Assembly (NCBI RefSeq): GCF_004349105.1
Contig: NZ_SMLB01000004.1
Location: 124,001 to 188,000 of the forward strand
Direction of reading: 5' to 3'
Source of the DNA: Jiangella aurantiaca
Lineage (GTDB): Bacteria; Actinomycetota; Actinomycetes; Jiangellales; Jiangellaceae
DNA length: 64,000 nucleotides
Part shown: positions 1-64,000 of the stretch, one piece after another
How positions within the stretch are numbered: position 1 is the first letter of the stretch
Layout of the letters: each line of letters begins with the position of its first letter
The notes under the pieces: model-generated
What the model saw: the letters and a program-made list of their open reading frames with translations, nothing else
Told to the model about the DNA's origin: nothing
The model's database searches: none
Made by a program: the position numbers and the translations under genes

Positions 1-978
1 GAGCTGCGCGAGGTCGACAAGGTCGTCGTCGTGGCCTGCGGCACCGCCTACCACGCGGGCATGGTCGCCAAGTACGCCATCGAGCACTGGACCCGGCTGC
101 CCTGCGAGGTCGAGCTGGCCAGCGAGTTCCGCTACCGCGACCCCGTCGTCGACCGGCAGACGCTGGTGATCGCGATCAGCCAGTCCGGCGAGACGATGGA
201 CACCCTGATGGCGCTGCGGTACGCCCGCGAGCAGGGCGCCCGGGTGCTGGCCATCTGCAACACCAACGGCGCCACCATCCCGCGCGAGTCCGACGCCGTC
301 CTGTACACCCACGCCGGCCCCGAGGTCGCCGTCGCGTCGACGAAGGCGTTCCTCACCCAGATGATCGCCTGCTTCCTGGTCGGGCTCTACCTCGGCCAGG
401 TCCGCGGCACCAAGTGGGGCGACGAGATCCGCTCCGTCGTCCGCGACCTCTCCGACCTGCCGGCCAAGGTCGATCTCGTCCTCGAGACGATGGAGCCGGT
501 CCGCGAGCTCGCCCGGCTGCTGTCGAACTCGACGTCGGTGCTGTTCCTCGGCCGCCACGTCGGCTACCCGGTGGCGCTGGAGGGCGCGCTCAAGCTCAAG
601 GAGCTCGCCTACATGCACGCCGAGGGGTTCGCCGCCGGCGAGCTGAAGCACGGCCCCATCGCGCTGGTCGAGGAGGGCGTGCCGATCATCGTCGTCGTGC
701 CGTCGCCCAAGGGCCGCTCGGTGCTGCACGACAAGATCGTCAGCAACATCCAGGAGGTCCGCGCCCGCGGCGCCCGCACCATCGTCATCGCCGAGGAGGG
801 CGACGAGGACGTCGTGCCGTACGCCGACCACCTCATCCGGGTGCCGGAGTGCCCGGTGCTGCTGCAGCCGGTCGTCTCGACGGTGCCGCTGCAGGTGTTC
901 GCCTGCGAGATGGCCAGTGCCCGCGGCTTCGACGTCGACCAGCCGCGGAACCTGGCGAAGAGCGTCACGGTCGAGTAG
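1..978 (+). CDS. glmS: Glucosamine-6-phosphate synthase (isomerizing), C-terminal part
   Basis: The enzyme makes glucosamine-6-phosphate from fructose-6-phosphate and glutamine, the first committed step to UDP-GlcNAc and peptidoglycan. Only the last 325 codons are in the window; the frame is open back to base 1, so the N-terminal glutaminase domain lies outside. What remains is the isomerase half with two SIS domains: VVACGTAYHAG, then the sugar-phosphate motif ISQSGETMDTL, and a second SIS domain with LKLKELAYMHAEGF. It ends in PRNLAKSVTVE, the expected GlmS C terminus, so the 3' end is complete. In many actinobacteria acpS follows directly; here a 5.2-kb block with oxidase genes lies between them. 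Identity is near certain. Confidence 0.97.
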   Translation, partial: ELREVDKVVVVACGTAYHAGMVAKYAIEHWTRLPCEVELASEFRYRDPVVDRQTLVIAISQSGETMDTLMALRYAREQGARVLAICNTNGATIPRESDAVLYTHAGPEVAVASTKAFLTQMIACFLVGLYLGQVRGTKWGDEIRSVVRDLSDLPAKVDLVLETMEPVRELARLLSNSTSVLFLGRHVGYPVALEGALKLKELAYMHAEGFAAGELKHGPIALVEEGVPIIVVVPSPKGRSVLHDKIVSNIQEVRARGARTIVIAEEGDEDVVPYADHLIRVPECPVLLQPVVSTVPLQVFACEMASARGFDVDQPRNLAKSVTVE

Positions 979-1003
979 CTCGCCTGCCGGCCGCCCGGCT
1001 CGT

Positions 1004-2749
1004 TCAGGACTCGCGGTCACCGTCGTCGCGGGCGGACTCGCCGATGTCGGGCGGGCCGAGGGCCTCCGTCAGTGGCCCGGCCTCGGCCGGCTTGCCCTCC
1101 GCCGTCGCAGCGATCTCGGGGTACTTGAGGTCGAACGCGGGCCGCTCACTGCGCACCCGCGGCAGTGACGTGAAGTTGTGCCGCGGCGGCGGGCACGAGG
1201 TGGCCCACTCCAGTGAGTTCGCGAAGCCCCACGGGTCGTCGGCCTGGACCTTCGGTGCGAGGCGGCTCTGCCAGACGTTCCACAGGAACGGCAGCGTCGA
1301 CGCGGCCAGCACGAAGGCGAACACCGACGAGAACTGATTGAGGAAGGTGAACCCGTCGTCGGCCTCGTAGTCGGAGTAGCGACGCGGGAAGCCCTCGACG
1401 CCCAGCCAGTGGTGCACCATGAAGGTGCCGTGGAAGCCGATGAACAGCAGCCAGAAGTGCACCCTACCGAGGCCTTCGTGCAGCATCCGGCCGGTGAACT
1501 TGGGCCACCAGAAGTAGAACCCGGAGAACATCGCGAACACGACCGTGCCGAAGACCACGTAGTGGAAGTGCGCCACCACGAAGTAGCTGTCGTGCACGTG
1601 GAAGTCCAGCGGCGGCGAGGCCAGGATGATGCCGGTCAGGCCGCCGAACAGGAACGTCACGAGGAAGCCGATGGCGAACAGCATCGGTGTCTCGAACGTG
1701 ATCGATCCGCGCCACATGGTGCCGATCCAGGCGAAGAACTTCAGCCCGGTCGGGATGGCGATGAGCATGGTCATGGCCGAGAAGAACGGCAGGTTCACGG
1801 CGCCGGTGGGGAACATGTGGTGCGCCCACACCGCCACCGAGAGTCCGACGATCGCGAGGGTGGCGAAGATCAGGCCCTTGTAGCCGAACAGCGGTTTGCG
1901 GCTGAACACCGGGATGACCTCGGTGATGATGCCGAAGAACGGCAACGCGATGATGTAGACCTCGGGATGGCCGAAGAACCAGAACAGGTGCTGCCAGAGG
2001 ATCGGTCCGGCGGCGGTCGGGTCGAAGATGTGGGTGTCGAGGTTCCGGTCGGCGAACAGCGCGAACAGCGCGGCGGCCAGCAGCGGGAACGCGATCAGCA
2101 CCAGGATGCTCGTCGCGAGGATGTTCCACGTGAAGATCGGCATCCGGAACATCGTCATCCCGGGTGCCCGCATGCCGACGATGGTCGTGATGAAGTTGAC
2201 GGCGCCGAAGATGGTGCCGAAACCGCTCATCGCCAGGCCGGCGACCCAGAGGTCGCCACCCGCCGTCGGGCTGTAGACGGTGTTGTGCAGCGGCGCGTAG
2301 GCGGTCCAGCCGAAGTCGGCCGCGCCGCTCGGTGTGATGAAGCCGGCGCAGACGATCAGCCCGCCGAACACGAACAGGTAGAAGCTGAACATGTTCAGCC
2401 GCGGGAACGCGACGTCGGGCGCGCCGATCTGCAGCGGCACGATGACGTTGCCGAAGCCGATGAACAGCGGCGTCGCGAACAGCAGCAGCATGATCGTGCC
2501 GTGCATGGTGAACAGCTGGCTGTACATCTCGTCGCTGACCACCTGGCGGCCGGGAGAGAACAGCTCGGCCCGGATGAACAGCGCCAGCACGCCGCCGAAC
2601 AGGAAGAACCCGAACGACGCGATCAGGTACATATAGCCGATGATCTTGTGGTCGGTCGACGTGGCCCAGCGGACGACCGCGTTGCCCTTCCGCTTCGGCC
2701 GCGTCACACCGGCGCGCGCGGCCGCGGTCCGCTCCAGGAAGGTGGTCAT
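1004..2749 (-). CDS. ctaD: Cytochrome c oxidase subunit I (aa3 type)
   Basis: Catalytic subunit of the proton-pumping terminal oxidase in the cytoplasmic membrane, carrying heme a and the heme a3-CuB centre. The 581-residue protein has the usual length and about 12 membrane segments. The N-terminal region has [14 protein letters not shown]; the CuB/crosslinked His-Tyr motif is in [13 protein letters not shown]; the two CuB histidines are in AHHMF; the heme ligands lie in [15 protein letters not shown]. The start is the ATG at 2747-2749 ([14 protein letters not shown]), which overlaps the ctaC stop by 4 bp, indicating translational coupling. The frame is open further upstream but that stretch is antisense to, or shifted from, ctaC. 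Subunits III and IV are not encoded nearby. The 3' end converges on glmS. Confidence 0.96.
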
Positions 2750-3597
2750 CGGTCGCCTCCGGGGTCGTCCGGGTCCAGCGGCTCGTCGTCGTAGGCGCCC
2801 CGGATCGGCGGATCCACCAGCCCCGTCTGGCCCGCCTCCCGGAGGGCGTCCATCTTCGCGTCGAACTCCTGCTCGGGCACCACCTCGACGTTGAACCGCA
2901 TCGACTGATGGAACGGGCCGCAGAACTCCGCGCACCGCCCTTCGAAGGTGCCCTCGCGGTCGGGCGTGACCTGGTAGGCGTTCGGCTGACCTGGGAACAC
3001 GTCCTGCTTCATGTAGAACTCCGGGATCCAGAACGAGTGGATGACGTCCGGTGAGCCCAGGTTGAACCGGACCATCTGACCGACGGGCAGGTACAGCGTC
3101 GGCCGGTCGTTGATGGTGCCGATCTCGTGCACGTCCTCGTCCACGTAGTTGAACGTCCACGACCACTGGTAGCCGACGACGTCGACGGTGAGATCCGGTT
3201 CGGTGCGTATGTCGGTGATCTTGTCCTGGTTGTCGATGGTGTGCCAGAACAGCGGCACGATGACGAACAGCGGTGCGAGCGTGTAGAGGAACTCGATCGG
3301 GATGTTGAACCGCGTCTGCTTCGGCAGTTCGTCGCCGCGGCGGCGGTAGGCGATGACCGCCCAGATGATCAGGCCCCACACCAGCACGCCGACCGCCAAC
3401 GCGGCGATCCAGGCGCCGACCCACAAGTCACCGATCAGCGGCGCCTCCTCCGTGGCCGGCTCGGGCAGCGCCAGGCGCGACCAGTCGTCGCGCTGCTCGG
3501 CCGAGCACCCCGCCGGTGCCGCCAGCGCACCCATGAGTACGGCCGTGATGCGTACCGGTATCAGAGACCGGCCGCGTGCACGGGTCGGATGTGCCAT
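2746..3597 (-). CDS. ctaC: Cytochrome c oxidase subunit II
   Basis: Binds CuA and passes electrons from cytochrome c to subunit I. The 283-residue protein starts with a signal segment ending in a lipobox-like APAGC (Cys near residue 31), suggesting lipidation. Two membrane segments follow (roughly residues 57-82 and 100-118), then the periplasmic cupredoxin domain. CuA ligands are visible: HSFWIPEF and [14 protein letters not shown]. There is no C-terminal cytochrome c domain, so the electron donor is separate. It is the promoter-proximal gene of a two-gene unit with ctaD, overlapping by 4 bp. The assembly gene for CtaG lies 1.3 kb upstream on the other strand. Confidence 0.95.
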
Positions 3598-3722
3598 GTC
3601 TCGAACCCCCCGGGGACTGCTACTGATGCCACACCCGCGAACGCTCCCGCGGCCTGGCGGGCTCGATACCCACCGGCGTTGCCTTCACTCCTCCGGGCCG
3701 GCCGGAATGTCGGCGGGCCGGG

Positions 3723-4328
3723 TCAGGCGGCGTCCGCCGGCCGGTCGAACACCGGGTGGCGGCTGCCGACCTTGCGAGCGATGACAAGGTGACCGCCCAG
3801 GAAGCCGCCGGCGCCGGCGGCAGCGGCCCCGCCCAGGCCGAGCAGCACGCCGAGCCGGTGGCGCCCCGCACGTCGTGCGGCGAACGAGCTGGAGTAGAGG
3901 GCCAGCGCGGCCGTGTTGCTCGCGGCGTGGAGCACGCCGACCCGGCGGGCGGCCCCTTCCGTCCGGCCCCACTCGGCGAGGCCGGTCACAGCGGTGGGCA
4001 CCGCCGCGACGAGTCCGGCCCCGACGAGGAACCGCGCGGCCGGACGCAGCTCGCGCCGTCCCGAGAGGTCGAGCAGGGCCGCCGACGTCCACGCGCCGAC
4101 GGGCACGTCGGTGAGCAACGGATGAACGGCGTGGCCCAGCCAGTGGCCGTGAAGGAGGCGCCGGCTCATGGGGGAGGAGATCAGCGCGCCGGCGACGGCT
4201 CGCAATGGCCCGTCGTACCGGTCGGCGACGGGGCTGTCCTCGAGGCGCTGGGCGATCCGGACCGCCCACGGGGACGATCCACCACGGACCGCATCGTCGG
4301 GCTGGGGAGTGAGAGCAGTGTCGGTCAT
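3723..4328 (-). CDS. DUF2231-type membrane protein
   Basis: A 201-residue protein of the DUF2231 type, function unknown. Family-like features are HAVHPLLTDVPVGAWTSAALLD, which begins a run of four membrane helices, and GHLVIARKVG near the end. The start chosen is the ATG at 4326-4328 (MTDTALTP); the frame is open further up but runs into the divergent promoter region. DUF2231 proteins are often found by heme or redox genes; here the neighbours are ctaCD, a DUF2243 gene and a CtaG-like gene. A role in the oxidase system is inferred from context only. The 125 nt between its stop and ctaC contain no gene. Confidence 0.75.
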   Translation of the reverse strand: MTDTALTPQPDDAVRGGSSPWAVRIAQRLEDSPVADRYDGPLRAVAGALISSPMSRRLLHGHWLGHAVHPLLTDVPVGAWTSAALLDLSGRRELRPAARFLVGAGLVAAVPTAVTGLAEWGRTEGAARRVGVLHAASNTAALALYSSSFAARRAGRHRLGVLLGLGGAAAAGAGGFLGGHLVIARKVGSRHPVFDRPADAA

Positions 4329-4437
4329 CGTGGTCGCGTACCCGTTTCCGTGATCGTCACCGGTCGTCGCGACACCGCGCTCGTGCTGCCGCGGCGCCGG
4401 CGTGCGTGCCGGCCTGCGGGCTGGGTAGAGCGACGCC

Positions 4438-4923
4438 ATGAGCCCAGCCGACGCGACGCAGCGCGCACCGCGCCGATCGCTGGTCGTCGGCGCCATCATC
4501 GGCGCGGCCGTGATGGCGGCGGTGGACGAGATCGTCTTCCACCAGCTGCTCGGCTGGCATCACTTCTACGACCGGTCGTCGAGCGACGTCGCGCTGCTGT
4601 CCGACGGTGTGCTCCATGCCGCCGAGCTCGTGCTGCTCGTGGCCGGCTTCACCCTCCTGGCCGACCTCCGGCACCGGCGCGAGCTCGTCCGCGGCCCGGC
4701 CTGGGCCGGTGTGCTGCTGGGGTCCGGGCTCTTCCAGCTGTGGGACGGACTGGTCGATCACAAGGTCATGCGGGTGCACCAGGTGCGGTACGGCGTCGAT
4801 CTGCTGCCGTACGACCTGGCCTGGAACGCCGCCGGGGCGGTGCTGGTCGTGGCCGGGGCGGTGCTGGCCTGGCGTCATCGCCGCGATGCGGCACGTGGCG
4901 GCGACAGAAGCCGGGCGCAGTGA
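4438..4923 (+). CDS. DUF2243 membrane protein
   Basis: A 161-residue protein with four predicted membrane helices and conserved histidines: VDEIVFHQLLGWHHFYD, LHAAELVLL, GLFQLWDGLVDHKVMRVHQVR. This pattern matches the DUF2243 family. The paired histidines on the membrane segments suggest metal or heme contact, which is inference. It starts at ATG 4438 and its stop overlaps the next gene by 4 bp (GTGA), so it is co-translated with the CtaG-like protein. DUF2243 next to CtaG near oxidase genes suggests a job in copper handling or oxidase assembly. It is divergent from the DUF2231 gene with 109 bp between them. Confidence 0.8.
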   Translation: MSPADATQRAPRRSLVVGAIIGAAVMAAVDEIVFHQLLGWHHFYDRSSSDVALLSDGVLHAAELVLLVAGFTLLADLRHRRELVRGPAWAGVLLGSGLFQLWDGLVDHKVMRVHQVRYGVDLLPYDLAWNAAGAVLVVAGAVLAWRHRRDAARGGDRSRAQ

Positions 4924-5807
4924 TCGGCGTACTCGCCCACGGTGGGCACGACCCCGACGTCGCCTTGGTCGGCTGGTTGCCCGGCCTTCTGCTCGCCTGC
5001 GTCCTGGTCATGAGCTACCTGGTCGCCGTCGGCCGGTTCACGCGGCGCACGCTGCGGGCCTGGCCGGCAGCGAGGACGGCCGCCTTCGCCAGCGGCTCGG
5101 CGCTGATCGCGCTGGGCATCGCTCCGCCGGTCCACGCCCTCGCGGCGGCGGACCCGCGCGGCCACGTGCTCCAGCACCTGCTCCTGGGGATGTACGCGCC
5201 AGTGGCGCTCGTCCTCGCCGCCCCGATGACGCCGCTGCTCGCGGCGCTGCCGGCGCGGGCCGCCCGCGGTGTGACCTCCGTACTGCGCAGCCGCCCGGCG
5301 CGGGTCCTGACCCATCCGGTCACCGCCGGCCTGGTGACCGTCGCCGGCATGTACGCCCTGTACTTCACCCCGCTGTACGCAGCGAGTGTGCACGACCCGG
5401 TCGTCGGTTCCGCGCTGCACCTCCACGTGCTGATGACCGGCTGCGTCCTCGCCTGGTCGGTCGCCGGCCCGGATCCAGCGCCGGCCCGCCCGGGCCTGCG
5501 ACTGCGTATCGGCGTCCTCGTCGGGGTGGCCGGGGCACACGCCTACCTCGCCAAGACGCTGTACGCCCGGGCCGCCACCTGGCCGACGGTGGCAGGGCAC
5601 GATCGGGAGGAGATCCGGCAGGCCGCACAGCTGATGTACTACGGCGGGGACGGGGCCGAACTGCTCCTCGCCATCGCGCTGTTCACCGTCAGGCGAGCCC
5701 GCCGGGGCGGCCACAGCAGTCAGCCGAAGTCGCTGGAGAGCAGGTCCATGACGAAGCCGTCGCGGCCGGTGAGAATGCCGACCGGGCGGAAGCCCACTGC
5801 GGCGTAG
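4920..5807 (+). CDS. ctaG: CtaG-like cytochrome c oxidase assembly factor
   Basis: A 295-residue polytopic membrane protein of the Caa3_CtaG type, implicated in copper delivery to the oxidase. Features are WLPGLLLACVLVMSYLVAV at the N terminus, HVLQHLLLGMYAPVALVLAAP in the middle, and QAAQLMYYGGDGAELLLAIAL near the end, the usual family ending. The start is the GTG at 4920, overlapping the upstream stop by 4 bp. The last 88 bp overlap the 3' end of the convergent GNAT gene, and the residues after RRARRGG do not look like family sequence. The placement next to ctaCD supports the assembly role. Confidence 0.85.
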   Translation: MIGVLAHGGHDPDVALVGWLPGLLLACVLVMSYLVAVGRFTRRTLRAWPAARTAAFASGSALIALGIAPPVHALAAADPRGHVLQHLLLGMYAPVALVLAAPMTPLLAALPARAARGVTSVLRSRPARVLTHPVTAGLVTVAGMYALYFTPLYAASVHDPVVGSALHLHVLMTGCVLAWSVAGPDPAPARPGLRLRIGVLVGVAGAHAYLAKTLYARAATWPTVAGHDREEIRQAAQLMYYGGDGAELLLAIALFTVRRARRGGHSSQPKSLESRSMTKPSRPVRMPTGRKPTAA

Positions 5808-6211
5808 CAGCGGATCGCCACCTCGTTCGTCGCGGCGGTCTCGACGACGATGCGGTGGTGGTCGCAGGCGTCGAACAGGTGCCGGGCCAGCGTGCCGACG
5901 GCGTCGCGGCCCAGGCCGCGGCCGTGGAGGTCGGGGTCGAGCAGGATCTCGATGCCGGCGTGGCGGTCGCGCGGGTTGTCGACCTCCCAGTACTGGATCA
6001 GCCCGGCGATGCGCCGCCCGGCCAGGATCGTGTACCGCGTCGTCGAGCTGTCCTCGAGCAGCCAGCCATCGCCGAGGCCGTCCGGATCCCACCACTGCTT
6101 GACCTCGGGGGTGCTGATGATGTGCAGCAGCATGGGCACGTCATCGGCGGCGACAGGGCGCAGGACGACGTGCTCGCCGGCCAATCCGCCCACGAGTGCC
6201 AATTCGCCCAT
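5720..6211 (-). CDS. GNAT family N-acetyltransferase
   Basis: A 163-residue protein with the acetyl-CoA fold. Visible are VLRPVAADDVPML at the start, the substrate region KQWWDPDG, the strand GIEILLDPDLHGRGLGRDAVGTL with the pyrophosphate loop, and NEVAIRCYAAVGFRPVG. The pattern is like aminoglycoside 6'-N-acetyltransferases and related GNATs, but the substrate cannot be called. The start at ATG 6209-6211 is supported by a TACACT hexamer 7 nt upstream, the spacing of a leaderless transcript. It converges on and overlaps the CtaG-like gene by 88 bp. Confidence 0.82.
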   Translation of the reverse strand: MGELALVGGLAGEHVVLRPVAADDVPMLLHIISTPEVKQWWDPDGLGDGWLLEDSSTTRYTILAGRRIAGLIQYWEVDNPRDRHAGIEILLDPDLHGRGLGRDAVGTLARHLFDACDHHRIVVETAATNEVAIRCYAAVGFRPVGILTGRDGFVMDLLSSDFG

Positions 6212-6218
6212 AGCCGCG

Positions 6219-6224
6219 AGTGTA
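6219..6224 (-). promoter_or_regulatory. Leaderless -10 hexamer of GNAT gene
   Basis: TACACT on the minus strand, with 7 nt to the ATG at 6211. The spacing puts the transcript start at or next to the A of ATG, and no purine-rich ribosome site precedes the start. Confidence 0.55.
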
Positions 6225-6282
6225 GGTCGAGCACGGCGTATCGGCATGCGGAACGCCCGGCGCCGGGGGCGTCTAGCCATAT

Positions 6283-6324
6283 GCCGACCGCGAGGTCGCA
6301 GGCGGCAGCGAGTCCCACGAGGGA
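6283..6324 (+). repeat. Dispersed 42-bp repeat, copy a
   Basis: Begins GCCGACCGCGAGGTCGCAGG and ends GAGTCCCACGAGGGA. It is 38/42 identical to the copy at 23905-23946 and related to 10523-10564. This copy lies in the divergent space between the GNAT gene and acpS and stops 12 nt before the acpS start; its AGGGA end merges with the acpS ribosome site. Confidence 0.8.
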
Positions 6325-6336
6325 AAGGAAACTAGG

Positions 6337-6705
6337 GTGGTGCAGGTGATCGTGGGCGTGGGAATCGACGTCGTCGACGTGCGGCGGTTCGCCGAGACGC
6401 TGGAGCGGACGCCGGCGCTGGCGGTACGCGTGTTCACCCCCGCCGAGCGGGCCCGCTCCATCGCGTCGCAGGCCGCCCGGTTCGCCGCCAAGGAGGCGCT
6501 GGCCAAGGCGCTCGGCGCACCGGAAGGCCTGCTCTGGCACGACGCCGAGGTGGTCAGCGACGACGACGGCCGGCCCTGGTTCGAGGTGCGCGGGTCGGTC
6601 AAGGACCGCTGCGAGCTGCTGCACGTCGAGACGGTGCACCTGTCGCTGTCGCACGACGCCGGGGTCGCCTCGGCCATCGTGATCCTGGAAGGTGCCACCC
6701 GGTGA
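6337..6705 (+). CDS. acpS: Holo-[acyl-carrier-protein] synthase
   Basis: Transfers the 4'-phosphopantetheine arm of CoA to acyl carrier protein in the cytoplasm, activating fatty acid synthesis. The 122-residue length is typical. The diagnostic motifs are [10 protein letters not shown] (Mg-binding Asp), [12 protein letters not shown] (catalytic Glu-Lys helix) and [12 protein letters not shown]. The start could be GTG 6337, 6340 or 6346; AAGGAA at 6325-6330 suits 6337 or 6340 best. The stop overlaps nnrD by 4 bp. It heads a tight + strand operon acpS-nnrD-alr-hydrolase-tsaE-pentapeptide gene. Confidence 0.95.
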
Positions 6706-8150
6706 TCGCCGTCCACACGGTCGAGGAGATCCGCGCCGCAGAGAAGGCGCTGATGGCCCAGCTGCCCGCCGGCGCGCTCATGCAGCGGGCCGTCGCGGGG
6801 CTGGTGACGGTGTGCGCCCGGCTGCTCGACGGGGTGTACGGGGCGCGGGTGGTCGTCCTGGCCGGCGCCGGCAGCAACGGCGGCGACGCGCTCTGGGCCG
6901 CCGCCCGGCTTGCCCGGCGCGGCGCGCACGCGCAGGCCTTCCTGCTCGCGCCAGAGAAGGCACATGCGGAGGGACTGGCGGCGTTCCGTGCGGCCGGCGG
7001 ACGGCTGGTGGAGCCGGCCGGTGCCGCCGATGCGCTGGCCGAGGCCGACCTGGTGCTCGACGGCATCCTCGGCATCGGCGGGCGCGGCGGCCTGCGCGGC
7101 GACGCGGCCTTGTTGGCGGGGTTGCTGCGTGCGGGCCGCACTGCGGGCGCCGTCGTCGCCGTCGACCTGCCCAGCGGCGTCGACCCGGACACCGGCGAGA
7201 CCCCTGGCGCCCACGTCATCGCCGACCACACCGTCACGTTCGGCACCGGCAAGGCCGCGCTGGTCGTCGACCCCGCGGCCGCCGCCGCCGGCGTCCTGCA
7301 CCCGGTCGACATCGGACTCGAGCCGTACCTGCCGGAGCCGCGGCTGACGGTGCTCGACGACGCCGACGTCGCCGTGCTGCTGCCCGATCCCGGGCGCGAG
7401 TCGGACAAGTACTCCCGCGGCGTCGTCGGAGTGCTGGCCGGCTCCGGGCAGTTCCCCGGCGCCGCGGTGCTGGCGGTCGGCGGCGCGCTGCACGGCGGCG
7501 CCGGCATGGTCCGCTACGCCGGGCCCGAGTCCGTCGCCACCGAGGTGCGGGCGCGCTGGCCCGAGGCGATCGCCGGGCTGTCGCCTGACGCCGTCGGGCG
7601 GGTGCAGGCGTGGACCGTCGGGTCCGGGCTGGGCGACGGGCGCGGCGACGACGTCCACGCGGCCCTGGGCGCCGGGCTGCCGGTGCTGGTCGACGCCGAC
7701 GGGCTGCGCTGGCTGCCGGAGCGGTTCACCGGCCCCGCGGTGTTGACGCCGCACGCCGGCGAGCTCGCCCGGCTGCTCGGCGTCGAACGGGCCGAGGTCG
7801 AGGCGCGCCGGTTGCACCACGCGCGCCAGGCGGCGCAGCGGTGGAACGCCGTCGTCCTGCTCAAGGGGTCGACGACGGTCGTGGCGGCGCCGGACGGCAG
7901 GGTCCGGGTCAACCCGACCGGGACGTCGGCGCTGGCCTCCGCCGGGACCGGCGACGTGCTGGCGGGGCTGGCCGGCTCGCTGCTGGCCGGCGGGCTGTCG
8001 CCGTTCGACGCGGGAAGCGTCGGCGCGTACCTGCACGGGCTGGCCGGGCGGCGGGCGGCAGCCTCGTCCGGGTATCCGAGCGCCGGCGACGCGCTGGCCG
8101 AACTGCCCGGCGTGGTGCGGTCCCTGCGCGGCGTTGTCGGCGGCGGCTGA
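6702..8150 (+). CDS. nnrD: Bifunctional NAD(P)H-hydrate epimerase / ADP-dependent dehydratase
   Basis: Repairs NAD(P)H damaged by hydration. The 482-residue fusion has an N-terminal epimerase (YjeF_N) domain to about residue 210, with [19 protein letters not shown]-type substrate loop and [11 protein letters not shown], and a C-terminal ribokinase-like dehydratase with [19 protein letters not shown] and the nucleotide/Mg motif [19 protein letters not shown]. The GTG start at 6702 overlaps the acpS stop. The stop (8148-8150) lies inside the first copy of a 53-bp tandem duplication that also carries the alr start. Confidence 0.95.
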
Positions 8151-8227
8151 CACAATCGGGGACGTGGTGACCGACCAGTACCCCCACTGTCGGCGGCTGC
8201 TGACACAATCGGGGACGTGGTGACCGA
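8135..8227 (+). repeat. 53-bp-offset tandem duplication over the nnrD end and alr start
   Basis: Two 40-nt direct copies, 8135-8174 and 8188-8227, differ at one base and are offset by 53 bp. Each has the nnrD-end-like GGCTGACACAATCGGGG and the start GACGTGGTGACCGA. Each carries CACAAT exactly 7 nt before a GTG, as in a leaderless promoter. The second copy gives the alr start; the first gives a second, out-of-frame start that encodes a short leader peptide. Confidence 0.9.
8164..8223 (+). CDS. Putative 19-residue leader peptide upstream of alr
   Basis: The duplicated start codon pair (GTG 8164 and GTG 8167) opens a 19-codon frame, VVTDQYPHCRRLLTQSGTW, that stops at TGA 8221-8223. That stop overlaps the alr GTG at 8220-8222 by the same GTGA arrangement used elsewhere in this operon. 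It is a by-product of the duplication and has no recognisable domain. Translation would couple to, or compete with, alr initiation; whether it is translated is unknown. Confidence 0.35.
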   Translation: MVTDQYPHCRRLLTQSGTW

Positions 8228-9398
8228 GCTGAACAGCTACGGCCCCGGGCCCGTGCCGCACGCGGAGGTGCGGGTCGACCTGGCCGCCATCCGCGACAAC
8301 GTCGCCGAGCTCGCCGTGCGTGCCGCTCCCGCGCAGGTCATGGCTGTGGTCAAGGGCGATGCGTACGGTCACGGGCTGGTCCCGTCGGCGCGCGCGGCGC
8401 AGGCCGGGGGCGCCGCCTGGCTGGGCACCGCCACGCTGGCCGAGGCGCTGGCGCTGCGGGCCGCCGGGGTCGGCGGGCGCGTCATGGCCTGGCTGTCCGC
8501 GCCCGGCGAGCGGTGGGCCGACGCGCTGGCCGCCGACGTCGACGTGTCCGCCTCGGCGCCGTGGGTGGTCGCCGAGATCGCCGCTGCGGCGCGCGAGACC
8601 GGCCGCACCGCGCGGTTGCACCTCAAGGCCGACACCGGCATGGGCCGGTCCGGCTCGCCGCTGGCCGACTGGCCCACGCTGGTCGACGACGCGCTGAAGG
8701 CCCGGGCCGAGGGGCTGGTCGAGGTCGTGGGCCTGTGGTCGCACCTGGCCTGCGCCGACGAGCCCGGGCACGCGGCCAACGCCCAGCAGCTGGCCGCGTT
8801 CCGCGACGCCGCCGCGCTGGCCGAGTCGCGCGGCGTCCGGCCCGAGGTCCGGCACCTCGCCAATTCCGCCGCCACGCTGACCATGCGCGACGCGCACTTC
8901 GACCTCGTCCGGCCGGGCCTGGCCACGTACGGGCTCTCGCCGGTGCCGCAGCAGGCCGCACCGGGCGACGTCGGGCTCCGTCCGGCCATGTCGGTGCGGG
9001 CCCGGTTGGCGCTGGTCAAGCGGGTGCCGGCCGGCCATGGCGTGTCGTACGGGCACCTCTACGTCACCGACCGCGAGTCCACTCTGGGGCTGGTCCCGCT
9101 CGGCTACGCCGACGGCGTCCCGCGGCACGCGTCCGGCGGCTCCGCGGGGCCGGGCGCGCCGGTGCTGATCGGCGGCGTTACCCGGCGTATCGCCGGCCGG
9201 GTCTGTATGGACCAGTTCGTCGTCGACCTGCGCGACGACGACGCCCGGGCGGGCGACGAGGTGGTGCTGTTCGGCGACGCCGCGGCCGGCGAGCCGACGG
9301 CGCAGGACTGGGCCGACGCCTGCGGCACCATCTCGTATGAGATCGTCGCCCGGTTCGCCCCACGGCTGCCCCGCGTCTATGTCAACGGAGAGCTGTGA
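8217..9398 (+). CDS. alr: Alanine racemase
   Basis: PLP enzyme converting L-alanine to D-alanine for peptidoglycan. The 393-residue protein has the PLP-lysine motif VVKGDAYGHGL (about residues 44-54), the TIM-barrel segment HLKADTGMGRSG, and the C-terminal domain with the catalytic-tyrosine motif GHGVSYGHLY and GRVCMDQFVVDL. The start is GTG 8217 or 8220; both lie in the second copy of a tandem duplication. It sits 66 nt after nnrD, the only gap in an otherwise overlapping operon, and its stop overlaps the hydrolase start by 4 bp. Confidence 0.96.
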   Translation: MVTELNSYGPGPVPHAEVRVDLAAIRDNVAELAVRAAPAQVMAVVKGDAYGHGLVPSARAAQAGGAAWLGTATLAEALALRAAGVGGRVMAWLSAPGERWADALAADVDVSASAPWVVAEIAAAARETGRTARLHLKADTGMGRSGSPLADWPTLVDDALKARAEGLVEVVGLWSHLACADEPGHAANAQQLAAFRDAAALAESRGVRPEVRHLANSAATLTMRDAHFDLVRPGLATYGLSPVPQQAAPGDVGLRPAMSVRARLALVKRVPAGHGVSYGHLYVTDRESTLGLVPLGYADGVPRHASGGSAGPGAPVLIGGVTRRIAGRVCMDQFVVDLRDDDARAGDEVVLFGDAAAGEPTAQDWADACGTISYEIVARFAPRLPRVYVNGEL

Positions 9399-10588
9399 GC
9401 AGGCTGGTCGCTGCCGGACGTACGGCCGGCCTGATCGGCGCCTGGGTCGGCGTGGCCACCGCGGGCGCCGCGGTCGGGTTCGCCGCCGAGCGCTACGCCA
9501 TGGGCCGGTCGCTGAAGAAGGACGACCCGTACGCGGACGAGCCGTTCGGCTCGCTGCGCGGCGCCGCGCGCACTGTCACCACCGACGACGGCGTTGCTCT
9601 GCACGTGGAGATCGATGCGGCTGCCGACGGGTCCGATTCCCCGACGCTGGTGTTCTGCCACGGCTTCGCCCTCACCGTGGACGCCTGGCACTTCCAGCGT
9701 CGCGACCTGCGCGGCAGCGCCCGCCTCGTGTTCTGGGACCAGCGCGGGCACGGCCGGTCCGGTCCGCTGCCCGACGACGGCGAGCTGTCGTTCCGGCGGC
9801 TCGGCACCGACCTCGGCCAGGTGCTCGACGAGGTGGTGCCGAAGGGGCCGATCGTGCTGGTCGGGCACTCGATGGGCGGCATGACGGTGCAGGCGCTGGC
9901 CGAGGTCCGGCCGGAGCTGTTCGGCAAGCGGGTGGTCGGCACGGCGCTGATCGCGACCAGCGGGCAGAAGCTCGACGTCTCCGGGCTCGGTCTGCCCGGT
10001 TACGTCGGCAAGCTGGCCGGGCGCGCCGCACCGGTCGCCGTCTCGATCCTGGCCCGCAAACCCGAGCTGGTCGAGCGCGGCCGCAAGATGGGCAGCGACC
10101 TCGCCTACGTGCTGACCCGGCGCTATGCGTTCGCCGAGGGCGGCTCGCCGAAGCTGGTCGAGTTCACCGCCATCATGAACGCCGCCGTCCCCATCGACGT
10201 CGTCGCGAAGTTCTTCCCGCTCTTCGGCGAGCTCGACGCCGCCGGGGCGATCCCCGTCCTGGCGAAGCTCCCGGTGCTCGTCGTCGGCGGTGAGCACGAC
10301 CAGATGACGCCGGTCCAGCACAGCCGCGACCTCGCGGACGCGCTGGTCGATGTCGAGTACATCGAGGCCACCGACGCCGGTCACATGGTGCTGCTGGAAC
10401 GGCACGAGGTGGTCACCGACGCGCTGCGCACACTGATCGACCGGACCCACCGCCGCGGCCGCCCGCGGCGGCTGAGCAGCCGCATCGCGTCCGTCCGCCG
10501 GCGGCGCACGGTCGGACCGAGCGCCGACCGCGAGGTCCCAGGCGGCGATGGGTCCGACAAGGGAAGAGGGGAGCAGGACAAGCGGTGA
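9395..10588 (+). CDS. Alpha/beta hydrolase
   Basis: A 397-residue hydrolase with an N-terminal membrane anchor (TAGLIGAWVGVATAGAAVGFAAE, interrupted here only for description) and a standard alpha/beta domain. The oxyanion region is VFCHGFALT, the nucleophile Ser is in LVGHSMGGMTVQ, the acid Asp in GEHDQMTPV and the His in TDAGHMVLLE. Substrate unknown. Alpha/beta hydrolases are common between alr and tsaE in actinobacteria. The last ~22 residues are encoded by a dispersed 42-bp repeat, so the C-terminal tail is probably a late addition. GTG start overlaps the alr stop; stop overlaps tsaE by 4 bp. Confidence 0.88.
   Translation: MSRLVAAGRTAGLIGAWVGVATAGAAVGFAAERYAMGRSLKKDDPYADEPFGSLRGAARTVTTDDGVALHVEIDAAADGSDSPTLVFCHGFALTVDAWHFQRRDLRGSARLVFWDQRGHGRSGPLPDDGELSFRRLGTDLGQVLDEVVPKGPIVLVGHSMGGMTVQALAEVRPELFGKRVVGTALIATSGQKLDVSGLGLPGYVGKLAGRAAPVAVSILARKPELVERGRKMGSDLAYVLTRRYAFAEGGSPKLVEFTAIMNAAVPIDVVAKFFPLFGELDAAGAIPVLAKLPVLVVGGEHDQMTPVQHSRDLADALVDVEYIEATDAGHMVLLERHEVVTDALRTLIDRTHRRGRPRRLSSRIASVRRRRTVGPSADREVPGGDGSDKGRGEQDKR
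10523..10564 (+). repeat. Dispersed 42-bp repeat, copy b
   Basis: Starts GCCGACCGCGAGGTCCCAGG and ends TCCGACAAGGGA. It is 37/42 identical to the copy at 23905-23946. Here the repeat is translated as the tail of the alpha/beta hydrolase and ends 20 nt before the tsaE start. Confidence 0.75.
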
Positions 10589-11079
10589 TCGATTTCGACG
10601 TCCCCGACGCCGAGTCCATGACGGCGCTGGGGGAACGGCTCGCGGGGGTGCTGCGGGCCGGCGACCTCGTGCTGCTCGGCGGCGACCTGGGGGCCGGCAA
10701 GACGACGCTCGTGCAGGGGGTCGGCGCCGGTCTCGGCGTGCGCGGCCCCGTCACGTCGCCGACGTTCGTCATCGCGCGTGTGCACCCGTCGCTGGTCGAG
10801 GGCCCGCCGCTGGTGCACGTCGACGCCTTCCGGCTGGGTGGCTGGAACGAGCTCGAGGACATCGACCTCGAGGCGACCCTCGACGAAGCCGTCACGCTGG
10901 TGGAGTGGGGTGAGGGCGTCGCCGAGGGCCTGGCCGGTGACCGGCTGGAGATTCACATCGACCGCTCGCACGGAGGCGACGGACCGGATCCGGCGGGTCC
11001 GGAGGTCCGGCACGTCCACGTCCGCGCCGTCGGCGGCCGCTGGGACGAGGATGCGCTGGCCGCGGTGGTGCTGCCGTGA
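10585..11079 (+). CDS. tsaE: tRNA t6A biosynthesis ATPase TsaE
   Basis: P-loop ATPase that works with TsaB and TsaD to transfer threonylcarbamoyl to A37 of ANN-decoding tRNAs. The 164-residue length is typical. The Walker A motif is GGDLGAGKTTLVQG; TSPTFVIARVH and HVDAFRLGGWNELEDIDLE follow the family pattern; LVEWGEGV holds the Walker-B-like Glu-Trp. GTG start overlaps the hydrolase stop, and its own stop overlaps the pentapeptide gene. Its partners tsaB, rimI and tsaD lie 1.8 kb downstream, separated by a Uma2/VapB insertion. Confidence 0.95.
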   Translation: MIDFDVPDAESMTALGERLAGVLRAGDLVLLGGDLGAGKTTLVQGVGAGLGVRGPVTSPTFVIARVHPSLVEGPPLVHVDAFRLGGWNELEDIDLEATLDEAVTLVEWGEGVAEGLAGDRLEIHIDRSHGGDGPDPAGPEVRHVHVRAVGGRWDEDALAAVVLP

Positions 11080-11810
11080 CGGAGCGCCGGCCGCTGTCGG
11101 ACCACGAGCTGGCCGCGCTGCTCGCCGGCGGCGCCGATGTCGAGGACGCCGACCTCGCCGGGCGCGACCTCACCGAGCTGCTGGAGCTGCCCGGTCCGGC
11201 TCCGCGCGTGTTCCGCCGCTGCGATCTCACCGAGGCGCGGCTGGCCCGGGCCGCGCTGATCGGGGCGACGTTCGAGTCCTGCACCGTGGAGGGCGCCGGG
11301 TTCGGCCGCGCCGACCTCGACGGCTCGGTGTGGAAGGGCGGCTCGGCGCCGAAGGCGGACTTCTCCCGGGCCGACGTCTCCGATGCCGACTTCGACGGCG
11401 TCGACCTCGCCAACACCGTCTGGCGCGACACCCTGATCGCCGGCGCGTCTTTCGTCGGCTGCCGCATGGTCGGCGCCCGACTGGACGAGTCCCGCGGCCT
11501 CGGCGCGACGTTCCGGCGCTGCAACCTCATGCTGGCCGGGATGTCCGGCATCAGCCTGCGTGGCCAGGAGCTCGACGGCCTGCGCATGGACGACGCCGTG
11601 CTGGCCGGCGCCGACCTGCGCGACACCGTTTGGACCGATTCGCGGCTGCGCGGTGCCGTGCTTCGTGCGGCCGAACTGGACGGCGCCGACCTGCGCGGCG
11701 CCGATCTCGGCGACTTCTCCTGGCAGGAGGCGCACCTGCTGTCCGGCGCGACCATCTCCGGCGAGCAGGCGTCGAAGCTGCTCGGTCAGCTCGGCATCGT
11801 CGTCGACTGA
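11076..11810 (+). CDS. Pentapeptide repeat protein
   Basis: A 244-residue protein made almost entirely of A(D/N)LxX repeats, for example ADLAGRDL, ADFSRADVSDADFDGVDLANT, AELDGADLRGADLGDF. These fold as a right-handed quadrilateral beta helix, as in Qnr and MfpA, which protect DNA gyrase, but most family members have unknown roles. Repeat units are irregular, with two spacer regions near residues 40-60 and 145-170. It is the last gene of the acpS-tsaE operon, starting with a GTG that overlaps tsaE by 4 bp. Co-translation with tsaE is clear; a functional link to tRNA modification is not. Confidence 0.85.
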   Translation: MTERRPLSDHELAALLAGGADVEDADLAGRDLTELLELPGPAPRVFRRCDLTEARLARAALIGATFESCTVEGAGFGRADLDGSVWKGGSAPKADFSRADVSDADFDGVDLANTVWRDTLIAGASFVGCRMVGARLDESRGLGATFRRCNLMLAGMSGISLRGQELDGLRMDDAVLAGADLRDTVWTDSRLRGAVLRAAELDGADLRGADLGDFSWQEAHLLSGATISGEQASKLLGQLGIVVD

Positions 11811-11816
11811 CGGTGG

Positions 11817-12428
11817 TCAGCGCGGCGGCCGGGCACCCACCTTCGTCAGGTCGATCTCGATGTCGTACGGCACCTTGTCCTGTAGCTGGTCGCGATGGAT
11901 CCCGGTGAGCCGGTACTCCTGGATGCTCGCGACGAGCGCGTAGGTGTACACGACAGGCTGGCCGCCGTCGTCCTCGATGCGCCAGAAGTGCTCGATGCCG
12001 GCCAGCGCGTACTTGTGCGGCTTGGTGTCGCGGTCGCGCTCGACCGAGTCGGGCGACACGACCTCGACCGCGAGGACGACGTCGTCACCGAAGAAGTGGG
12101 TGGCCTTGCGGTTGCGCTCATACGCCTCGGCCGTGATGACCGCGACGTCGGGCTCGGGCACCTGCCGGTCACCGAGCCGAACCGCCATCTCGCGGACTGC
12201 GCGCAGGTGCTCAGGCGCCTGCCGGTCCAGCTCGCGAACGAGCAGTTCGATGACCTTGCTGTGCCAGAGTTGCTGCGGGCTCACGAAGACGAGGCTCCCG
12301 TCGATCAACTGGGTGTGCTTCGGCAGCCCCTTCAGCTTCAGGAACTTCTCCGCGGTGAACCCGCCGGGTGGGTACACCCAGGACGGCACCGGCTCCGCGA
12401 CCGGCGCGGACAGCGTCTCGGCGACCAT
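11817..12428 (-). CDS. Uma2 family (DUF820) putative endonuclease
   Basis: A 203-residue protein of the Uma2/DUF820 type, a PD-(D/E)XK nuclease-like fold of unknown function that is multicopy in some actinobacteria and cyanobacteria. Core motifs are ELIDGSLVFVSP-like (QLIDGSLVFVSP), VPEPDVAVI, LAVEVVSPDSVERDR and the K in HKYALAGIEHFW. The start ATG at 12426-12428 is set by a strong AAGGAGGTG ribosome site just upstream. It sits, with a VapB gene, as a minus-strand insert between tsaE and tsaB. A perfect palindrome lies 52 bp upstream. A second Uma2 gene is at 46753. Confidence 0.85.
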   Translation of the reverse strand: MVAETLSAPVAEPVPSWVYPPGGFTAEKFLKLKGLPKHTQLIDGSLVFVSPQQLWHSKVIELLVRELDRQAPEHLRAVREMAVRLGDRQVPEPDVAVITAEAYERNRKATHFFGDDVVLAVEVVSPDSVERDRDTKPHKYALAGIEHFWRIEDDGGQPVVYTYALVASIQEYRLTGIHRDQLQDKVPYDIEIDLTKVGARPPR

Positions 12429-12479
12429 CGGCAACACCTCCTTCCGACTGGCCCCTCGCCGCTTCGAGCGTATCAACGG

Positions 12480-12499
12480 GACGCGACGCCTGTCGCGTC
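12480..12499. promoter_or_regulatory. Palindrome upstream of Uma2 gene
   Basis: GACGCGAC-GCCT-GTCGCGTC: perfect 8-bp arms, 4-nt spacer. It lies 52 bp before the Uma2 start and just after the VapC remnant, so it may be an operator or the end of the VapB transcript. Confidence 0.4.
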
Positions 12500-12507
12500 A
12501 TGGCACG

Positions 12508-12585
12508 TCAGGCGGGATCGAACGGGTTGACCACGCGAAGGCCGTCGAAGTCCGCACCGCTGTGCAGGTCCTCCGTCAGCAGCGG
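12508..12585 (-). pseudogene. VapC toxin remnant (last 25 codons)
   Basis: Directly after the vapB stop, one frame encodes PLLTEDLHSGADFDGLRVVNPFDPA and stops. The pattern LLTEDL-x5-F-x2-L-x-V-V-NPF is the usual C terminus of VapC PIN-domain toxins. The rest of the toxin, including all PIN-domain acidic residues, is missing, and an in-frame stop (12586-12588) precedes the remnant. The ATG inside TATGACC at the end of vapB is probably the old vapC start. An internal deletion that joined the vapC start to its last codons explains the arrangement. Confidence 0.7.
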
Positions 12586-12812
12586 TCATAGAGGTCGTCG
12601 CGGCGCCACGCGCGCCCCTCAGGGCCACTGCCGGTCCGGGTTTCGCCGGCCAGGTCGAGGAAGCGGCGCAGGCCCTGGTCGCGCGGATCGCCGCCGGTGA
12701 ACTCCTCGAGGTGGCGGCGGACGACGGCGTTGACCGACGTGCCCTGCTCGAGAGCCCGGATGCGGGCCCGCCGGAGCAGCTCGTCGTCGATCTTCAGGGT
12801 CAGGTTCACCAT
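12576..12812 (-). CDS. vapB: VapB-like ribbon-helix-helix antitoxin (orphan)
   Basis: A 78-residue protein with an N-terminal ribbon-helix-helix DNA-binding domain, VNLTLKIDDELLRRARIRAL, then EQGTSVNAVVRRHLEEF, and a C-terminal toxin-binding tail ending GRAWRRDDLYDRC. Antitoxins of this kind normally end at ...LYDR and overlap the vapC start. Here only a fragment of vapC remains, so it is an antitoxin without its toxin; it may still act as a repressor. The ATG at 12810-12812 has GGAGG just upstream. It is divergent from tsaB with 82 bp between. Confidence 0.85.
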   Translation of the reverse strand: MVNLTLKIDDELLRRARIRALEQGTSVNAVVRRHLEEFTGGDPRDQGLRRFLDLAGETRTGSGPEGRAWRRDDLYDRC

Positions 12813-12882
12813 CGCGCCTCCTCCGCACAGAAGACGTGCTGCACAGGATCCGTGCCGACTTCGCCGGAAGCGGACGCGGACG

Positions 12883-12888
12883 TAGGGT
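12883..12888 (+). promoter_or_regulatory. Leaderless -10 hexamer of tsaB
   Basis: TAGGGT with 6 nt to the GTG at 12895 and no ribosome site between. It indicates that tsaB-rimI-tsaD has its own promoter, separate from the acpS-tsaE operon. Confidence 0.5.
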
Positions 12889-12894
12889 GGGCGG

Positions 12895-13545
12895 GTGCTG
12901 TTGCTAGCCCTGGACACGTCGACGCCCGCGGTGACCGTCGCTCTCCATGACGGCGAGCGGGTGCTGGCCGAGGCGACCAACGTCGACCCGCGCCGCCACA
13001 CCGAGCTGCTGATGCCGCTGGTCACCGACGTTCTCGCGCGGGCCGGTGCCGGCCGCCGCGACCTCACCGAGCTGGCCGTCGGCGTCGGGCCGGGGCCGTT
13101 CACCGGCCTGCGGGTCGGTCTGGCCGCGGCGCGCACCATGGGCGCCGTCCTCGACCTGCCGGTCCGCGGCGTCTGCAGCCTCGACGTGCTCGCGTACGGC
13201 GTGCTCGCGGCCGACCCGCCGGGCGAGCCGTTCGCCGTCGCCACCGATGCGCGCCGCCGCGAGGTGTATTGGGCCAGGTACGACTCTGATGGCGCCCGCG
13301 CCGGCGGCCCCGACGTCGGCCCGGCCGGCGACATCGGCGCGCACGGCCGTCCGGCCGCCGGCGCCGGAGCCCGCCTCTACCCCGACGCGTTCGCCCGCGC
13401 GCTCGACCCCGAGTACCCGTCGGCCGCGCACCTCGCCGCCGCCGTCGTCGCGCAGGCGGTCGAGATCCTCTCGCCCGACCCGCTCTACCTGCGCCGCCCC
13501 GACGCCACGCCGCCGAGCGCGCGTAAGAGCGTCCTCACGCGGTGA
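12895..13545 (+). CDS. tsaB: tRNA t6A biosynthesis protein TsaB
   Basis: Inactive ASKHA-fold partner of TsaD needed for threonylcarbamoyl transfer to tRNA. The 216-residue protein begins [16 protein letters not shown], has the family motif [18 protein letters not shown] at about residues 62-79, and CSLDVLA after it. The GTG start at 12895 is preceded by a TANNNT hexamer 6 nt away. Its stop overlaps rimI by 4 bp. It is the first gene of tsaB-rimI-tsaD. Confidence 0.95.
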
Positions 13546-14024
13546 CGGTCGCGCTGCGGCCGATGAGCACGGCGGACCTCGACGCCGTCGTGCCGCTGGA
13601 GCAGGAGCTGTTCGCCGGCGACCCTCCGTGGTCGGCCGATCAGTTCCGCTCCGAGCTGGCCGGTGTGCCGGACACCCGCTGGTACGTCGTCGCGGAGGCC
13701 GGCGGTGTGGTCGTCGGGTACGCGGGCCTGCAGGCGCCGGCCCTCCCCGGCGACCCCGCGGACGTCATGACCATCGCCGTCGCCCCCGCTCACCAGCGCG
13801 GCGGCGTCGGCACGCTGCTGATGACGGCGCTCGAGGCGGAGGCGCGCCGCCGCGGCGCCGGCGAGCTGCTGCTGGAGGTGCGGGCCGACAACGTGCCGGC
13901 GAAGACGTTCTACAAGCGGCACGGCTTCGAGCGCATCGCCGTGCGGCGCAGGTACTACGGCGGCGGACGAGACGGACTGGTCCTGCGGAAGTGGCTGCGG
14001 ACCGCGGCGGAGGCGGAGCGATAA
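13542..14024 (+). CDS. rimI: Ribosomal protein S18-alanine N-acetyltransferase
   Basis: GNAT enzyme of the RimI type, which acetylates the N-terminal alanine of ribosomal protein S18. The 160-residue protein has [35 protein letters not shown], the acetyl-CoA loop [15 protein letters not shown], and the RimI C-terminal signature [19 protein letters not shown] followed by [16 protein letters not shown]. The assignment rests on these motifs and its fixed place between tsaB and tsaD. GTG start overlaps tsaB. Confidence 0.93.
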
Positions 14025-14025
14025 T
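14020..14025 (+). promoter_or_regulatory. Possible internal -10 hexamer before tsaD
   Basis: GATAAT with 7 nt to the GTG at 14033; the rimI stop overlaps it. No ribosome site is visible, so a leaderless tsaD transcript in addition to the operon transcript is plausible. Confidence 0.35.
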
Positions 14026-14032
14026 CATCAGC

Positions 14033-15082
14033 GTGAGTGACCAGCCCCTGATCCTCGGCATCGAGACGTCGTGCGACGAGACCGGCGTCGGCCTGGTGCG
14101 CGGCACCACGCTGCTCGCCAACGCCGTCGCCAGCTCCGTCGACGAGCACGTCCGCTTCGGCGGCGTCGTCCCCGAGGTGGCCAGCCGTGCCCACCTCGAG
14201 GCGATCGTGCCGACGTTGCGTCGGGCGCTCGACGAGGCCGGCGTGGGACTGGCCGACGTCGACGCCGTCGCCGTCACCGCGGGCCCGGGCCTGGCCGGCG
14301 CGCTGATGGTCGGTGTGTCCGCCGGCAAGGCTCTCGCCGTCGCGCTGGACAAGCCCCTCTACGGCGTCAACCATCTGGTCGGACACGTGGCGGCCGAGCA
14401 ACTGGAGAACGGCCCGCTCACCGAGCCCGTCGTCGCGTTGCTGGTGTCCGGCGGGCACACCGAGATCCTCCTGGTCGAGGACATCGCGACGTCGGCGACA
14501 CTGCTCGGCCAGACCCTCGACGACGCCGCCGGTGAGGCGTTCGACAAGGTCGCCCGGCTCATCGGGCTGAAGTACCCGGGCGGACCGAACATCCAGCGCG
14601 CCGCGGCCGACGGCGACCCGGCGGCGATCCGGTTCCCGCGCGGCCTCACCAGCCAGCGAGACCTGGAACGGCATCGCTACGACTTCTCCTTCTCCGGCCT
14701 GAAGACCGCCGTCGCGCGCTGGGTCGAGACCGCCGAACGAGCCGGTGAGGCCGTCCCGGTGGCCGACGTCGCAGCCGGTTTCCAGGAGGCGGTCGCCGAC
14801 GTGCTCACCCGCAAGGCGGTCCTGGCCTGCCAGGAGCGGGGCGTCTCGACCATGGTGCTGGCCGGCGGCGTGGCGGCGAACGCCCGGCTGCGCGACCTGA
14901 CCCGTGAGCGCTGTGCCGCGGCCGGCATCGAACTGCGCCAGCCGCGCTTCTCGCTGTGTACCGACAACGGCGCCATGATCGCGGCACTGGGCGCCGCCGT
15001 GGTGGAGCGCGGCCTGCCCCCGTCGTCGCTCGATTTCGCCTCCGACTCCTCGCTCCCCGTCACCCAGGTGCTGGTCGGCTGA
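14033..15082 (+). CDS. tsaD: tRNA N6-adenosine threonylcarbamoyltransferase TsaD
   Basis: Catalytic ASKHA-fold metalloenzyme that transfers threonylcarbamoyl from TC-AMP to A37 of tRNA. The 349-residue protein starts [18 protein letters not shown] at GTG 14033. The metal-binding HxxxH is in [11 protein letters not shown]; the ATP-binding segment has [36 protein letters not shown] and [10 protein letters not shown] are family-typical. It is the third gene of the operon, 8 nt after rimI. A TGATCAT-ended hairpin follows its stop. Confidence 0.96.
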
Positions 15083-15096
15083 AGGGGTGGATCTCC

Positions 15097-15148
15097 ATGA
15101 TCATCAAGGATTCGGCCCCCTATGGTGTGGTGGATCCTGGATGATCAT
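15097..15148. terminator. TGATCAT-type hairpin between tsaD and HAD gene
   Basis: Arms ATGATCATCAAGGATTC (15097-15113) and GGATCCTGGATGATCAT (15132-15148) pair with two mismatches around an 18-nt loop. It lies between two convergent genes, so it can terminate both. The TGATCAT ends recur in elements at 28015, 48928 and 50013. Confidence 0.6.
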
Positions 15149-15198
15149 CGGACTGGCGTCGGCAACTGCTTGTCCGGCCCGGCTGCGGTGCCCACAGG

Positions 15199-15846
15199 CT
15201 AGAGCCGCTCGAGGGTCGCCGGGAGGGTGGCGATGTCGTCGAGCACGGCGCTGGCGGTCGCGGCCAGGACGGCCGGGTCGGGCGGGAAGTGCGGGTTCGG
15301 CACGGCGACGACCGTCATTCCCGCTGCGTGGGCCGAGCGCAGCCCGTTGGTGGAGTCTTCGACGGCGGCGCTGCGGCGCGGATCGACGTCCAGGCGGCGG
15401 GCGGCCTCGAGGTAGACGTCCGGGGCCGGCTTGCCGGCGGCGACCTCCTCGCTGGACACGACGACCGGCACCAGGTCGGTCAGTCCGGCGAACGACAGGA
15501 ACGACGAGATCAGCACCGGCGGCGACGAACTGGCGATAGCGACGGGCAGGCGCGCGGCGACGGCGCGGACGGCGTCGACGGCGCCGTCGATGACCGGCGG
15601 CGCGTCGGCGTAGCGGCGGGCCATCTCGTCGACGACGGTCCGGGCGGCCTCGTTGGGCGTGAGCGCCGCGCCCAACTCGCCGACCAGGTAGGCGGCCCAC
15701 TCCGGCGTGCTCATTCCCTGCATCGCCCGGGTCGCCGCATCCGTCCACTCGCCCCCGTGCTCGGCGACGACCGCCCGGCGCACCTCGTCCCACGCCCGCT
15801 CGGAGTCGACCAGCACGCCGTCGAGGTCGAAGACCACCGCATCCAT
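15199..15846 (-). CDS. HAD family phosphatase (beta-phosphoglucomutase-like)
   Basis: A 215-residue HAD hydrolase. Motif I is VFDLDGVLVDSE with both catalytic Asp residues; motif II is IASSSPPVL; motif III Lys is in GKPAPDVYLEAARRL; motif IV is AVEDSTNGLRSA. A helical cap (residues ~15-80) follows motif I, as in phosphoglycolate phosphatase and beta-phosphoglucomutase relatives. The substrate cannot be told. The ATG at 15844-15846 is preceded by TAACGT at leaderless spacing. It converges on tsaD. Confidence 0.88.
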   Translation of the reverse strand: MDAVVFDLDGVLVDSERAWDEVRRAVVAEHGGEWTDAATRAMQGMSTPEWAAYLVGELGAALTPNEAARTVVDEMARRYADAPPVIDGAVDAVRAVAARLPVAIASSSPPVLISSFLSFAGLTDLVPVVVSSEEVAAGKPAPDVYLEAARRLDVDPRRSAAVEDSTNGLRSAHAAGMTVVAVPNPHFPPDPAVLAATASAVLDDIATLPATLERL

Positions 15847-15853
15847 GCCCGCC

Positions 15854-15859
15854 ACGTTA
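15854..15859 (-). promoter_or_regulatory. Leaderless -10 hexamer of HAD phosphatase
   Basis: TAACGT on the minus strand with 7 nt to the ATG. It overlaps the last codon of the upstream P450 gene (stop at 15857), so this promoter lies inside the P450 3' end. Confidence 0.5.
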
Positions 15860-17149
15860 TCGGGGCTCGGGGATGAGCCAGAGGCCACCGCGGGGGCGGA
15901 GGGTGATCAGCGGGTCCAGCCGCAGCGGCCGGCCGGGGACGGGGCGGAGCCGCCAGCGCCGCACGACGGTGGCCAGGCCCAGCACGGCCTCGGTCCAGGC
16001 GAAGCTCTCGCCGATGCAGCGGCGCAGCCCGGCGCCGAACGGGAAGAACGCCCACCGCGGCCGGTCCCGGCCGGCGGCACCGCCGCCGTCCAGCCAGCGC
16101 GACGGGTCGAACGAGAACGGCTGCGGCCACCAGCGCGGATCGTGGTGGACGACCCACTGCGGCAGGACGACGAGGTCGCCCGGCTCGATGAGGTGGTCGC
16201 CGACGGGGTGCTCCACCAGCGCCTGGCGGCCCATCATCCACGACGGCGGGTAGAGGCGCAGCGCCTCGGACACGACGGCGCGGCACAGCGGCAGCCGGTC
16301 GACGTCAGAAGGGCCTGGGACGCCGACCGCGTCGACCTCGTCCTGCACGGACGCCTGCACCGACGGGTGCACGGCCAGCAGGTGCAGGGCGAACGCGAGC
16401 GTGTTGGCCGTCGTCTCGTGGCCGGCCAGCAGCAGCGTCGTCGCCTCGTCGCGCAGCTCCTCGTCCGAGAGCCGCTCAATTCCCAGGACCAGCGCGGACA
16501 GCAGGTCGCCGCCGTCGTGCCCGGAGGTCGCGCGCTCCACCACGACCGAGTCGACCAGGCCGTGCAGCTGCCGCCGACCCCGCTGCAGCCGCCGCATCGG
16601 CCCGACCGGCAGCCCCTGCAGCCGCTCGCTGAACGGCAGGAACGCCAGCTTGTACGCGCTCAGCAGGTCGGCCAGCGCGCCCTCGACGGCCCCGACGTCG
16701 ACGGACGTGCCGAGCAGCGTCGTACCGGCCGTCTCCAGCGTCATCCGGACCGTCGCGGCGTGCACGTCCAGCGGCTCCCGCGCCGGCCACGACGACGACA
16801 CCCCCGACGCGCGGTCGATCATCACGGACGCATAGCCGGCGATCCGGCGCGAGTGGAACGCCGGCTGCACGAGGTCGCGGTGGTGGCGGTGCACGTCGCC
16901 CTCGGCGGTGAGCAGGCCGTCGCCCAGCACGACGCGGGCGCGCTGCAGCACCATGCCCTTGCGGAACCCGGCCGCGTCGGTCACCAGCACCTGCCGGACG
17001 AGGTCGGGGTGCGCCAGCTGCCACACCGGGAACGGGCCGAGCCGGAACCGGGCGACGTCGCCCTGGTCGCGGTGCATCGAGGTGACGAAGCGGAGCCGAT
17101 CGGACTGGAACGCGAGCAGATCGCCGACGACCGGCAGCGGGCGGCGCAT
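15857..17149 (-). CDS. Cytochrome P450
   Basis: A 430-residue heme monooxygenase. Signature regions are all present: I helix LLLAGHETTANTLAFAL, K helix EALRLYPPSW (ExxR), the meander FDPSRWL, and the heme loop FPFGAGLRRCIG with the axial Cys. The long PERF region and FPFG-type loop resemble the CYP102/CYP4-like group of bacterial P450s rather than macrolide hydroxylases. No ferredoxin or reductase gene is near, so it relies on partners elsewhere. The ATG start has TAGCGT at leaderless spacing. Divergent from a GH3 lipoprotein, 82 bp apart. Confidence 0.93.
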   Translation of the reverse strand: MRRPLPVVGDLLAFQSDRLRFVTSMHRDQGDVARFRLGPFPVWQLAHPDLVRQVLVTDAAGFRKGMVLQRARVVLGDGLLTAEGDVHRHHRDLVQPAFHSRRIAGYASVMIDRASGVSSSWPAREPLDVHAATVRMTLETAGTTLLGTSVDVGAVEGALADLLSAYKLAFLPFSERLQGLPVGPMRRLQRGRRQLHGLVDSVVVERATSGHDGGDLLSALVLGIERLSDEELRDEATTLLLAGHETTANTLAFALHLLAVHPSVQASVQDEVDAVGVPGPSDVDRLPLCRAVVSEALRLYPPSWMMGRQALVEHPVGDHLIEPGDLVVLPQWVVHHDPRWWPQPFSFDPSRWLDGGGAAGRDRPRWAFFPFGAGLRRCIGESFAWTEAVLGLATVVRRWRLRPVPGRPLRLDPLITLRPRGGLWLIPEPR

Positions 17150-17156
17150 ACTCCCG

Positions 17157-17162
17157 ACGCTA
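17157..17162 (-). promoter_or_regulatory. Leaderless -10 hexamer of P450 gene
   Basis: TAGCGT on the minus strand, 7 nt before the ATG at 17149. Confidence 0.5.
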
Positions 17163-17231
17163 CGGGCGCGCCGCCGCGCCCGCCACCCGTTCGCTCACGG
17201 GCCGGACGGCCGGCGTGGCAGACTGGCGGAA

Positions 17232-18869
17232 ATGCGGCGACTGCTCTTCCTCCTCGCCGGCGCGCTGATGCTGGCCTCCTGCGGATCCGGCGGCGACGGC
17301 GAGGCCGGCGGCATCGGCGACGGCGACTCCCCGGCGACGCCCTCAGGCGTACCGACCACCAGCCCGACGCCGACCCCGTCGCCCACTCCCACCACCGCGC
17401 CGCTGGCCTGGGGACCCACGCAGGACGAGTACGACCGGGCCGCCGCGCTGGTCGCCGACATGCCGGTGGAGCGGCAGGCCGGCCAGGTCATCGTCGCCCG
17501 GTACGCCGGCCTGGAACCGCCGGTCGGCCAGATCGAGGAACTCGGGCTCGGCGGCGTCATCCTCATGGGCGACAACGTCGAGTCGCCGGAGCAGGTCACC
17601 CACGCGACCGCGGCGATCCAGCAGGCCGGCGGCGACCGCGGCTACCCCGTCATCATCGGCATCGACCAGGAGGGCGGGACGGTCGCGCGGATCAAGGAGC
17701 CGGCGACGGAGTTCCCCGCCTACATGACGCTGGGCGCGTCCCGCGACACCGAGATGGCCGCCGACGTCGCGCAGGCCAGCGGCGAGGAGCTGCGGGCCAT
17801 GGGGCTGACCATGGTGTTCGCGCCCGACGCCGACGTCACCACCGGTCCGGACGACCCCACCATCGGCACCCGGTCGGCGTCGTCCGACCCGCAGGTCGTC
17901 GCCGAGACCGTCCAGGCGTCGCTGCGGGGCTACGCGGAGTCCGGCATCGTCGCGGTGTCCAAGCATTTCCCCGGGCACGGGTCGGTGCCGGCCGACAGCC
18001 ACGAGGAGCTGCCGGTCCAGGTGGCGAGCCTCGACGAATTGCGCGCCCGCGACTTCGTCCCGTTCCGGGCGGCGGTCGAGGCCGGCGCCGAGGCGATCAT
18101 GGTCGCACACATAGAAGTAGATGCCGTCGAGTCAGGTTTGCCGGCGTCGCTGTCGCCTGAAGTCATCGGGCTGCTGCGGAACGAGCTCGGGTTCGAGGGC
18201 GCCGTCATCACCGACGCGCTGGACATGGCCGCGATCAGCCAGGGCTACGGCTCTGGCACGGCAGCGGTGCGGGCGCTGGCCGCCGGCGCGGACATCGTCC
18301 TGATGCCGGCCGACGTCGAGGCGGCGCACACGGCCATCGTCGACGCCGTCGCGAGCGGCGAGCTGCCCCCCGAGCGACTGGCCGAGGCGGCCACCCGCGG
18401 TGTCGCGCTGATGCTGCACGAGGCGTCCGGCCCGGCGCCCGACCCCGCCGCCGTAGGCTCGCACGAGGACCTGTCCTACGCGGAGTCGCTGGGCGGGGTG
18501 ACGGTCGTCGCGGGCGCCTGCGAGGGGCCGCTGGTCGAGGGCGTCATCCGGGTCGTCGGCGGCGAGGAGGCCGACCGGGTCCGGTTCGACGAGGCTGCCG
18601 CGGCCGCCGGGCTCACGACCGACGTGAACGCGCCGACCACGGTGCGGCTGCTGGGCGGGACGGAGCCCAGCGCCGGCGACGTCGTGGTGGCGCTGGACCG
18701 TCCGTACCCGCTGGGCGCCAGCGACGCACCGGTGAAGATCGCGCTGTACGGGCGGACGCCGGGGGCGTTCCGCGCGCTGGCCGAGGTGCTGGCCGGCACG
18801 TTGCCGGCCCGCGGCACCCTGCCGGTGCCGGTCGATGGCGTCGAGCGGCAGGGCTGCCCGGCCGGCTGA
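17232..18869 (+). CDS. Glycoside hydrolase family 3 lipoprotein (NagZ-like beta-N-acetylhexosaminidase)
   Basis: A 545-residue exported lipoprotein: the signal MRRLLFLLAGALMLASC has lipobox LASC, followed by a Gly/Ser then Pro/Thr-rich linker to about residue 60. The GH3 TIM barrel follows. NagZ-type motifs are clear: KHFPGHGSVPADSHEELP with the Asp-His dyad used for acid/base catalysis, and the nucleophile region ITDALDMAAI. A C-terminal domain of about 150 residues follows. It probably removes GlcNAc from muropeptides or other glycans at the cell surface. Divergent from the P450 gene. Confidence 0.9.
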   Translation: MRRLLFLLAGALMLASCGSGGDGEAGGIGDGDSPATPSGVPTTSPTPTPSPTPTTAPLAWGPTQDEYDRAAALVADMPVERQAGQVIVARYAGLEPPVGQIEELGLGGVILMGDNVESPEQVTHATAAIQQAGGDRGYPVIIGIDQEGGTVARIKEPATEFPAYMTLGASRDTEMAADVAQASGEELRAMGLTMVFAPDADVTTGPDDPTIGTRSASSDPQVVAETVQASLRGYAESGIVAVSKHFPGHGSVPADSHEELPVQVASLDELRARDFVPFRAAVEAGAEAIMVAHIEVDAVESGLPASLSPEVIGLLRNELGFEGAVITDALDMAAISQGYGSGTAAVRALAAGADIVLMPADVEAAHTAIVDAVASGELPPERLAEAATRGVALMLHEASGPAPDPAAVGSHEDLSYAESLGGVTVVAGACEGPLVEGVIRVVGGEEADRVRFDEAAAAAGLTTDVNAPTTVRLLGGTEPSAGDVVVALDRPYPLGASDAPVKIALYGRTPGAFRALAEVLAGTLPARGTLPVPVDGVERQGCPAG

Positions 18870-18882
18870 CGCGCGAGCGGCG

Positions 18883-20055
18883 TCAGCGCGACGCCGTGAG
18901 CGCCGCCAGCGCCGTGCTGACGAACACCCGGACGCCGTAGGCCAGCGCCTTCTCGTCGATGTCGAAGTCTCCCTGATGGAGGTCGCCCATCTTCGGCAGT
19001 GCGCTGCCGTGCACCCCGATGCGGGCCAGCGCGAGCGGCACGTGCTCGCCGTACCAGGCGAAGTCCTCGCCGCCCATGCTGGTCGAGGTACCGGTGACGG
19101 CGTGCAGGCCGAGCTCGGCGGCGACGGCCTGGCGCATCAACGTGACGCTGGCTTCGTCGTTCACCACCGGCGGCACACCGCGCTCGTAGTCGATCTCGAC
19201 CCGGGCACCGCTGGGGTGGGCGATGTCGCGGACGACGGCGCGGACGTACTTCTCCGCGTCGGCCCAGGCCGCGTGGTCGAGCACCCGGACGGTGCCGCGC
19301 AGCACCCCTACGGACGGGATGGCGTTGGGCGGGCCGCCGGCCTGGACCGAACCCCACACCAGCGAGAACCCGGCGCGGATGTCGATCTGCCGGGCCAGGA
19401 TGGCCGGGGCGTCGGTGGCGATGCGCGAGATGGCGTCGACGAGGTCGACCGTCAGCTGCGGCCGGGCGGTGTGGCCGCCGGGACCGGAGACCCGCACCTC
19501 GACGAGGTCGCAGGCCGCCGTGATGGGCCCGGGCCGTATGCCGACCTGGCCGACCGGCAGCCGCGGGTCGCAATGCAGTGCGAACGCCCGCTCGACGCCC
19601 TCGAGCACGCCGGCGGCGACGACCTCGCGGGCGCCGGCCATGATCTCCTCGCCGGGCTGGAAGATGACCCGCACCCGGCCGGGCAGCTGCGGCACCTTCG
19701 CCAGCGCCATGGCCGCGCCGAGCGCCATGACGGTGTGCGCGTCGTGGCCGCAGGCATGGCAGACGCCGTCGACGGTGGAGCGGTAGGGGACGTCCTTGAG
19801 GTCTGGGAGTGGCAGGGCGTCGATGTCGGCGCGCAGCGCGATGGTGCGCGAGCCGGTGCCGATGTCGACGACCACGCCGGTGCCGCGCGGGAGCACCCGC
19901 GGCTCGAGACCGGACATTCTCAGCTGCCGGACGAGGAGATCGGTGGTCTGGTACTCCTTCAGGCCGAGCTCGGGCCGCGCGTGAACCATGCGGCGCAGCG
20001 CGGTGAGTTCGTCGGTATGAAGATCGAGCCAGCTCGCAAGCCAGTCGTAGGTCAC
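18883..20055 (-). CDS. M20 family amidohydrolase
   Basis: A 390-residue metal-dependent amidohydrolase of the M20D group (hippurate hydrolase/indole-acetyl-amino-acid hydrolase-like). Motifs are RRMVHARPELGLKEYQT, RADIDALPL, the metal ligand stretch CHACGHDAHTVMALG, QPGEEIMAGAREV with the catalytic Glu, and ALHCDPRLPVGQVG. The dimerisation domain has SGPGGHTARPQLTVD. It acts on N-acyl or N-aminoacyl amino acids; the exact substrate is unknown. It starts 4 nt after the stop of the carboxylate-amine ligase, so the two are one transcription unit. Confidence 0.9.
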   Translation of the reverse strand: MTYDWLASWLDLHTDELTALRRMVHARPELGLKEYQTTDLLVRQLRMSGLEPRVLPRGTGVVVDIGTGSRTIALRADIDALPLPDLKDVPYRSTVDGVCHACGHDAHTVMALGAAMALAKVPQLPGRVRVIFQPGEEIMAGAREVVAAGVLEGVERAFALHCDPRLPVGQVGIRPGPITAACDLVEVRVSGPGGHTARPQLTVDLVDAISRIATDAPAILARQIDIRAGFSLVWGSVQAGGPPNAIPSVGVLRGTVRVLDHAAWADAEKYVRAVVRDIAHPSGARVEIDYERGVPPVVNDEASVTLMRQAVAAELGLHAVTGTSTSMGGEDFAWYGEHVPLALARIGVHGSALPKMGDLHQGDFDIDEKALAYGVRVFVSTALAALTASR

Positions 20056-20059
20056 TCGG

Positions 20060-21190
20060 TCACAACCCCGTAGCCATCTCTTCCAAGAGGCTGTCGACGA
20101 CCTTGGTCAAATCACCGCCGTTCGCCTCTGCAATTGTCCGTTGCCGCTGATAGCTCGCACCCTGCGCGACAATGCGTTCGATGCCGGCGAGCTCGGCGGT
20201 GCAGGACAGTCTACGGGCAATGGGCATGAGTTCGTCGGCCAAATCGAGCAATGCCCTGCGCACGGGCACGACGGTGTCCTGGTCGTCCACGATGATCTCG
20301 GCGTCCAGGCCGAACCGGGCCGCGCGCCACTTGTTCTCGCGGACCACCCAGTTCTTCGGCGACGGCAGCCGGTAGCCGCGGTCGATCTCACGGTCCAGCC
20401 GCTCGACGAGGCACTGGGCCAGAGCGGCGATGGTGCACACCTCGTCCAGCGTGGGCAGGCCGTCGCAGATGCGCAGCTCGACGGTGCCGAAGTCGGGGTG
20501 CGGGCGGATGTCCCACCACACCTCGCGGACGGAGTCGATGGTGCGGGTGGAGATCAGCGTCCCCATGTAGCTCTCGAACTGGTCCCAGCCGGACAGCTGG
20601 TACGGCAACCCGGCCGTCGGCAGCGCCTCGAACACCTTGCTGCGCGCCGAGGCCAGGCCGGTGTCGTGGCCCACCCAGTACGGCGACGACGCGGACAGCG
20701 CCAGGAAGTGCGGAACGTACGACGTCAGGGCGTTGACAATGGGGATGACTTTCTCCGGCGACCGCACGCCGACGTGGACGTGGACGCCGAAGATCTGCAG
20801 CCGGCGGGCCAGCCACTGCAGGTTCTCGACGAGTTGCTCGTAGCGCGGTTTCGGGCTGATCTTCTGGCTGTTCCAGTTGGTGATCGGGTGGGTGCCGGCG
20901 CACATGAGCGCCAGCCCGCGGCGGTCAGCGGCCTTGGCCACCGTCCGCACCGTCTCGGCGAGGTCGGCGCGGGCCTCGCCGACCGTCTGGCACACCCCGG
21001 TGACCACCTCGATGGTCGACTGCAGCAACTCGTGCTTGGCCTTGGGATGCTCCGCGGCGCCGGCCGGGCGGATCTCGTCGAGGATCTCGACGGCGCCGGA
21101 GGTCAGCTCGCGGGTCTCTGGGTCGACCAGTTGCAGTTCCCATTCCACGCCCAGGCTGCTGAGGTCGGACGGCGCGAATGGGATCTGCAT
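20060..21190 (-). CDS. YbdK-type carboxylate-amine ligase (glutamate-cysteine ligase family 2)
   Basis: A 376-residue ATP-dependent ligase of the GCS2 family. The family start LGVEWELQLVDPETREL, the central IFGVHVHVGVRSPEKVI, and VELRICDGLPTLDEV are all clear. Members join an amine to a carboxylate through acyl phosphate; YbdK has weak glutamate-cysteine ligase activity, and true in vivo substrates are mostly unknown. The ATG at 21188-21190 is used. It is followed after 4 nt by an M20 amidohydrolase, which could cut the kind of amide this enzyme makes. A CCGGAAG/CTTCCGG palindrome overlaps its upstream region. Confidence 0.88.
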   Translation of the reverse strand: MQIPFAPSDLSSLGVEWELQLVDPETRELTSGAVEILDEIRPAGAAEHPKAKHELLQSTIEVVTGVCQTVGEARADLAETVRTVAKAADRRGLALMCAGTHPITNWNSQKISPKPRYEQLVENLQWLARRLQIFGVHVHVGVRSPEKVIPIVNALTSYVPHFLALSASSPYWVGHDTGLASARSKVFEALPTAGLPYQLSGWDQFESYMGTLISTRTIDSVREVWWDIRPHPDFGTVELRICDGLPTLDEVCTIAALAQCLVERLDREIDRGYRLPSPKNWVVRENKWRAARFGLDAEIIVDDQDTVVPVRRALLDLADELMPIARRLSCTAELAGIERIVAQGASYQRQRTIAEANGGDLTKVVDSLLEEMATGL

Positions 21191-21192
21191 GT

Positions 21193-21216
21193 CCGGAAGT
21201 GTTACACGCCTTCCGG
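21193..21216. promoter_or_regulatory. Palindrome before the ligase gene
   Basis: CCGGAAG (21193-21199) and CTTCCGG (21210-21216), 10 nt apart, begin 2 bp before the ligase ATG. It could be an operator or an RNA hairpin that controls ribosome access. Confidence 0.35.
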
Positions 21217-21298
21217 TAATTACGGAATGCCCAGTCTCACGCCTTTTGTGCCGTGAAACCGCTGGACTGATTGACAAGAGGCATCGCTTCGCCGACGA

Positions 21299-21339
21299 GT
21301 GCGAGTCACGGGCGTTTCGCCCGGCTGGGACGACTCGCA
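21299..21339. ncRNA. Nested perfect hairpin in divergent intergenic region
   Basis: The 319-bp gap between the ligase and the nitronate monooxygenase contains an outer stem GTGCGAGTC (21299-21307) / GACTCGCAC (21331-21339) enclosing an inner stem CGGGCG-TTT-CGCCCG (21309-21323). Both are perfect. TTGACA at 21271-21276 lies 22 nt before it. It may be a structured 5' leader of the monooxygenase gene or a small RNA. No protein family fits any frame here. Confidence 0.35.
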
Positions 21340-21509
21340 CCCGGCGCGGCCAGCGTCGGGCGTGGACAAGCGGTGAGCGGGCTGGCTCAAGATCCAATTT
21401 TCGCAGCCCACCGGCGCCGTCGCAAGATGTCGTCCACCTTCGGCCGGCGGCCGGCCTTGCCGCCGCGGATCGGTTGCGCGACGATCGCACCGGCGGGAAG
21501 GGGGACTCG

Positions 21510-22481
21510 ATGATGCGGACTCCGTTGTGTGACGTGCTCGGGATCGAGGTCCCGATCATCTGCGCGCCGTTCGGGCCGTGGGAGCAGGTCGAGCTGGCCG
21601 CCGCGGTGTGCGAGGCCGGCGGGCTGGGCAGCGTCGGGACGGCGGTGACTCCGCTGCCGGAGGCGCGCGCCCAGTGGGCCCGGCTGCGCCGGCTCACCGA
21701 CCGTCCGTTCGCCGTCAACCACACGATGCGCCCGTTCGACCCCGAGGCCTTCGAAGCGACGCTGGCGGAACGCCCGGCCGTCATCTCGTTCCACATCGGC
21801 GACCCGGGCGATCTGGTCGCGCGAGCGCACGAGGCCGGCATCCGGTGGGTCCAGCAGGTGTTCGACCTCGATCAGGCCCGCCGTGCCGTGGAGCTCGGCG
21901 TCGACGTGATCGTGGCGCAGGGCGGTGAGGCCGGCGGCAACGGCGGGCAGATCTCCACGATGGTGATGGTGCCGGCCGTCGTCGACATCGCCGGGGACAT
22001 CCCGGTGGCCGCGGCGGGTGGCATCGCCGACGGCCGCGGGCTCGCGGCCGCGCTGGCCCTCGGCGCTCAGGGCGTCGTGCTCGGGACCCGGTTCCTCGCC
22101 AGCACGGAGGCGGCCGTCGCCCCCGGCTGGAAGCAGGCGATCGTCGACGCCGCGCCGCAGGACACCGTCAAGATCGCCTTCGTCGACGCGGTGCTGCCGC
22201 CGCTGTCGCCCGGCGGGCACCCGGCGACGCCGCGAGTGCTGCGCACCCCGTTCGTCGACCGCTGGAACGCCGACCCCGGCGGTGCCGCCGCCGAGTCCGT
22301 CCGGCTCCGGGCCGAGATCGTCGACGCCATCGCGGCTGGCCGGCTGCACGAGTACCTGCCGTTCACCGGCCAGTCCGCCGCCCTGGTCCACGACGTCCTG
22401 CCGGCGCGTGAGATCGTCGAGCGGATCATGGCGGAGGCCGGCGAGGCTCTGGAGGGCGCTTTGCGGCGGCTGCCGCGATGA
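21510..22481 (+). CDS. Nitronate monooxygenase (2-nitropropane dioxygenase family)
   Basis: A 323-residue FMN-dependent TIM-barrel enzyme that oxidises alkyl nitronates such as propionate 3-nitronate. It begins MMRTPLCDVLGIEVPIICAP; glycine-rich phosphate-binding segments are AQGGEAGGNGGQIS, PVAAAGGIADGRGLAAALALGAQGVVLGTRFLA. The start at ATG 21510 has GGGAAGGGGG upstream. It is the first gene of a pair, overlapping the phosphodiesterase gene by 4 bp (ATGA). Confidence 0.88.
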   Translation: MMRTPLCDVLGIEVPIICAPFGPWEQVELAAAVCEAGGLGSVGTAVTPLPEARAQWARLRRLTDRPFAVNHTMRPFDPEAFEATLAERPAVISFHIGDPGDLVARAHEAGIRWVQQVFDLDQARRAVELGVDVIVAQGGEAGGNGGQISTMVMVPAVVDIAGDIPVAAAGGIADGRGLAAALALGAQGVVLGTRFLASTEAAVAPGWKQAIVDAAPQDTVKIAFVDAVLPPLSPGGHPATPRVLRTPFVDRWNADPGGAAAESVRLRAEIVDAIAAGRLHEYLPFTGQSAALVHDVLPAREIVERIMAEAGEALEGALRRLPR

Positions 22482-23179
22482 GGACGCCGCCCGTCACGTT
22501 CGCGCACCGCGGCGCCATGGCGCGGGAGCGCGAGAACACGCTGCCGGCGTTCGAACTGGCGCTGCGCATGGGCGCGACCGGCCTCGAGAGCGACGCCTGG
22601 GTGACCGCCGACGGCGTCGTCGTGCTCGATCACGACGGCGTCGTGGGGCCACGGTTCCGGCGCCAGCCGCTGTCGTCGCTGCGGCGGTCGGAGCTGCCGG
22701 CGCACGTGCCGTCGCTGGAAGAGCTGTACGCCGCCTGCGGAACCGACTTCGAGCTGTCGTTGGACGTCAAGGACCCGGCCGCGTTCGAGCCGGTGGTCGC
22801 GGCGGTCCGGGCGGCCGGCGTGCCGGAGCGGACCTGGTTGTGCCACCCGTCGCTGGACGTCGTGACCGGCTGGCGGGCGCTCGCGTCCGACGTCCGGCTG
22901 GTCGACTCCACCCGGGTGAGCCGCCTGCAGGACGGCGTCCGCGGCCGGGCCCGCATGCTCGCGGCGCGCGGCATCGACGCGGTGAACCTGCACCGGCTGG
23001 ACTGGACCCCGATCTACGTCGACCTGTTCCACCAGGCCGGCGTGCACGCGTTCGGCTGGGACGCGCAAAGCCGCTCGGCCATCGACCGCCTCCTCGCCAC
23101 CGGCGTCGACGCCGTCTACGGCAACCACGTCGACCGCCTCGTCGCCGCAGTCGCCCACCGCGATCCCGCCCTGGAATGA
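22478..23179 (+). CDS. Glycerophosphodiester phosphodiesterase (short)
   Basis: A 233-residue cytoplasmic GDPD-type TIM barrel that would split glycerophosphodiesters into glycerol-3-phosphate and an alcohol. Motifs: TFAHRGAMARERENTLPAF with catalytic His, GLESDAWVTADGVVVLDHDG with metal-binding Glu/Asp and the second His, FELSLDVKDP, and AVNLHRLDWT. The final segment GVDAVYGNHVDRLV is the family end. ATG overlaps the nitronate monooxygenase stop. A longer paralogue is at 57806. It converges on the NUDIX gene across a 239-bp gap. Confidence 0.9.
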   Translation: MRTPPVTFAHRGAMARERENTLPAFELALRMGATGLESDAWVTADGVVVLDHDGVVGPRFRRQPLSSLRRSELPAHVPSLEELYAACGTDFELSLDVKDPAAFEPVVAAVRAAGVPERTWLCHPSLDVVTGWRALASDVRLVDSTRVSRLQDGVRGRARMLAARGIDAVNLHRLDWTPIYVDLFHQAGVHAFGWDAQSRSAIDRLLATGVDAVYGNHVDRLVAAVAHRDPALE

Positions 23180-23418
23180 GCGCACATCTCGATGTCCGCA
23201 GCCGTCCTCCCGGGTCCACCCGGGTCACGTGGCGTGGTTCGGTGTGCCGTTGCTGCTCGTGGACAGCGATGATCATCAACGATCGCCTACATCACCAGGA
23301 TCTTCGTAGCATCACTACGACCGCAGGCCTGGTGACGCACCAGAACACCTCATGATGGCCCCCGCAACGCCGGCAGATCTCACACCCTGGACCCGCGGGA
23401 CGGGTCGAGGAGCCTCCT
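23180..23418. other. Intergenic region with palindromes
   Basis: No gene is seen in these 239 bp between convergent genes. It holds the palindrome CCCGGGT-CC-ACCCGGG (23209-23224), a GATGATCATC site near 23267, and a hairpin with outer arms CACCAGG/CCTGGTG (23293-23334) and inner CGTAG/CTACG. Part of the hairpin matches segments at 40546 and 62968. Confidence 0.5.
23293..23334. terminator. Bidirectional hairpin between GDPD and NUDIX genes
   Basis: Outer stem CACCAGG (23293-23299) / CCTGGTG (23328-23334), inner stem CGTAG (23305-23309) / CTACG (23315-23319). It sits between convergent genes. The segment GCATCACTACGACCGCAGG is repeated with changes elsewhere in the window. Confidence 0.45.
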
Positions 23419-23880
23419 TCAAAGCGCGTCGGGCAGGCGGTCGAGGAAGGCGGCCTGCGCCTTGACGATCTTCTCGCGGGCAGCGTCGAGCGGGAACCAC
23501 TCGACCCGGTCGACCTCGGGGAACTCCTGGATCCGGCCGGACCGCGGCGGCCACTCCAGCTCGAACGTGCCGGGGACGACGGCGGACGGGTCGAGGTCGC
23601 CGCGCAGCGCCCACGCCGTCACCGTCTTGCCGCCGGACTGCTTCACCGTCCCCAGCTCGACCAGCTCGCCGTCGGGCACCGGGAGGCCCAGCTCTTCGGT
23701 GAACTCGCGCCGGGCCGCGGCCTCCGGCAGCTCGTCCGGTTCGTACTCGCCCTTCGGCAGCGACCACGCGCCGGCGTCCTTCTTCGCCCAGAACGGCCCG
23801 CCCATGTGCCCGAGCAGCACCTCGACGCCGTCCGGCCCGCTCCGGTGGAGCAGGATTCCCGCGCTCTGCTTGCCCGCCAT
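23419..23880 (-). CDS. NUDIX hydrolase
   Basis: A 153-residue NUDIX protein. The Nudix box is GEYEPDELPEAAARREFTEE followed by LG, matching GX5EX7REUXEEXGU with the catalytic REFTEE. The N-terminal strand SAGILLHR and VLLGHMGGPFWAKKDAGAWSLPKG are typical of a group that acts on dinucleoside polyphosphates or nucleoside diphosphate derivatives; substrate not determined. The start ATG at 23878-23880 lies 24 nt from a dispersed 42-bp repeat that points toward it. Confidence 0.9.
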   Translation of the reverse strand: MAGKQSAGILLHRSGPDGVEVLLGHMGGPFWAKKDAGAWSLPKGEYEPDELPEAAARREFTEELGLPVPDGELVELGTVKQSGGKTVTAWALRGDLDPSAVVPGTFELEWPPRSGRIQEFPEVDRVEWFPLDAAREKIVKAQAAFLDRLPDAL

Positions 23881-23904
23881 GACGCCCGAGTGTGCCAGCC
23901 CGAA

Positions 23905-23946
23905 GCCGACCGCGAGGTCCCAGGCCGCGGCGAGTCCCACAAGGGA
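23905..23946 (+). repeat. Dispersed 42-bp repeat, copy c
   Basis: Starts GCCGACCGCGAGGTCCCAGG and ends GAGTCCCACAAGGGA. It fills most of the 83 bp between the NUDIX start and the methyltransferase stop. Read on the minus strand it ends GACCTCGCGGTCGGC, facing the NUDIX start, followed by CACACT 8 nt before the ATG. Confidence 0.8.
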
Positions 23947-23963
23947 GAGGCGACCCAGCGGCG

Positions 23964-25142
23964 TCAGAGCGGGTCGGCGACGAGCACGGTCGCCGCGCCG
24001 GCCACCCGGGTGACGACGAACGTCGCCGCCCGGTCGCCACGCGGCCGGACCGCCGCCCGCAGTTTCTCCGGCTCGACGCCGACGCCGCGCTTCTTCACCG
24101 TCAGCACGCCGATGTCCTGCTCGCGCACGTACCGGCGCAGCGCCTTCACGTCGTACGGCAGCCTGTCGAGGACGCGGTAGCCGCGGGCGAACGGGGTGTC
24201 GACGGCGGTGTCGACGGTCACGTAGGCGATGGACGGGTCCAGCAGGCCGCCGCCGACCCGCGCGGCCGCGGCCGTCACCAGGCCGGCCCGGATCACGGCG
24301 CCGTCCGGCTCGTAGAGGAACCCGCCCAGCGGGCGGACGGCCGGTCCGGGGTCGTCGCGGTCGGTGAGCGTCGCGCCCGACGGCAGCAGCGTCGCCCGCC
24401 GCCGGACGCCGTCCGCCGCCAGCGCGCCGGACCACAGCGCCGCCTCCTTCACCTCGCCGCGCTCGGACACCCACTCCGCCTCGACGCTGCCGGGGATCCG
24501 CTCGTGCGGCAGGCCGGGCGCGACCTTGACGCACGCCGTCGCGGCCAGCAGGTCCAGCACGAACGACCACGGCGGCCGGTATGCGTCCGGGTCGAACACC
24601 CGGCCGCGGCCGCCGCGGCGGGCCGGGTCGCAGACGACCGCCGCGAACGCCGTCCGGTCCACCGTCGTCGCGTCGGCGCACTCGACCCGCGCGGTCCCGG
24701 ACAGCCCGAGCGCATCGACGTTGGCCGCCGCGACGGCCGCGGTCAGTGGGTCCGCCTCGACGCCGGTCACCGTCAGGCCGGCCCGGGCCAGCTCGACGAG
24801 GTCGCCACCGATGCCGCAGCACAGGTCCGCGGCGGCCGCGCCCGGCCCGAGCGTCGCGGCCAGCCGCTCGGCCCGGTGCCGGGCGACGGCGACCCGGGTC
24901 GCCTGCTCGTAGCCGTCCACTGTGAAGAACATCCGTTCCGCGTCGGCCGGCTCGAACTTGTCGACGGCGCGCGCCCGCAGCCGCGCCTGCGTCAGCGCGG
25001 CGGCGACCAGGTCCGGGTCGTGCGATCGCCGCAGCCGGGTGCCCAGCGCGAACTCGTCCTCGCGCCCGTACGCCGCCGTGGCCTGCGCCAGCAGCGCGGC
25101 GCCGGCGGCGCTCCGGAGCTCGTCGAACGTGGTCGGCTGCAC
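23964..25142 (-). CDS. Class I SAM-dependent methyltransferase with THUMP-like domain
   Basis: A 392-residue protein common in actinobacteria near groES. The SAM-binding core is AAADLCCGIGGDLVELAR with VTGVEADPLTAAVAAANV; CDPARRGGRGRVFDP holds a DPxR/K catalytic-type motif. The C-terminal ~90 residues (RRYVREQDIGVLTVKKRGVG...) are the THUMP-like domain that suggests RNA as substrate. The reaction is unknown. The start is the GTG at 25140-25142. Divergent from groES, so its promoter shares the CIRCE region. Confidence 0.85.
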   Translation of the reverse strand: MQPTTFDELRSAAGAALLAQATAAYGREDEFALGTRLRRSHDPDLVAAALTQARLRARAVDKFEPADAERMFFTVDGYEQATRVAVARHRAERLAATLGPGAAAADLCCGIGGDLVELARAGLTVTGVEADPLTAAVAAANVDALGLSGTARVECADATTVDRTAFAAVVCDPARRGGRGRVFDPDAYRPPWSFVLDLLAATACVKVAPGLPHERIPGSVEAEWVSERGEVKEAALWSGALAADGVRRRATLLPSGATLTDRDDPGPAVRPLGGFLYEPDGAVIRAGLVTAAAARVGGGLLDPSIAYVTVDTAVDTPFARGYRVLDRLPYDVKALRRYVREQDIGVLTVKKRGVGVEPEKLRAAVRPRGDRAATFVVTRVAGAATVLVADPL

Positions 25143-25169
25143 GGCGGTCAGCCTCTCACCCCGAGCGGA

Positions 25170-25196
25170 CTAGCACTCATCTCGACCGAGTGCTAA
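25170..25196. promoter_or_regulatory. CIRCE operator (HrcA site)
   Basis: CTAGCACTC-N9-GAGTGCTAA matches the consensus TTAGCACTC-N9-GAGTGCTAA at all but the first base. HrcA binds this element and represses groESL until heat stress. It lies 129 bp before the groES start, in the gap divergent from the methyltransferase gene. Confidence 0.95.
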
Positions 25197-25205
25197 CTTG
25201 AGGAC

Positions 25206-25230
25206 TGGCACCCTCACCATGAGAGTGCCA
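25206..25230. promoter_or_regulatory. Second, degenerate CIRCE-like operator
   Basis: TGGCACCC-N9-GAGTGCCA keeps the 9-nt spacer and has one arm mismatch; it is 35 bp from the first CIRCE, centre to centre. Both arms share GGCAC/GTGCC rather than the canonical AGCAC/GTGCT, so HrcA affinity is likely lower. Confidence 0.7.
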
Positions 25231-25324
25231 ACGGTCGAGGTCGCCGGCACCCGCGACGACGGCGGCATGCGGCCGGTCCACCAGCAAGCATTCGTGACAT
25301 CCCGCGAAAGGGGAGGTCAGACAA

Positions 25325-25624
25325 GTGTCGGTCTCCATCAAGCCACTCGAGGACCGTATCGTGGTCAAGCCGCTGGAAGCGGAGCAGACCACGGCGTCCG
25401 GGCTCGTCATCCCTGACACCGCCAAGGAGAAGCCCCAGGAGGGCGAGGTCGTCGCCGTCGGTGAGGGCCGTTGGGACGACGAGGGCGAGAAGCGCATCCC
25501 GCTCGACGTCAAGGTCGGCGACGTGGTGCTCTACTCGAAGTACGGCGGCACCGAGGTGAAGTACGGCGGCGACGAGCTGCTCATCCTCTCCGGCCGCGAC
25601 GTGCTGGCGATCGTCCAGAAGTGA
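25325..25624 (+). CDS. groES: Co-chaperonin GroES
   Basis: The 99-residue lid of the chaperonin. It begins [23 protein letters not shown]; the mobile loop is [46 protein letters not shown] is the usual C terminus. GTG start at 25325 with AAAGGGGAGG 8 nt upstream. Expression is governed by CIRCE at 25170. groEL follows after 100 nt. Confidence 0.98.
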
Positions 25625-25640
25625 CGCGCTGACGTCCTGA

Positions 25641-27338
<1,698 letters not shown>

Positions 27339-27354
27339 GGCTCATCGACCGGAC

Positions 27355-27391
27355 GACGGCCCGGGTCCCCTGCGCGGGGTCCCGGGCCGTC
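27355..27391 (+). terminator. Rho-independent-type terminator after groEL
   Basis: Arms GACGGCCCGGGTCCCC and GGGGTCCCGGGCCGTC, one mismatch, 5-nt loop, followed by GCTTTGAG. It closes the groESL unit 17 nt after the groEL stop. Confidence 0.85.
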
Positions 27392-27402
27392 GCTTTGAGA
27401 CG

Positions 27403-27996
27403 ATGTGCGGCGTGAAGCCGTCGCGCCGCTGGGTCCTCGTGCTGCTGCTCCCGCCGGCGGTGTCGCTGGCCGCGTGCGCGTCCGGGCCCGCCGACGCGGA
27501 CGAGCTGGCCGACCGGGCCGCGTCCGTCGGCGTCGACCCCGAGGTCGTCTACGCGGTCTCGCTGGACGGGTTCGAGCCGGTCTCGCAGTCCGTCGGGGTG
27601 TACGGCGAGGCCGGGTTCGGCGTCGCGTACGCCTCGTCCGACGGTGGCATGGCGATGCTCACCACCGACCCGCGCGGCATGACCGACGCCGACTGCCGGG
27701 CCGCCGACGGGTGCACCCCGGACGGCGACGGCTGGTACCGCGTCAGCGGCGACCAGCACGAGTACGTAGCCCTCCATGACGGCGTCGCGGTCGCGCTGGA
27801 AGCGCCCGTGGAAGCGGTCGACGAGGACACGCTGCGCTCGGCGGTGGCCGGTGCACACCCGCCGTCGGCGGACGAGCTGGCCGCGCTGTTCGAGCAGGTC
27901 CCGGACGGCGGCGGCGCGCCGGTCGAGCGTGGCGACCTGCCGCCGGCGGGCGACGGCGCACCGGTCGACAGTGGCGGGTCCGGGGCGGCCGGATAG
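27403..27996 (+). CDS. Hypothetical lipoprotein
   Basis: A 197-residue protein I do not recognise. It has a lipoprotein signal, PSRRWVLVLLLPPAVSLAAC, with lipobox LAAC. The mature part is acidic and Gly/Asp-rich, with one Cys pair (DADCRAADGC) that could form a disulfide, and a low-complexity Pro/Gly tail. The start may be ATG 27403 or GTG 27412. It directly follows the groEL terminator and converges on the kelch gene across a long hairpin. Confidence 0.7.
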   Translation: MCGVKPSRRWVLVLLLPPAVSLAACASGPADADELADRAASVGVDPEVVYAVSLDGFEPVSQSVGVYGEAGFGVAYASSDGGMAMLTTDPRGMTDADCRAADGCTPDGDGWYRVSGDQHEYVALHDGVAVALEAPVEAVDEDTLRSAVAGAHPPSADELAALFEQVPDGGGAPVERGDLPPAGDGAPVDSGGSGAAG

Positions 27997-28014
27997 CGAC
28001 CGCTCGGCCCGGAC

Positions 28015-28075
28015 GTTGATCATGGAGCAACGCCCCTTTCCCGCCGCTCCGAAGGGGGAGTTCTCCATGATCAAC
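28015..28075. terminator. Long TGATCAT-type hairpin between convergent genes
   Basis: GTTGATCATGGAG (28015-28027) pairs with CTCCATGATCAAC (28063-28075), and the stem continues through AAC-CCCCTT against AAGGGGG-GTT with small bulges, leaving a 10-nt loop. Outer bases GCCCGGACG / CGTTCGGGGC extend it. It can terminate both neighbours. Confidence 0.7.
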
Positions 28076-28101
28076 AAGCGTTCGGGGCGTCCTGCGTGAT
28101 C

Positions 28102-29328
28102 TCAGAAGCTCGCCTGCCAGACGCGCGGCGTGCGGATGCCGGGGCCGACCTCGCCGCTGGCGACGACCAGGTCGCCGTCCCAGTTCACGGCCGGCGTGGT
28201 GGCCGGTGGCGGGCCGGGAAACCAGCCGTCGACGGTCCAGCGGTCGCGTCGCGTGTCGTAGCGCAGCAGTTCGCCGTTGAACCCGGTGTGGTGGTCGTAG
28301 ATCCAGGTGACGACGTCGTTGTGCCGCTGCCACTCGGCTGATCCTGGCGGGGCGGCGTTGCGCAGCGCGACGTGGTGCTCGATGAGGTTCCAGCGGTCGA
28401 TGTCCTTGTCGCCGCCGGCGACGACCAGCCCGGTCCGGCCGACGGCGTGGGCGAGGCCGGCGGTGACGCACCAGGGCAGGTCGGCGATCCGCTCCCAGGC
28501 CCGATGGCGCGGGCTGTACGCGTACGCGTCCCGATAGAACGTCCACGACTTGTCCGCGTGCTGCGCCCGGCCGCTGAGCAGGAAGAACCGGCCGTCCTGA
28601 GCAGCGCCGACGGCGACGGTGCGCGGGTCGCCCGGCCAGCGCGGCAGCGCCGTCCAGCCGCGGTCCGGGCGGTCCAGGTCGAGCGCGACGAAGTCCGCGC
28701 CCTCGGCGACGTACACGACCCCGTCGACGATGCCCGCGACGGCGTACGACATCGGGCGGGGGAGCGGCGGCAGGTCGGTGCGGTCCAGGCGCTCGCGGCG
28801 GGCGTCCCAGCGCAAGTGGTAGACGTCGGCGAACTTCTCGGCCGGGCGCTGCAGCGTGCCGCTGGGACCGCCGCGGTAGCCCTCTCCGCCGATCACCAGC
28901 ACGCCGTCGCCGGTGCTCAGTGTCGCTGTATAGCCGACGGCGTCGGGCAGCCGCCCGGCGTCGCGCCAGCGCTGCGTGCGGCGGTCGTAGACGAAGGCGT
29001 CGTTCCAGTACACCTTGCCGAGCGTGTTCGCCCTGGTGGCGGTCAGCGCCGGCTCCGGGAAGTTGGCCCCGCCGGCGACGATCAGGTGGTCGACGTGTGC
29101 GCCGGCGATCGGCCCGGCCAGCCCGAGCTGGGTCCAGAAGGGCTCGCCGACCGGGATCGCGTCGTGCCAGTCGGTCGTGTTCGCCGGGACGTCGGGCAGC
29201 CGGCGCCAGGTCGCCCCGCTGTCCGCCGTCGACCCGGCCGCTGTCGTCGTCGCTGAGCTCGCCGTCCAGGCGACCGGGCCGGCCGCCGCTGCCAGGGCGA
29301 GCGCCGCTCGCCGCGTGAGGTCCGTCAT
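28102..29328 (-). CDS. Exported kelch protein, N-acetylneuraminate epimerase-like (NanM type)
   Basis: A 408-residue protein with a twin-Arg-like signal (LTRRAALALAAAAGPVAW) and a kelch beta-propeller. Repeats include WRRLPDVPANTTDWHDAIPVGEP, VLVIGGEGYRG, VYHLRWDARRERL, YAVAGIVDGVVYVAEG and GLVVAGGDKDIDRWNLIEH. NanM epimerises alpha- to beta-sialic acid after its release. Its partner, a sialidase, is divergent and shares the operator region, which supports this call. The start ATG (29326-29328) overlaps the first base-pairs of a palindromic operator. No sialic acid transporter is nearby. Confidence 0.75.
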   Translation of the reverse strand: MTDLTRRAALALAAAAGPVAWTASSATTTAAGSTADSGATWRRLPDVPANTTDWHDAIPVGEPFWTQLGLAGPIAGAHVDHLIVAGGANFPEPALTATRANTLGKVYWNDAFVYDRRTQRWRDAGRLPDAVGYTATLSTGDGVLVIGGEGYRGGPSGTLQRPAEKFADVYHLRWDARRERLDRTDLPPLPRPMSYAVAGIVDGVVYVAEGADFVALDLDRPDRGWTALPRWPGDPRTVAVGAAQDGRFFLLSGRAQHADKSWTFYRDAYAYSPRHRAWERIADLPWCVTAGLAHAVGRTGLVVAGGDKDIDRWNLIEHHVALRNAAPPGSAEWQRHNDVVTWIYDHHTGFNGELLRYDTRRDRWTVDGWFPGPPPATTPAVNWDGDLVVASGEVGPGIRTPRVWQASF

Positions 29329-29338
29329 GTCGGATATG
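29326..29338. promoter_or_regulatory. Palindromic operator copy 1 (over kelch gene start)
   Basis: CATGTCGGATATG differs from the perfect site CATATCCGATATG at two bases, one of them central. It covers the start codon of the kelch gene, so a bound regulator would block its transcription or early elongation. Confidence 0.55.
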
Positions 29339-29380
29339 GAACAAGTCGATCGACCGCTCGTCAATGGTTTCGACACCTTC

Positions 29381-29410
29381 TTGACACATATCCGATATGT
29401 GATGTGGGAT
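29381..29410 (+). promoter_or_regulatory. Sialidase promoter with perfect 17-bp operator
   Basis: TTGACA (29381-29386) and TGGGAT (29405-29410) are a plausible -35/-10 pair, 18 bp apart. The spacer holds the perfect palindrome CACATATCCGATATGTG (29385-29401). Its size and symmetry fit a GntR- or TetR-type repressor. The regulator is not encoded in the window. Confidence 0.6.
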
Positions 29411-29437
29411 GGATCTTCCCCGACGAAGGAGGACCGT

Positions 29438-31282
29438 ATGCGCCCGCCCGTCGTCCTCGCCCTCGCACTCGCTCTGCCTGCCGGCGTCCTGGCTGCTCAC
29501 GAGCCCGCGCAGGCCGCAACGCCGGCCGCCGTCCAGCAGACGGTCGTCTTCGAGTCCGGCACCGAGGGCTACGACACGTTCCGCATCCCCGCGATCGTCC
29601 GCTCCGAGGCCGGGACGCTGCTGGCGTTCGCCGAGGGCCGGGTCGGCGGCGGTGGCGACACCGGCGACATCGACCTGGTGCTGCGCCGCTCGCACGACGA
29701 CGGCCGCACCTGGGGCCCGTTGCAGGTGGTCGGCGACAACGGACTGAACGTCTTCGGCAACCCTACGCCCGTGGTCGACCCCGCGACCGGCGACATCGTC
29801 CTGCTCAGCACCCACAACGCCGGCGACGCCACCGAGGCGGAGATCATGCGCGGCGAGGTCACGCCCGAGCAGAGCCGCCGGGTGTTCGTCCAGCGCAGCA
29901 CCGACGACGGCGCCACCTGGTCGGCCGCGCGGGACATCACCGCGGCCACCAAGCTGCCGCAGTGGCGCTGGTACGCGACCGGTCCGGTGCACGCGATCGC
30001 GCTCGAGCACGGCGAGCACCGCGGCCGGCTGGTCGCGCCGGCCAACCACTCGACCAGCCCGCCGCCCGGATCGTCCGACACCGGGCAGGAGGCGAAGTAC
30101 TACGGCGCGCACTCCCTCTACAGCGACGACGGCGGCCTGACCTGGCAGCTCGGCGATGTCGACACGCCGCTGACCGGCGTCGTGAACCCGAACGAGAACA
30201 CCGTCACCGAGCTGGCCGACGGCACGCTGTACTTCAACGCCCGCGACCAGAACGGCACCGGCATGGGGACCCGTGCGTCGACCACGAGCAGCGACGGCGG
30301 CGAGACGTTCGATGCACCGTTCGAGTTGCAGCCGGCGATCGTCACGCCGGTGGTGCAGGGGTCGGTGCTGCGGCTGCCGCGCGCCGGCGACCGGCTCGTC
30401 TACGCCGGACCGTCGAACCCGGCGGCGCGGCGGACGCTGCAGCTGCGGTACAGCTTCGACGCAGGGGCGACGTGGACCGGCGGCCTGGTCCTGCACGAGG
30501 GGCCGGCCGCGTACTCCGACCTCGTCCAGGCCGGCGGCCGGACGCTCGGCGTGCTGTACGAGAACGGCGACACCGGCACCTACGAGCGGATCACCTTCGC
30601 CCGGGTTCCGCAGGCGCTGCTCGACCACGGGCTGCCGCCGGTCGTGACGACGCCCGACGTGTCGGGTGGCGGCCAGGACGGCGTGGTCGGGGGCGCGCCG
30701 GTCGTGGTGCCGGACGGCGCCGTCGGCGGCGCGTTGCGGTTCGCGGCCGCGGGCGATCACGTCGCGGTGCCCCGGAGCACGCGGCTCGACGTCGGCGACG
30801 GCCCGTTCACCGCGGCCGGCTGGTTCCGCAGCGGCGTTGCCGCCGACCAGGCGCTGCTGTGGGCGTACAACTCCGGCAGCGGGCGGTCGCAGTGGTGGAT
30901 CCGGCTGGAACCCGGCAGCGACCGGATCCGCGCCTTCGTCGACACCGACCTGGGCGCGGGCACGCTGGTCGCGGCGGGCTCGTTCGCCGACGGCGCGTGG
31001 CACCACGTCGCGCTGACTCGCGGCGCGGACGGCATCGCCCTCTACGTCGACGGCGTGCCGGCCGCGTCGGGCGGGCCGGTGGCCGGGTCCGTCACCACTG
31101 ACGCGACCATCGGCCTGCACCTCGGCCAGCGGCCGGACGCCGCCAACCAGCTACTGGGCGACCTCGACGACGTCTGGCTGCTCGGCCGCGCGGCGTCGGC
31201 GGCCGAGATCGCCGCGCTGGCCGCCGGTGACCCCGTCGGCGACCCGCTCGTGCACCTGCCGCTGGAGGAACTGCGCGGCTGA
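29438..31282 (+). CDS. Secreted exo-alpha-sialidase with LamG-like domain
   Basis: A 614-residue exported sialidase (GH33). Signal peptide to about residue 31 ending AQAA. The N-terminal catalytic motif is DTFRIPAIVRSEAGTLLAFAEGR (FRIP with catalytic Arg). Asp boxes recur: SHDDGRTWG, STDDGATWS, SDDGGLTWQ, SSDGGETF, SFDAGATWT. From about residue 400 a concanavalin/LamG-like domain follows (AAGWFRSG, WHHVALTRGADGIALYVDG), probably for carbohydrate binding. ATG 29438 has GAAGGAGG 6 nt upstream. It would free sialic acid for the kelch epimerase encoded divergently. Confidence 0.93.
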   Translation: MRPPVVLALALALPAGVLAAHEPAQAATPAAVQQTVVFESGTEGYDTFRIPAIVRSEAGTLLAFAEGRVGGGGDTGDIDLVLRRSHDDGRTWGPLQVVGDNGLNVFGNPTPVVDPATGDIVLLSTHNAGDATEAEIMRGEVTPEQSRRVFVQRSTDDGATWSAARDITAATKLPQWRWYATGPVHAIALEHGEHRGRLVAPANHSTSPPPGSSDTGQEAKYYGAHSLYSDDGGLTWQLGDVDTPLTGVVNPNENTVTELADGTLYFNARDQNGTGMGTRASTTSSDGGETFDAPFELQPAIVTPVVQGSVLRLPRAGDRLVYAGPSNPAARRTLQLRYSFDAGATWTGGLVLHEGPAAYSDLVQAGGRTLGVLYENGDTGTYERITFARVPQALLDHGLPPVVTTPDVSGGGQDGVVGGAPVVVPDGAVGGALRFAAAGDHVAVPRSTRLDVGDGPFTAAGWFRSGVAADQALLWAYNSGSGRSQWWIRLEPGSDRIRAFVDTDLGAGTLVAAGSFADGAWHHVALTRGADGIALYVDGVPAASGGPVAGSVTTDATIGLHLGQRPDAANQLLGDLDDVWLLGRAASAAEIAALAAGDPVGDPLVHLPLEELRG

Positions 31283-31343
31283 CCTCTTACGCTGAGTGTC
31301 CCTGACGCCGAGGAGGATGGGACACCATGCGAGAGGCGAGGCG

Positions 31344-32333
31344 ATGAGCCGTGCGCGGGTCGGTTACGCGGCCATGCTGGAGCGGTTCGCGCCGTCCGAG
31401 GTGGTGCAACTGGCGGTGGCGGCCGAGGCGGCCGGGTTCGACGGCGTCATGGCCGACGACCACTTCCAGCCATGGACGCCGCAGCAGGGGCAGGCCGGGT
31501 TCGTCTGGAACGTCATGACGGCGATGGCCGAGCGCACCCGCGGCTCGGTCGGCGTCGGCGCGACCTGCCCGTCGTTCCGCTGGCACCCGGCCGTCGTCGC
31601 GCAGGCGGCGGCGACGCTGGAGCAGCTGTACCCGGGCCGGCACTGGCTGGGCATCGGGTCCGGCGAGGCGATCAGCGAGCACGTCGTCGGCGGGTACTGG
31701 CCCGAGGCGCCGCAGCGGATCGCCCGCATGTTCGAGGCGGTCGAGATCATCCAGAAGCTCTTCACCGGCCGCGACGTCCGCCACGACGGCCGGTTCTTCA
31801 CGCTCGAACGGACCCGGCTGTGGACCATGCCTGAAACGCCGCCGCCGGTCTACATCGCGACGTCCGGGCCGATCACCGCCCGCCGGGCCGGCGGCTCCTG
31901 CGACGGGATGATCACCGTCGCCAGCACGCCGGACAAGGTCGCCGCCCTGTTCGGCCGGTTCGACGAGGGTGCCCGCGCGGCAGGCAAGGACCCGTCGACG
32001 CTGGCCAAGATCGTGCAGGTGCACCTGTCGTGGGCGCCGGACCCCGCCGAGGCCGCCGCCCAGGCGCTGCGTGAGTGGCCGAACGGCGCCATGCGGTTCT
32101 CGAAGGCCGACATCCGCTCGCCGTACGACTTCGACCAGATCGCCCGCATGGTCCGGGTGGAGGACTTCGAGGGCCGGGTCACCATCTCCGACGAGCTCGA
32201 CGTGCATCGGCAGGAGATCCAGCGCTACCTGGACGTCGGCGCCACCCACGTGTACCTGCACGACGCCGGCCCCGACCAGCGCACCTGGATCGACGTGTTC
32301 GGCCGCGAGGTCCTGCCCAAGCTCACCGCCTGA
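31344..32333 (+). CDS. LLM-class F420-dependent oxidoreductase
   Basis: A 329-residue luciferase-like monooxygenase fold protein of the F420-dependent group (glucose-6-phosphate dehydrogenase-like subfamily). Motifs: RVGYAAMLERFAPSEVVQLAVAAE, MADDHFQPW, RHWLGIGSGEAISEH, YIATSGPITARRAGGSCDGMI. Glycine and histidine positions fit F420 binding. The substrate is unknown. ATG 31344 with GAGAGGCGAGG upstream. It suggests the cell makes F420, which fits the possible F420-0 importer 1.5 kb downstream. The 3' end overlaps DoxX by 11 bp. Confidence 0.85.
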   Translation: MSRARVGYAAMLERFAPSEVVQLAVAAEAAGFDGVMADDHFQPWTPQQGQAGFVWNVMTAMAERTRGSVGVGATCPSFRWHPAVVAQAAATLEQLYPGRHWLGIGSGEAISEHVVGGYWPEAPQRIARMFEAVEIIQKLFTGRDVRHDGRFFTLERTRLWTMPETPPPVYIATSGPITARRAGGSCDGMITVASTPDKVAALFGRFDEGARAAGKDPSTLAKIVQVHLSWAPDPAEAAAQALREWPNGAMRFSKADIRSPYDFDQIARMVRVEDFEGRVTISDELDVHRQEIQRYLDVGATHVYLHDAGPDQRTWIDVFGREVLPKLTA

Positions 32334-32787
32334 GCGCGCCGTCGATGCTGTACCGGCCGGCGCCGGTGCCGACCAGGGCGAGCGAGGCGGCGAGCATGAT
32401 GAACGCGAAGCCGGAACCGGAGCCGTCCTGGCCCATGACCAGCGGCTCGCCCCGGTGGACCCAGATGAGCGCGCCGGCCATGACGGAGACGAGACCCAGC
32501 CCGACCAGCCGGGTCAGGCCACCCAGAATCAGCACGGCGCCGCCGATGAGCTGCAGGTAGGCGCCGTACCAGGCGCTCAGCTCCGGGAGCGGGATGCCCG
32601 CGCCGCGGTAGTTCTCGACGTTCGCGCCGGCCCCACCCGGTTGCGTCGCGTCGCCCCAGCCGTGGGTGACGAATACTGTCCCGACCGCGACCCGCAGGAC
32701 GAGCAGGCCGAGGTCGGTACCGGTGCGTCGGGTGTCCTCGTCGAGCGTGAACCGGCTCAGCCGGTTGGTCATGGTGTCCTTCGTCAT
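32323..32787 (-). CDS. DoxX family membrane protein
   Basis: A 154-residue protein with four membrane helices: LLVLRVAVGTVFVTHGWGD, AYLQLIGGAVLILGGLTRLVGLGL, VMAGALIWVH and FIMLAASLALVGTG. This is the DoxX/DoxD-like pattern, linked in some bacteria to thiol/redox stress response at the membrane. It is divergent from a LysR gene, which is its likely regulator. Converges on the F420-type oxidoreductase gene with an 11-bp overlap. Confidence 0.85.
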   Translation of the reverse strand: MTKDTMTNRLSRFTLDEDTRRTGTDLGLLVLRVAVGTVFVTHGWGDATQPGGAGANVENYRGAGIPLPELSAWYGAYLQLIGGAVLILGGLTRLVGLGLVSVMAGALIWVHRGEPLVMGQDGSGSGFAFIMLAASLALVGTGAGRYSIDGALRR

Positions 32788-32845
32788 GCCTTCACCGCAT
32801 CATCGTCGGGCGTGCTGCGAGAAGGACCGATGCGATCCGGACTCA

Positions 32846-32851
32846 TACTCT
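32846..32851 (+). promoter_or_regulatory. Leaderless -10 hexamer of lysR gene
   Basis: TACTCT with 6 nt (GGGGGT) to the ATG at 32858. Confidence 0.5.
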
Positions 32852-32857
32852 GGGGGT

Positions 32858-33799
32858 ATGGATTCGCTGGACGTTCGGGACCTGCGTTACTTCGTCGCGG
32901 TGGCGGAAGAGCTGAACTTCTCCAGGGCGGCCGGTCGCCTCGGCATCGCCCAGCCGCCGCTGTCGCGGGCCATCCGCCAGCTGGAGCGTCGCCTGGGTGC
33001 GCCGCTTTTCCATCGCGACACCCGGACGGTCGCGCTGACGGAGCTCGGAGCGAGCGTGCTGGACGACGCGCGTCACGCGCTCGACGTGCTCGCCGGCGTC
33101 TCCCGCCGCGCCCACCGCGCGGCCCAGGCCGTGCCGACGCTGGTGGTCACCGCCAAGCCGGGCATCGCGACCGGCATGGCGCGCCGCATCGTCGACGCGT
33201 ACGCCGCACTGCCTGGCGCGATCCGGGTGACCACCGTCGTCAGCGGCTACCGGGAGCAGGCCGCCATGGTCCGGGACGGACGGGCCGACGTCGCGCTGCT
33301 CAGCTCGTTCTTCGACGCTCGCGGCCTGGACAGCGAGCCGCTCACCGTCGAACGACGCGTGGCCGCGCTGCCGGCCGGGCACCGACTGGCCGCCCAGGCG
33401 CAGCTGACCTGCGCCGACCTGCGGGGCGAGCCGATACCCCGGTGGCCGGGCGCCTCCGTCGCCGAACGCGCCTACTGGACCGGCCAGGATCAGGCCGGCG
33501 CGTTCCGTCGCGGCGACGAGCTTGCGCCGGCCGGTCCGGAGGTCCACGATCCGGCCCAGCTGATCGAGGTGGTCGCGCTCGGCCAGGCGGTCGCGCTGAT
33601 CCCTCGGTCGCTCGCCGAACAGCACCCGCGCGCCGACGTCGCCTACCGTCCGGTCGCGGATGCGACCCCCTACACCATCGCCGCCGTCTGGCCGGAGAAC
33701 TCCCGCTCGCCGCACATCGCCCGGCTCGTCCGCACGGCCACCGACCTCTACGGCAGCGGCTCCGACGCGGTGGTCGCCGCACACCACCTGGCCTCATGA
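32858..33799 (+). CDS. LysR family transcriptional regulator
   Basis: A 313-residue regulator. The winged-helix N terminus is LDVRDLRYFVAVAEELNFSRAAGRLGIAQPPLSRAIRQLE, shown here as family evidence in parts: the turn is AAGRLGIAQPPLSRAIRQL. The periplasmic-binding-like effector domain spans about residues 90-300, with VTTVVSGYREQAAMVRDGRADVALL. Divergent from DoxX with 70 bp between; LysR proteins usually control the divergent neighbour. The effector is unknown. Its 3' end is 37 bp from the convergent ABC gene. Confidence 0.88.
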   Translation: MDSLDVRDLRYFVAVAEELNFSRAAGRLGIAQPPLSRAIRQLERRLGAPLFHRDTRTVALTELGASVLDDARHALDVLAGVSRRAHRAAQAVPTLVVTAKPGIATGMARRIVDAYAALPGAIRVTTVVSGYREQAAMVRDGRADVALLSSFFDARGLDSEPLTVERRVAALPAGHRLAAQAQLTCADLRGEPIPRWPGASVAERAYWTGQDQAGAFRRGDELAPAGPEVHDPAQLIEVVALGQAVALIPRSLAEQHPRADVAYRPVADATPYTIAAVWPENSRSPHIARLVRTATDLYGSGSDAVVAAHHLAS

Positions 33800-33836
33800 C
33801 GGTCGTCGTGGGGCGACGCCGTCACTCCCTGTCCGA

Positions 33837-34633
<797 letters not shown>

Positions 34634-34637
<4 letters not shown>

Positions 34638-35710
34638 CGGCCTACCCTCCGGCGGCGCAACAGGACGGCGAACGCGGGCGCGCCGAGGAAGGCGGTCACG
34701 ACGCCCACCGGCAGCTCGCGCGGATCGAACAGGGTACGGGCCAGCGTGTCGGCCCAGATCATGAAGCTCGCCCCGGCCAGCGCGGCCAGCGGCAGCACCC
34801 GCCGGTGCCCGGAGCCGACGACGAACCGGACGGCGTGCGGCAGCATCAGCCCGACGAACCCGATGGCGCCACTGACGGCGACGGCGGCGCCGGTGAGCAG
34901 CGCGACCAGCGTGAGCAGCGTCCACCGGGTCGCGTTGACGTTGATGCCCAGCGTCGACGCGGTGCTGTCGCCGAACGCGAACGCGTCGAGCGTCCGGGCC
35001 CGCGACACCAGCACCGCCCCGACCACGACGACGGCGGACGACGCGATGCCCGCGTCGGTCCACGACGCCGCGCCGAGCGAGCCGAGCAGCCAGCTGAGGA
35101 TCTCGCGGTACGAGTCGCCGGTCGCGGACCAGAAGATGATGAAGGACGTCGCCGCGGAGCACAGGTACGACACCGCCAGCCCGGCCAGCACGGTCCGCGT
35201 CGGCGCCAGTTCGCCGCGCCGGTTGGCCAGTGCGAACGTCACGACCAGCGCGAGCAGTGCGCCGGCGAACGCCGCCACCGGCAGCCCCAGCCGGCCGATG
35301 CCCAGGATCAGCACCGCCACCGCACCGACCGACGCGCCCGACGACAGCCCGAGCAGGTAGGGGTCGGCCAGCGGGTTGCGCGTCAGCGTCTGCATGACGG
35401 CGCCGCAGAGGGCCAGCGCGGCGCCCACCGCGGCCGCCGTCAGCACCCGCGGCAGCCGCAGCTCCCACACGATGCCGTCGCGCAGCTGCGACAGCGACGA
35501 CGAGGACAGCCCCAGGTGGTCGCCGATCGAGCGCCACACGTCCAGCGGGTGCAGGTCGGCCGAGCCGATCGTCACCGCCAGGGTCACCGACGCGGCCAGC
35601 ACGACCGCCATGACGGCGATCCAGGCGGAGGTGCGCGCCCCGGACCGCCGCACCGCCGGCGCCGGAGCACCGGCCGGCGCGGGTGCGGTCGACGCCGCGG
35701 TCGCGGTCAT
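34634..35710 (-). CDS. ABC importer permease (FecCD-like)
   Basis: A 358-residue permease with about ten membrane helices. FecCD markers are RLPRVLTAAAVGAALALCGAVMQTLTRNPLADPYLLGLSSGASVGA and, near the C terminus, GAIGFVGLMLPHAVR and PRELPVGVVTAFLGAP (fragments). A single permease would form a homodimer, as in BtuC. The N-terminal 25 residues are a Pro/Ala-rich cytoplasmic tail. It overlaps the SBP gene and the ATPase gene by 4 bp each. Confidence 0.93.
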
Positions 35711-36720
35711 AGGCCCAGCTCCTCCAGCTGGGCGGCGAGGTCGACGACGGCCGGGGCGTTGCGGACGCCGGCTTCGGCCGCGGGGAACGGGAGCCGCAGG
35801 TACCGCTGCTCGGCGACGGCGGGCAGCGCGGCGGTCGCCGGGTTGCCCTCCAGCCGTTCGATCTTGCTGTCGGCGGTGTTCCAGGCCGCGTCGACCAGGA
35901 CGATCACGTCCGGGTTGCGGTCGATGACCTGCTCCCAGCTGACGTTGGACCAGGTGGCGTGGACGTCGGCGAAGATGTTCTCCAGGCCGAGCTCGCGCAT
36001 CATCATCGCCGGCGCGCCGATGTCGCCGCCGACGAACGGTGCGTCCTCGCCGGAGGAGTACCAGAGCGCCGTCAGCCCGTCGCCGGGCGCCTCGACCTGG
36101 TCGAGCAGCGCCTGCTGCTCCGCGATCAGCGCGTCGGCGCGGTCGGTGACGCCGAAGAACGAGGCGAGCTCGCGGATCTCGGCGAATAGCTCGTCGAACG
36201 TCATCGGATCGGGCTGGTACTCCGGCTCCTGGCAGGCCGCCGGCGACACGTACGTCGCGATGCCGAAGTCGGCCAGCGACGGCCGCTCGCCGGCGGTGTC
36301 GGCGCCGAAGTTGCTCTCCCAGCCGCCGTAGACGAAGTCTGGCTCCACGTCGAGCAGCGCCTCCTGGCCGGGCACGTTGTCGGACAGCACGGGGACGTCG
36401 TCGAGGTCGCCGGCGTACTCGTCGGGCACCGGGCCGTCGGCGAACGCCGTGCCGACGAGGCGGTCGGCGAGGCTGAGGGCGAGCATCATCTCCGTCGACG
36501 TCGACTTGATCGTGACGACGCGTTCTGGCGGGCTGTCGATGGTCACCTCGAAGCCGCAGTTGTCGACGGTGACCGGCGTGAAGTCGCCGGAGCCGGCCGT
36601 CGACGCCGCCTCGGCCGCGTCGCCGTCGTCGCCGGACGAGCCGCAGCCGGTCAGTGCGACCGCGCCGGCCGCCGCGACGATCAGGGCAGCACGAAGGGAT
36701 CGGGAAAGGGTCAGCGCCAC
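35707..36720 (-). CDS. ABC importer substrate-binding lipoprotein (possible F420-0 binder)
   Basis: A 337-residue solute-binding lipoprotein of the siderophore/cobalamin type. The lipobox is VALTGC. After a Gly/Ser/Asp linker come TVDNCGFEVTIDSPPERVVT, STSTEMMLALSLADRLVGTA and ADGPVPDEYAGDL. The last three resemble, from memory, the proposed F420-0 transporter SBPs rather than heme or iron-siderophore SBPs; I hold this at about even odds. The start is GTG 36718-36720; its ribosome site GGAGA lies within a stem. The transporter could equally take up a siderophore. Confidence 0.8.
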   Translation of the reverse strand: MALTLSRSLRAALIVAAAGAVALTGCGSSGDDGDAAEAASTAGSGDFTPVTVDNCGFEVTIDSPPERVVTIKSTSTEMMLALSLADRLVGTAFADGPVPDEYAGDLDDVPVLSDNVPGQEALLDVEPDFVYGGWESNFGADTAGERPSLADFGIATYVSPAACQEPEYQPDPMTFDELFAEIRELASFFGVTDRADALIAEQQALLDQVEAPGDGLTALWYSSGEDAPFVGGDIGAPAMMMRELGLENIFADVHATWSNVSWEQVIDRNPDVIVLVDAAWNTADSKIERLEGNPATAALPAVAEQRYLRLPFPAAEAGVRNAPAVVDLAAQLEELGL

Positions 36721-36723
36721 TGG

Positions 36724-36822
36724 GTCTCCGCACGGGGGCAGGGTCGTTGGAGACGGTGCAAGGCGACCGCCGAACCAGCTGCCCACTGACCGGGCAGACG
36801 CTACAGAGCACAAGCGGTGCTC
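36724..36822 (-). promoter_or_regulatory. Hairpin-rich leader upstream of ABC importer operon
   Basis: On the minus-strand transcript three stems occur in order: GAGCAC/GTGCTC around 36806-36822, CTGCCC/GGGCAG around 36778-36796, and GTCTCC (36749-36754) pairing with GGAGAC (36724-36729). The last arm contains the ribosome site of the GTG start 4-9 nt away. This could be a translation-controlling leader. No B12 box or other known riboswitch consensus was found. Confidence 0.4.
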
Positions 36823-36880
36823 CGGGGCTCTGCCATCTTAAGCAGGCGAACCCGCGGAAATCATCCCTCCGAGCCGAATT

Positions 36881-37852
36881 TTATCCAAAATCCATGGCGA
36901 GCCCGTCGAGGAGGTCCGCAAGGAAGGCCGCCCGGTCCACGTCGGTCACGACGGTCGCCGGACCGGTCCTTCTGGCGATGATCCAGTCCGGCCGCAGCAG
37001 CAGCGCCGCGGCGAGCGCGTCATGCACCGGCGCGACCCGGCGCCCCCGCACCTGCTGCTGACGCTCGGCGTACCGCTCGACGAGCGCGGCGGCGAACTCG
37101 GCCCGCGGGGTCCCGGAGGCGCGCAACCGCCGCACGCCGTCCTCGTCGACGACGACGGTCGCGGTGACGTCGACCCCGACGCTGACCAGCCGGTTCCGTG
37201 GCGCGTGCAGGACCCGGCCGGCCGCCACGGGGTCGCGCCGGACGTTGGTGTCGCCCGGCTCGAGGACGCCGGTCAGCCCGCCCATGACCATCACCGACCG
37301 GAACAGCGTCAGCAGCGACGGCTCCAGTTCCAGCGCCAGCGCGACGTTGGTCAGCGGGCCGAGCGTCAGCAGGTCGTAGTGCCCGGGCCGCTCGCGGGCG
37401 AGTGCGGCCAGGTACTCGGCGGCCGATAGGTCGACGACGGTCCGCGGCGGGGTCTTCACTGCGACCAGGTCGCCCAGGCCGTCGGAGCCGTGCGTGCCAG
37501 ACGCCGCCCGCACCGGCGCGCCGTCGAGCGGCCCCGCCGCGCCGACAGCGACGGGCACGTCCGCCGGCCACTCCGGTCGCGCGGCCAGTCCCAGCACATG
37601 CCCGACGTTCGCCACGACGGCGCCGACCGGCGCGTTGCCGTGCACCGTCGTGACGGCGGCCAGCTCGCACTCCGGGCGCCGTCCGGCCAGGTAGAGCAGG
37701 GCCAACGCATCATCGATGCCGCAGTCGGTGTCGACGACGACGTGCCGGGTCTCGCCCTGTGGCCGGGCCGCGATCGGCCGGTCGGCGCGCGAGTACGGTG
37801 AACTCGTGCCTGCACGCCGACCCGCGCTCGTCGAGCGGATGCGCCCGTTCAC
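36881..37852 (-). CDS. Inosine-uridine preferring nucleoside hydrolase family protein
   Basis: Hydrolyses the N-glycosidic bond of nucleosides. The active-site motif HVVVDTDCGIDDALALLYL has the metal-binding Asp cluster (DTDxGxDD, with Cys for the usual Pro). VHGNAPV, TLGPLTNVALALE, VMVMGGL and PVHDALAAALLL, the last with the catalytic His region, are all present. The start is unclear: the nearest in-frame start before DTDCG is GTG 37850-37852 (or ATG 37859-37861), which overlaps the divergent aminotransferase start. The long N-terminal stretch before RHVVVD does not look like the family. Confidence 0.82.
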   Translation of the reverse strand: MNGRIRSTSAGRRAGTSSPYSRADRPIAARPQGETRHVVVDTDCGIDDALALLYLAGRRPECELAAVTTVHGNAPVGAVVANVGHVLGLAARPEWPADVPVAVGAAGPLDGAPVRAASGTHGSDGLGDLVAVKTPPRTVVDLSAAEYLAALARERPGHYDLLTLGPLTNVALALELEPSLLTLFRSVMVMGGLTGVLEPGDTNVRRDPVAAGRVLHAPRNRLVSVGVDVTATVVVDEDGVRRLRASGTPRAEFAAALVERYAERQQQVRGRRVAPVHDALAAALLLRPDWIIARRTGPATVVTDVDRAAFLADLLDGLAMDFG

Positions 37853-38981
37853 GTCGACCATCTTCGCCGAGATCACGGCGCTCGCGACCCGCACCGGCGC
37901 GATCAACCTCGGGCAGGGCTTCCCTGACACCGACGGCCCGGCCGCCATCCTCGACGCGGCCGGCGCGGCCATTCACGGTGGGCTGAACCAGTACCCGCCC
38001 GGCCCCGGGATGCCGGTGCTGCGCGAGGCGATCGCCCAGCACCAGCGGCGGTTCTACGGCCTCGACGTCGACCCCGACACCGAGGTGCTGGTCACCGCCG
38101 GCGCCACCGAGGCGATCGCGGCGACGATCCTGGCGCTGTGCGAGCCGGGCGACGAGGTGATCACGTTCGACCCGGTGTACGACTCCTACGCGGCCTCCAT
38201 CGCGCTGGCCGGTGCCGTCAAGCGCACCGTCACGCTGCGCTGGCCGGACTTCGGGCTCGACGAGGCGGACCTGCGGGCGGCGTTCACGGCGCGCACCCGC
38301 GTCGTGCTGGTCAACACGCCTCACAACCCGACCGGCAAGGTGTTCGACCGGGCCGAGCTGGAGCTGATCGGCTCGCTGGCCCTCGACCACGACGCGGTCG
38401 TCGTCACCGACGAGGTCTACGAGCACCAGGTCTACGACGACGCCGTCCATGTCCCGGTCGCGACGCTGACGGGCCTGGCCGACCAGACCGTCACCGTCTC
38501 GTCGGCCGGCAAGACGTTCTCCGTCACCGGCTGGAAGGTCGGTTGGCTGCACGGGCCGGCCGAGCTGGTGGCCGCAGCGCGCGCCGTCAAGCAGTTCCTC
38601 ACGTTCGTCAGCGCCGGGCCGCTGCAGCCCGCCGTCGCGACCGGCCTCGGCCTCGGCGACGACTTCTACGCCGGGCTCGCGAGCGGGCTCCAGGCCAAGC
38701 GCGACCTGCTGGTCGACGGCCTGCGTGCGGCCGGGTTCGCGGTGTCGGTGCCGCGCGGGACCTACTTCGTCGTAGCGGACGCCGCGCGGCTCGGGTTCGC
38801 CGACGGCGTGGAGCTCTGCCAGCGGCTGCCTGAGCTGGTCGGCGTCGCAGCCGTCCCGGTGTCGGTGTTCTACGACGACCCGAAGGCGGCGCCGTCGCTG
38901 GTCCGGTTCGCGTTCTGCAAGCGCGAGGAGGTGCTGCACGACGCCGTCGAGCGGCTGAGCCGGCTGTCATCGCTGGTCTGA
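37806..38981 (+). CDS. PLP-dependent class I/II aminotransferase (DapC-like)
   Basis: A 391-residue fold-type I aminotransferase. Motifs: INLGQGFPDTDGP, QYPPGPGMPVLREAIA, AGATEAIAATILAL, NTPHNPTGKVF, DEVYEHQVYDD, and the PLP-lysine SSAGKTFSVTGWKVGW. It is closest in pattern to actinobacterial N-succinyldiaminopimelate or kynurenine/glutamine transaminase-like enzymes; the substrate is open. The start is GTG 37806 or ATG 37839. The GTG start overlaps the nucleoside hydrolase start head-to-head. Confidence 0.9.
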   Translation: MPARRPALVERMRPFTSTIFAEITALATRTGAINLGQGFPDTDGPAAILDAAGAAIHGGLNQYPPGPGMPVLREAIAQHQRRFYGLDVDPDTEVLVTAGATEAIAATILALCEPGDEVITFDPVYDSYAASIALAGAVKRTVTLRWPDFGLDEADLRAAFTARTRVVLVNTPHNPTGKVFDRAELELIGSLALDHDAVVVTDEVYEHQVYDDAVHVPVATLTGLADQTVTVSSAGKTFSVTGWKVGWLHGPAELVAAARAVKQFLTFVSAGPLQPAVATGLGLGDDFYAGLASGLQAKRDLLVDGLRAAGFAVSVPRGTYFVVADAARLGFADGVELCQRLPELVGVAAVPVSVFYDDPKAAPSLVRFAFCKREEVLHDAVERLSRLSSLV

Positions 38982-38991
38982 CGGCGTCGGC

Positions 38992-39498
38992 TCACGCCAG
39001 CACGAACTCCAGCGCCGACCGTACGCCGGCGGCTGGCGCGCCGTCGGCGACCTCGAGCAGCGCCGCCCGCCAGGCCGCGACCAGCGGCACCGCGGCGACG
39101 CGCACGTCGGCGGGCAGCAGCGCCGCCAGCGTGTCGCGCACCGGGTCGGCCGCGGGGTCCGGTGCGGTCTCGCCGAGCAGCCGGCACACGCCGAACCGCA
39201 CCGTCGCGTCGAACGCCACCAGCAACGCCGCCCGGGCGGCCGCCCGGCCCGGCCCGCCCACCGCCTCGGCCGCTCCTTCCATGCGGTCGGTGATGCGCTT
39301 CTCGAGGTCGTCGCGGACGACGGTGTAGAGGCCGAGCTTCGAGCCGAAGTGGTGGTAGAGCGAGCCGGTGGTGACGCCGGCCTTCGACGCCAGCTCGGTG
39401 ACGGCGGCCGCCTCGAAGCCCGCCTGCTCGAAGTGGTGCATGGCGGCCTCGATCAGCCGGGCCTTCGCCGACCCGGGAACGGGGATCGACTCCTGCAT
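38992..39498 (-). CDS. TetR family regulator
   Basis: A 168-residue TetR-type repressor. The helix-turn-helix is AAAVTELASKAGVTTGSLYHHFGSK region: residues ~30-50 with TTGSLYHHFGSK as recognition helix. The C-terminal ligand domain has a Cys (GVCRLLGE) and resembles AcrR-type regulators of redox or glyoxalase genes. It starts at ATG 39498 with TACGGT 7 nt upstream. It is divergent from a VOC protein, and both promoters carry matching operator arms. Confidence 0.9.
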   Translation of the reverse strand: MQESIPVPGSAKARLIEAAMHHFEQAGFEAAAVTELASKAGVTTGSLYHHFGSKLGLYTVVRDDLEKRITDRMEGAAEAVGGPGRAAARAALLVAFDATVRFGVCRLLGETAPDPAADPVRDTLAALLPADVRVAAVPLVAAWRAALLEVADGAPAAGVRSALEFVLA

Positions 39499-39505
39499 AC
39501 GCGTC

Positions 39506-39545
39506 ACCGTAACACGTTGACGGGTCGGCATAACGCCGTTACGGT
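39506..39545. promoter_or_regulatory. Symmetric TetR operator with two leaderless promoters
   Basis: ACCGTAAC (39506-39513) and GTTACGGT (39538-39545) form an inverted repeat. Each arm contains TACGGT read toward its own gene, exactly 7 nt before the ATG of the TetR gene (39498) and the VOC gene (39553). A smaller palindrome TAACGCCGTTA sits at 39531-39541. Repressor binding would mask both -10 elements at once. Confidence 0.7.
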
Positions 39546-39552
39546 CTGTCGC

Positions 39553-39900
39553 ATGAAGCTCTCCTACATCTACGTGTCAGTGCCGGACCTGAAGGAGGCG
39601 CTCGCCTTCTACCGGGACGAACTCGGTCTCGACGAAGCGTGGCGCGAGGGTGAGTCGACCGTCGCCTTCCAGCTCCCGAACTCGCCGATCCAGCTGATGG
39701 TCGACGTGCCGCCGGACTCCGGGGAGAACTGGTCCACCGGCCCGTTCTACGAGGTGGACGACCTCGCGGCGTTCATGGCGCAGCACAGCGGCTTCGCCTG
39801 GGTCGGTGAGCCGATCGAGATCCCCGGTGGCCGGTCGGCCTCGTTCCGCGACCCCGGCGGCAACATCATGCACGTCTTCGACCAATCCGCGCCGGAGTGA
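39553..39900 (+). CDS. VOC (glyoxalase/bleomycin resistance) family protein
   Basis: A 115-residue protein of the vicinal oxygen chelate fold. KLSYIYVSVPDLKEALAFYRDELGLDEAW begins the first beta-alpha-beta-beta-beta unit, and GRSASFRDPGGNIMHVFD is the typical C-terminal unit. It is likely a small-molecule-binding or metal-dependent enzyme controlled by the divergent TetR. It ends one base before the convergent DUF2269-type gene. Confidence 0.85.
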   Translation: MKLSYIYVSVPDLKEALAFYRDELGLDEAWREGESTVAFQLPNSPIQLMVDVPPDSGENWSTGPFYEVDDLAAFMAQHSGFAWVGEPIEIPGGRSASFRDPGGNIMHVFDQSAPE

Positions 39901-40440
39901 TCAGCGGCGGATCCGGCGGCGGACCCGGCCCCAGGGCTTGTAGACCGACAGGAGGAACGCGACCAACAGCAGGCTGGTCGACACGATCGGCGGGAAGACC
40001 AGGTCGCCGGGCGCCGGCAGCGCGTCAAGGCCGTCGCCGAGGAGCCGGCCCTGCTCGGCCAGGTCGCGGACGCCCGGCCGGAGTGACAGCAGCACCAGGG
40101 TGGACAGCAGCACGTTGAGGAACAGCTTCACCGCGACCCACCAGTACCGCACCAAGCCGTACTTGCTGCCCAGGCCCAGGAGCACGCCGCTGGCCAGGCA
40201 GACCAGCCCGGCCGTCGCCATCGGCCAGACCGCGAACAGCTCCAGCGCCTGGTAGGTGACCGCCCGCGTCTCGTCGGAGTCCGTGCCGAGCGCGGCGAAG
40301 ACGAGCACGCCCATGACGATGTCCATGCCGAACCAGGTGCCGGCGGACAGGATGTGGGTGACCAGTACGGCCTTGCGGGTACGGCCGGACAGCCGCCACG
40401 GCGTCGTCGTCCGGGTCTCGGCGGTCGTCGTGATCGTCAT
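39901..40440 (-). CDS. DUF2269-like membrane protein
   Basis: A 179-residue protein with four membrane helices: KAVLVTHILSAGTWFGMDIVMG, VWPMATAGLVCLASGVLLGL, WWVAVKLFLNVLLSTLVLLS and VSTSLLLVAFLLSVYKPWG. This resembles the DUF2269 group of predicted integral membrane proteins of unknown role. ATG 40440 is used. It ends directly against the VOC gene (convergent). Confidence 0.7.
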   Translation of the reverse strand: MTITTTAETRTTTPWRLSGRTRKAVLVTHILSAGTWFGMDIVMGVLVFAALGTDSDETRAVTYQALELFAVWPMATAGLVCLASGVLLGLGSKYGLVRYWWVAVKLFLNVLLSTLVLLSLRPGVRDLAEQGRLLGDGLDALPAPGDLVFPPIVSTSLLLVAFLLSVYKPWGRVRRRIRR

Positions 40441-40546
40441 GCCGTTCAGCTTCGCGAGCCGAGGCCGTCACCGTCGTCGGCCCTGCTGCGTATCCGCGGC
40501 TACGTCCGGCTGCGTAGCGCCTGGCACGTCATGACGTTTGCTGGAG

Positions 40547-40594
40547 CATCACCACGCCTGCAATCGTGTCGAGGGTGCAGGAATCCTGGTGATG
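40547..40594. repeat. Hairpin repeat upstream of AMIN-domain gene
   Basis: CATCACCA (40547-40554) and TGGTGATG (40587-40594) form the outer stem; CCTGCA/TGCAGG (40557-40581) the inner stem. The GCATCACCACG start matches parts of 23309-23330 and, inverted, 62968-62989. The rest of the 264-bp gap (40441-40704) shows no gene. Confidence 0.5.
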
Positions 40595-40704
40595 TACACG
40601 GAAGCAGCAGGTCGCACCATTCGTAAAGGTTTCTGTGCCGGCAACCCGGCTGCCCGGCCGCGCGTCATGACGGTCATCACCATCGGGCACCAAGGGGGAT
40701 CGTC

Positions 40705-41247
40705 ATGAGACGCACCATCGCCGTTCTGATCGCACTGCTGGCCGCCGTGCTGGCCTACACGGTCGCGCCGACCGCATCGGCCGCACCGTATTGCGGCATC
40801 CGCTGGGGGTCGCTGCCCGAACGGGCGGCCGCCACCGACACCGCGCCGCTCGTCGACGTCCGGGCGGGCCGGCACACCTGCTTCGACCGTCTGGTCCTCG
40901 ACTTCGCCGGCGACGCGGACGGGTACTCCGTCCGCTACGTCTCGGCGGTCCGGATGGACGGGTCGGGGCAACTGGTGCCGCTGCGTGGCGGCGCCTACCT
41001 GGAGGTGGTTGCGATCGCGCCGGCCTACGACGACGCCGGCAGGTCCACCTACCGTCCCGCCAACCCGCGCGAGCTGGTCAGCGTGTCCGGCTGGCGGACC
41101 TTCCGACAGGTCGCCTGGGCCGGGAGCTTCGAGGGTCAGACGACCATCGGGCTCGGCGTGCGGGCGAGGCTGCCGTTCCGGGCGTTCACGCTGGACGGTC
41201 CCGGCGACGGGTCCCGTCTGGTGATCGACGTCGCCCACCGGTGGTGA
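40705..41247 (+). CDS. Secreted AMIN-like domain protein
   Basis: A 180-residue exported protein. A signal peptide (RRTIAVLIALLAAVLAYTV...TASAAP) precedes one domain with CGIRWGS and HTCFDRLVLDFAG, a two-Cys pattern, then GGAYLEVVAIAP and QTTIGLGVRARLPFRAF. This is the AMIN-like domain of actinobacterial secreted proteins, function unknown, perhaps cell-wall binding. ATG 40705 has AAGGGGGA 5 nt upstream. A perfect 16-bp terminator follows. Confidence 0.75.
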   Translation: MRRTIAVLIALLAAVLAYTVAPTASAAPYCGIRWGSLPERAAATDTAPLVDVRAGRHTCFDRLVLDFAGDADGYSVRYVSAVRMDGSGQLVPLRGGAYLEVVAIAPAYDDAGRSTYRPANPRELVSVSGWRTFRQVAWAGSFEGQTTIGLGVRARLPFRAFTLDGPGDGSRLVIDVAHRW

Positions 41248-41254
41248 CGGCCGG

Positions 41255-41294
41255 CCCGCGGTGCCCGGACAGGCGAGAGTCCGGGCACCGCGGG
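41255..41294. terminator. Perfect bidirectional terminator
   Basis: CCCGCGGTGCCCGGAC (41255-41270) pairs perfectly with GTCCGGGCACCGCGGG (41279-41294) around an 8-nt loop. It lies between two convergent secreted-protein genes. Confidence 0.85.
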
Positions 41295-41320
41295 CACCGG
41301 TCGCGGGCCGTTCTAAGGGA

Positions 41321-42271
41321 TCAGCCGCCCAGCGGGCTGGTGTGCAGCGCGTACCGCACCTGCGTGACCTCGACCGTCACCCGCACGGGTGCGACCGGGC
41401 CGGCGACGGTCAGGGTCAGCAGGTACGGCGTGGCGGTCCAGCGCTCGAAACCGCCGTGGGCCTGGTCGAACAGCCGCGTGGTGCGGCCGAGCGGTGTGAG
41501 GGTCGCCGTGGCCGCTGCCTCGCCGACCGTCTCGCCGCTCTCGTCCATCATCCGCATCGTGCCCTCCCAGCTGCCGTCGGCCACGTCGATCCCAGCGGCG
41601 GCGTGGATCGGCGCATCGGCGTAGGCGAACGTGACGCCGAGATCGTCCAGCGTGCCGTCGAGGAAGAAGTCCGTGGCGTTCTCGGTCTTCGGCTCGCCGA
41701 AGGCGACGAACTCCTCGCGGCCGACGTACGTCGCCGGGTCGGCGACGAACAGGTGGCCGAGCTCGTGGTAGCCGTCGGCGAACCGCAGCTCCCACGGCAC
41801 GCCGTCGAGCGCCACCGTGACATCGGCGATCGCCAGAGCGGTCGTCGTGTGGTCCATGTGGACGCGGACGTTGCCGTCGTTGAACTTCTGCACGTCCTGC
41901 TGCGGGTCACCGGCCGGCGTGTAGCTGCCGGCGACGGTGACCGTGCCGGCGGGCGCGCCGGCGTCGTCGAACAGCTCGATCGTCGCCCGGAACGTCGAGT
42001 CGGTCCAATCGCTCGTGGCGCTGCCCTCCGCGAGGTGCTCGCCCTCCGGGCCGCCCCAGAGCCGGGCCCGTGACTCGGTGCCGGCGATGGCCGACCGGGC
42101 CAGCGAGATGTCCAGGCCGCGGTCGCCGTCGGCCGCCTCGAGGTAGGCGAACGTGACCTCGTCGTCGACCCGCGTCGGCTCGCCCGCCGCGGCCGGGCCC
42201 GCCGTCAGCACCGCAGACGTGACGGCCGCCACGGCACCCAGCGCACCGAGTGCCCCCCGGATCCTGCTCAT
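41321..42271 (-). CDS. Secreted hypothetical protein with two similar halves
   Basis: A 316-residue protein I do not recognise. A signal peptide runs to about residue 29 (AAAG). The mature protein appears to have two related beta-rich halves: VTFAYLEAADGDRGLDISL... and VTFAYADAPIHAAAGIDV..., each followed by FDDAGAPAGTVTVAGSYTP-like or MMDESGETVGEAAATATLTP segments. No catalytic motif is apparent. It has HELGHLF, but without a zinc-protease context. ATG 42269-42271. Confidence 0.65.
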   Translation of the reverse strand: MSRIRGALGALGAVAAVTSAVLTAGPAAAGEPTRVDDEVTFAYLEAADGDRGLDISLARSAIAGTESRARLWGGPEGEHLAEGSATSDWTDSTFRATIELFDDAGAPAGTVTVAGSYTPAGDPQQDVQKFNDGNVRVHMDHTTTALAIADVTVALDGVPWELRFADGYHELGHLFVADPATYVGREEFVAFGEPKTENATDFFLDGTLDDLGVTFAYADAPIHAAAGIDVADGSWEGTMRMMDESGETVGEAAATATLTPLGRTTRLFDQAHGGFERWTATPYLLTLTVAGPVAPVRVTVEVTQVRYALHTSPLGG

Positions 42272-42542
42272 GTGGTTCTCCTGTCTGTATACGGGGCACG
42301 TGTGTGCCGCCGAACCCCAGACGCCGCGCCGGGGCGTGGGGTTGCATTCTGGAGCGACGGAGTCGGTGGATCCGTGGTCGCGGTCGGCCATGCGCCGTAT
42401 CCGCGCCATTGACTTCCGGCCTCTCGGTCCGGTTGCATGCCAATGAGCGATCTCGCGACCACAGCGGCACGTCGGTCGCGGATCGTCGCCAAGGGGGGCG
42501 GTCGATGGAGGGGCTGAACCCCGACTCACCAGGGGGGACTCC
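42272..42542. other. Divergent intergenic region with repeat and hairpin
   Basis: 271 bp without a gene. It contains the 44-bp repeat at 42351-42394 and an imperfect hairpin CGATCTCGCGACC (42448-42460) / GGTCGCGGATCG (42474-42485). Confidence 0.5.
42351..42394 (+). repeat. 44-bp repeat, copy 1 (upstream of FAD oxidoreductase)
   Basis: GGAGCGACGGAGTCGGTGGA then TCCGTGGTCGCGGTCGGCCA; 40/44 identical to 43940-43983 in the same orientation. The shared TCGCGGTCGGC core also ends the 42-bp repeats read on the other strand, so both may be one dispersed family. Confidence 0.75.
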
Positions 42543-45544
<3,002 letters not shown>

Positions 45545-45575
45545 GTCGCCGGCACGGCGGGCCTACCGGCTCCGA

Positions 45576-45581
45576 TATCCT
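45576..45581 (+). promoter_or_regulatory. Leaderless -10 hexamer of guaB3
   Basis: TATCCT with 6 nt to the GTG at 45588. Confidence 0.55.
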
Positions 45582-45587
45582 CTGCGG

Positions 45588-46697
45588 GTGGCGGAGATCG
45601 AGATCGGCCGCGGCAAGCGCGGCCGCCAAGCATATGCCTTCGACGACGTGGCGATCGTGCCCTCGCGGCGCACTCGCGACCCCGAAGAGGTGTCCACCCA
45701 CTGGCAGATCGACGCCTACCGGTTCGAGATCCCGCTGCTCGCCGCGCCGATGGACTCCGTCATGTCGCCGGCCACGGCCATCGCGCTCGGGCGGGCCGGC
45801 GGGCTGGGCGTGCTCGACCTCGAGGGCCTGTGGACGCGGTACGACGACCCCGAGCCGCTGCTCGAGGAGATCGCCGGGCTCGAGGAGGGCAAGGCGCTCA
45901 ACCGGCTGCAGGAGATCTACGCCGCCCCGGTGCGTGAGGACCTCGTCGCCGACCGCCTGCGCGAGATCCGCGACGCCGGCGTGACGGTGGCCGGCGCGCT
46001 GTCGCCGCCCCGGGTGAAGCGCCATCACCGGGCCGTCATCGACGCAGGAGTCGACATCATGGTCATCCGCGGCACGACGGTGTCCGCCGAGCACGTCTCC
46101 GGCCGGGCCGAGCCGCTGAACCTCAAGCAGTTCATCTACGAGCTCGACGTCCCGGTCATCGTCGGCGGCTGCGCCACGTACCAGGCGGCGCTGCACCTCA
46201 TGCGCACCGGCGCGGCCGGCGTGCTGGTGGGCTTCGGCGGCGGTTCGTCGCACACCACCCGCTCGGTCCTGGGCGTCACCGTGCCCATGGCGACGGCGGT
46301 GGCCGACGTCGCGGCCGCCCGGCGCGACTACCTCGACGAGTCCGGCGGCCGGTACGTGCACGTCATCGCCGACGGCTCCATCGGCCGGTCCGGCGACATC
46401 GCCAAGGCCATCGCCTGCGGCGCCGACGCCGTCATGGTCGGCTCGCCGCTGGCCCGGGCCACCGAGGCGCCCGGCCGCGGCTGGCACTGGGGCTCCGAGG
46501 CGCACCACGCCGACCTCCCGCGCGGCGAGCGGGTGCACGTCGGCACCATCGGGCCGCTGGCCGAGATCCTGGGCGGCCCGTCGTACCTCGCCGACGGCTC
46601 CATGAACATCGTCGGCGCCCTGCGGCGCGCCATGGCGACCACCGGCTACACCGAGGTCAAGGAGTTCCAGCGGGTCGAGGTCACCGTCCTGCGTTGA
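45588..46697 (+). CDS. guaB3: GuaB3-type IMP dehydrogenase-related protein
   Basis: A 369-residue TIM-barrel protein without CBS domains, always near guaB in actinobacteria. It has the IMPDH-like AAPMDSVMSPATAIA and IADGSIGRSGDIAKAIACGADAVM. In the catalytic loop the sequence is GFGGGSSHTTR: His222 replaces the IMPDH Cys. A homologous GuaB3 from cyanobacteria has been reported as a GMP reductase; whether this one has that activity is not known. GTG 45588 is preceded by a TANNNT at 6 nt. Confidence 0.93.
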   Translation: MAEIEIGRGKRGRQAYAFDDVAIVPSRRTRDPEEVSTHWQIDAYRFEIPLLAAPMDSVMSPATAIALGRAGGLGVLDLEGLWTRYDDPEPLLEEIAGLEEGKALNRLQEIYAAPVREDLVADRLREIRDAGVTVAGALSPPRVKRHHRAVIDAGVDIMVIRGTTVSAEHVSGRAEPLNLKQFIYELDVPVIVGGCATYQAALHLMRTGAAGVLVGFGGGSSHTTRSVLGVTVPMATAVADVAAARRDYLDESGGRYVHVIADGSIGRSGDIAKAIACGADAVMVGSPLARATEAPGRGWHWGSEAHHADLPRGERVHVGTIGPLAEILGGPSYLADGSMNIVGALRRAMATTGYTEVKEFQRVEVTVLR

Positions 46698-46712
46698 TGG
46701 ACTCCGCGCTGG

Positions 46713-46731
46713 TGTAGTGGTTGCCACTACA
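46713..46731. promoter_or_regulatory. 19-bp palindrome upstream of second Uma2 gene
   Basis: TGTAGTGG-TTG-CCACTACA, perfect 8-bp arms, 22 bp before the ATG. TACAGT within its right edge could be a -10, so this is probably an operator. Confidence 0.55.
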
Positions 46732-46752
46732 GTTGGGTTGGGAGGTGGCGCC

Positions 46753-47319
46753 ATGACGGTGACAGCAGATCGCGAGGTCAGCTGGGACGAGTTGCTGCAC
46801 GCCTGGCTGTCGATCGATACTCCCGAAGGCTGGCGAGCGGAGATCGTCGACGGTGAGATGGTTGTGGCACCACGACCAGGTGTACCGCACAACGTCATCC
46901 TGGACGTGGTGAACAAGGCCTTGATCCGCCGTTGCCCCGACACATTCGGTGTCTTCCAGACGCTGGGTGTCACGGTGCCGACGGCGCGAGGAGCGTACGT
47001 CCCGGACCTCTGCGTCATCCTCCTCGACAGGCTGCCACGCGATGCCGAGTACGTTCCGGCTGAGCTCCTGTTGCTGGCCGTCGAAGTCACGTCGATGCGC
47101 AACGCCGACCACGATCGCAAGGCCAAGAAGTGGGGCTATGCCCATGCAGGTGTGCCGCTCTACCTGCTGATCGATCGGTTCGACGACGACGGCCCGACGG
47201 TGTCGCTGTTCTCCTCCCCGGTCGATGGTGCGTACAGCGAGACGAGTACGGTCCGATTCGGCAAGGCGATCACGCTGCCGGAGCCGTTCGGGCTCGAGAT
47301 CTCTACCAGCGCGTTCTGA
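46753..47319 (+). CDS. Uma2 family (DUF820) putative endonuclease
   Basis: A 188-residue Uma2/DUF820 protein. Motifs are RAEIVDGEMVVAPRPG, VPTARGAYVPDLCVI, LLAVEVTSMRNADHDRKAKKWGYAHAGVPLYLLID (segments), with the PD-(D/E)XK-like Asp/Glu/Lys order. Codon use is less GC-biased than in neighbouring genes, suggesting recent gain. The ATG at 46753 follows GGGAGGTGG, an unusually strong ribosome site. It lies between guaB3 and gabD2, with a palindromic operator candidate upstream. Confidence 0.85.
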   Translation: MTVTADREVSWDELLHAWLSIDTPEGWRAEIVDGEMVVAPRPGVPHNVILDVVNKALIRRCPDTFGVFQTLGVTVPTARGAYVPDLCVILLDRLPRDAEYVPAELLLLAVEVTSMRNADHDRKAKKWGYAHAGVPLYLLIDRFDDDGPTVSLFSSPVDGAYSETSTVRFGKAITLPEPFGLEISTSAF

Positions 47320-47345
47320 TCACCGCGGTGTCTGGGGCGACGCCG

Positions 47346-47351
47346 TAGGCT
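47346..47351 (+). promoter_or_regulatory. Leaderless -10 hexamer of gabD2
   Basis: TAGGCT with 7 nt to the ATG at 47359. Confidence 0.55.
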
Positions 47352-47358
47352 GGCCTCG

Positions 47359-48927
47359 ATGAGCAGCACAGTCAGCGTCGACGCCGTCGTCGACCGCGCC
47401 CTCCTGGACCGCCTGACCGACCGCGTCGTCGCCCGGCCGCGGGCCGAGCGGGTCGCCACCGTCGCGCCGTTCAGCGGCACCCCGCTGGCCGAGGTGCCGC
47501 TGTCCACCACCGACGACGTCGCGGCGGCGTTCGCCGCGTCCCGCGACGCCGCGCACTGGTGGGCGGCCCGGCCGATCGCCGAGCGGGCCCGCATCATCGG
47601 CCACATCCACGACCTCGTGCTCGACCGCCGCGCCGAGATCGCCGATCTCGTCCAGGCCGAGGCCGGCAAAGCCCGGCGCGACGCGTTCGAGGAGGTCGCC
47701 GACGTCGCGCTCGCCGCCCGGTACGTGTCCGTCCGCGGCCCGCGGGTGCTGCGCGAACGCCGCCGGCTCGGCCTGGCGCCCGGGCTGACCCGCGCCATCG
47801 AGGGCCACCGCCCCAAGGGCGTCGTCGGGGTCATCTCGCCGTGGAACTACCCGCTGACGTTGGCCATCTCCGACTGCCTGCCCGCGTTCGTCGCCGGCAA
47901 CGCCGTCGTGCACAAGCCCGACTCGCAGGCCATGCTGACGGCGCTGCTGGCGCGGTCGATCGCGATCGAGGCGGGGCTGCCGGAGGCGCTGTGGCAGATC
48001 GTCTCCGGTGACGGGCCGGTCATCGGCGGCGCGATCGTCGAGCACGCCGACTACGTGTCGTTCACCGGCTCCACCGCGACCGGCCGCGTCATCGCGGCGC
48101 GGCTGGGCGAGCGGCTGGTCGGCGCGTCGCTGGAGCTGGGCGGCAAGAACCCGATGCTGGTCCTCGACGACGCCGACCTCGACCGCGCCGCCGAGGCCGC
48201 CGTCCGGGCCTGCTTCTCCAACGCCGGCCAGCTCTGCATGTCGATGGAGCGGCTGTACGTCGCGGCGTCGGTGCGCGAGCCGTTCCTCGAACGGTTCCTC
48301 GGGCGGGTCGAGTCGATGCGGGTCGGCGCGGCGTTCGACTACTCCTGCGACATGGGCTCGCTGATGTCGCAGGCACAGCTCGACAAGGTCCGCGCCCACA
48401 TCGACGACGCCGTCGCGAAGGGTGCCCGGGTGCTCACCGGCGGGCAGGCCCGGCCCGACCTCGGTCCCTGGTTCCACGAGCCGACGGTGCTCGACAGCGT
48501 CCGGCCGGGCATGCTCGCGGCCGACCTAGAGACGTTCGGCCCGGTCGTGTCCGTCTACCCCGTCGGCTCCGACGACGAGGCGGTCGAGCTGGCCAACGAC
48601 ACCCCGTTCGGGCTCAACGCCAGCGTCTGGACGTCGAACCTGCGCCGTGGCGTCGACGTCGCCCGCCGGCTGCGCTCCGGCATCGTCAACGTCAACGAGG
48701 GCTACACCGCGGCCTGGGGCAGCCACGACCTCCCGATCGGCGGCATGGGCGCCTCCGGCCTCGGCCGCCGGCACGGGCGCGAGGGCATCCTGCGCTACAC
48801 CGAGCCGCAGGCCATCGCCGTCCAGCGGGCGCACAACCTCGCCCCGCTGAACGGCATGTCCTACGACACGTTCACGGACCTGTTCACGAAGTCGCTGCGC
48901 GTCCTGCGCCGCACAGGCCGCGCCTGA
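47359..48927 (+). CDS. gabD2: Succinate-semialdehyde dehydrogenase (NADP+)
   Basis: A 522-residue aldehyde dehydrogenase of the GabD2 type, which oxidises succinic semialdehyde to succinate. Catalytic Cys is in FSNAGQLCMSMERLY; the general base Glu in ASLELGGKNPMLV; the NAD(P) loop is FTGSTATGRVIA; GVISPWNYPL is family-typical. C-terminal GSHDLPIGGMGASGLGRRHGREG fits GabD2. A leaderless promoter precedes it. Element A of an inverted repeat pair begins one base after the stop. Confidence 0.92.
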   Translation: MSSTVSVDAVVDRALLDRLTDRVVARPRAERVATVAPFSGTPLAEVPLSTTDDVAAAFAASRDAAHWWAARPIAERARIIGHIHDLVLDRRAEIADLVQAEAGKARRDAFEEVADVALAARYVSVRGPRVLRERRRLGLAPGLTRAIEGHRPKGVVGVISPWNYPLTLAISDCLPAFVAGNAVVHKPDSQAMLTALLARSIAIEAGLPEALWQIVSGDGPVIGGAIVEHADYVSFTGSTATGRVIAARLGERLVGASLELGGKNPMLVLDDADLDRAAEAAVRACFSNAGQLCMSMERLYVAASVREPFLERFLGRVESMRVGAAFDYSCDMGSLMSQAQLDKVRAHIDDAVAKGARVLTGGQARPDLGPWFHEPTVLDSVRPGMLAADLETFGPVVSVYPVGSDDEAVELANDTPFGLNASVWTSNLRRGVDVARRLRSGIVNVNEGYTAAWGSHDLPIGGMGASGLGRRHGREGILRYTEPQAIAVQRAHNLAPLNGMSYDTFTDLFTKSLRVLRRTGRA

Positions 48928-48982
48928 CCATGATCATGTTCGCTGGCGGCGTGTCAGCGACCGCGAGGGAACATGATCATGG
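48928..48982. repeat. Palindromic element A (inverted partner of element B)
   Basis: Arms CCATGATCATGTTC (48928-48941) and GAACATGATCATGG (48969-48982) are a perfect 14-bp stem. The loop contains GGCGTGTCAGCGACCGC. Aligned by hand, 48 of 53 bases match the reverse complement of the element at 50013-50069. It lies just after gabD2 and can end its transcript. Confidence 0.85.
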
Positions 48983-49057
48983 GGACCGGGGTCGTGTTGT
49001 CCACAGATCGCCGCGTGCCCCTCGCGGCCGGGTGCTCGCCGGCGGACGATCGTGCTC

Positions 49058-50020
49058 ATGGACGTGCCGCCGCAGTACGACACCCCGGGCCTGCGTGAGC
49101 TGCTCGATCGGCAGCTGGGTCTAGTCTGTGCCGCGCAGCTCCGCAGCCTGGGCCTCGATTACCGCGTCGCTCGGCGCTGGGTCGCGGCCGGCCGCTGGCA
49201 GCGGCCGTACCCGGGCGTCTACGCCACCTTCAGCGGACCGCTGGACCGGGCCGCACACATCTGGGCCGCCATCCTCTGGGTGACGCCGGAGGCGGTGGCG
49301 AGCCACGCGACCGCGGCGGAGCTCGACGGACTGACCGGCCGCATCGACGATCGCATCCATGTCACCGCACCAGTCAGCAGGCGGGTGCGTGCACATGCCG
49401 ACGGCGTCGTCGTGCACTACGCGCACCGGCTCCCGCTCACCCGGCATCCGACAGCGAATCCGCCGCGTACGCGGCTCGAGGACACCGTCCTCGACCTGGT
49501 CGACGTCGCGGTTCGCGCCCGCGACGTCGAGTCCGTGGTGACGATGGCGGTCCAGAAGCGGCTGACCACGTCGCCGCGGCTCGCGGCTGCCTTGATGCGG
49601 CGAAAGAAGATCCGCTGGCGGGCGATGGCCGAGTCGATGCTGCTCGACGTCGCCGAGGGCGCCCAGTCGCCCCTTGAACTGCAGCACCTGCGCGCCGTCG
49701 AGCGGGCGCATCACCTGCCGCGAGGGTGCCGTCAACGCCGTCATGCCGGCGACCGCGTCATCTGGATCGACGTGGACTACGGGCCGTATCACACCAGGGT
49801 GGAGCTGGACGGCCGGCTGGGTCACGACGGCGAGGGCCGGTTCCGGGACCGCCGGCGCGACAACGCCGCCACGGTGAGCGGGGCGTGGACCCTGCGCTAC
49901 GGGCACAGCGAGATCTTCGGCGAGCCGTGCCGGGTTGCTCAGGAGCAGGCACGCGTCCTGCACGACCGCGGCTGGGCCGGCCAGCCCCGGCGCTGCGGAT
50001 CCGACTGCCCGATCCCGTGA
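49058..50020 (+). CDS. AbiEi-type N-terminal domain protein with DUF559-like nuclease fold
   Basis: A 320-residue protein. Residues ~5-90 look like the AbiEi antitoxin winged helix (LRELLDRQLGLVCAAQLRSLG and RRWVAAGRWQRPYPGVYA). Residues ~230-300 carry a VSR/DUF559 nuclease-like core: VIWIDVDYGPYHTRVELDGRLGH and RDRRRDNAATVSGAWTLRYG. Proteins with this layout are common and multicopy in actinobacteria, with unknown function; no partner toxin gene is here. The start is ATG 49058 or GTG 49052. Its stop lies inside element B. It is framed by inverted repeats A and B. Confidence 0.78.
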   Translation: MDVPPQYDTPGLRELLDRQLGLVCAAQLRSLGLDYRVARRWVAAGRWQRPYPGVYATFSGPLDRAAHIWAAILWVTPEAVASHATAAELDGLTGRIDDRIHVTAPVSRRVRAHADGVVVHYAHRLPLTRHPTANPPRTRLEDTVLDLVDVAVRARDVESVVTMAVQKRLTTSPRLAAALMRRKKIRWRAMAESMLLDVAEGAQSPLELQHLRAVERAHHLPRGCRQRRHAGDRVIWIDVDYGPYHTRVELDGRLGHDGEGRFRDRRRDNAATVSGAWTLRYGHSEIFGEPCRVAQEQARVLHDRGWAGQPRRCGSDCPIP

Positions 50021-50069
50021 TCATGTTCCCTCGCGGTCGCTGACACGCCGGGAGGGAACATGATCACGG
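50013..50069. repeat. Palindromic element B (contains stop of upstream gene)
   Basis: Arms CCCGTGATCATGTTCCCTC (50013-50031) and GAGGGAACATGATCACGGG (50051-50069) form a perfect 19-bp stem with a 19-nt loop GCGGTCGCTGACACGCCGG. The AbiEi-like gene stops at 50018-50020 inside the left arm. It separates two convergent genes and would serve as a strong bidirectional terminator. Confidence 0.9.
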
Positions 50070-50072
50070 GCA

Positions 50073-51872
50073 CTAACGGCTGGCGTCTGCGGAGGTGGCG
50101 GGGGCGCCGTGCCAGGACTCCCAGAGCGCGGCGTAGGCGCCGCCCTCGGCGACGAGCTCGTCGTGGGAGCCGAGCTCGGCGATCTGGCCGCCCTCGACGA
50201 CGGCGACCCGGTCGGCGTCGTGGGCGGTGTGCAGGCGGTGGGCGATCGCGATGACCGTCCGGCCGTGCAGCACCGCCGACAGTGACCGCTCCAGGTGCCG
50301 GGCCGCCCGGGGGTCCAGCAGCGACGTCGCCTCGTCGAGCACCAGCGTGTGCGGGTCGGCGAGGACGATGCGGGCCAGCGCGATCTGCTGCGCGAACGCC
50401 GGGCCCACCGGATGACCGCCGGACCCGACGACGGTGTCGAGGCCGTCGGGAAGCGCGTCGGCCGCCTCCAGGGCGTCGACGGCGGCCAGCGCGCGGCGCA
50501 GCTCGTCGTCGGACGCGGACGGCGCCGCCAGCGCGAGGTTGTCGCGCAGCGTGCCGACGAACACGTGGTGCTCCTGGGTGACCAGCACGACCTCGCGGCG
50601 CAGCCGGTCGACGTCGAGGTCGACCAGAGGCACGCCGCCGACGTCGACCCGGCCGGTGCGTGGCGGGTGGATGCCGGCCAGCAGCCGCCCGAGCGTCGAC
50701 TTGCCCGCGCCCGACGGGCCGACTATGGCCAGCCGCTCGCCGTGCGCCAGCTCCAGCGACACCCCGTGCAGGACGTCCTGCCCCTCGACGTAGGCGTAGC
50801 GGATGTCGTCGGCCTGGATGTCCTCGCCCGCGGGCAGCGCACCACTCGGCGACCGGTCCGGCGGCACGTTGGCGATGCCGACCACCCGGGCGAACGATGT
50901 CAGCCCGACCTGTAGCTCGTCGAGCCACGACACCAGACGGTCGACGGGGTCGACGATCTGCACCATGTAAAGGACGACGGCGGTCACCTGGCCGGCCGTC
51001 GCGTGGCCGCCCGACGCCAGCCAGGCGCCCCAGGCCAGCGTCGCCACCACTGGCAGCACGTAGGCCATCTCCGCCGTCGGGAACCACACGCTGCGCAGGA
51101 ACAGCGTCCGCTTCTCGGCCGCGAACGCCTCGCGCAGGTCGTCGTCGGAGCGCGTGACCCGGACGTCGCCGAGACCGAGCGCCTCGATGGTCCGGGCGCC
51201 GTCGACGGTCTCGGTGATGGTGCCGTTGATGGTCGCGTACGCCGCCCGCTCCCACAGGTAGCCCGCTCGTGCGCGCTTGAGGTACCAGCGGGTGCCCGCG
51301 ATCAGCAGCGGCGCGCCGACGATGGCTCCCACCGCCACCAGCGGCCCGGCCAGTACGGCCGCCGCCAACGTCAGCACCGTCGTGACCAAAGCGACCAGGA
51401 TCTCCGGCACCGCGAACCGCACCGTCCGAGACAGCGCGTCGATGTCGCCGGTGGTGCGGGCGACGAGGTCGCCGGTGCCGGCCCGCTCGACGGTGGACAG
51501 CGGCAGGCTGAGCACCCGCGTGATGAACGTCTCGCGCAGTTCGGCGAAGACCCGCTCGCCCAGCACCAGCGACCGCCGGATGGCGACCCGGGTCAGCAGC
51601 GCCTGGACGACGATGCAGCCGGCCAGCACGGCCGCCAGGACGTCGACCCGGGTCTGCGAGCCGTCGCCGGTGACGGCGTCGACCATGCGGCCGAGCAGGA
51701 ACGGCCCGGCCAGTCCGGCGGCGGCCGCCAGCACGTGCACGACCAGCGCGACGGTCAGCGTGGTGCGGTGCCGGCGGAACAGCCGGCCGGCCTCCTGGCG
51801 GACCTCGGCGGGGGTCGCGACGGGGAGTGCGCCCGCGGGCGCCGGCCCGGTCGGGGGCGTCGTCGTGCTCAT
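50073..51872 (-). CDS. ABC exporter, fused permease/ATPase (second subunit)
   Basis: A 599-residue half transporter. About six membrane helices (residues ~35-310) precede the ATPase. Walker A is [17 protein letters not shown]; the signature region reads [14 protein letters not shown] where LSGGQ is expected, so it is degenerate; Walker B is [12 protein letters not shown]; the H-loop is AIAHRLHTA. The degenerate signature fits one half of a heterodimeric exporter. Its start overlaps the first-subunit stop by 4 bp. Substrate unknown. Confidence 0.92.
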
Positions 51873-53590
51873 TCCGGGTCCTCCTCTCGGGTGACGGTGC
51901 GGCGGTAGGCGGGGGTGGTGCTCATCAGCTCGTCGTGGCTGCCGGTGGCGACCAGCGCGCCGTCGTCGAACCAGGCGACGGTGTCGGCCTTGGCCAGCAG
52001 GAGCGGGCTGGCGGTGACGACGACGGTGGTGCTCCCGGCGCGGGCGTCGCGCAGCCGGCCGGCGATGGCCGCCTCGGTGTGCGCGTCGACGGCGCTGGTC
52101 GGCTCGACCAGCACTAGCACCTCGGGCTCGCGCACCAGCACGCGGGCCAGCGCGACCCGCTGCCGCTGCCCGCCGGACAGCGACCGGCCGCGCTCCTCGA
52201 CCGTGGCGTCCAGCCCTTCGCGCAGCGTCTCGAGCACGTCGCCGGCCGACGCCGTCTCCATGGCCGCGATCAGCTCGGCGTCGTCGTGCCGGCCGTACGG
52301 GTCCAGCCCGCCGCGCAGCGAGCCGGTGAACAGCGTCGGCTCGGGGTCGCTCACCACGATGCGGCGGCGGACTTCGGCGACCGGCAGCTGGTCGAGCGGC
52401 ACGTCGCCGAGTCGCACGCCGTTGCCGGGGGCAAGCCGGCCCAGCCGGTCGGCCAGCGCCGCGGTGAACGCCGGCTCGTCGGACACCAGCATGGTCAGCG
52501 TCCCCGGCTCGACCCGGAGCCCGGTGACCTCGTCAACCAGCACGCCCGATGGCACTGGCACCGGCGCCTCGGCGGCCGCGGCGGGTGCGGCGTCGGACAC
52601 CTCGCGCTCGATGGCCAGCACCGCGAGCACGCGACGCGCGGCCACCCAGGCCCGGGTGGCGACGAACGCCATCTCACCGGCCGTGCGGACCGGCATGAGC
52701 AGGAAGAACGCGTAGCCGTACAGGGCGACCAGCGCGCCCGGTTCGACGTCGCCGCGCAGCACCAGCCGCGCACCCACCCACGTCAGCAGCACCAGGAACA
52801 CGCCCGGCAGCAGCACGAGGACGGCGTCGAGCAGCGCCTGCGTGCCGGCCAGCCGGACGCCGGCCGCGCGTACGGTCTCGGACCGCTCGGCGTAGCGGCG
52901 GATGAACACCTTCTCGCCGCCGATGCCGCGCAACACCCGCAGGCCGGCCACGGTGTCGGCACCCAGCGCGGTGAGGTCGCCGAGCGCCTCGCGCTGGCGC
53001 CGCTGTCGTTCCTGCAGCGGGCGGATCAGCGGGCCCATCGCGACGACAAGCAGCGGCACGCCGATGAGCACCATGAGCCCGAGCGGGACCGACGTGTCCA
53101 GCACGATGAGCGCGACGAGGACGTAGGACACGAGCGCGCCGGCGAACCGGGGCGAGACCTCCATCATGTGGCCGATGTGCATGGAGTCGCTGGAGACCGT
53201 GGCCACGACCTCGCCGGTGGACATGGTCTTCGGCACCGCCGGACCGGTGCGGGCCGTGTGCCGCGAGACCAGCTGGATGACCCGGAACGCGGCGTACAGC
53301 CAGTTGGCCACCGACGCCCGGTGCCGCATGACGCCGGCCAGCGCCTGCAGCAGCCCCAGCCCGGCGACGAGCGTCGCCCACCGTGCCGTGCTGCCGGAGT
53401 CGTCGTCGACGATGCCGTCGATGCCGTGACCGATGGCCCACGGGATCAGTGCCTGCGCGACCATCCAGGCGATGCCGAAGAACGCGCCGACCACGAGGGT
53501 GCGCCGCTGCGCCCGCCCGAGCCAGGCCAGGAACCTGGTACGGGAGCGGGTGTCCGGAGTGCCGGGATCGGCGTAGGGAAGATCGCGCAC
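51869..53590 (-). CDS. ABC exporter, fused permease/ATPase (first subunit)
   Basis: A 573-residue half transporter paired with the next gene. Membrane domain residues ~20-310, then an ATPase with [32 protein letters not shown]: canonical signature, but the Walker B Glu-type position is VEPTS instead of DEPTS, and the Walker A region ([15 protein letters not shown]) is not canonical. A degenerate site on this subunit is usual in heterodimeric exporters. The start is GTG 53590 or TTG 53596. A palindrome CACAGT-N4-ACTGTG overlaps its promoter. Confidence 0.88.
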
Positions 53591-53597
53591 GACCAAC

Positions 53598-53613
53598 CAC
53601 AGTACGAACTGTG
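53598..53613. promoter_or_regulatory. Palindromic operator at ABC exporter promoter
   Basis: CACAGTACGAACTGTG: perfect 6-bp arms, 4-nt spacer. Read on the minus strand it includes TACTGT, 8 nt before the GTG at 53590, so a bound repressor would cover the -10. Confidence 0.55.
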
Positions 53614-53668
53614 AAGGTCGTGTCGCACCTGGTTTTCCCGCAGGCTGAGATCGTTCCCAGGGCGTCGG

Positions 53669-56008
53669 TCAGCCGCCGAAGACCGGCCGCGCCACCAGGT
53701 GCTCGGTCACAGTCGTCGCGTTGCCGGCACGGTCGACGGCCCGGATCTCGACGGTGTGCCGCCCGGGCCGCAGCCGGACCGGCTCGGAGTATGTGGTCCA
53801 CGGCCCGCCGTCGAGCCGGTAGGCGATCTCGTGCACCCCGATGCCGGCGCCGTCGTCGGCGGTCAGCTCGAGGTACGGCCGCCAGTCGCCGTCCACGTAG
53901 CCGATGCCGGCGGTGACGGCCGGCGGCGCGGCGTCGGGCGCGGGTGGCGTCCACCGGAACAGCTCCGCCCCGGACGCCATCGCGAGGTCGCCGCCGTCGA
54001 CCACGGTGAACGGCGAGTACCCGAACGTGCCCAGGTCCTCGGCGGCGCCCGTGGCGCCGTACACCCGGTGCAGCCGCTGACCGGCCGACACATACAGGGC
54101 GTCGGCGCCGGGCACCGGCTCGACGATGCCGGCCTGGTGCGGCCAGGTCTTGCGCCCCGGCGGCAGCGGCGCGCCGAGCTGGACGGTGCGCATCGTGGCG
54201 CCCGTGGCCGGGTCGAGCTCGACGAGGGCGGACCCGGCCAGCGTCCACAGCCGCCCGGCCGCATCGAATGTCGTCGCCACGTAGCTCGGCGCGCCCGGCA
54301 CCGGCGAGACCTGCCAGCTCACCTCGCCGCTCGCCGGGTCGAACGCCAGCACCGTCCCCTCGGACTGCACCGGCTCCGGGCTGCCGGTGCCGCCGTAGAC
54401 CCAGGTGCCGGCGTACAGCGTCCGGCCGTCGGACGACGCCGCCAGCGAGGTCAGCGCCCGGTCCGGCGAGAGGTCGTCGAGGAAGCGGGTCTGCCCGGTC
54501 GTGCGGTCGGCCACCGCGACCGAGCCGCCGAACGTCGAGCCCTTCGGCCCGGTCGCGGCCACCACGAGGTCGCCCACCGGGAGCATCGCGAAGATCCGGT
54601 CCTGCGGGTTCTGCGTGTGCTGCTTGAAGTCCCACAGCTTGACGGGGTTGACCGGCGTGCCGGGAGGGCCGGGGGCGTAGTCGGGGTCGTTGAGCGGAGC
54701 GTCCGGGTCGTAGCGGTAGCCGCGCGCGTCCGGGTACCCGCCGATCCAGACGTTCTCGCCGTCGTCGTAGATCTGCTCCGTCTGTGCGAACCGGCGGAAC
54801 CGGGACGCCCCGGTCTCGGCGTCGACGTGGGCGAACCCGTTGAGGAACCCGCCGGCCCACACGCCGCCGCCGGTGGCCGCCTCGAGCGAGAGGATCTCGA
54901 TCGGCTCGCCCGGGACCGCCGTCGGCACCACCTCGCCGCGGCCGGTCGCCGGGTTGTACCGCCACAGCTCGCCGCGCCAGAAGAAGCCGGTCAGCGTCAA
55001 CCCGGGCCACTCCGGGTCGCCGAGGTCCACCCAGCCCACGCCGCGGTAGTTGTAGACCCGGCCCTCGTAGCGCAGCGACGTCGGGGCGGCGGCGCCGGTG
55101 GCCGGGTCCCACGCGGTCAGCGTATTGGATCGCATGACGTACAGCTCGCCGTCCGGGCCGGCCGCCGGCAGCTCCAGGCCGGCGACGGTGTCCAGCGACG
55201 CGCCCCAGGTCCCGGTGGCCGGGTCCAGTTCGTAGAGCGGCGCGTACTTGATGTCGGTACCGATGCGCACGTAGATCCGGTCGCCGACGACGTTGACGTC
55301 GAACACCGAGGTCAGTTCGTTCCCCGGGTCCGAGGCGGGCGGCAGCGCGATCTCCCGCTTCGCGCCGGTCGCCGGGTCCACCTCGACCAGGTGCGCGCGG
55401 GTCATGGTGCCGACGTAGAGCTTGCCGCCGTACGACGCCACGGTCCGGGCCTGCTGGGTGTCCGCGGCGACGGCGCCGTAGTCATGGAACGCGCCGGTGT
55501 CCGGGTCGTACGCGTAGAGCCGCGCACCGGGGAAGGTCACGCCGTAGATGCGGCCGTCGGGGCCCTCGACGATGTCCCACCCGAACGTCTGGCCCGCGGC
55601 GACCTGCCCGAGGTCCTCGACGGCGTCCGCGCCCCACGGCAGGCGGTAGAGGCGCCCGTTGGGATTGGTGCTGACATAGACGTCGCCGCTCTCGAGCGCG
55701 ACGACGCCGGTCGCGGAGTTGGCGCCGGGCAGCGGCGTCGTCAGCAGGATCTCGCCGGTGCGCGCGTCGGCGGCGGACAGCCGGACCGGCTGGCCGACGG
55801 TGACGCCGTAGACGGTGGGCACGCCGTCCGGGGTGGTCGCCACGGCGCCGCCGACGAGGGTGACGTCGTTCAGCGGGGCGCCCAGCGAGACCGGCGCGGC
55901 GACGGCGGACGACTCGGCGTCCGCGGGTGCCGCCGTGCTGGTCAGGGCGGTGACGAGGACGGCGGAGAGGGTGGCGGCGAGCGGGACGGCGAGGAGCGGG
56001 CGGCGCAT
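53669..56008 (-). CDS. Large secreted beta-propeller protein with C-terminal Ig-like domain
   Basis: A 779-residue exported protein. Signal peptide to about residue 32 (ADAES). The body is a long series of propeller-type strands: [60 protein letters not shown]; the repeated DPATG turns suggest a PQQ/WD-like propeller. The last ~90 residues, [19 protein letters not shown] and [15 protein letters not shown], match OmpL47-type/Ig-like modules. Function unknown; a polysaccharide lyase or binding role is possible. It starts at ATG 56008, divergent from guaA. Confidence 0.82.
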
Positions 56009-56115
56009 CGGTGAACCTCCGGGACGTCGGAAGTTACGGGCTAGGCCGTAAATACCGAGACGTGACCCTACTGGACGTGCGGCGTCCTGCCAAGGTCTGC
56101 ATTACGCTCGGTCAG

Positions 56116-57693
<1,578 letters not shown>

Positions 57694-57793
57694 TCCGCGC
57701 CGAATGAGGTGCGAGGCCCGATTGTGCGTGTGCGTTGGGCAGCGCGTCACGCCCAGTTCGAATCGGCGTGGTCGGCCTGACATGGTCGGTCCC

Positions 57794-57799
57794 TAGCCT
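57794..57799 (+). promoter_or_regulatory. Leaderless -10 hexamer of phosphodiesterase gene
   Basis: TAGCCT with 6 nt to the ATG at 57806. Confidence 0.55.
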
Positions 57800-57805
57800 G
57801 ACCAC

Positions 57806-58936
57806 ATGTCGGACACGTTCGCGCTCCACCGGCCCCTCGTCGTCGCGCACCGTGGCGCGTGTGGCTATCGCCCGGAGCACACGCTGGCCAGCTACCAGCT
57901 CGCCATCGACCTCGGTGCCGACTTCCTCGAGATCGATCTGCAGCTCACCCGCGACGGCGTGCTGGTCGCCCGGCACGAGGCCGAGTTGTCCGCGTCCACC
58001 GACGTCGCCGAACGGCCGGAGTTCGCGCACCGGCGCCGCCGCGGGCTGGTCGACGGCCGCGAGCTGACCGGCTGGTTCGTCGACGACTTCACGCTCGACG
58101 AGGTCAAGTCGCTGTACGCGCGCGAGCGGATCCCGCAACTGCGCCCGGCCAACCAGGCCTTCGACGGGCGGCTGCGGGTGCCGACGTTCGACGAGATCAT
58201 CACGCTGGCGGTGGTGGGCGGCCGGCGCCGGGGCCGTCCGGTCGGTCTCTATCCGGAGCTCAAGCACCCGACCTACTTCGCCGAGCGCGGGCTGTCGGCC
58301 GAGGACGCGCTGATGGCGGCGCTGCGCGGGTTCCGGCTGGAGCGCTCCGGGATCGCCGTCGTCGTCCAGTGCTACGAGCCGTCGGTGCTGCGCCGGCTGG
58401 CCGCCCGGACCTCGGTGCCGCTGGTGCAACTGGTCGACATCACCGGCCGGCCGTTCGACTGGGAGCGGGCCGAGGACGGGCGCCGGTTCGTCGACATGCT
58501 CACCCCGACCGGGCTGCGCGAGGTGGCGTCGTACGCGACGGTGCTCGGGGCGCACAAGTCGCTGGTGGTGCCGCGCGACCCCGAGGGCCGGCTGGGGCAC
58601 CCCGGCCGGCTGATCTCCGACGCGCACGACCTCGGGATGGCGGTGCACGCCTGGACGTTCCGGAACGAGAACTCGTTCCTGCCGGCCGACCGGCGCCGCG
58701 GCCGGGAGGCGGCCGGCCACGGCGACGCGCTGGGGGAGCTCGGGGTCTTCTTCGGTGCCGGGGTGGACGGCGTGTTCACCGACCACCCCGACACCGCGGT
58801 CGCGGCCAGAAATCAGGCCTTCGGGTCGCGCTCCCGGCGGAGTTTGCTGAGCGACGCCATGAGCCCGGCCAGCCCGATCGACACCAGCAGCACGGGAATG
58901 GCGACCTCCAGGCCGGACAGGCCCAGCACGTCGTAG
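57806..58936 (+). CDS. Glycerophosphodiester phosphodiesterase (long)
   Basis: A 376-residue GDPD barrel. Motifs: VVAHRGACGYRPEHTLASY, DFLEIDLQLTRDGVLVARHE, VGLYPELKHPTYF and VVVQCYEPSVLRRL. It follows the long type that includes secreted GlpQ, but no signal peptide is seen. The family ends near FTDHPDTAVAARNQAF; the remaining ~40 residues (GSRSRRSLLSDAM...) are antisense to the small membrane protein gene and look unrelated. So the real end may be shifted or the reading frame extended. Leaderless promoter. Confidence 0.88.
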   Translation: MSDTFALHRPLVVAHRGACGYRPEHTLASYQLAIDLGADFLEIDLQLTRDGVLVARHEAELSASTDVAERPEFAHRRRRGLVDGRELTGWFVDDFTLDEVKSLYARERIPQLRPANQAFDGRLRVPTFDEIITLAVVGGRRRGRPVGLYPELKHPTYFAERGLSAEDALMAALRGFRLERSGIAVVVQCYEPSVLRRLAARTSVPLVQLVDITGRPFDWERAEDGRRFVDMLTPTGLREVASYATVLGAHKSLVVPRDPEGRLGHPGRLISDAHDLGMAVHAWTFRNENSFLPADRRRGREAAGHGDALGELGVFFGAGVDGVFTDHPDTAVAARNQAFGSRSRRSLLSDAMSPASPIDTSSTGMATSRPDRPSTS

Positions 58937-59019
58937 TGCACGAACGGCCACATGGCGCTCACTCCAAGGAAGAGAAGTCCGAAGACGAGGGAGACGACGT
59001 CGGTGTCGTGTCGCTTCAT
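58813..59019 (-). CDS. Small two-helix membrane protein
   Basis: A 68-residue protein: KRHDTDVVSLVFGLLFLGVSAMW and LEVAIPVLLVSIGLAGLMASL are two membrane helices, followed by a basic tail. The start ATG (59017-59019) overlaps the stop of the PspC gene by 4 bp, so it is the second gene of that unit. Its 3' end overlaps the phosphodiesterase gene by 124 bp. Such small proteins recur beside actinobacterial PspC genes; role unknown. Confidence 0.75.
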   Translation of the reverse strand: MKRHDTDVVSLVFGLLFLGVSAMWPFVHYDVLGLSGLEVAIPVLLVSIGLAGLMASLSKLRRERDPKA

Positions 59020-60341
59020 CGGGTCACCGCCAGGTCACCCGCGCCGAGTTCGACGTCGATGACGATCGTGCCGCCGCCCGGGCCGTCGGCGCCGTTGTTC
59101 GCGACACCGATGAACTCCAGCCCAGCGCCGTCGCGCGACTCCTCGAAGACGGTGAGATCGCCGGCGCCGACGGTGGCCCGCTCGACCGTGACGTCGGCGT
59201 CCGGCGGCACGATGACGGTCAGCTCGCCGACCCCCTGCGAGACGTCCAGGTGCACCGTCTGGTCGTCGGTGAGGGTCAGCGTGGACAGGTCGTAGGTGAT
59301 GGACCCGGCGCCGTGCTCCTGCATCCTGGTCGGCACCTGGGTCGCCGTGGTGTAGCGGTAGGTGGCGTCGCCGACGTCGCTCCAGTTCCACTGCGACAGC
59401 CAGGTGGCCGGGATCAGCGCGATCGAGAGCAGGAAGCCCAACACGATGAGGCCGCGCGACCGCCCGTACCAGGCGCCGACGAGCAGGCCGACCGCGACGA
59501 TGCCCAGCGGGACCGCGACGTACATCCCCGGCGGGTAGGTCGCCCAGGTCGCGTCGTTGACGGCGAGCACGCCGACGGAGACCAGCGCGAGGCAGAACGT
59601 GATCAGGCCGAGCGCCGAGCGCTGCTTGGCCGGCCGCGCTGGCGGCGACTCGGGCGCCGGGGGCGGCGGCGGGGGTGCCGGACCCCAGTCCGGGCCCTCC
59701 GGCCAGCCGCTGGTCGGGCCGGACGGACCGGCGACCGTGGCGCTGGAGCCGGTGGGGCCGGCGGCGCTCGCGTCGCCGGTCGTGCCGGGGCTCGTGGCGG
59801 CGCTGGTGGCCGTCCCGCCCGGGGCCGCCGGCGCGACGCTGGGATCGTAGACGTAGGAGTCGAACCCGGCCTCCTGCGGCGCGTCGGCGCGGGTCAGGTC
59901 GTCATCGTCGGCGCGCCGGCGCAGCAGCAGGTACACGCCCATGACGGCCAGGAGCAGCAGTACGCCGCCGTCCCACGTGCCGGCGATGATGCCGATGCCG
60001 GCGATGAGGCCGACGCCGGCGAGCAGCAGCGCCAGCGGGACGGTGCCTGTGCGGCGGTTCTCACCACGGCCGAGCGCCTGGTCGAGGATCGAGCGGTCCT
60101 CGTCCTCGGCCGGCACCACCAGCCAGCCGATCGCGTACAGCAGGACGCCCACGCCGCCGAAGATCGACAGGACGACGGTGGCGATGCGGAGCACGACGGG
60201 GTCGATGCCGAGCCGCCGGCCCAGCCCGCCGAGCACACCGGCGACGACCCGGTCCGACCGGCTGCGGCGCAGCGACCGGAACTCGTCCGAGACGCTGGGC
60301 CCGGCGCCCGTGGCGGGGGAGGCAGGAGGCAGATCACTCAT
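59016..60341 (-). CDS. PspC domain membrane protein
   Basis: A 441-residue protein. PspC domain at residues ~20-90: RSRSDRVVAGVLGGLGRRLGIDPVVLRIATVV and LLYAIGWLVVPAEDE. Three more membrane stretches and a low-complexity Ala/Pro/Gly linker (about residues 165-230) follow, then a C-terminal beta-rich region (YRYTTATQVP..., VGELTVIVPPDADVTVERATVGAGDL), similar to the LiaF/DUF2154-type beta-helix domain. It likely senses envelope stress and works with the divergent kinase. ATG 60339-60341. Confidence 0.82.
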   Translation of the reverse strand: MSDLPPASPATGAGPSVSDEFRSLRRSRSDRVVAGVLGGLGRRLGIDPVVLRIATVVLSIFGGVGVLLYAIGWLVVPAEDEDRSILDQALGRGENRRTGTVPLALLLAGVGLIAGIGIIAGTWDGGVLLLLAVMGVYLLLRRRADDDDLTRADAPQEAGFDSYVYDPSVAPAAPGGTATSAATSPGTTGDASAAGPTGSSATVAGPSGPTSGWPEGPDWGPAPPPPPPAPESPPARPAKQRSALGLITFCLALVSVGVLAVNDATWATYPPGMYVAVPLGIVAVGLLVGAWYGRSRGLIVLGFLLSIALIPATWLSQWNWSDVGDATYRYTTATQVPTRMQEHGAGSITYDLSTLTLTDDQTVHLDVSQGVGELTVIVPPDADVTVERATVGAGDLTVFEESRDGAGLEFIGVANNGADGPGGGTIVIDVELGAGDLAVTR

Positions 60342-60366
60342 GCCATCGATGATGCCGAGGTAGCGG

Positions 60367-60383
60367 CCCCGAATGCATCGGGG
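60367..60383. promoter_or_regulatory. Palindrome in the divergent PspC/kinase region
   Basis: CCCCGAATGCATCGGGG: 6-bp arms, 5-nt spacer, 26 bp from the PspC start. It may be the binding site of the downstream LuxR-type regulator. Confidence 0.4.
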
Positions 60384-60465
60384 ATGACCCGGAACGGCCC
60401 CCGAGCCCGGATCTCCGGGACGTCCCTCATGGCGGCGCGCGCTCGCGCGTGTGACCATCGATGTC

Positions 60466-61974
60466 ATGAGCACTGTGCCGACGCCACGTGCTGCCGGCCC
60501 GGCAGCGCGTGGTTCGGCGCGCCCCGGTGAGACCGGCGACCCCGTCGACGACACGACCGCGGCGCCCGCCGACCCCGTCGACGCCGATCCCGAGCCGGAG
60601 ACGGACGCCGCGGCGGCCACCGAGCGCGGGCCGCGCGAGCTGCCGCCCGGCGAGCCGCCGCCGGCCGGTCGGGGCGGCCGCACACCCGACCCCGCCGTCG
60701 ATCCCGGCGCGCCGCCGCGGTTCGTCCGGTACTCCGACGGCCGCATGGTCGGCGGTGTCGCCGTCGCGCTGGCCGCCCAGTTCAAGGTGCAGCCGCTCGC
60801 CGTCCGCATCGCGTTCAGCCTGCTCAGCGCGGTATCCGGGTTCGGCGTCGTGCTCTACCTCGCGCTGTGGATCTTCACCCCGCTGGACCAGACGATCGCG
60901 CGCGAGGCCGAGGAGGCGCGCACACCGGCCGGCCTGGCCGCCGCTACCCGCACCGGCAAGCGCCGCCGCCGGTCGCTGTCGCAGCGCACGGGCGACCTCG
61001 GCCAGCTTGCCGCGCTGGTGGTGCTCGGCGCCGGGGTCTGGCTGCTGGTCCAACAGACCCCGCTCGGTGTCAGCCCAGCCGTGTTCTTCCCGCTGCTGCT
61101 GGCCGCCGCCGGCCTGACGCTGGTGTGGCGGGCCGCCGACGAGCAGGAGCGCAGCCGGCTGTCGGCCATTTCGCCGCGGCTGCCGTGGCTGGCCGCGCTG
61201 ACCGGCAAGGGCGGCTGGATCGCCGGCATGCGGGTGGTGGCCGGCGCGGGCGTCGTCGTGGCCGGTGTGGTCGTGTTCCTCGTGGGCCAGGGCCAGTTCG
61301 ACGCGACGATGGACGCGCTGGGCGGCGTGCTGGTCATCCTCGTCGGCGTCGGGCTGATCGCCGGCCCGTGGCTGTGGAAGCTGTGGCGCAACCTGGAGAG
61401 CGAGCGGCGCGCCCGCATCGTGTCGCAGGAGCGCGCCGACATGGCCTCGCACCTGCACGACTCCGTGCTGCAGACGCTGGCGCTGATCCAGAAGCAGGCA
61501 CACGACCCGCGCGCCGTCGTCCGGCTGGCCCGCAGCCAGGAGCGCGACCTACGCGCCTGGCTCTACAGCGACCTCGTCGACGACGGGTCCTCGCTGGCCG
61601 CCGCGCTGACGAAGATGGCCGCCGAGGTCGAGGACGCGTTCGGCACGCCGGTCGAGGTGGTCACCGTCGGCGACGCCGAGATCGACGACGTCGCCCGGGC
61701 CGTCCTCAAGGCCGCCCGCGAGGCCACCGTCAACGCCGCCAAGCACTCGGGCGCTGACAAGATCGACATCTTCGTCGAGGCCGGCGACGACGGCGTCGAG
61801 GTGTTCGTCCGCGACCGGGGCGCCGGGTTCGACCCGGACTCCGTCCCCGAGGACCGGCTCGGTGTGCGACGCTCGGTCATCGGGCGCATGGAGCGGCACG
61901 GCGGCGAGGCCACCATCCGGTCCGCGCCCGGCGAAGGCACGGAAGTCCGACTGTCGACGAGGAGAAGCTCGTGA
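60466..61974 (+). CDS. PspC-domain sensor histidine kinase
   Basis: A 502-residue kinase. An N-terminal Pro/Ala-rich region precedes a PspC domain (VRYSDGRMVGGVAVALAAQFKVQPLAVRIAF), then four more membrane helices, and a HisKA_3 dimerisation helix with the phospho-acceptor His in MASHLHDSVLQTLALI. The HATPase domain has REATVNAAKHSGADK, FVRDRGAGFDPD and HGGEATIRSAPGEGTEVRL. This is the LiaS/NarL-type kinase class. Start ATG 60466 or GTG 60451. Stop overlaps the regulator by 4 bp. Confidence 0.9.
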   Translation: MSTVPTPRAAGPAARGSARPGETGDPVDDTTAAPADPVDADPEPETDAAAATERGPRELPPGEPPPAGRGGRTPDPAVDPGAPPRFVRYSDGRMVGGVAVALAAQFKVQPLAVRIAFSLLSAVSGFGVVLYLALWIFTPLDQTIAREAEEARTPAGLAAATRTGKRRRRSLSQRTGDLGQLAALVVLGAGVWLLVQQTPLGVSPAVFFPLLLAAAGLTLVWRAADEQERSRLSAISPRLPWLAALTGKGGWIAGMRVVAGAGVVVAGVVVFLVGQGQFDATMDALGGVLVILVGVGLIAGPWLWKLWRNLESERRARIVSQERADMASHLHDSVLQTLALIQKQAHDPRAVVRLARSQERDLRAWLYSDLVDDGSSLAAALTKMAAEVEDAFGTPVEVVTVGDAEIDDVARAVLKAAREATVNAAKHSGADKIDIFVEAGDDGVEVFVRDRGAGFDPDSVPEDRLGVRRSVIGRMERHGGEATIRSAPGEGTEVRLSTRRSS

Positions 61975-62654
61975 GCGAGACCAAAGCAGACGAGACCAGG
62001 CCCGCCGACGCCGGCCCGGTGACGGTCGTCCTCGTCGACGATCACGCCATGTTCCGCACCGGCGTCCGCGCCGAGCTCGCGCAGGCCCCGTCCGTCGACG
62101 TCGTCGGCGAGGCGGCCGACACCGCCGAGGCGGTCGCGGTCGTGCTCCGGACCAAGCCCGAGGTCGTGCTGCTCGACGTGCACCTTCCCGGCGGCGGTGG
62201 CGCCGAGGTGATCCGCCAGGTGCACCCGAAGGAGCCCAGTGTGCGGTTCCTGGCGCTGTCGGTGTCCGACGCCGCCGAGGACGTCATCGGCACCATCCGC
62301 GCCGGCGCCCGCGGCTACGTCACCAAGTCCATCACCGGCGACGACCTCGTCTCCGCCATCGGCCGGGTGGCCGACGGCGACGCCGTCTTCTCGCCCCGGC
62401 TGGCCGGGTTCGTGCTCGACGCCTTCGCCGGCACCGAGGCGCCGTCCGTCGACGACGACCTCGACCGCCTCACCCAGCGCGAGCGCGAGGTGCTGCGGCT
62501 GATCGCCCGCGGCTACGCGTACAAAGAGATCGCCAAGGAGCTGTTCATCTCGGTCAAGACGGTCGAGACGCACGTGTCGGCGGTGCTGCGCAAGCTGCAG
62601 CTGTCCAACCGGTACGAGCTGACCCGGTGGGCGACCGACCGCCGCCTGGTCTGA
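61971..62654 (+). CDS. LuxR/NarL-type response regulator
   Basis: A 227-residue regulator. Receiver domain: VVLVDDHAMFRTGVRAEL with acidic pocket, phospho-Asp in VVLLDVHLPGGGGAEV, and the conserved Lys in GYVTKSI. The C-terminal helix-turn-helix is LTQREREVLRLIARGYAYKEIAKEL and ISVKTVETHVSAVLRKLQL. GTG start overlaps the kinase stop, so the two are a cognate pair. It probably controls the PspC gene and its small partner. Confidence 0.93.
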   Translation: MSETKADETRPADAGPVTVVLVDDHAMFRTGVRAELAQAPSVDVVGEAADTAEAVAVVLRTKPEVVLLDVHLPGGGGAEVIRQVHPKEPSVRFLALSVSDAAEDVIGTIRAGARGYVTKSITGDDLVSAIGRVADGDAVFSPRLAGFVLDAFAGTEAPSVDDDLDRLTQREREVLRLIARGYAYKEIAKELFISVKTVETHVSAVLRKLQLSNRYELTRWATDRRLV

Positions 62655-63077
62655 TCGACGACGATCGCCTGGCCACACTCGCCCGGGGAGCACCTCACTC
62701 GCTCCGATGACCGCACCGGGACCGGATTTGCATGGTGTACGGCTCTGCGACGGTCGAGGTGTGCGCCAGACGCGTGACGATGTGACTTCTCCAGGAGCAG
62801 CACGAGCCCGCGTGCCGCCGGACTCCCGGCACACATGCTGCAGATCCCCGGCCCGCGGTCGGCCCGTTCACGGCGTTCGACCGTTCTCGCGTCACTTCAC
62901 TAGGCGTCTTCCCGCTCCACCAGGAATGCATGGCTGGTAGGGCGGGAGAACGCCTAGCGAGGTGGACGAGGCCTGCGATCGTGGTGACGCTGGGGTGATC
63001 CTGATCGTGGCCCTGCTGCACCGGAGTACGACACGGCGTAGTAGGCTGCTTCCCGCCTCGACGCAGGAAGGGTGATC
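62655..63077. other. 423-bp intergenic region with long hairpin
   Basis: No convincing gene on either strand. It holds a long imperfect palindrome at 62900-62956, a copy of the GCATCACNACGA-type repeat at 62968-62989 in inverted orientation, and TAGGCT at 63041-63046 as a possible -10 for the next gene. Confidence 0.5.
62900..62956. ncRNA. Long imperfect hairpin of unknown role
   Basis: CTAGGCGTCTTCCCGC (62900-62915) pairs with GCGGGAGAACGCCTAG (62941-62956) with two mismatches, and the stem continues to ACCAG/CTGGT around a 10-nt loop. It is about 245 bp after the LuxR stop and 121 bp before the next start, so it need not be a terminator. It could be a small RNA or a MITE-like insertion. 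Confidence 0.4.
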
Positions 63078-63434
63078 ATGGAGTTCGTCTACGACCTGGT
63101 GCTCGTGCTGCACTTCTTCGGCCTGGCCAGCCTGCTCGGCGGGATCATGGTCCAGCTGAGCGCCCGGGACGGCCGCGTCGTGAACATGGCGATGCTGCAC
63201 GGCGCGCTGACGCAGCTCGTCACCGGCGTGGCGATGGTCGGCATGGCCTCCGGGATCGATTCTCTCGACAAGGATGTCAACAACGCGAAGATCGGCGTGA
63301 AACTGGTCATCGTGCTGATCATCACCGCGCTTGCCTTCGCGAACCGGAAACGCACGACCATCGCCGACGGATTGTTCTTCGCCCTGTTCGGGTTGTCCGC
63401 GGCGAATGTCGTGATCGCCGTCTTCTGGAACTGA
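63078..63434 (+). CDS. Small integral membrane protein, unknown
   Basis: A 118-residue protein with four predicted helices: FVYDLVLVLHFFGLASLLGGIMV, LHGALTQLVTGVAMVGMA, IGVKLVIVLIITALAFA, and LFFALFGLSAANVVIAVFW. It looks like a common actinobacterial membrane protein family without known function. The start at ATG 63078 is favoured over GTG 63072 because AGGAAGG ends 6 nt before it. Confidence 0.72.
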   Translation: MEFVYDLVLVLHFFGLASLLGGIMVQLSARDGRVVNMAMLHGALTQLVTGVAMVGMASGIDSLDKDVNNAKIGVKLVIVLIITALAFANRKRTTIADGLFFALFGLSAANVVIAVFWN

Positions 63435-63519
63435 TCCCGGCGGCCCGGAGGGGGCGGTTCACGGATGCGTCGCCGTCGGTTAGGGTGACGGCAGCCGAGC
63501 CTGACTGGGAGGTCCGCGA

Positions 63520-63942
63520 GTGACGCCGATCCGGCGCCTGGCCGCCGCCGCGGCCGCGACGATTCTGACGAGTGTGCTGGTCGCGGGCGCGTCCCCGACG
63601 GCGTCCGCTGCCGAGCACGACGGCGCGTGCCAAGGCTTGGAGCTGTGCCTCTACTACAACTCCGGGCAGGCCGGCGCGCTGCACGACTTCCGCTACCGGG
63701 TGAGCGACTTCGCGCCGTACCGCTTCCTCGGCACTGGCACGGGCGCCGGTAGCCCGGTGAAGAACAATGCCGCGTCGGCGGCGAATCGCGATGGCTATTT
63801 CACCGCGCGCGTCTACTTCAATTCCGGTTATGCTGGCCCGGCTGACGACGTGCCGCCGTTGTCCGCGCGGAATCTCGGCGACACGTACAACGACAACGCA
63901 TCGTTCAACTGGTGCCACCAGCAGCCCCTGGTGTGCGGCTGA
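63520..63942 (+). CDS. Peptidase inhibitor family I36-like secreted protein
   Basis: A 140-residue exported protein. Signal peptide of about 30 residues (VAGASPTASAAE). The mature domain has DGACQGLELCLYYNSGQAGALHDF, a repeated YFNSGYAGPADDV, and NWCHQQPLVCG, with four cysteines. This is the I36 family seen in Streptomyces metalloprotease inhibitors; the beta/gamma-crystallin-like fold is expected. GTG start at 63520 with GGGAGG 7 nt upstream. Confidence 0.85.
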   Translation: MTPIRRLAAAAAATILTSVLVAGASPTASAAEHDGACQGLELCLYYNSGQAGALHDFRYRVSDFAPYRFLGTGTGAGSPVKNNAASAANRDGYFTARVYFNSGYAGPADDVPPLSARNLGDTYNDNASFNWCHQQPLVCG

Positions 63943-63966
63943 CCGGTGGCCGCGAAAGGCCGTGGC

Positions 63967-64000
63967 ATGACCGCCCGTGTGCTCGTCCGTACCGCCGTCC
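63967..64000 (+). CDS. Start of a further gene, cut by window end
   Basis: ATG 63967 with GAAAGG 7 nt upstream opens a frame MTARVLVRTAV that runs off the window. Too short to identify. Confidence 0.35.
   Translation, partial: MTARVLVRTAV

Follow-up and report, generated by a model that had tools for sequence, protein, structure and literature searches.

Why should a single gene of the AbiEi family in Jiangella aurantiaca be enclosed by two inverted copies of one palindrome? The locus lies in a 64,000-nucleotide stretch of contig NZ_SMLB01000004.1, here called the window (Table 1). An initial annotation had described the arrangement as a cassette that could move, or as a defence-type gene with dedicated terminators, and had taken the shared loop as a hint of a bound protein or nuclease, perhaps the encoded one.

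Table 1. Coordinates of features at the locus, numbered from the first base of the window
Feature	Position	Strand	Description
Element A	48927..48983	+	57-bp palindrome, CC-ATGATCATGTTC...GAACATGATCAT-GGG, loop orientation CGTGTCAGCGA
Gene	49052..50020	+	322-aa protein, AbiEi-type winged-helix part and Vsr/DUF559-like nuclease domain (predicted)
Element B	50014..50070	-	same 57-bp palindrome as A, opposite orientation
Whole unit A-gene-B	48927..50070	+	1.14 kb

Elements A and B are indeed inverted copies in opposite orientation, 90% complementary over 59 nt at a separation of 1030 nt, with exactly one gene between them, as first described. The palindromes reported then, 53 bp long with perfect arms of 14 or 19 bp, are real, but the element is longer than stated and so are its arms: B has arms of 23 bp (96%) and A of 22 bp (91%). 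Folded with DNA energies, A and B give hairpins of -25.5 and -30.3 kcal/mol, with z-scores of -8.6 and -10.6, respectively. The sequence TGATCATGTTC occurs exactly in A and B only within the 64-kb window, and with at most one mismatch it matches 9 times against 0.23 expected. Window match counts, hairpin z-scores and the flanking-pair controls given below rule out chance palindromes. Single matches to TGATCACGTTC at 38158-38168 and 59595-59605 apparently lie within coding sequence and are not elements. A search of Rfam with the element returned no RNA family at the gathering threshold.

Element A starts on the final base of the stop codon of an upstream aldehyde dehydrogenase gene and stops about 70 bp short of the enclosed gene. 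The stop codon of that gene had been placed within B, and it is in fact the first three bases of the first TGATCA of B (50018-50023). An ABC transporter gene is the other neighbor, both neighbors being named from a reading of their translations; the unit holds no further gene.

The enclosed gene starts with GTG at 49052, or with an ATG at 49058 that agrees with the starts of orthologues. Its protein has an N-terminal AbiEi-type winged-helix part (residues 1 to about 200) and a C-terminal Vsr/DUF559-like domain (about 205-305). A Pfam scan gave AbiEi_4 above the cut-off, SNAD2 below threshold and nothing else; in particular, it found neither the Y1 (HUH) transposase domain Y1_Tnp nor the catalytic domain of any classical insertion sequence transposase. 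The AbiEi structure 6y8q matches the N-terminal part by sequence profile (E 0.002) and by Foldseek (E 6e-8). The AbiEi half of the name first given to the gene, AbiEi/DUF559-like, is thus backed directly by Pfam. The DUF559 half is reached through relatives and structure: the DUF559 profile does not match the window protein itself, yet weak matches to it come from 11 of 16 relatives (best E 0.003), and the predicted fold (pLDDT 92, loop 255-259 uncertain) has a C-terminal domain resembling I-Bth0305I (3r3p) and NGO0050 (3hrl), with weak Foldseek E values of 0.06-0.1 and target-normalised TM scores of 0.62-0.75. Eight residues are invariant in 55 homologues: E209, D240, E251, D253, H258, D266, R269 and N271. 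The first five are catalytic-type residues, and the predicted PD-(D/E)XK/Vsr-like core has conserved acidic residues and a histidine.

The gene is under purifying selection, with dN/dS between orthologues of 0.13-0.26. At the DNA level it is about 88% identical to its counterpart in genome G002, against 93-95% for the flanks, and so diverges faster than its neighbors. One orthologue, at G001 C1:2988705-2989661, has an in-frame TAG stop and is probably broken; its flanking elements remain.

Gene and palindrome in related genomes

Of 12 Jiangella genomes, 8 have an orthologue 75-100% identical to the window protein, each time with an element copy on either side and with unchanged spacing. Element matches number 7-50 per genome in ten genomes, eight of them with the gene. 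The other two, G006 and G011, retain elements without an orthologue, a state compatible with gene loss and likewise with independence of element and gene. G005 and G010, also without the gene, have 0 and 1 element matches. The window-type element is absent from Phytoactinopolyspora.

Palindromes of their own also accompany paralogues (60-65% identity) and homologues (identity down to about 41%). These homologues are spread across Actinobacteria, in Micromonosporaceae, Streptosporangiaceae, Actinopolymorpha and others. Matching palindromes stand on both sides of 49 of 75 homologues. For shifted windows the figure is 1 of 61, for reversed controls 0 of 75 and for cross-pairs 5 of 222; the 26 homologues with no matching pair include some near contig ends. 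A TGATCA lies close to the stop in 38 homologues, and in 26 of these the TGA of the element serves as stop codon. AbiEi_4 proteins of other subfamilies serve as an internal control, since in the same genomes they mostly have no flanking palindrome pair. The association of palindrome and gene is not due to chance.

Palindrome type also follows the protein tree, requiring 13 label changes where shuffled labels average 29.9 and none of 200 shuffles is as low, in a test where near-copies among the homologues favor clustering of types. As judged from these comparisons, each gene lineage has its own palindrome core. A tie between the element and the encoded protein family is supported, in 8 of 8 congeners, in 49 of 75 homologues and in types that follow the tree. 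AbiEi_4 proteins of other subfamilies at L280 and L285 (G012) also lie between palindrome pairs, which lack TGATCA ends.

Some other enzyme, such as a Y1 or DDE transposase, might spread the palindromes, with the AbiEi/DUF559 gene a passenger trapped between two copies. Solo elements do outnumber units, and G006 and G011 have elements but no orthologue. Against this, the link is found again in dozens of lineages that have diverged and have a palindrome core of their own, and a passenger would not track the sequence of the palindrome. We regard such trapping as very unlikely.

Dispersal of the element and relocation of the unit

The element is not unique to the window gene: the 6.62-Mb Jiangella genome holds about 18 window-type copies, in varied gene contexts. 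The pattern TGATCAT-N(20-50)-ATGATCA finds 98 palindromes in the same genome, where the reversed control finds 0. Other Jiangella, and the genus to which the Phytoactinopolyspora homologues belong, have 23-214 per genome. These palindromes sort into types that differ in their stems; each type has a set length, which measured from one outer TGATCA end to the other is 49, 50 or 57 bp. Complementarity runs 4 bp beyond the TGATCA ends (z 3.5-6) and then stops, so that the full form of the element is CCC[AGT]TGATCA...TGATCA[TCA]GGG. At one site common to two species both arms are altered together, TTCCC/GGGAA against TCCCC/GGGGA, which indicates that the palindrome is kept as a palindrome.

Of 31 copies tested, 29 are intergenic by a heuristic that calls open reading frames from codon bias, and these occur in all gene orientations. 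Copies lie at convergent gene ends in 9 of 29 cases, with no preferred orientation to genes. Searching the genome and its relatives for the element, the check proposed with the initial annotation, gave a divided answer: it flanks the orthologue in all eight Jiangella genomes that have one, but it is not confined to the gene, about 16 further copies being intergenic. Scatter at many convergent gene ends, free of any link to this gene family, had been named as the outcome that would refute the initial interpretation. Scatter was found, but the link to the gene is strict, both among the congeners and against the controls. Scatter and strict gene linkage coexist in REP/RAYT systems also, and scatter is therefore no refutation.

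Could the palindromes be ordinary hairpin terminators, or palindromes of convergent genes, that flank the gene by accident? They do form stable hairpins and are nearly all intergenic. Terminators would not be expected to have fixed lengths and conserved TGATCA ends, to show no consistent gene orientation, to lack any Rfam match and to be tied strictly to one gene family when such pairs surround only 1 of 61 shifted windows. A plain terminator is rejected on the lengths, the ends and the gene-family link, and the accidental reading as a whole we consider scarcely credible. The earlier suggestion of a defence-type gene with dedicated terminators is likewise not favored: the gene has no AbiEii partner, genes at the elements show no consistent orientation, and Rfam gave no match.

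In seven Jiangella genomes A-gene-B occupies one site, between the aldehyde dehydrogenase and ABC transporter genes. G003, G005, G006 and G010 have other sequence there, VapBC-like by eye, while in G011 the site holds a solo element but lacks the gene. In G003 the unit stands at a second site. Nine genomes inspected there do not have it, and in G006 the two genes that flank this site are about 17 bp apart. The block common to the window and G003 is 48928-50070, from element end to element end. On the evidence of these alignments the whole unit has relocated in G003, to a different and otherwise empty site with homology stopping at the element ends, and the original idea of a unit that could move is borne out. 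Since most orthologues of the window lineage share a single conserved site, the unit moves only rarely. More widely in the family, close paralogues (84-87% identical) are often found at different sites, and several such pairs differ in their flanks. At another site, two species have units of different palindrome type, in which gene and both palindromes have changed in step.

A search with joined flanks in nine congeners did yield orthologous sites that have the element in some species and lack it in others (the L023 site), but in these species-level comparisons the intergenic junctions were too diverged for a target-site duplication or a cleavage position to be read. Searches gave no plasmid match, no exact match to the element in viral contigs, and a single partial match to phage, in a record without annotation; a plasmid- or phage-borne unit is rejected on these results.

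A drive like that of homing endonucleases would explain part of this pattern. A Vsr/I-Bth0305I-like nuclease would cut alleles or palindromes without the unit, and host recombination would copy the unit in. The catalytic domain resembles the homing endonuclease I-Bth0305I, units stand at one site across species, and units of different type substitute for each other at one site. Yet the unit contains two complete palindromes and does not split one, so that the site would remain cleavable; homing does not explain solo palindromes at many unrelated sites, and relocation to non-homologous sites occurs. It is a doubtful explanation, to which we attach little weight.

AbiEi proteins are a family of antitoxins and repressors, and the protein may instead be a transcription factor, with A and B as autoregulatory sites, the scattered copies as its regulon, and the nuclease-like domain as a remnant or as acting on some other substrate. 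Family membership, the match of the winged-helix part to 6y8q and the position of A upstream of the start agree with such an operator role. Against it, B overlaps the stop codon and is conserved equally with A, the scattered copies have no preferred orientation and include those at convergent gene ends, the nuclease residues are invariant, and the unit has relocated as a block. An operator and its regulon seem unlikely, while retaining some plausibility.

Proposed mechanism and comparison with known systems

The RAYTs (TnpA-REP), or REP-associated tyrosine transposases, and their REPs and REPINs (PMC2817692, PMC3116915) form the closest parallel. RAYT/REP systems were defined by a gene enclosed by two inverted palindromes, by solo copies spread elsewhere, by co-evolution, by an element abundance that goes with the gene, and by faster divergence than neighboring genes (PMC2817692). 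The window gene likewise has a copy of its palindrome on either side, the two inverted, with further copies dispersed among intergenic sites, each gene lineage of this AbiEi/DUF559-type family has one palindrome type, element abundance goes with gene presence in Jiangella (with the exceptions G006 and G011), and the Jiangella gene outpaces its neighbors in divergence and was not found on plasmids here. The protein is nevertheless not a RAYT, having AbiEi winged-helix and Vsr/DUF559-like parts and no Y1/HUH domain, and the palindromes differ from REPs in having no GTAG or CGTC tag at the foot. They end instead in CCC[AGT]TGATCA, measure 57-65 bp, and occur in tens of copies per type.

Other known systems match in part. 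The AbiE type IV toxin-antitoxin system shares the AbiEi fold of the N-terminal 200 or so residues, but the window gene has an extra nuclease-like domain and flanking dispersed palindromes, and no AbiEii nucleotidyltransferase toxin gene adjoins it; it is not an AbiE pair. Vsr, EDxHD and DUF559 nucleases (3r3p, 3hrl) share the C-terminal fold and catalytic-type residues, within the weak Foldseek similarity given above, but here the domain is fused to an AbiEi part and tied to palindromes of its own. MITEs and insertion sequences with terminal inverted repeats also combine short non-autonomous copies with a gene-bearing unit that has inverted ends; here a complete palindrome forms each end, the protein has no transposase domain of the DDE, Y1 or serine kind, and no target-site duplication was seen at the diverged junctions.

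We therefore propose that the locus is probably an autonomous-looking unit of a RAYT-like chromosomal system of palindrome dispersal, in which a Vsr/DUF559 nuclease takes the place of the Y1 (HUH) transposase. The protein would recognize its own palindrome through the AbiEi-type winged-helix part, and the nuclease domain would cut or nick that palindrome at or near its TGATCA ends. Cutting would lead to the spread of short solo copies into intergenic sites and, rarely, to movement of an entire A-gene-B unit; copy A may also serve in autoregulation. The comparisons show the link of gene and element, its lineage specificity, the dispersal and the relocation of the unit; binding, cutting and the chemistry of movement are what we infer in this scheme. 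We know of no lone Vsr-type nuclease that inserts DNA at new sites, and host repair or another enzyme must therefore participate. Diverged paralogues would act in the same way on palindromes with TGATCA ends and their own stem and loop.

The broader form of the proposal, which we favor by a smaller measure of confidence, is that lone AbiEi-DUF559 (Vsr-fold) nucleases are the dispersal enzymes for cognate palindromes in Actinobacteria. They would constitute a new class of mobile DNA, a non-homologous counterpart of RAYT/REPIN in which recognition and palindrome core would have shifted together many times, with the TGATCA ends constant throughout. In open-access papers we found no earlier description, none with both AbiEi and DUF559, and none linking DUF559 to palindromic repeats; the system looks like an undescribed REP/RAYT counterpart built on an unrelated enzyme. 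Many actinobacterial genomes encode Vsr/DUF559-AbiEi fusions, and the models that these match carry the name of an antitoxin or of unknown function, so that a family with misleading names would acquire a function if its members do disperse palindromes. The origin of palindromic repeats in the actinobacterial genomes that carry them would then be explained, host-tied nuclease and repeats would have a second, independently evolved case beside RAYT/REPIN, and the many natural pairs of gene and palindrome would supply a ready-made specificity code for a palindrome-recognizing nuclease.

Further palindromes and repeats

A 57-bp palindrome of a GGAGAA type, TGATCATGGAGAA...TTCTCCATGATCA, is abundant in the same genome, for example at G000 C5:23561-23617 (L162) and C18:39033-39089, but flanks none of the AbiEi_4 loci examined there. 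Either its own gene has been lost or a different gene family is its partner. Palindromes of different type are sometimes fused end to end with one common TGATCA (L162 1501-1601 and G000 C8:67672-67775), a hint that TGATCA could be a preferred point of insertion or recombination. At G009 C4:106991-108403 (L286), a window-type element is in two halves about 1.3 kb apart, probably through inserted sequence. A repeat of about 80 bp containing CCCGTCCCCCTGATAGCTGCCCGTTCTTAGG has very many copies in Jiangella genomes and was seen in the flank of the L031 element (1838-1920). Genomes of other genera (G050, G077, G092, G101 and G114) have dispersed palindromes with the same TGATCAT...ATGATCA ends around other cores, such as TGATCATGCAGTTG...CAACTGCATGATCA.
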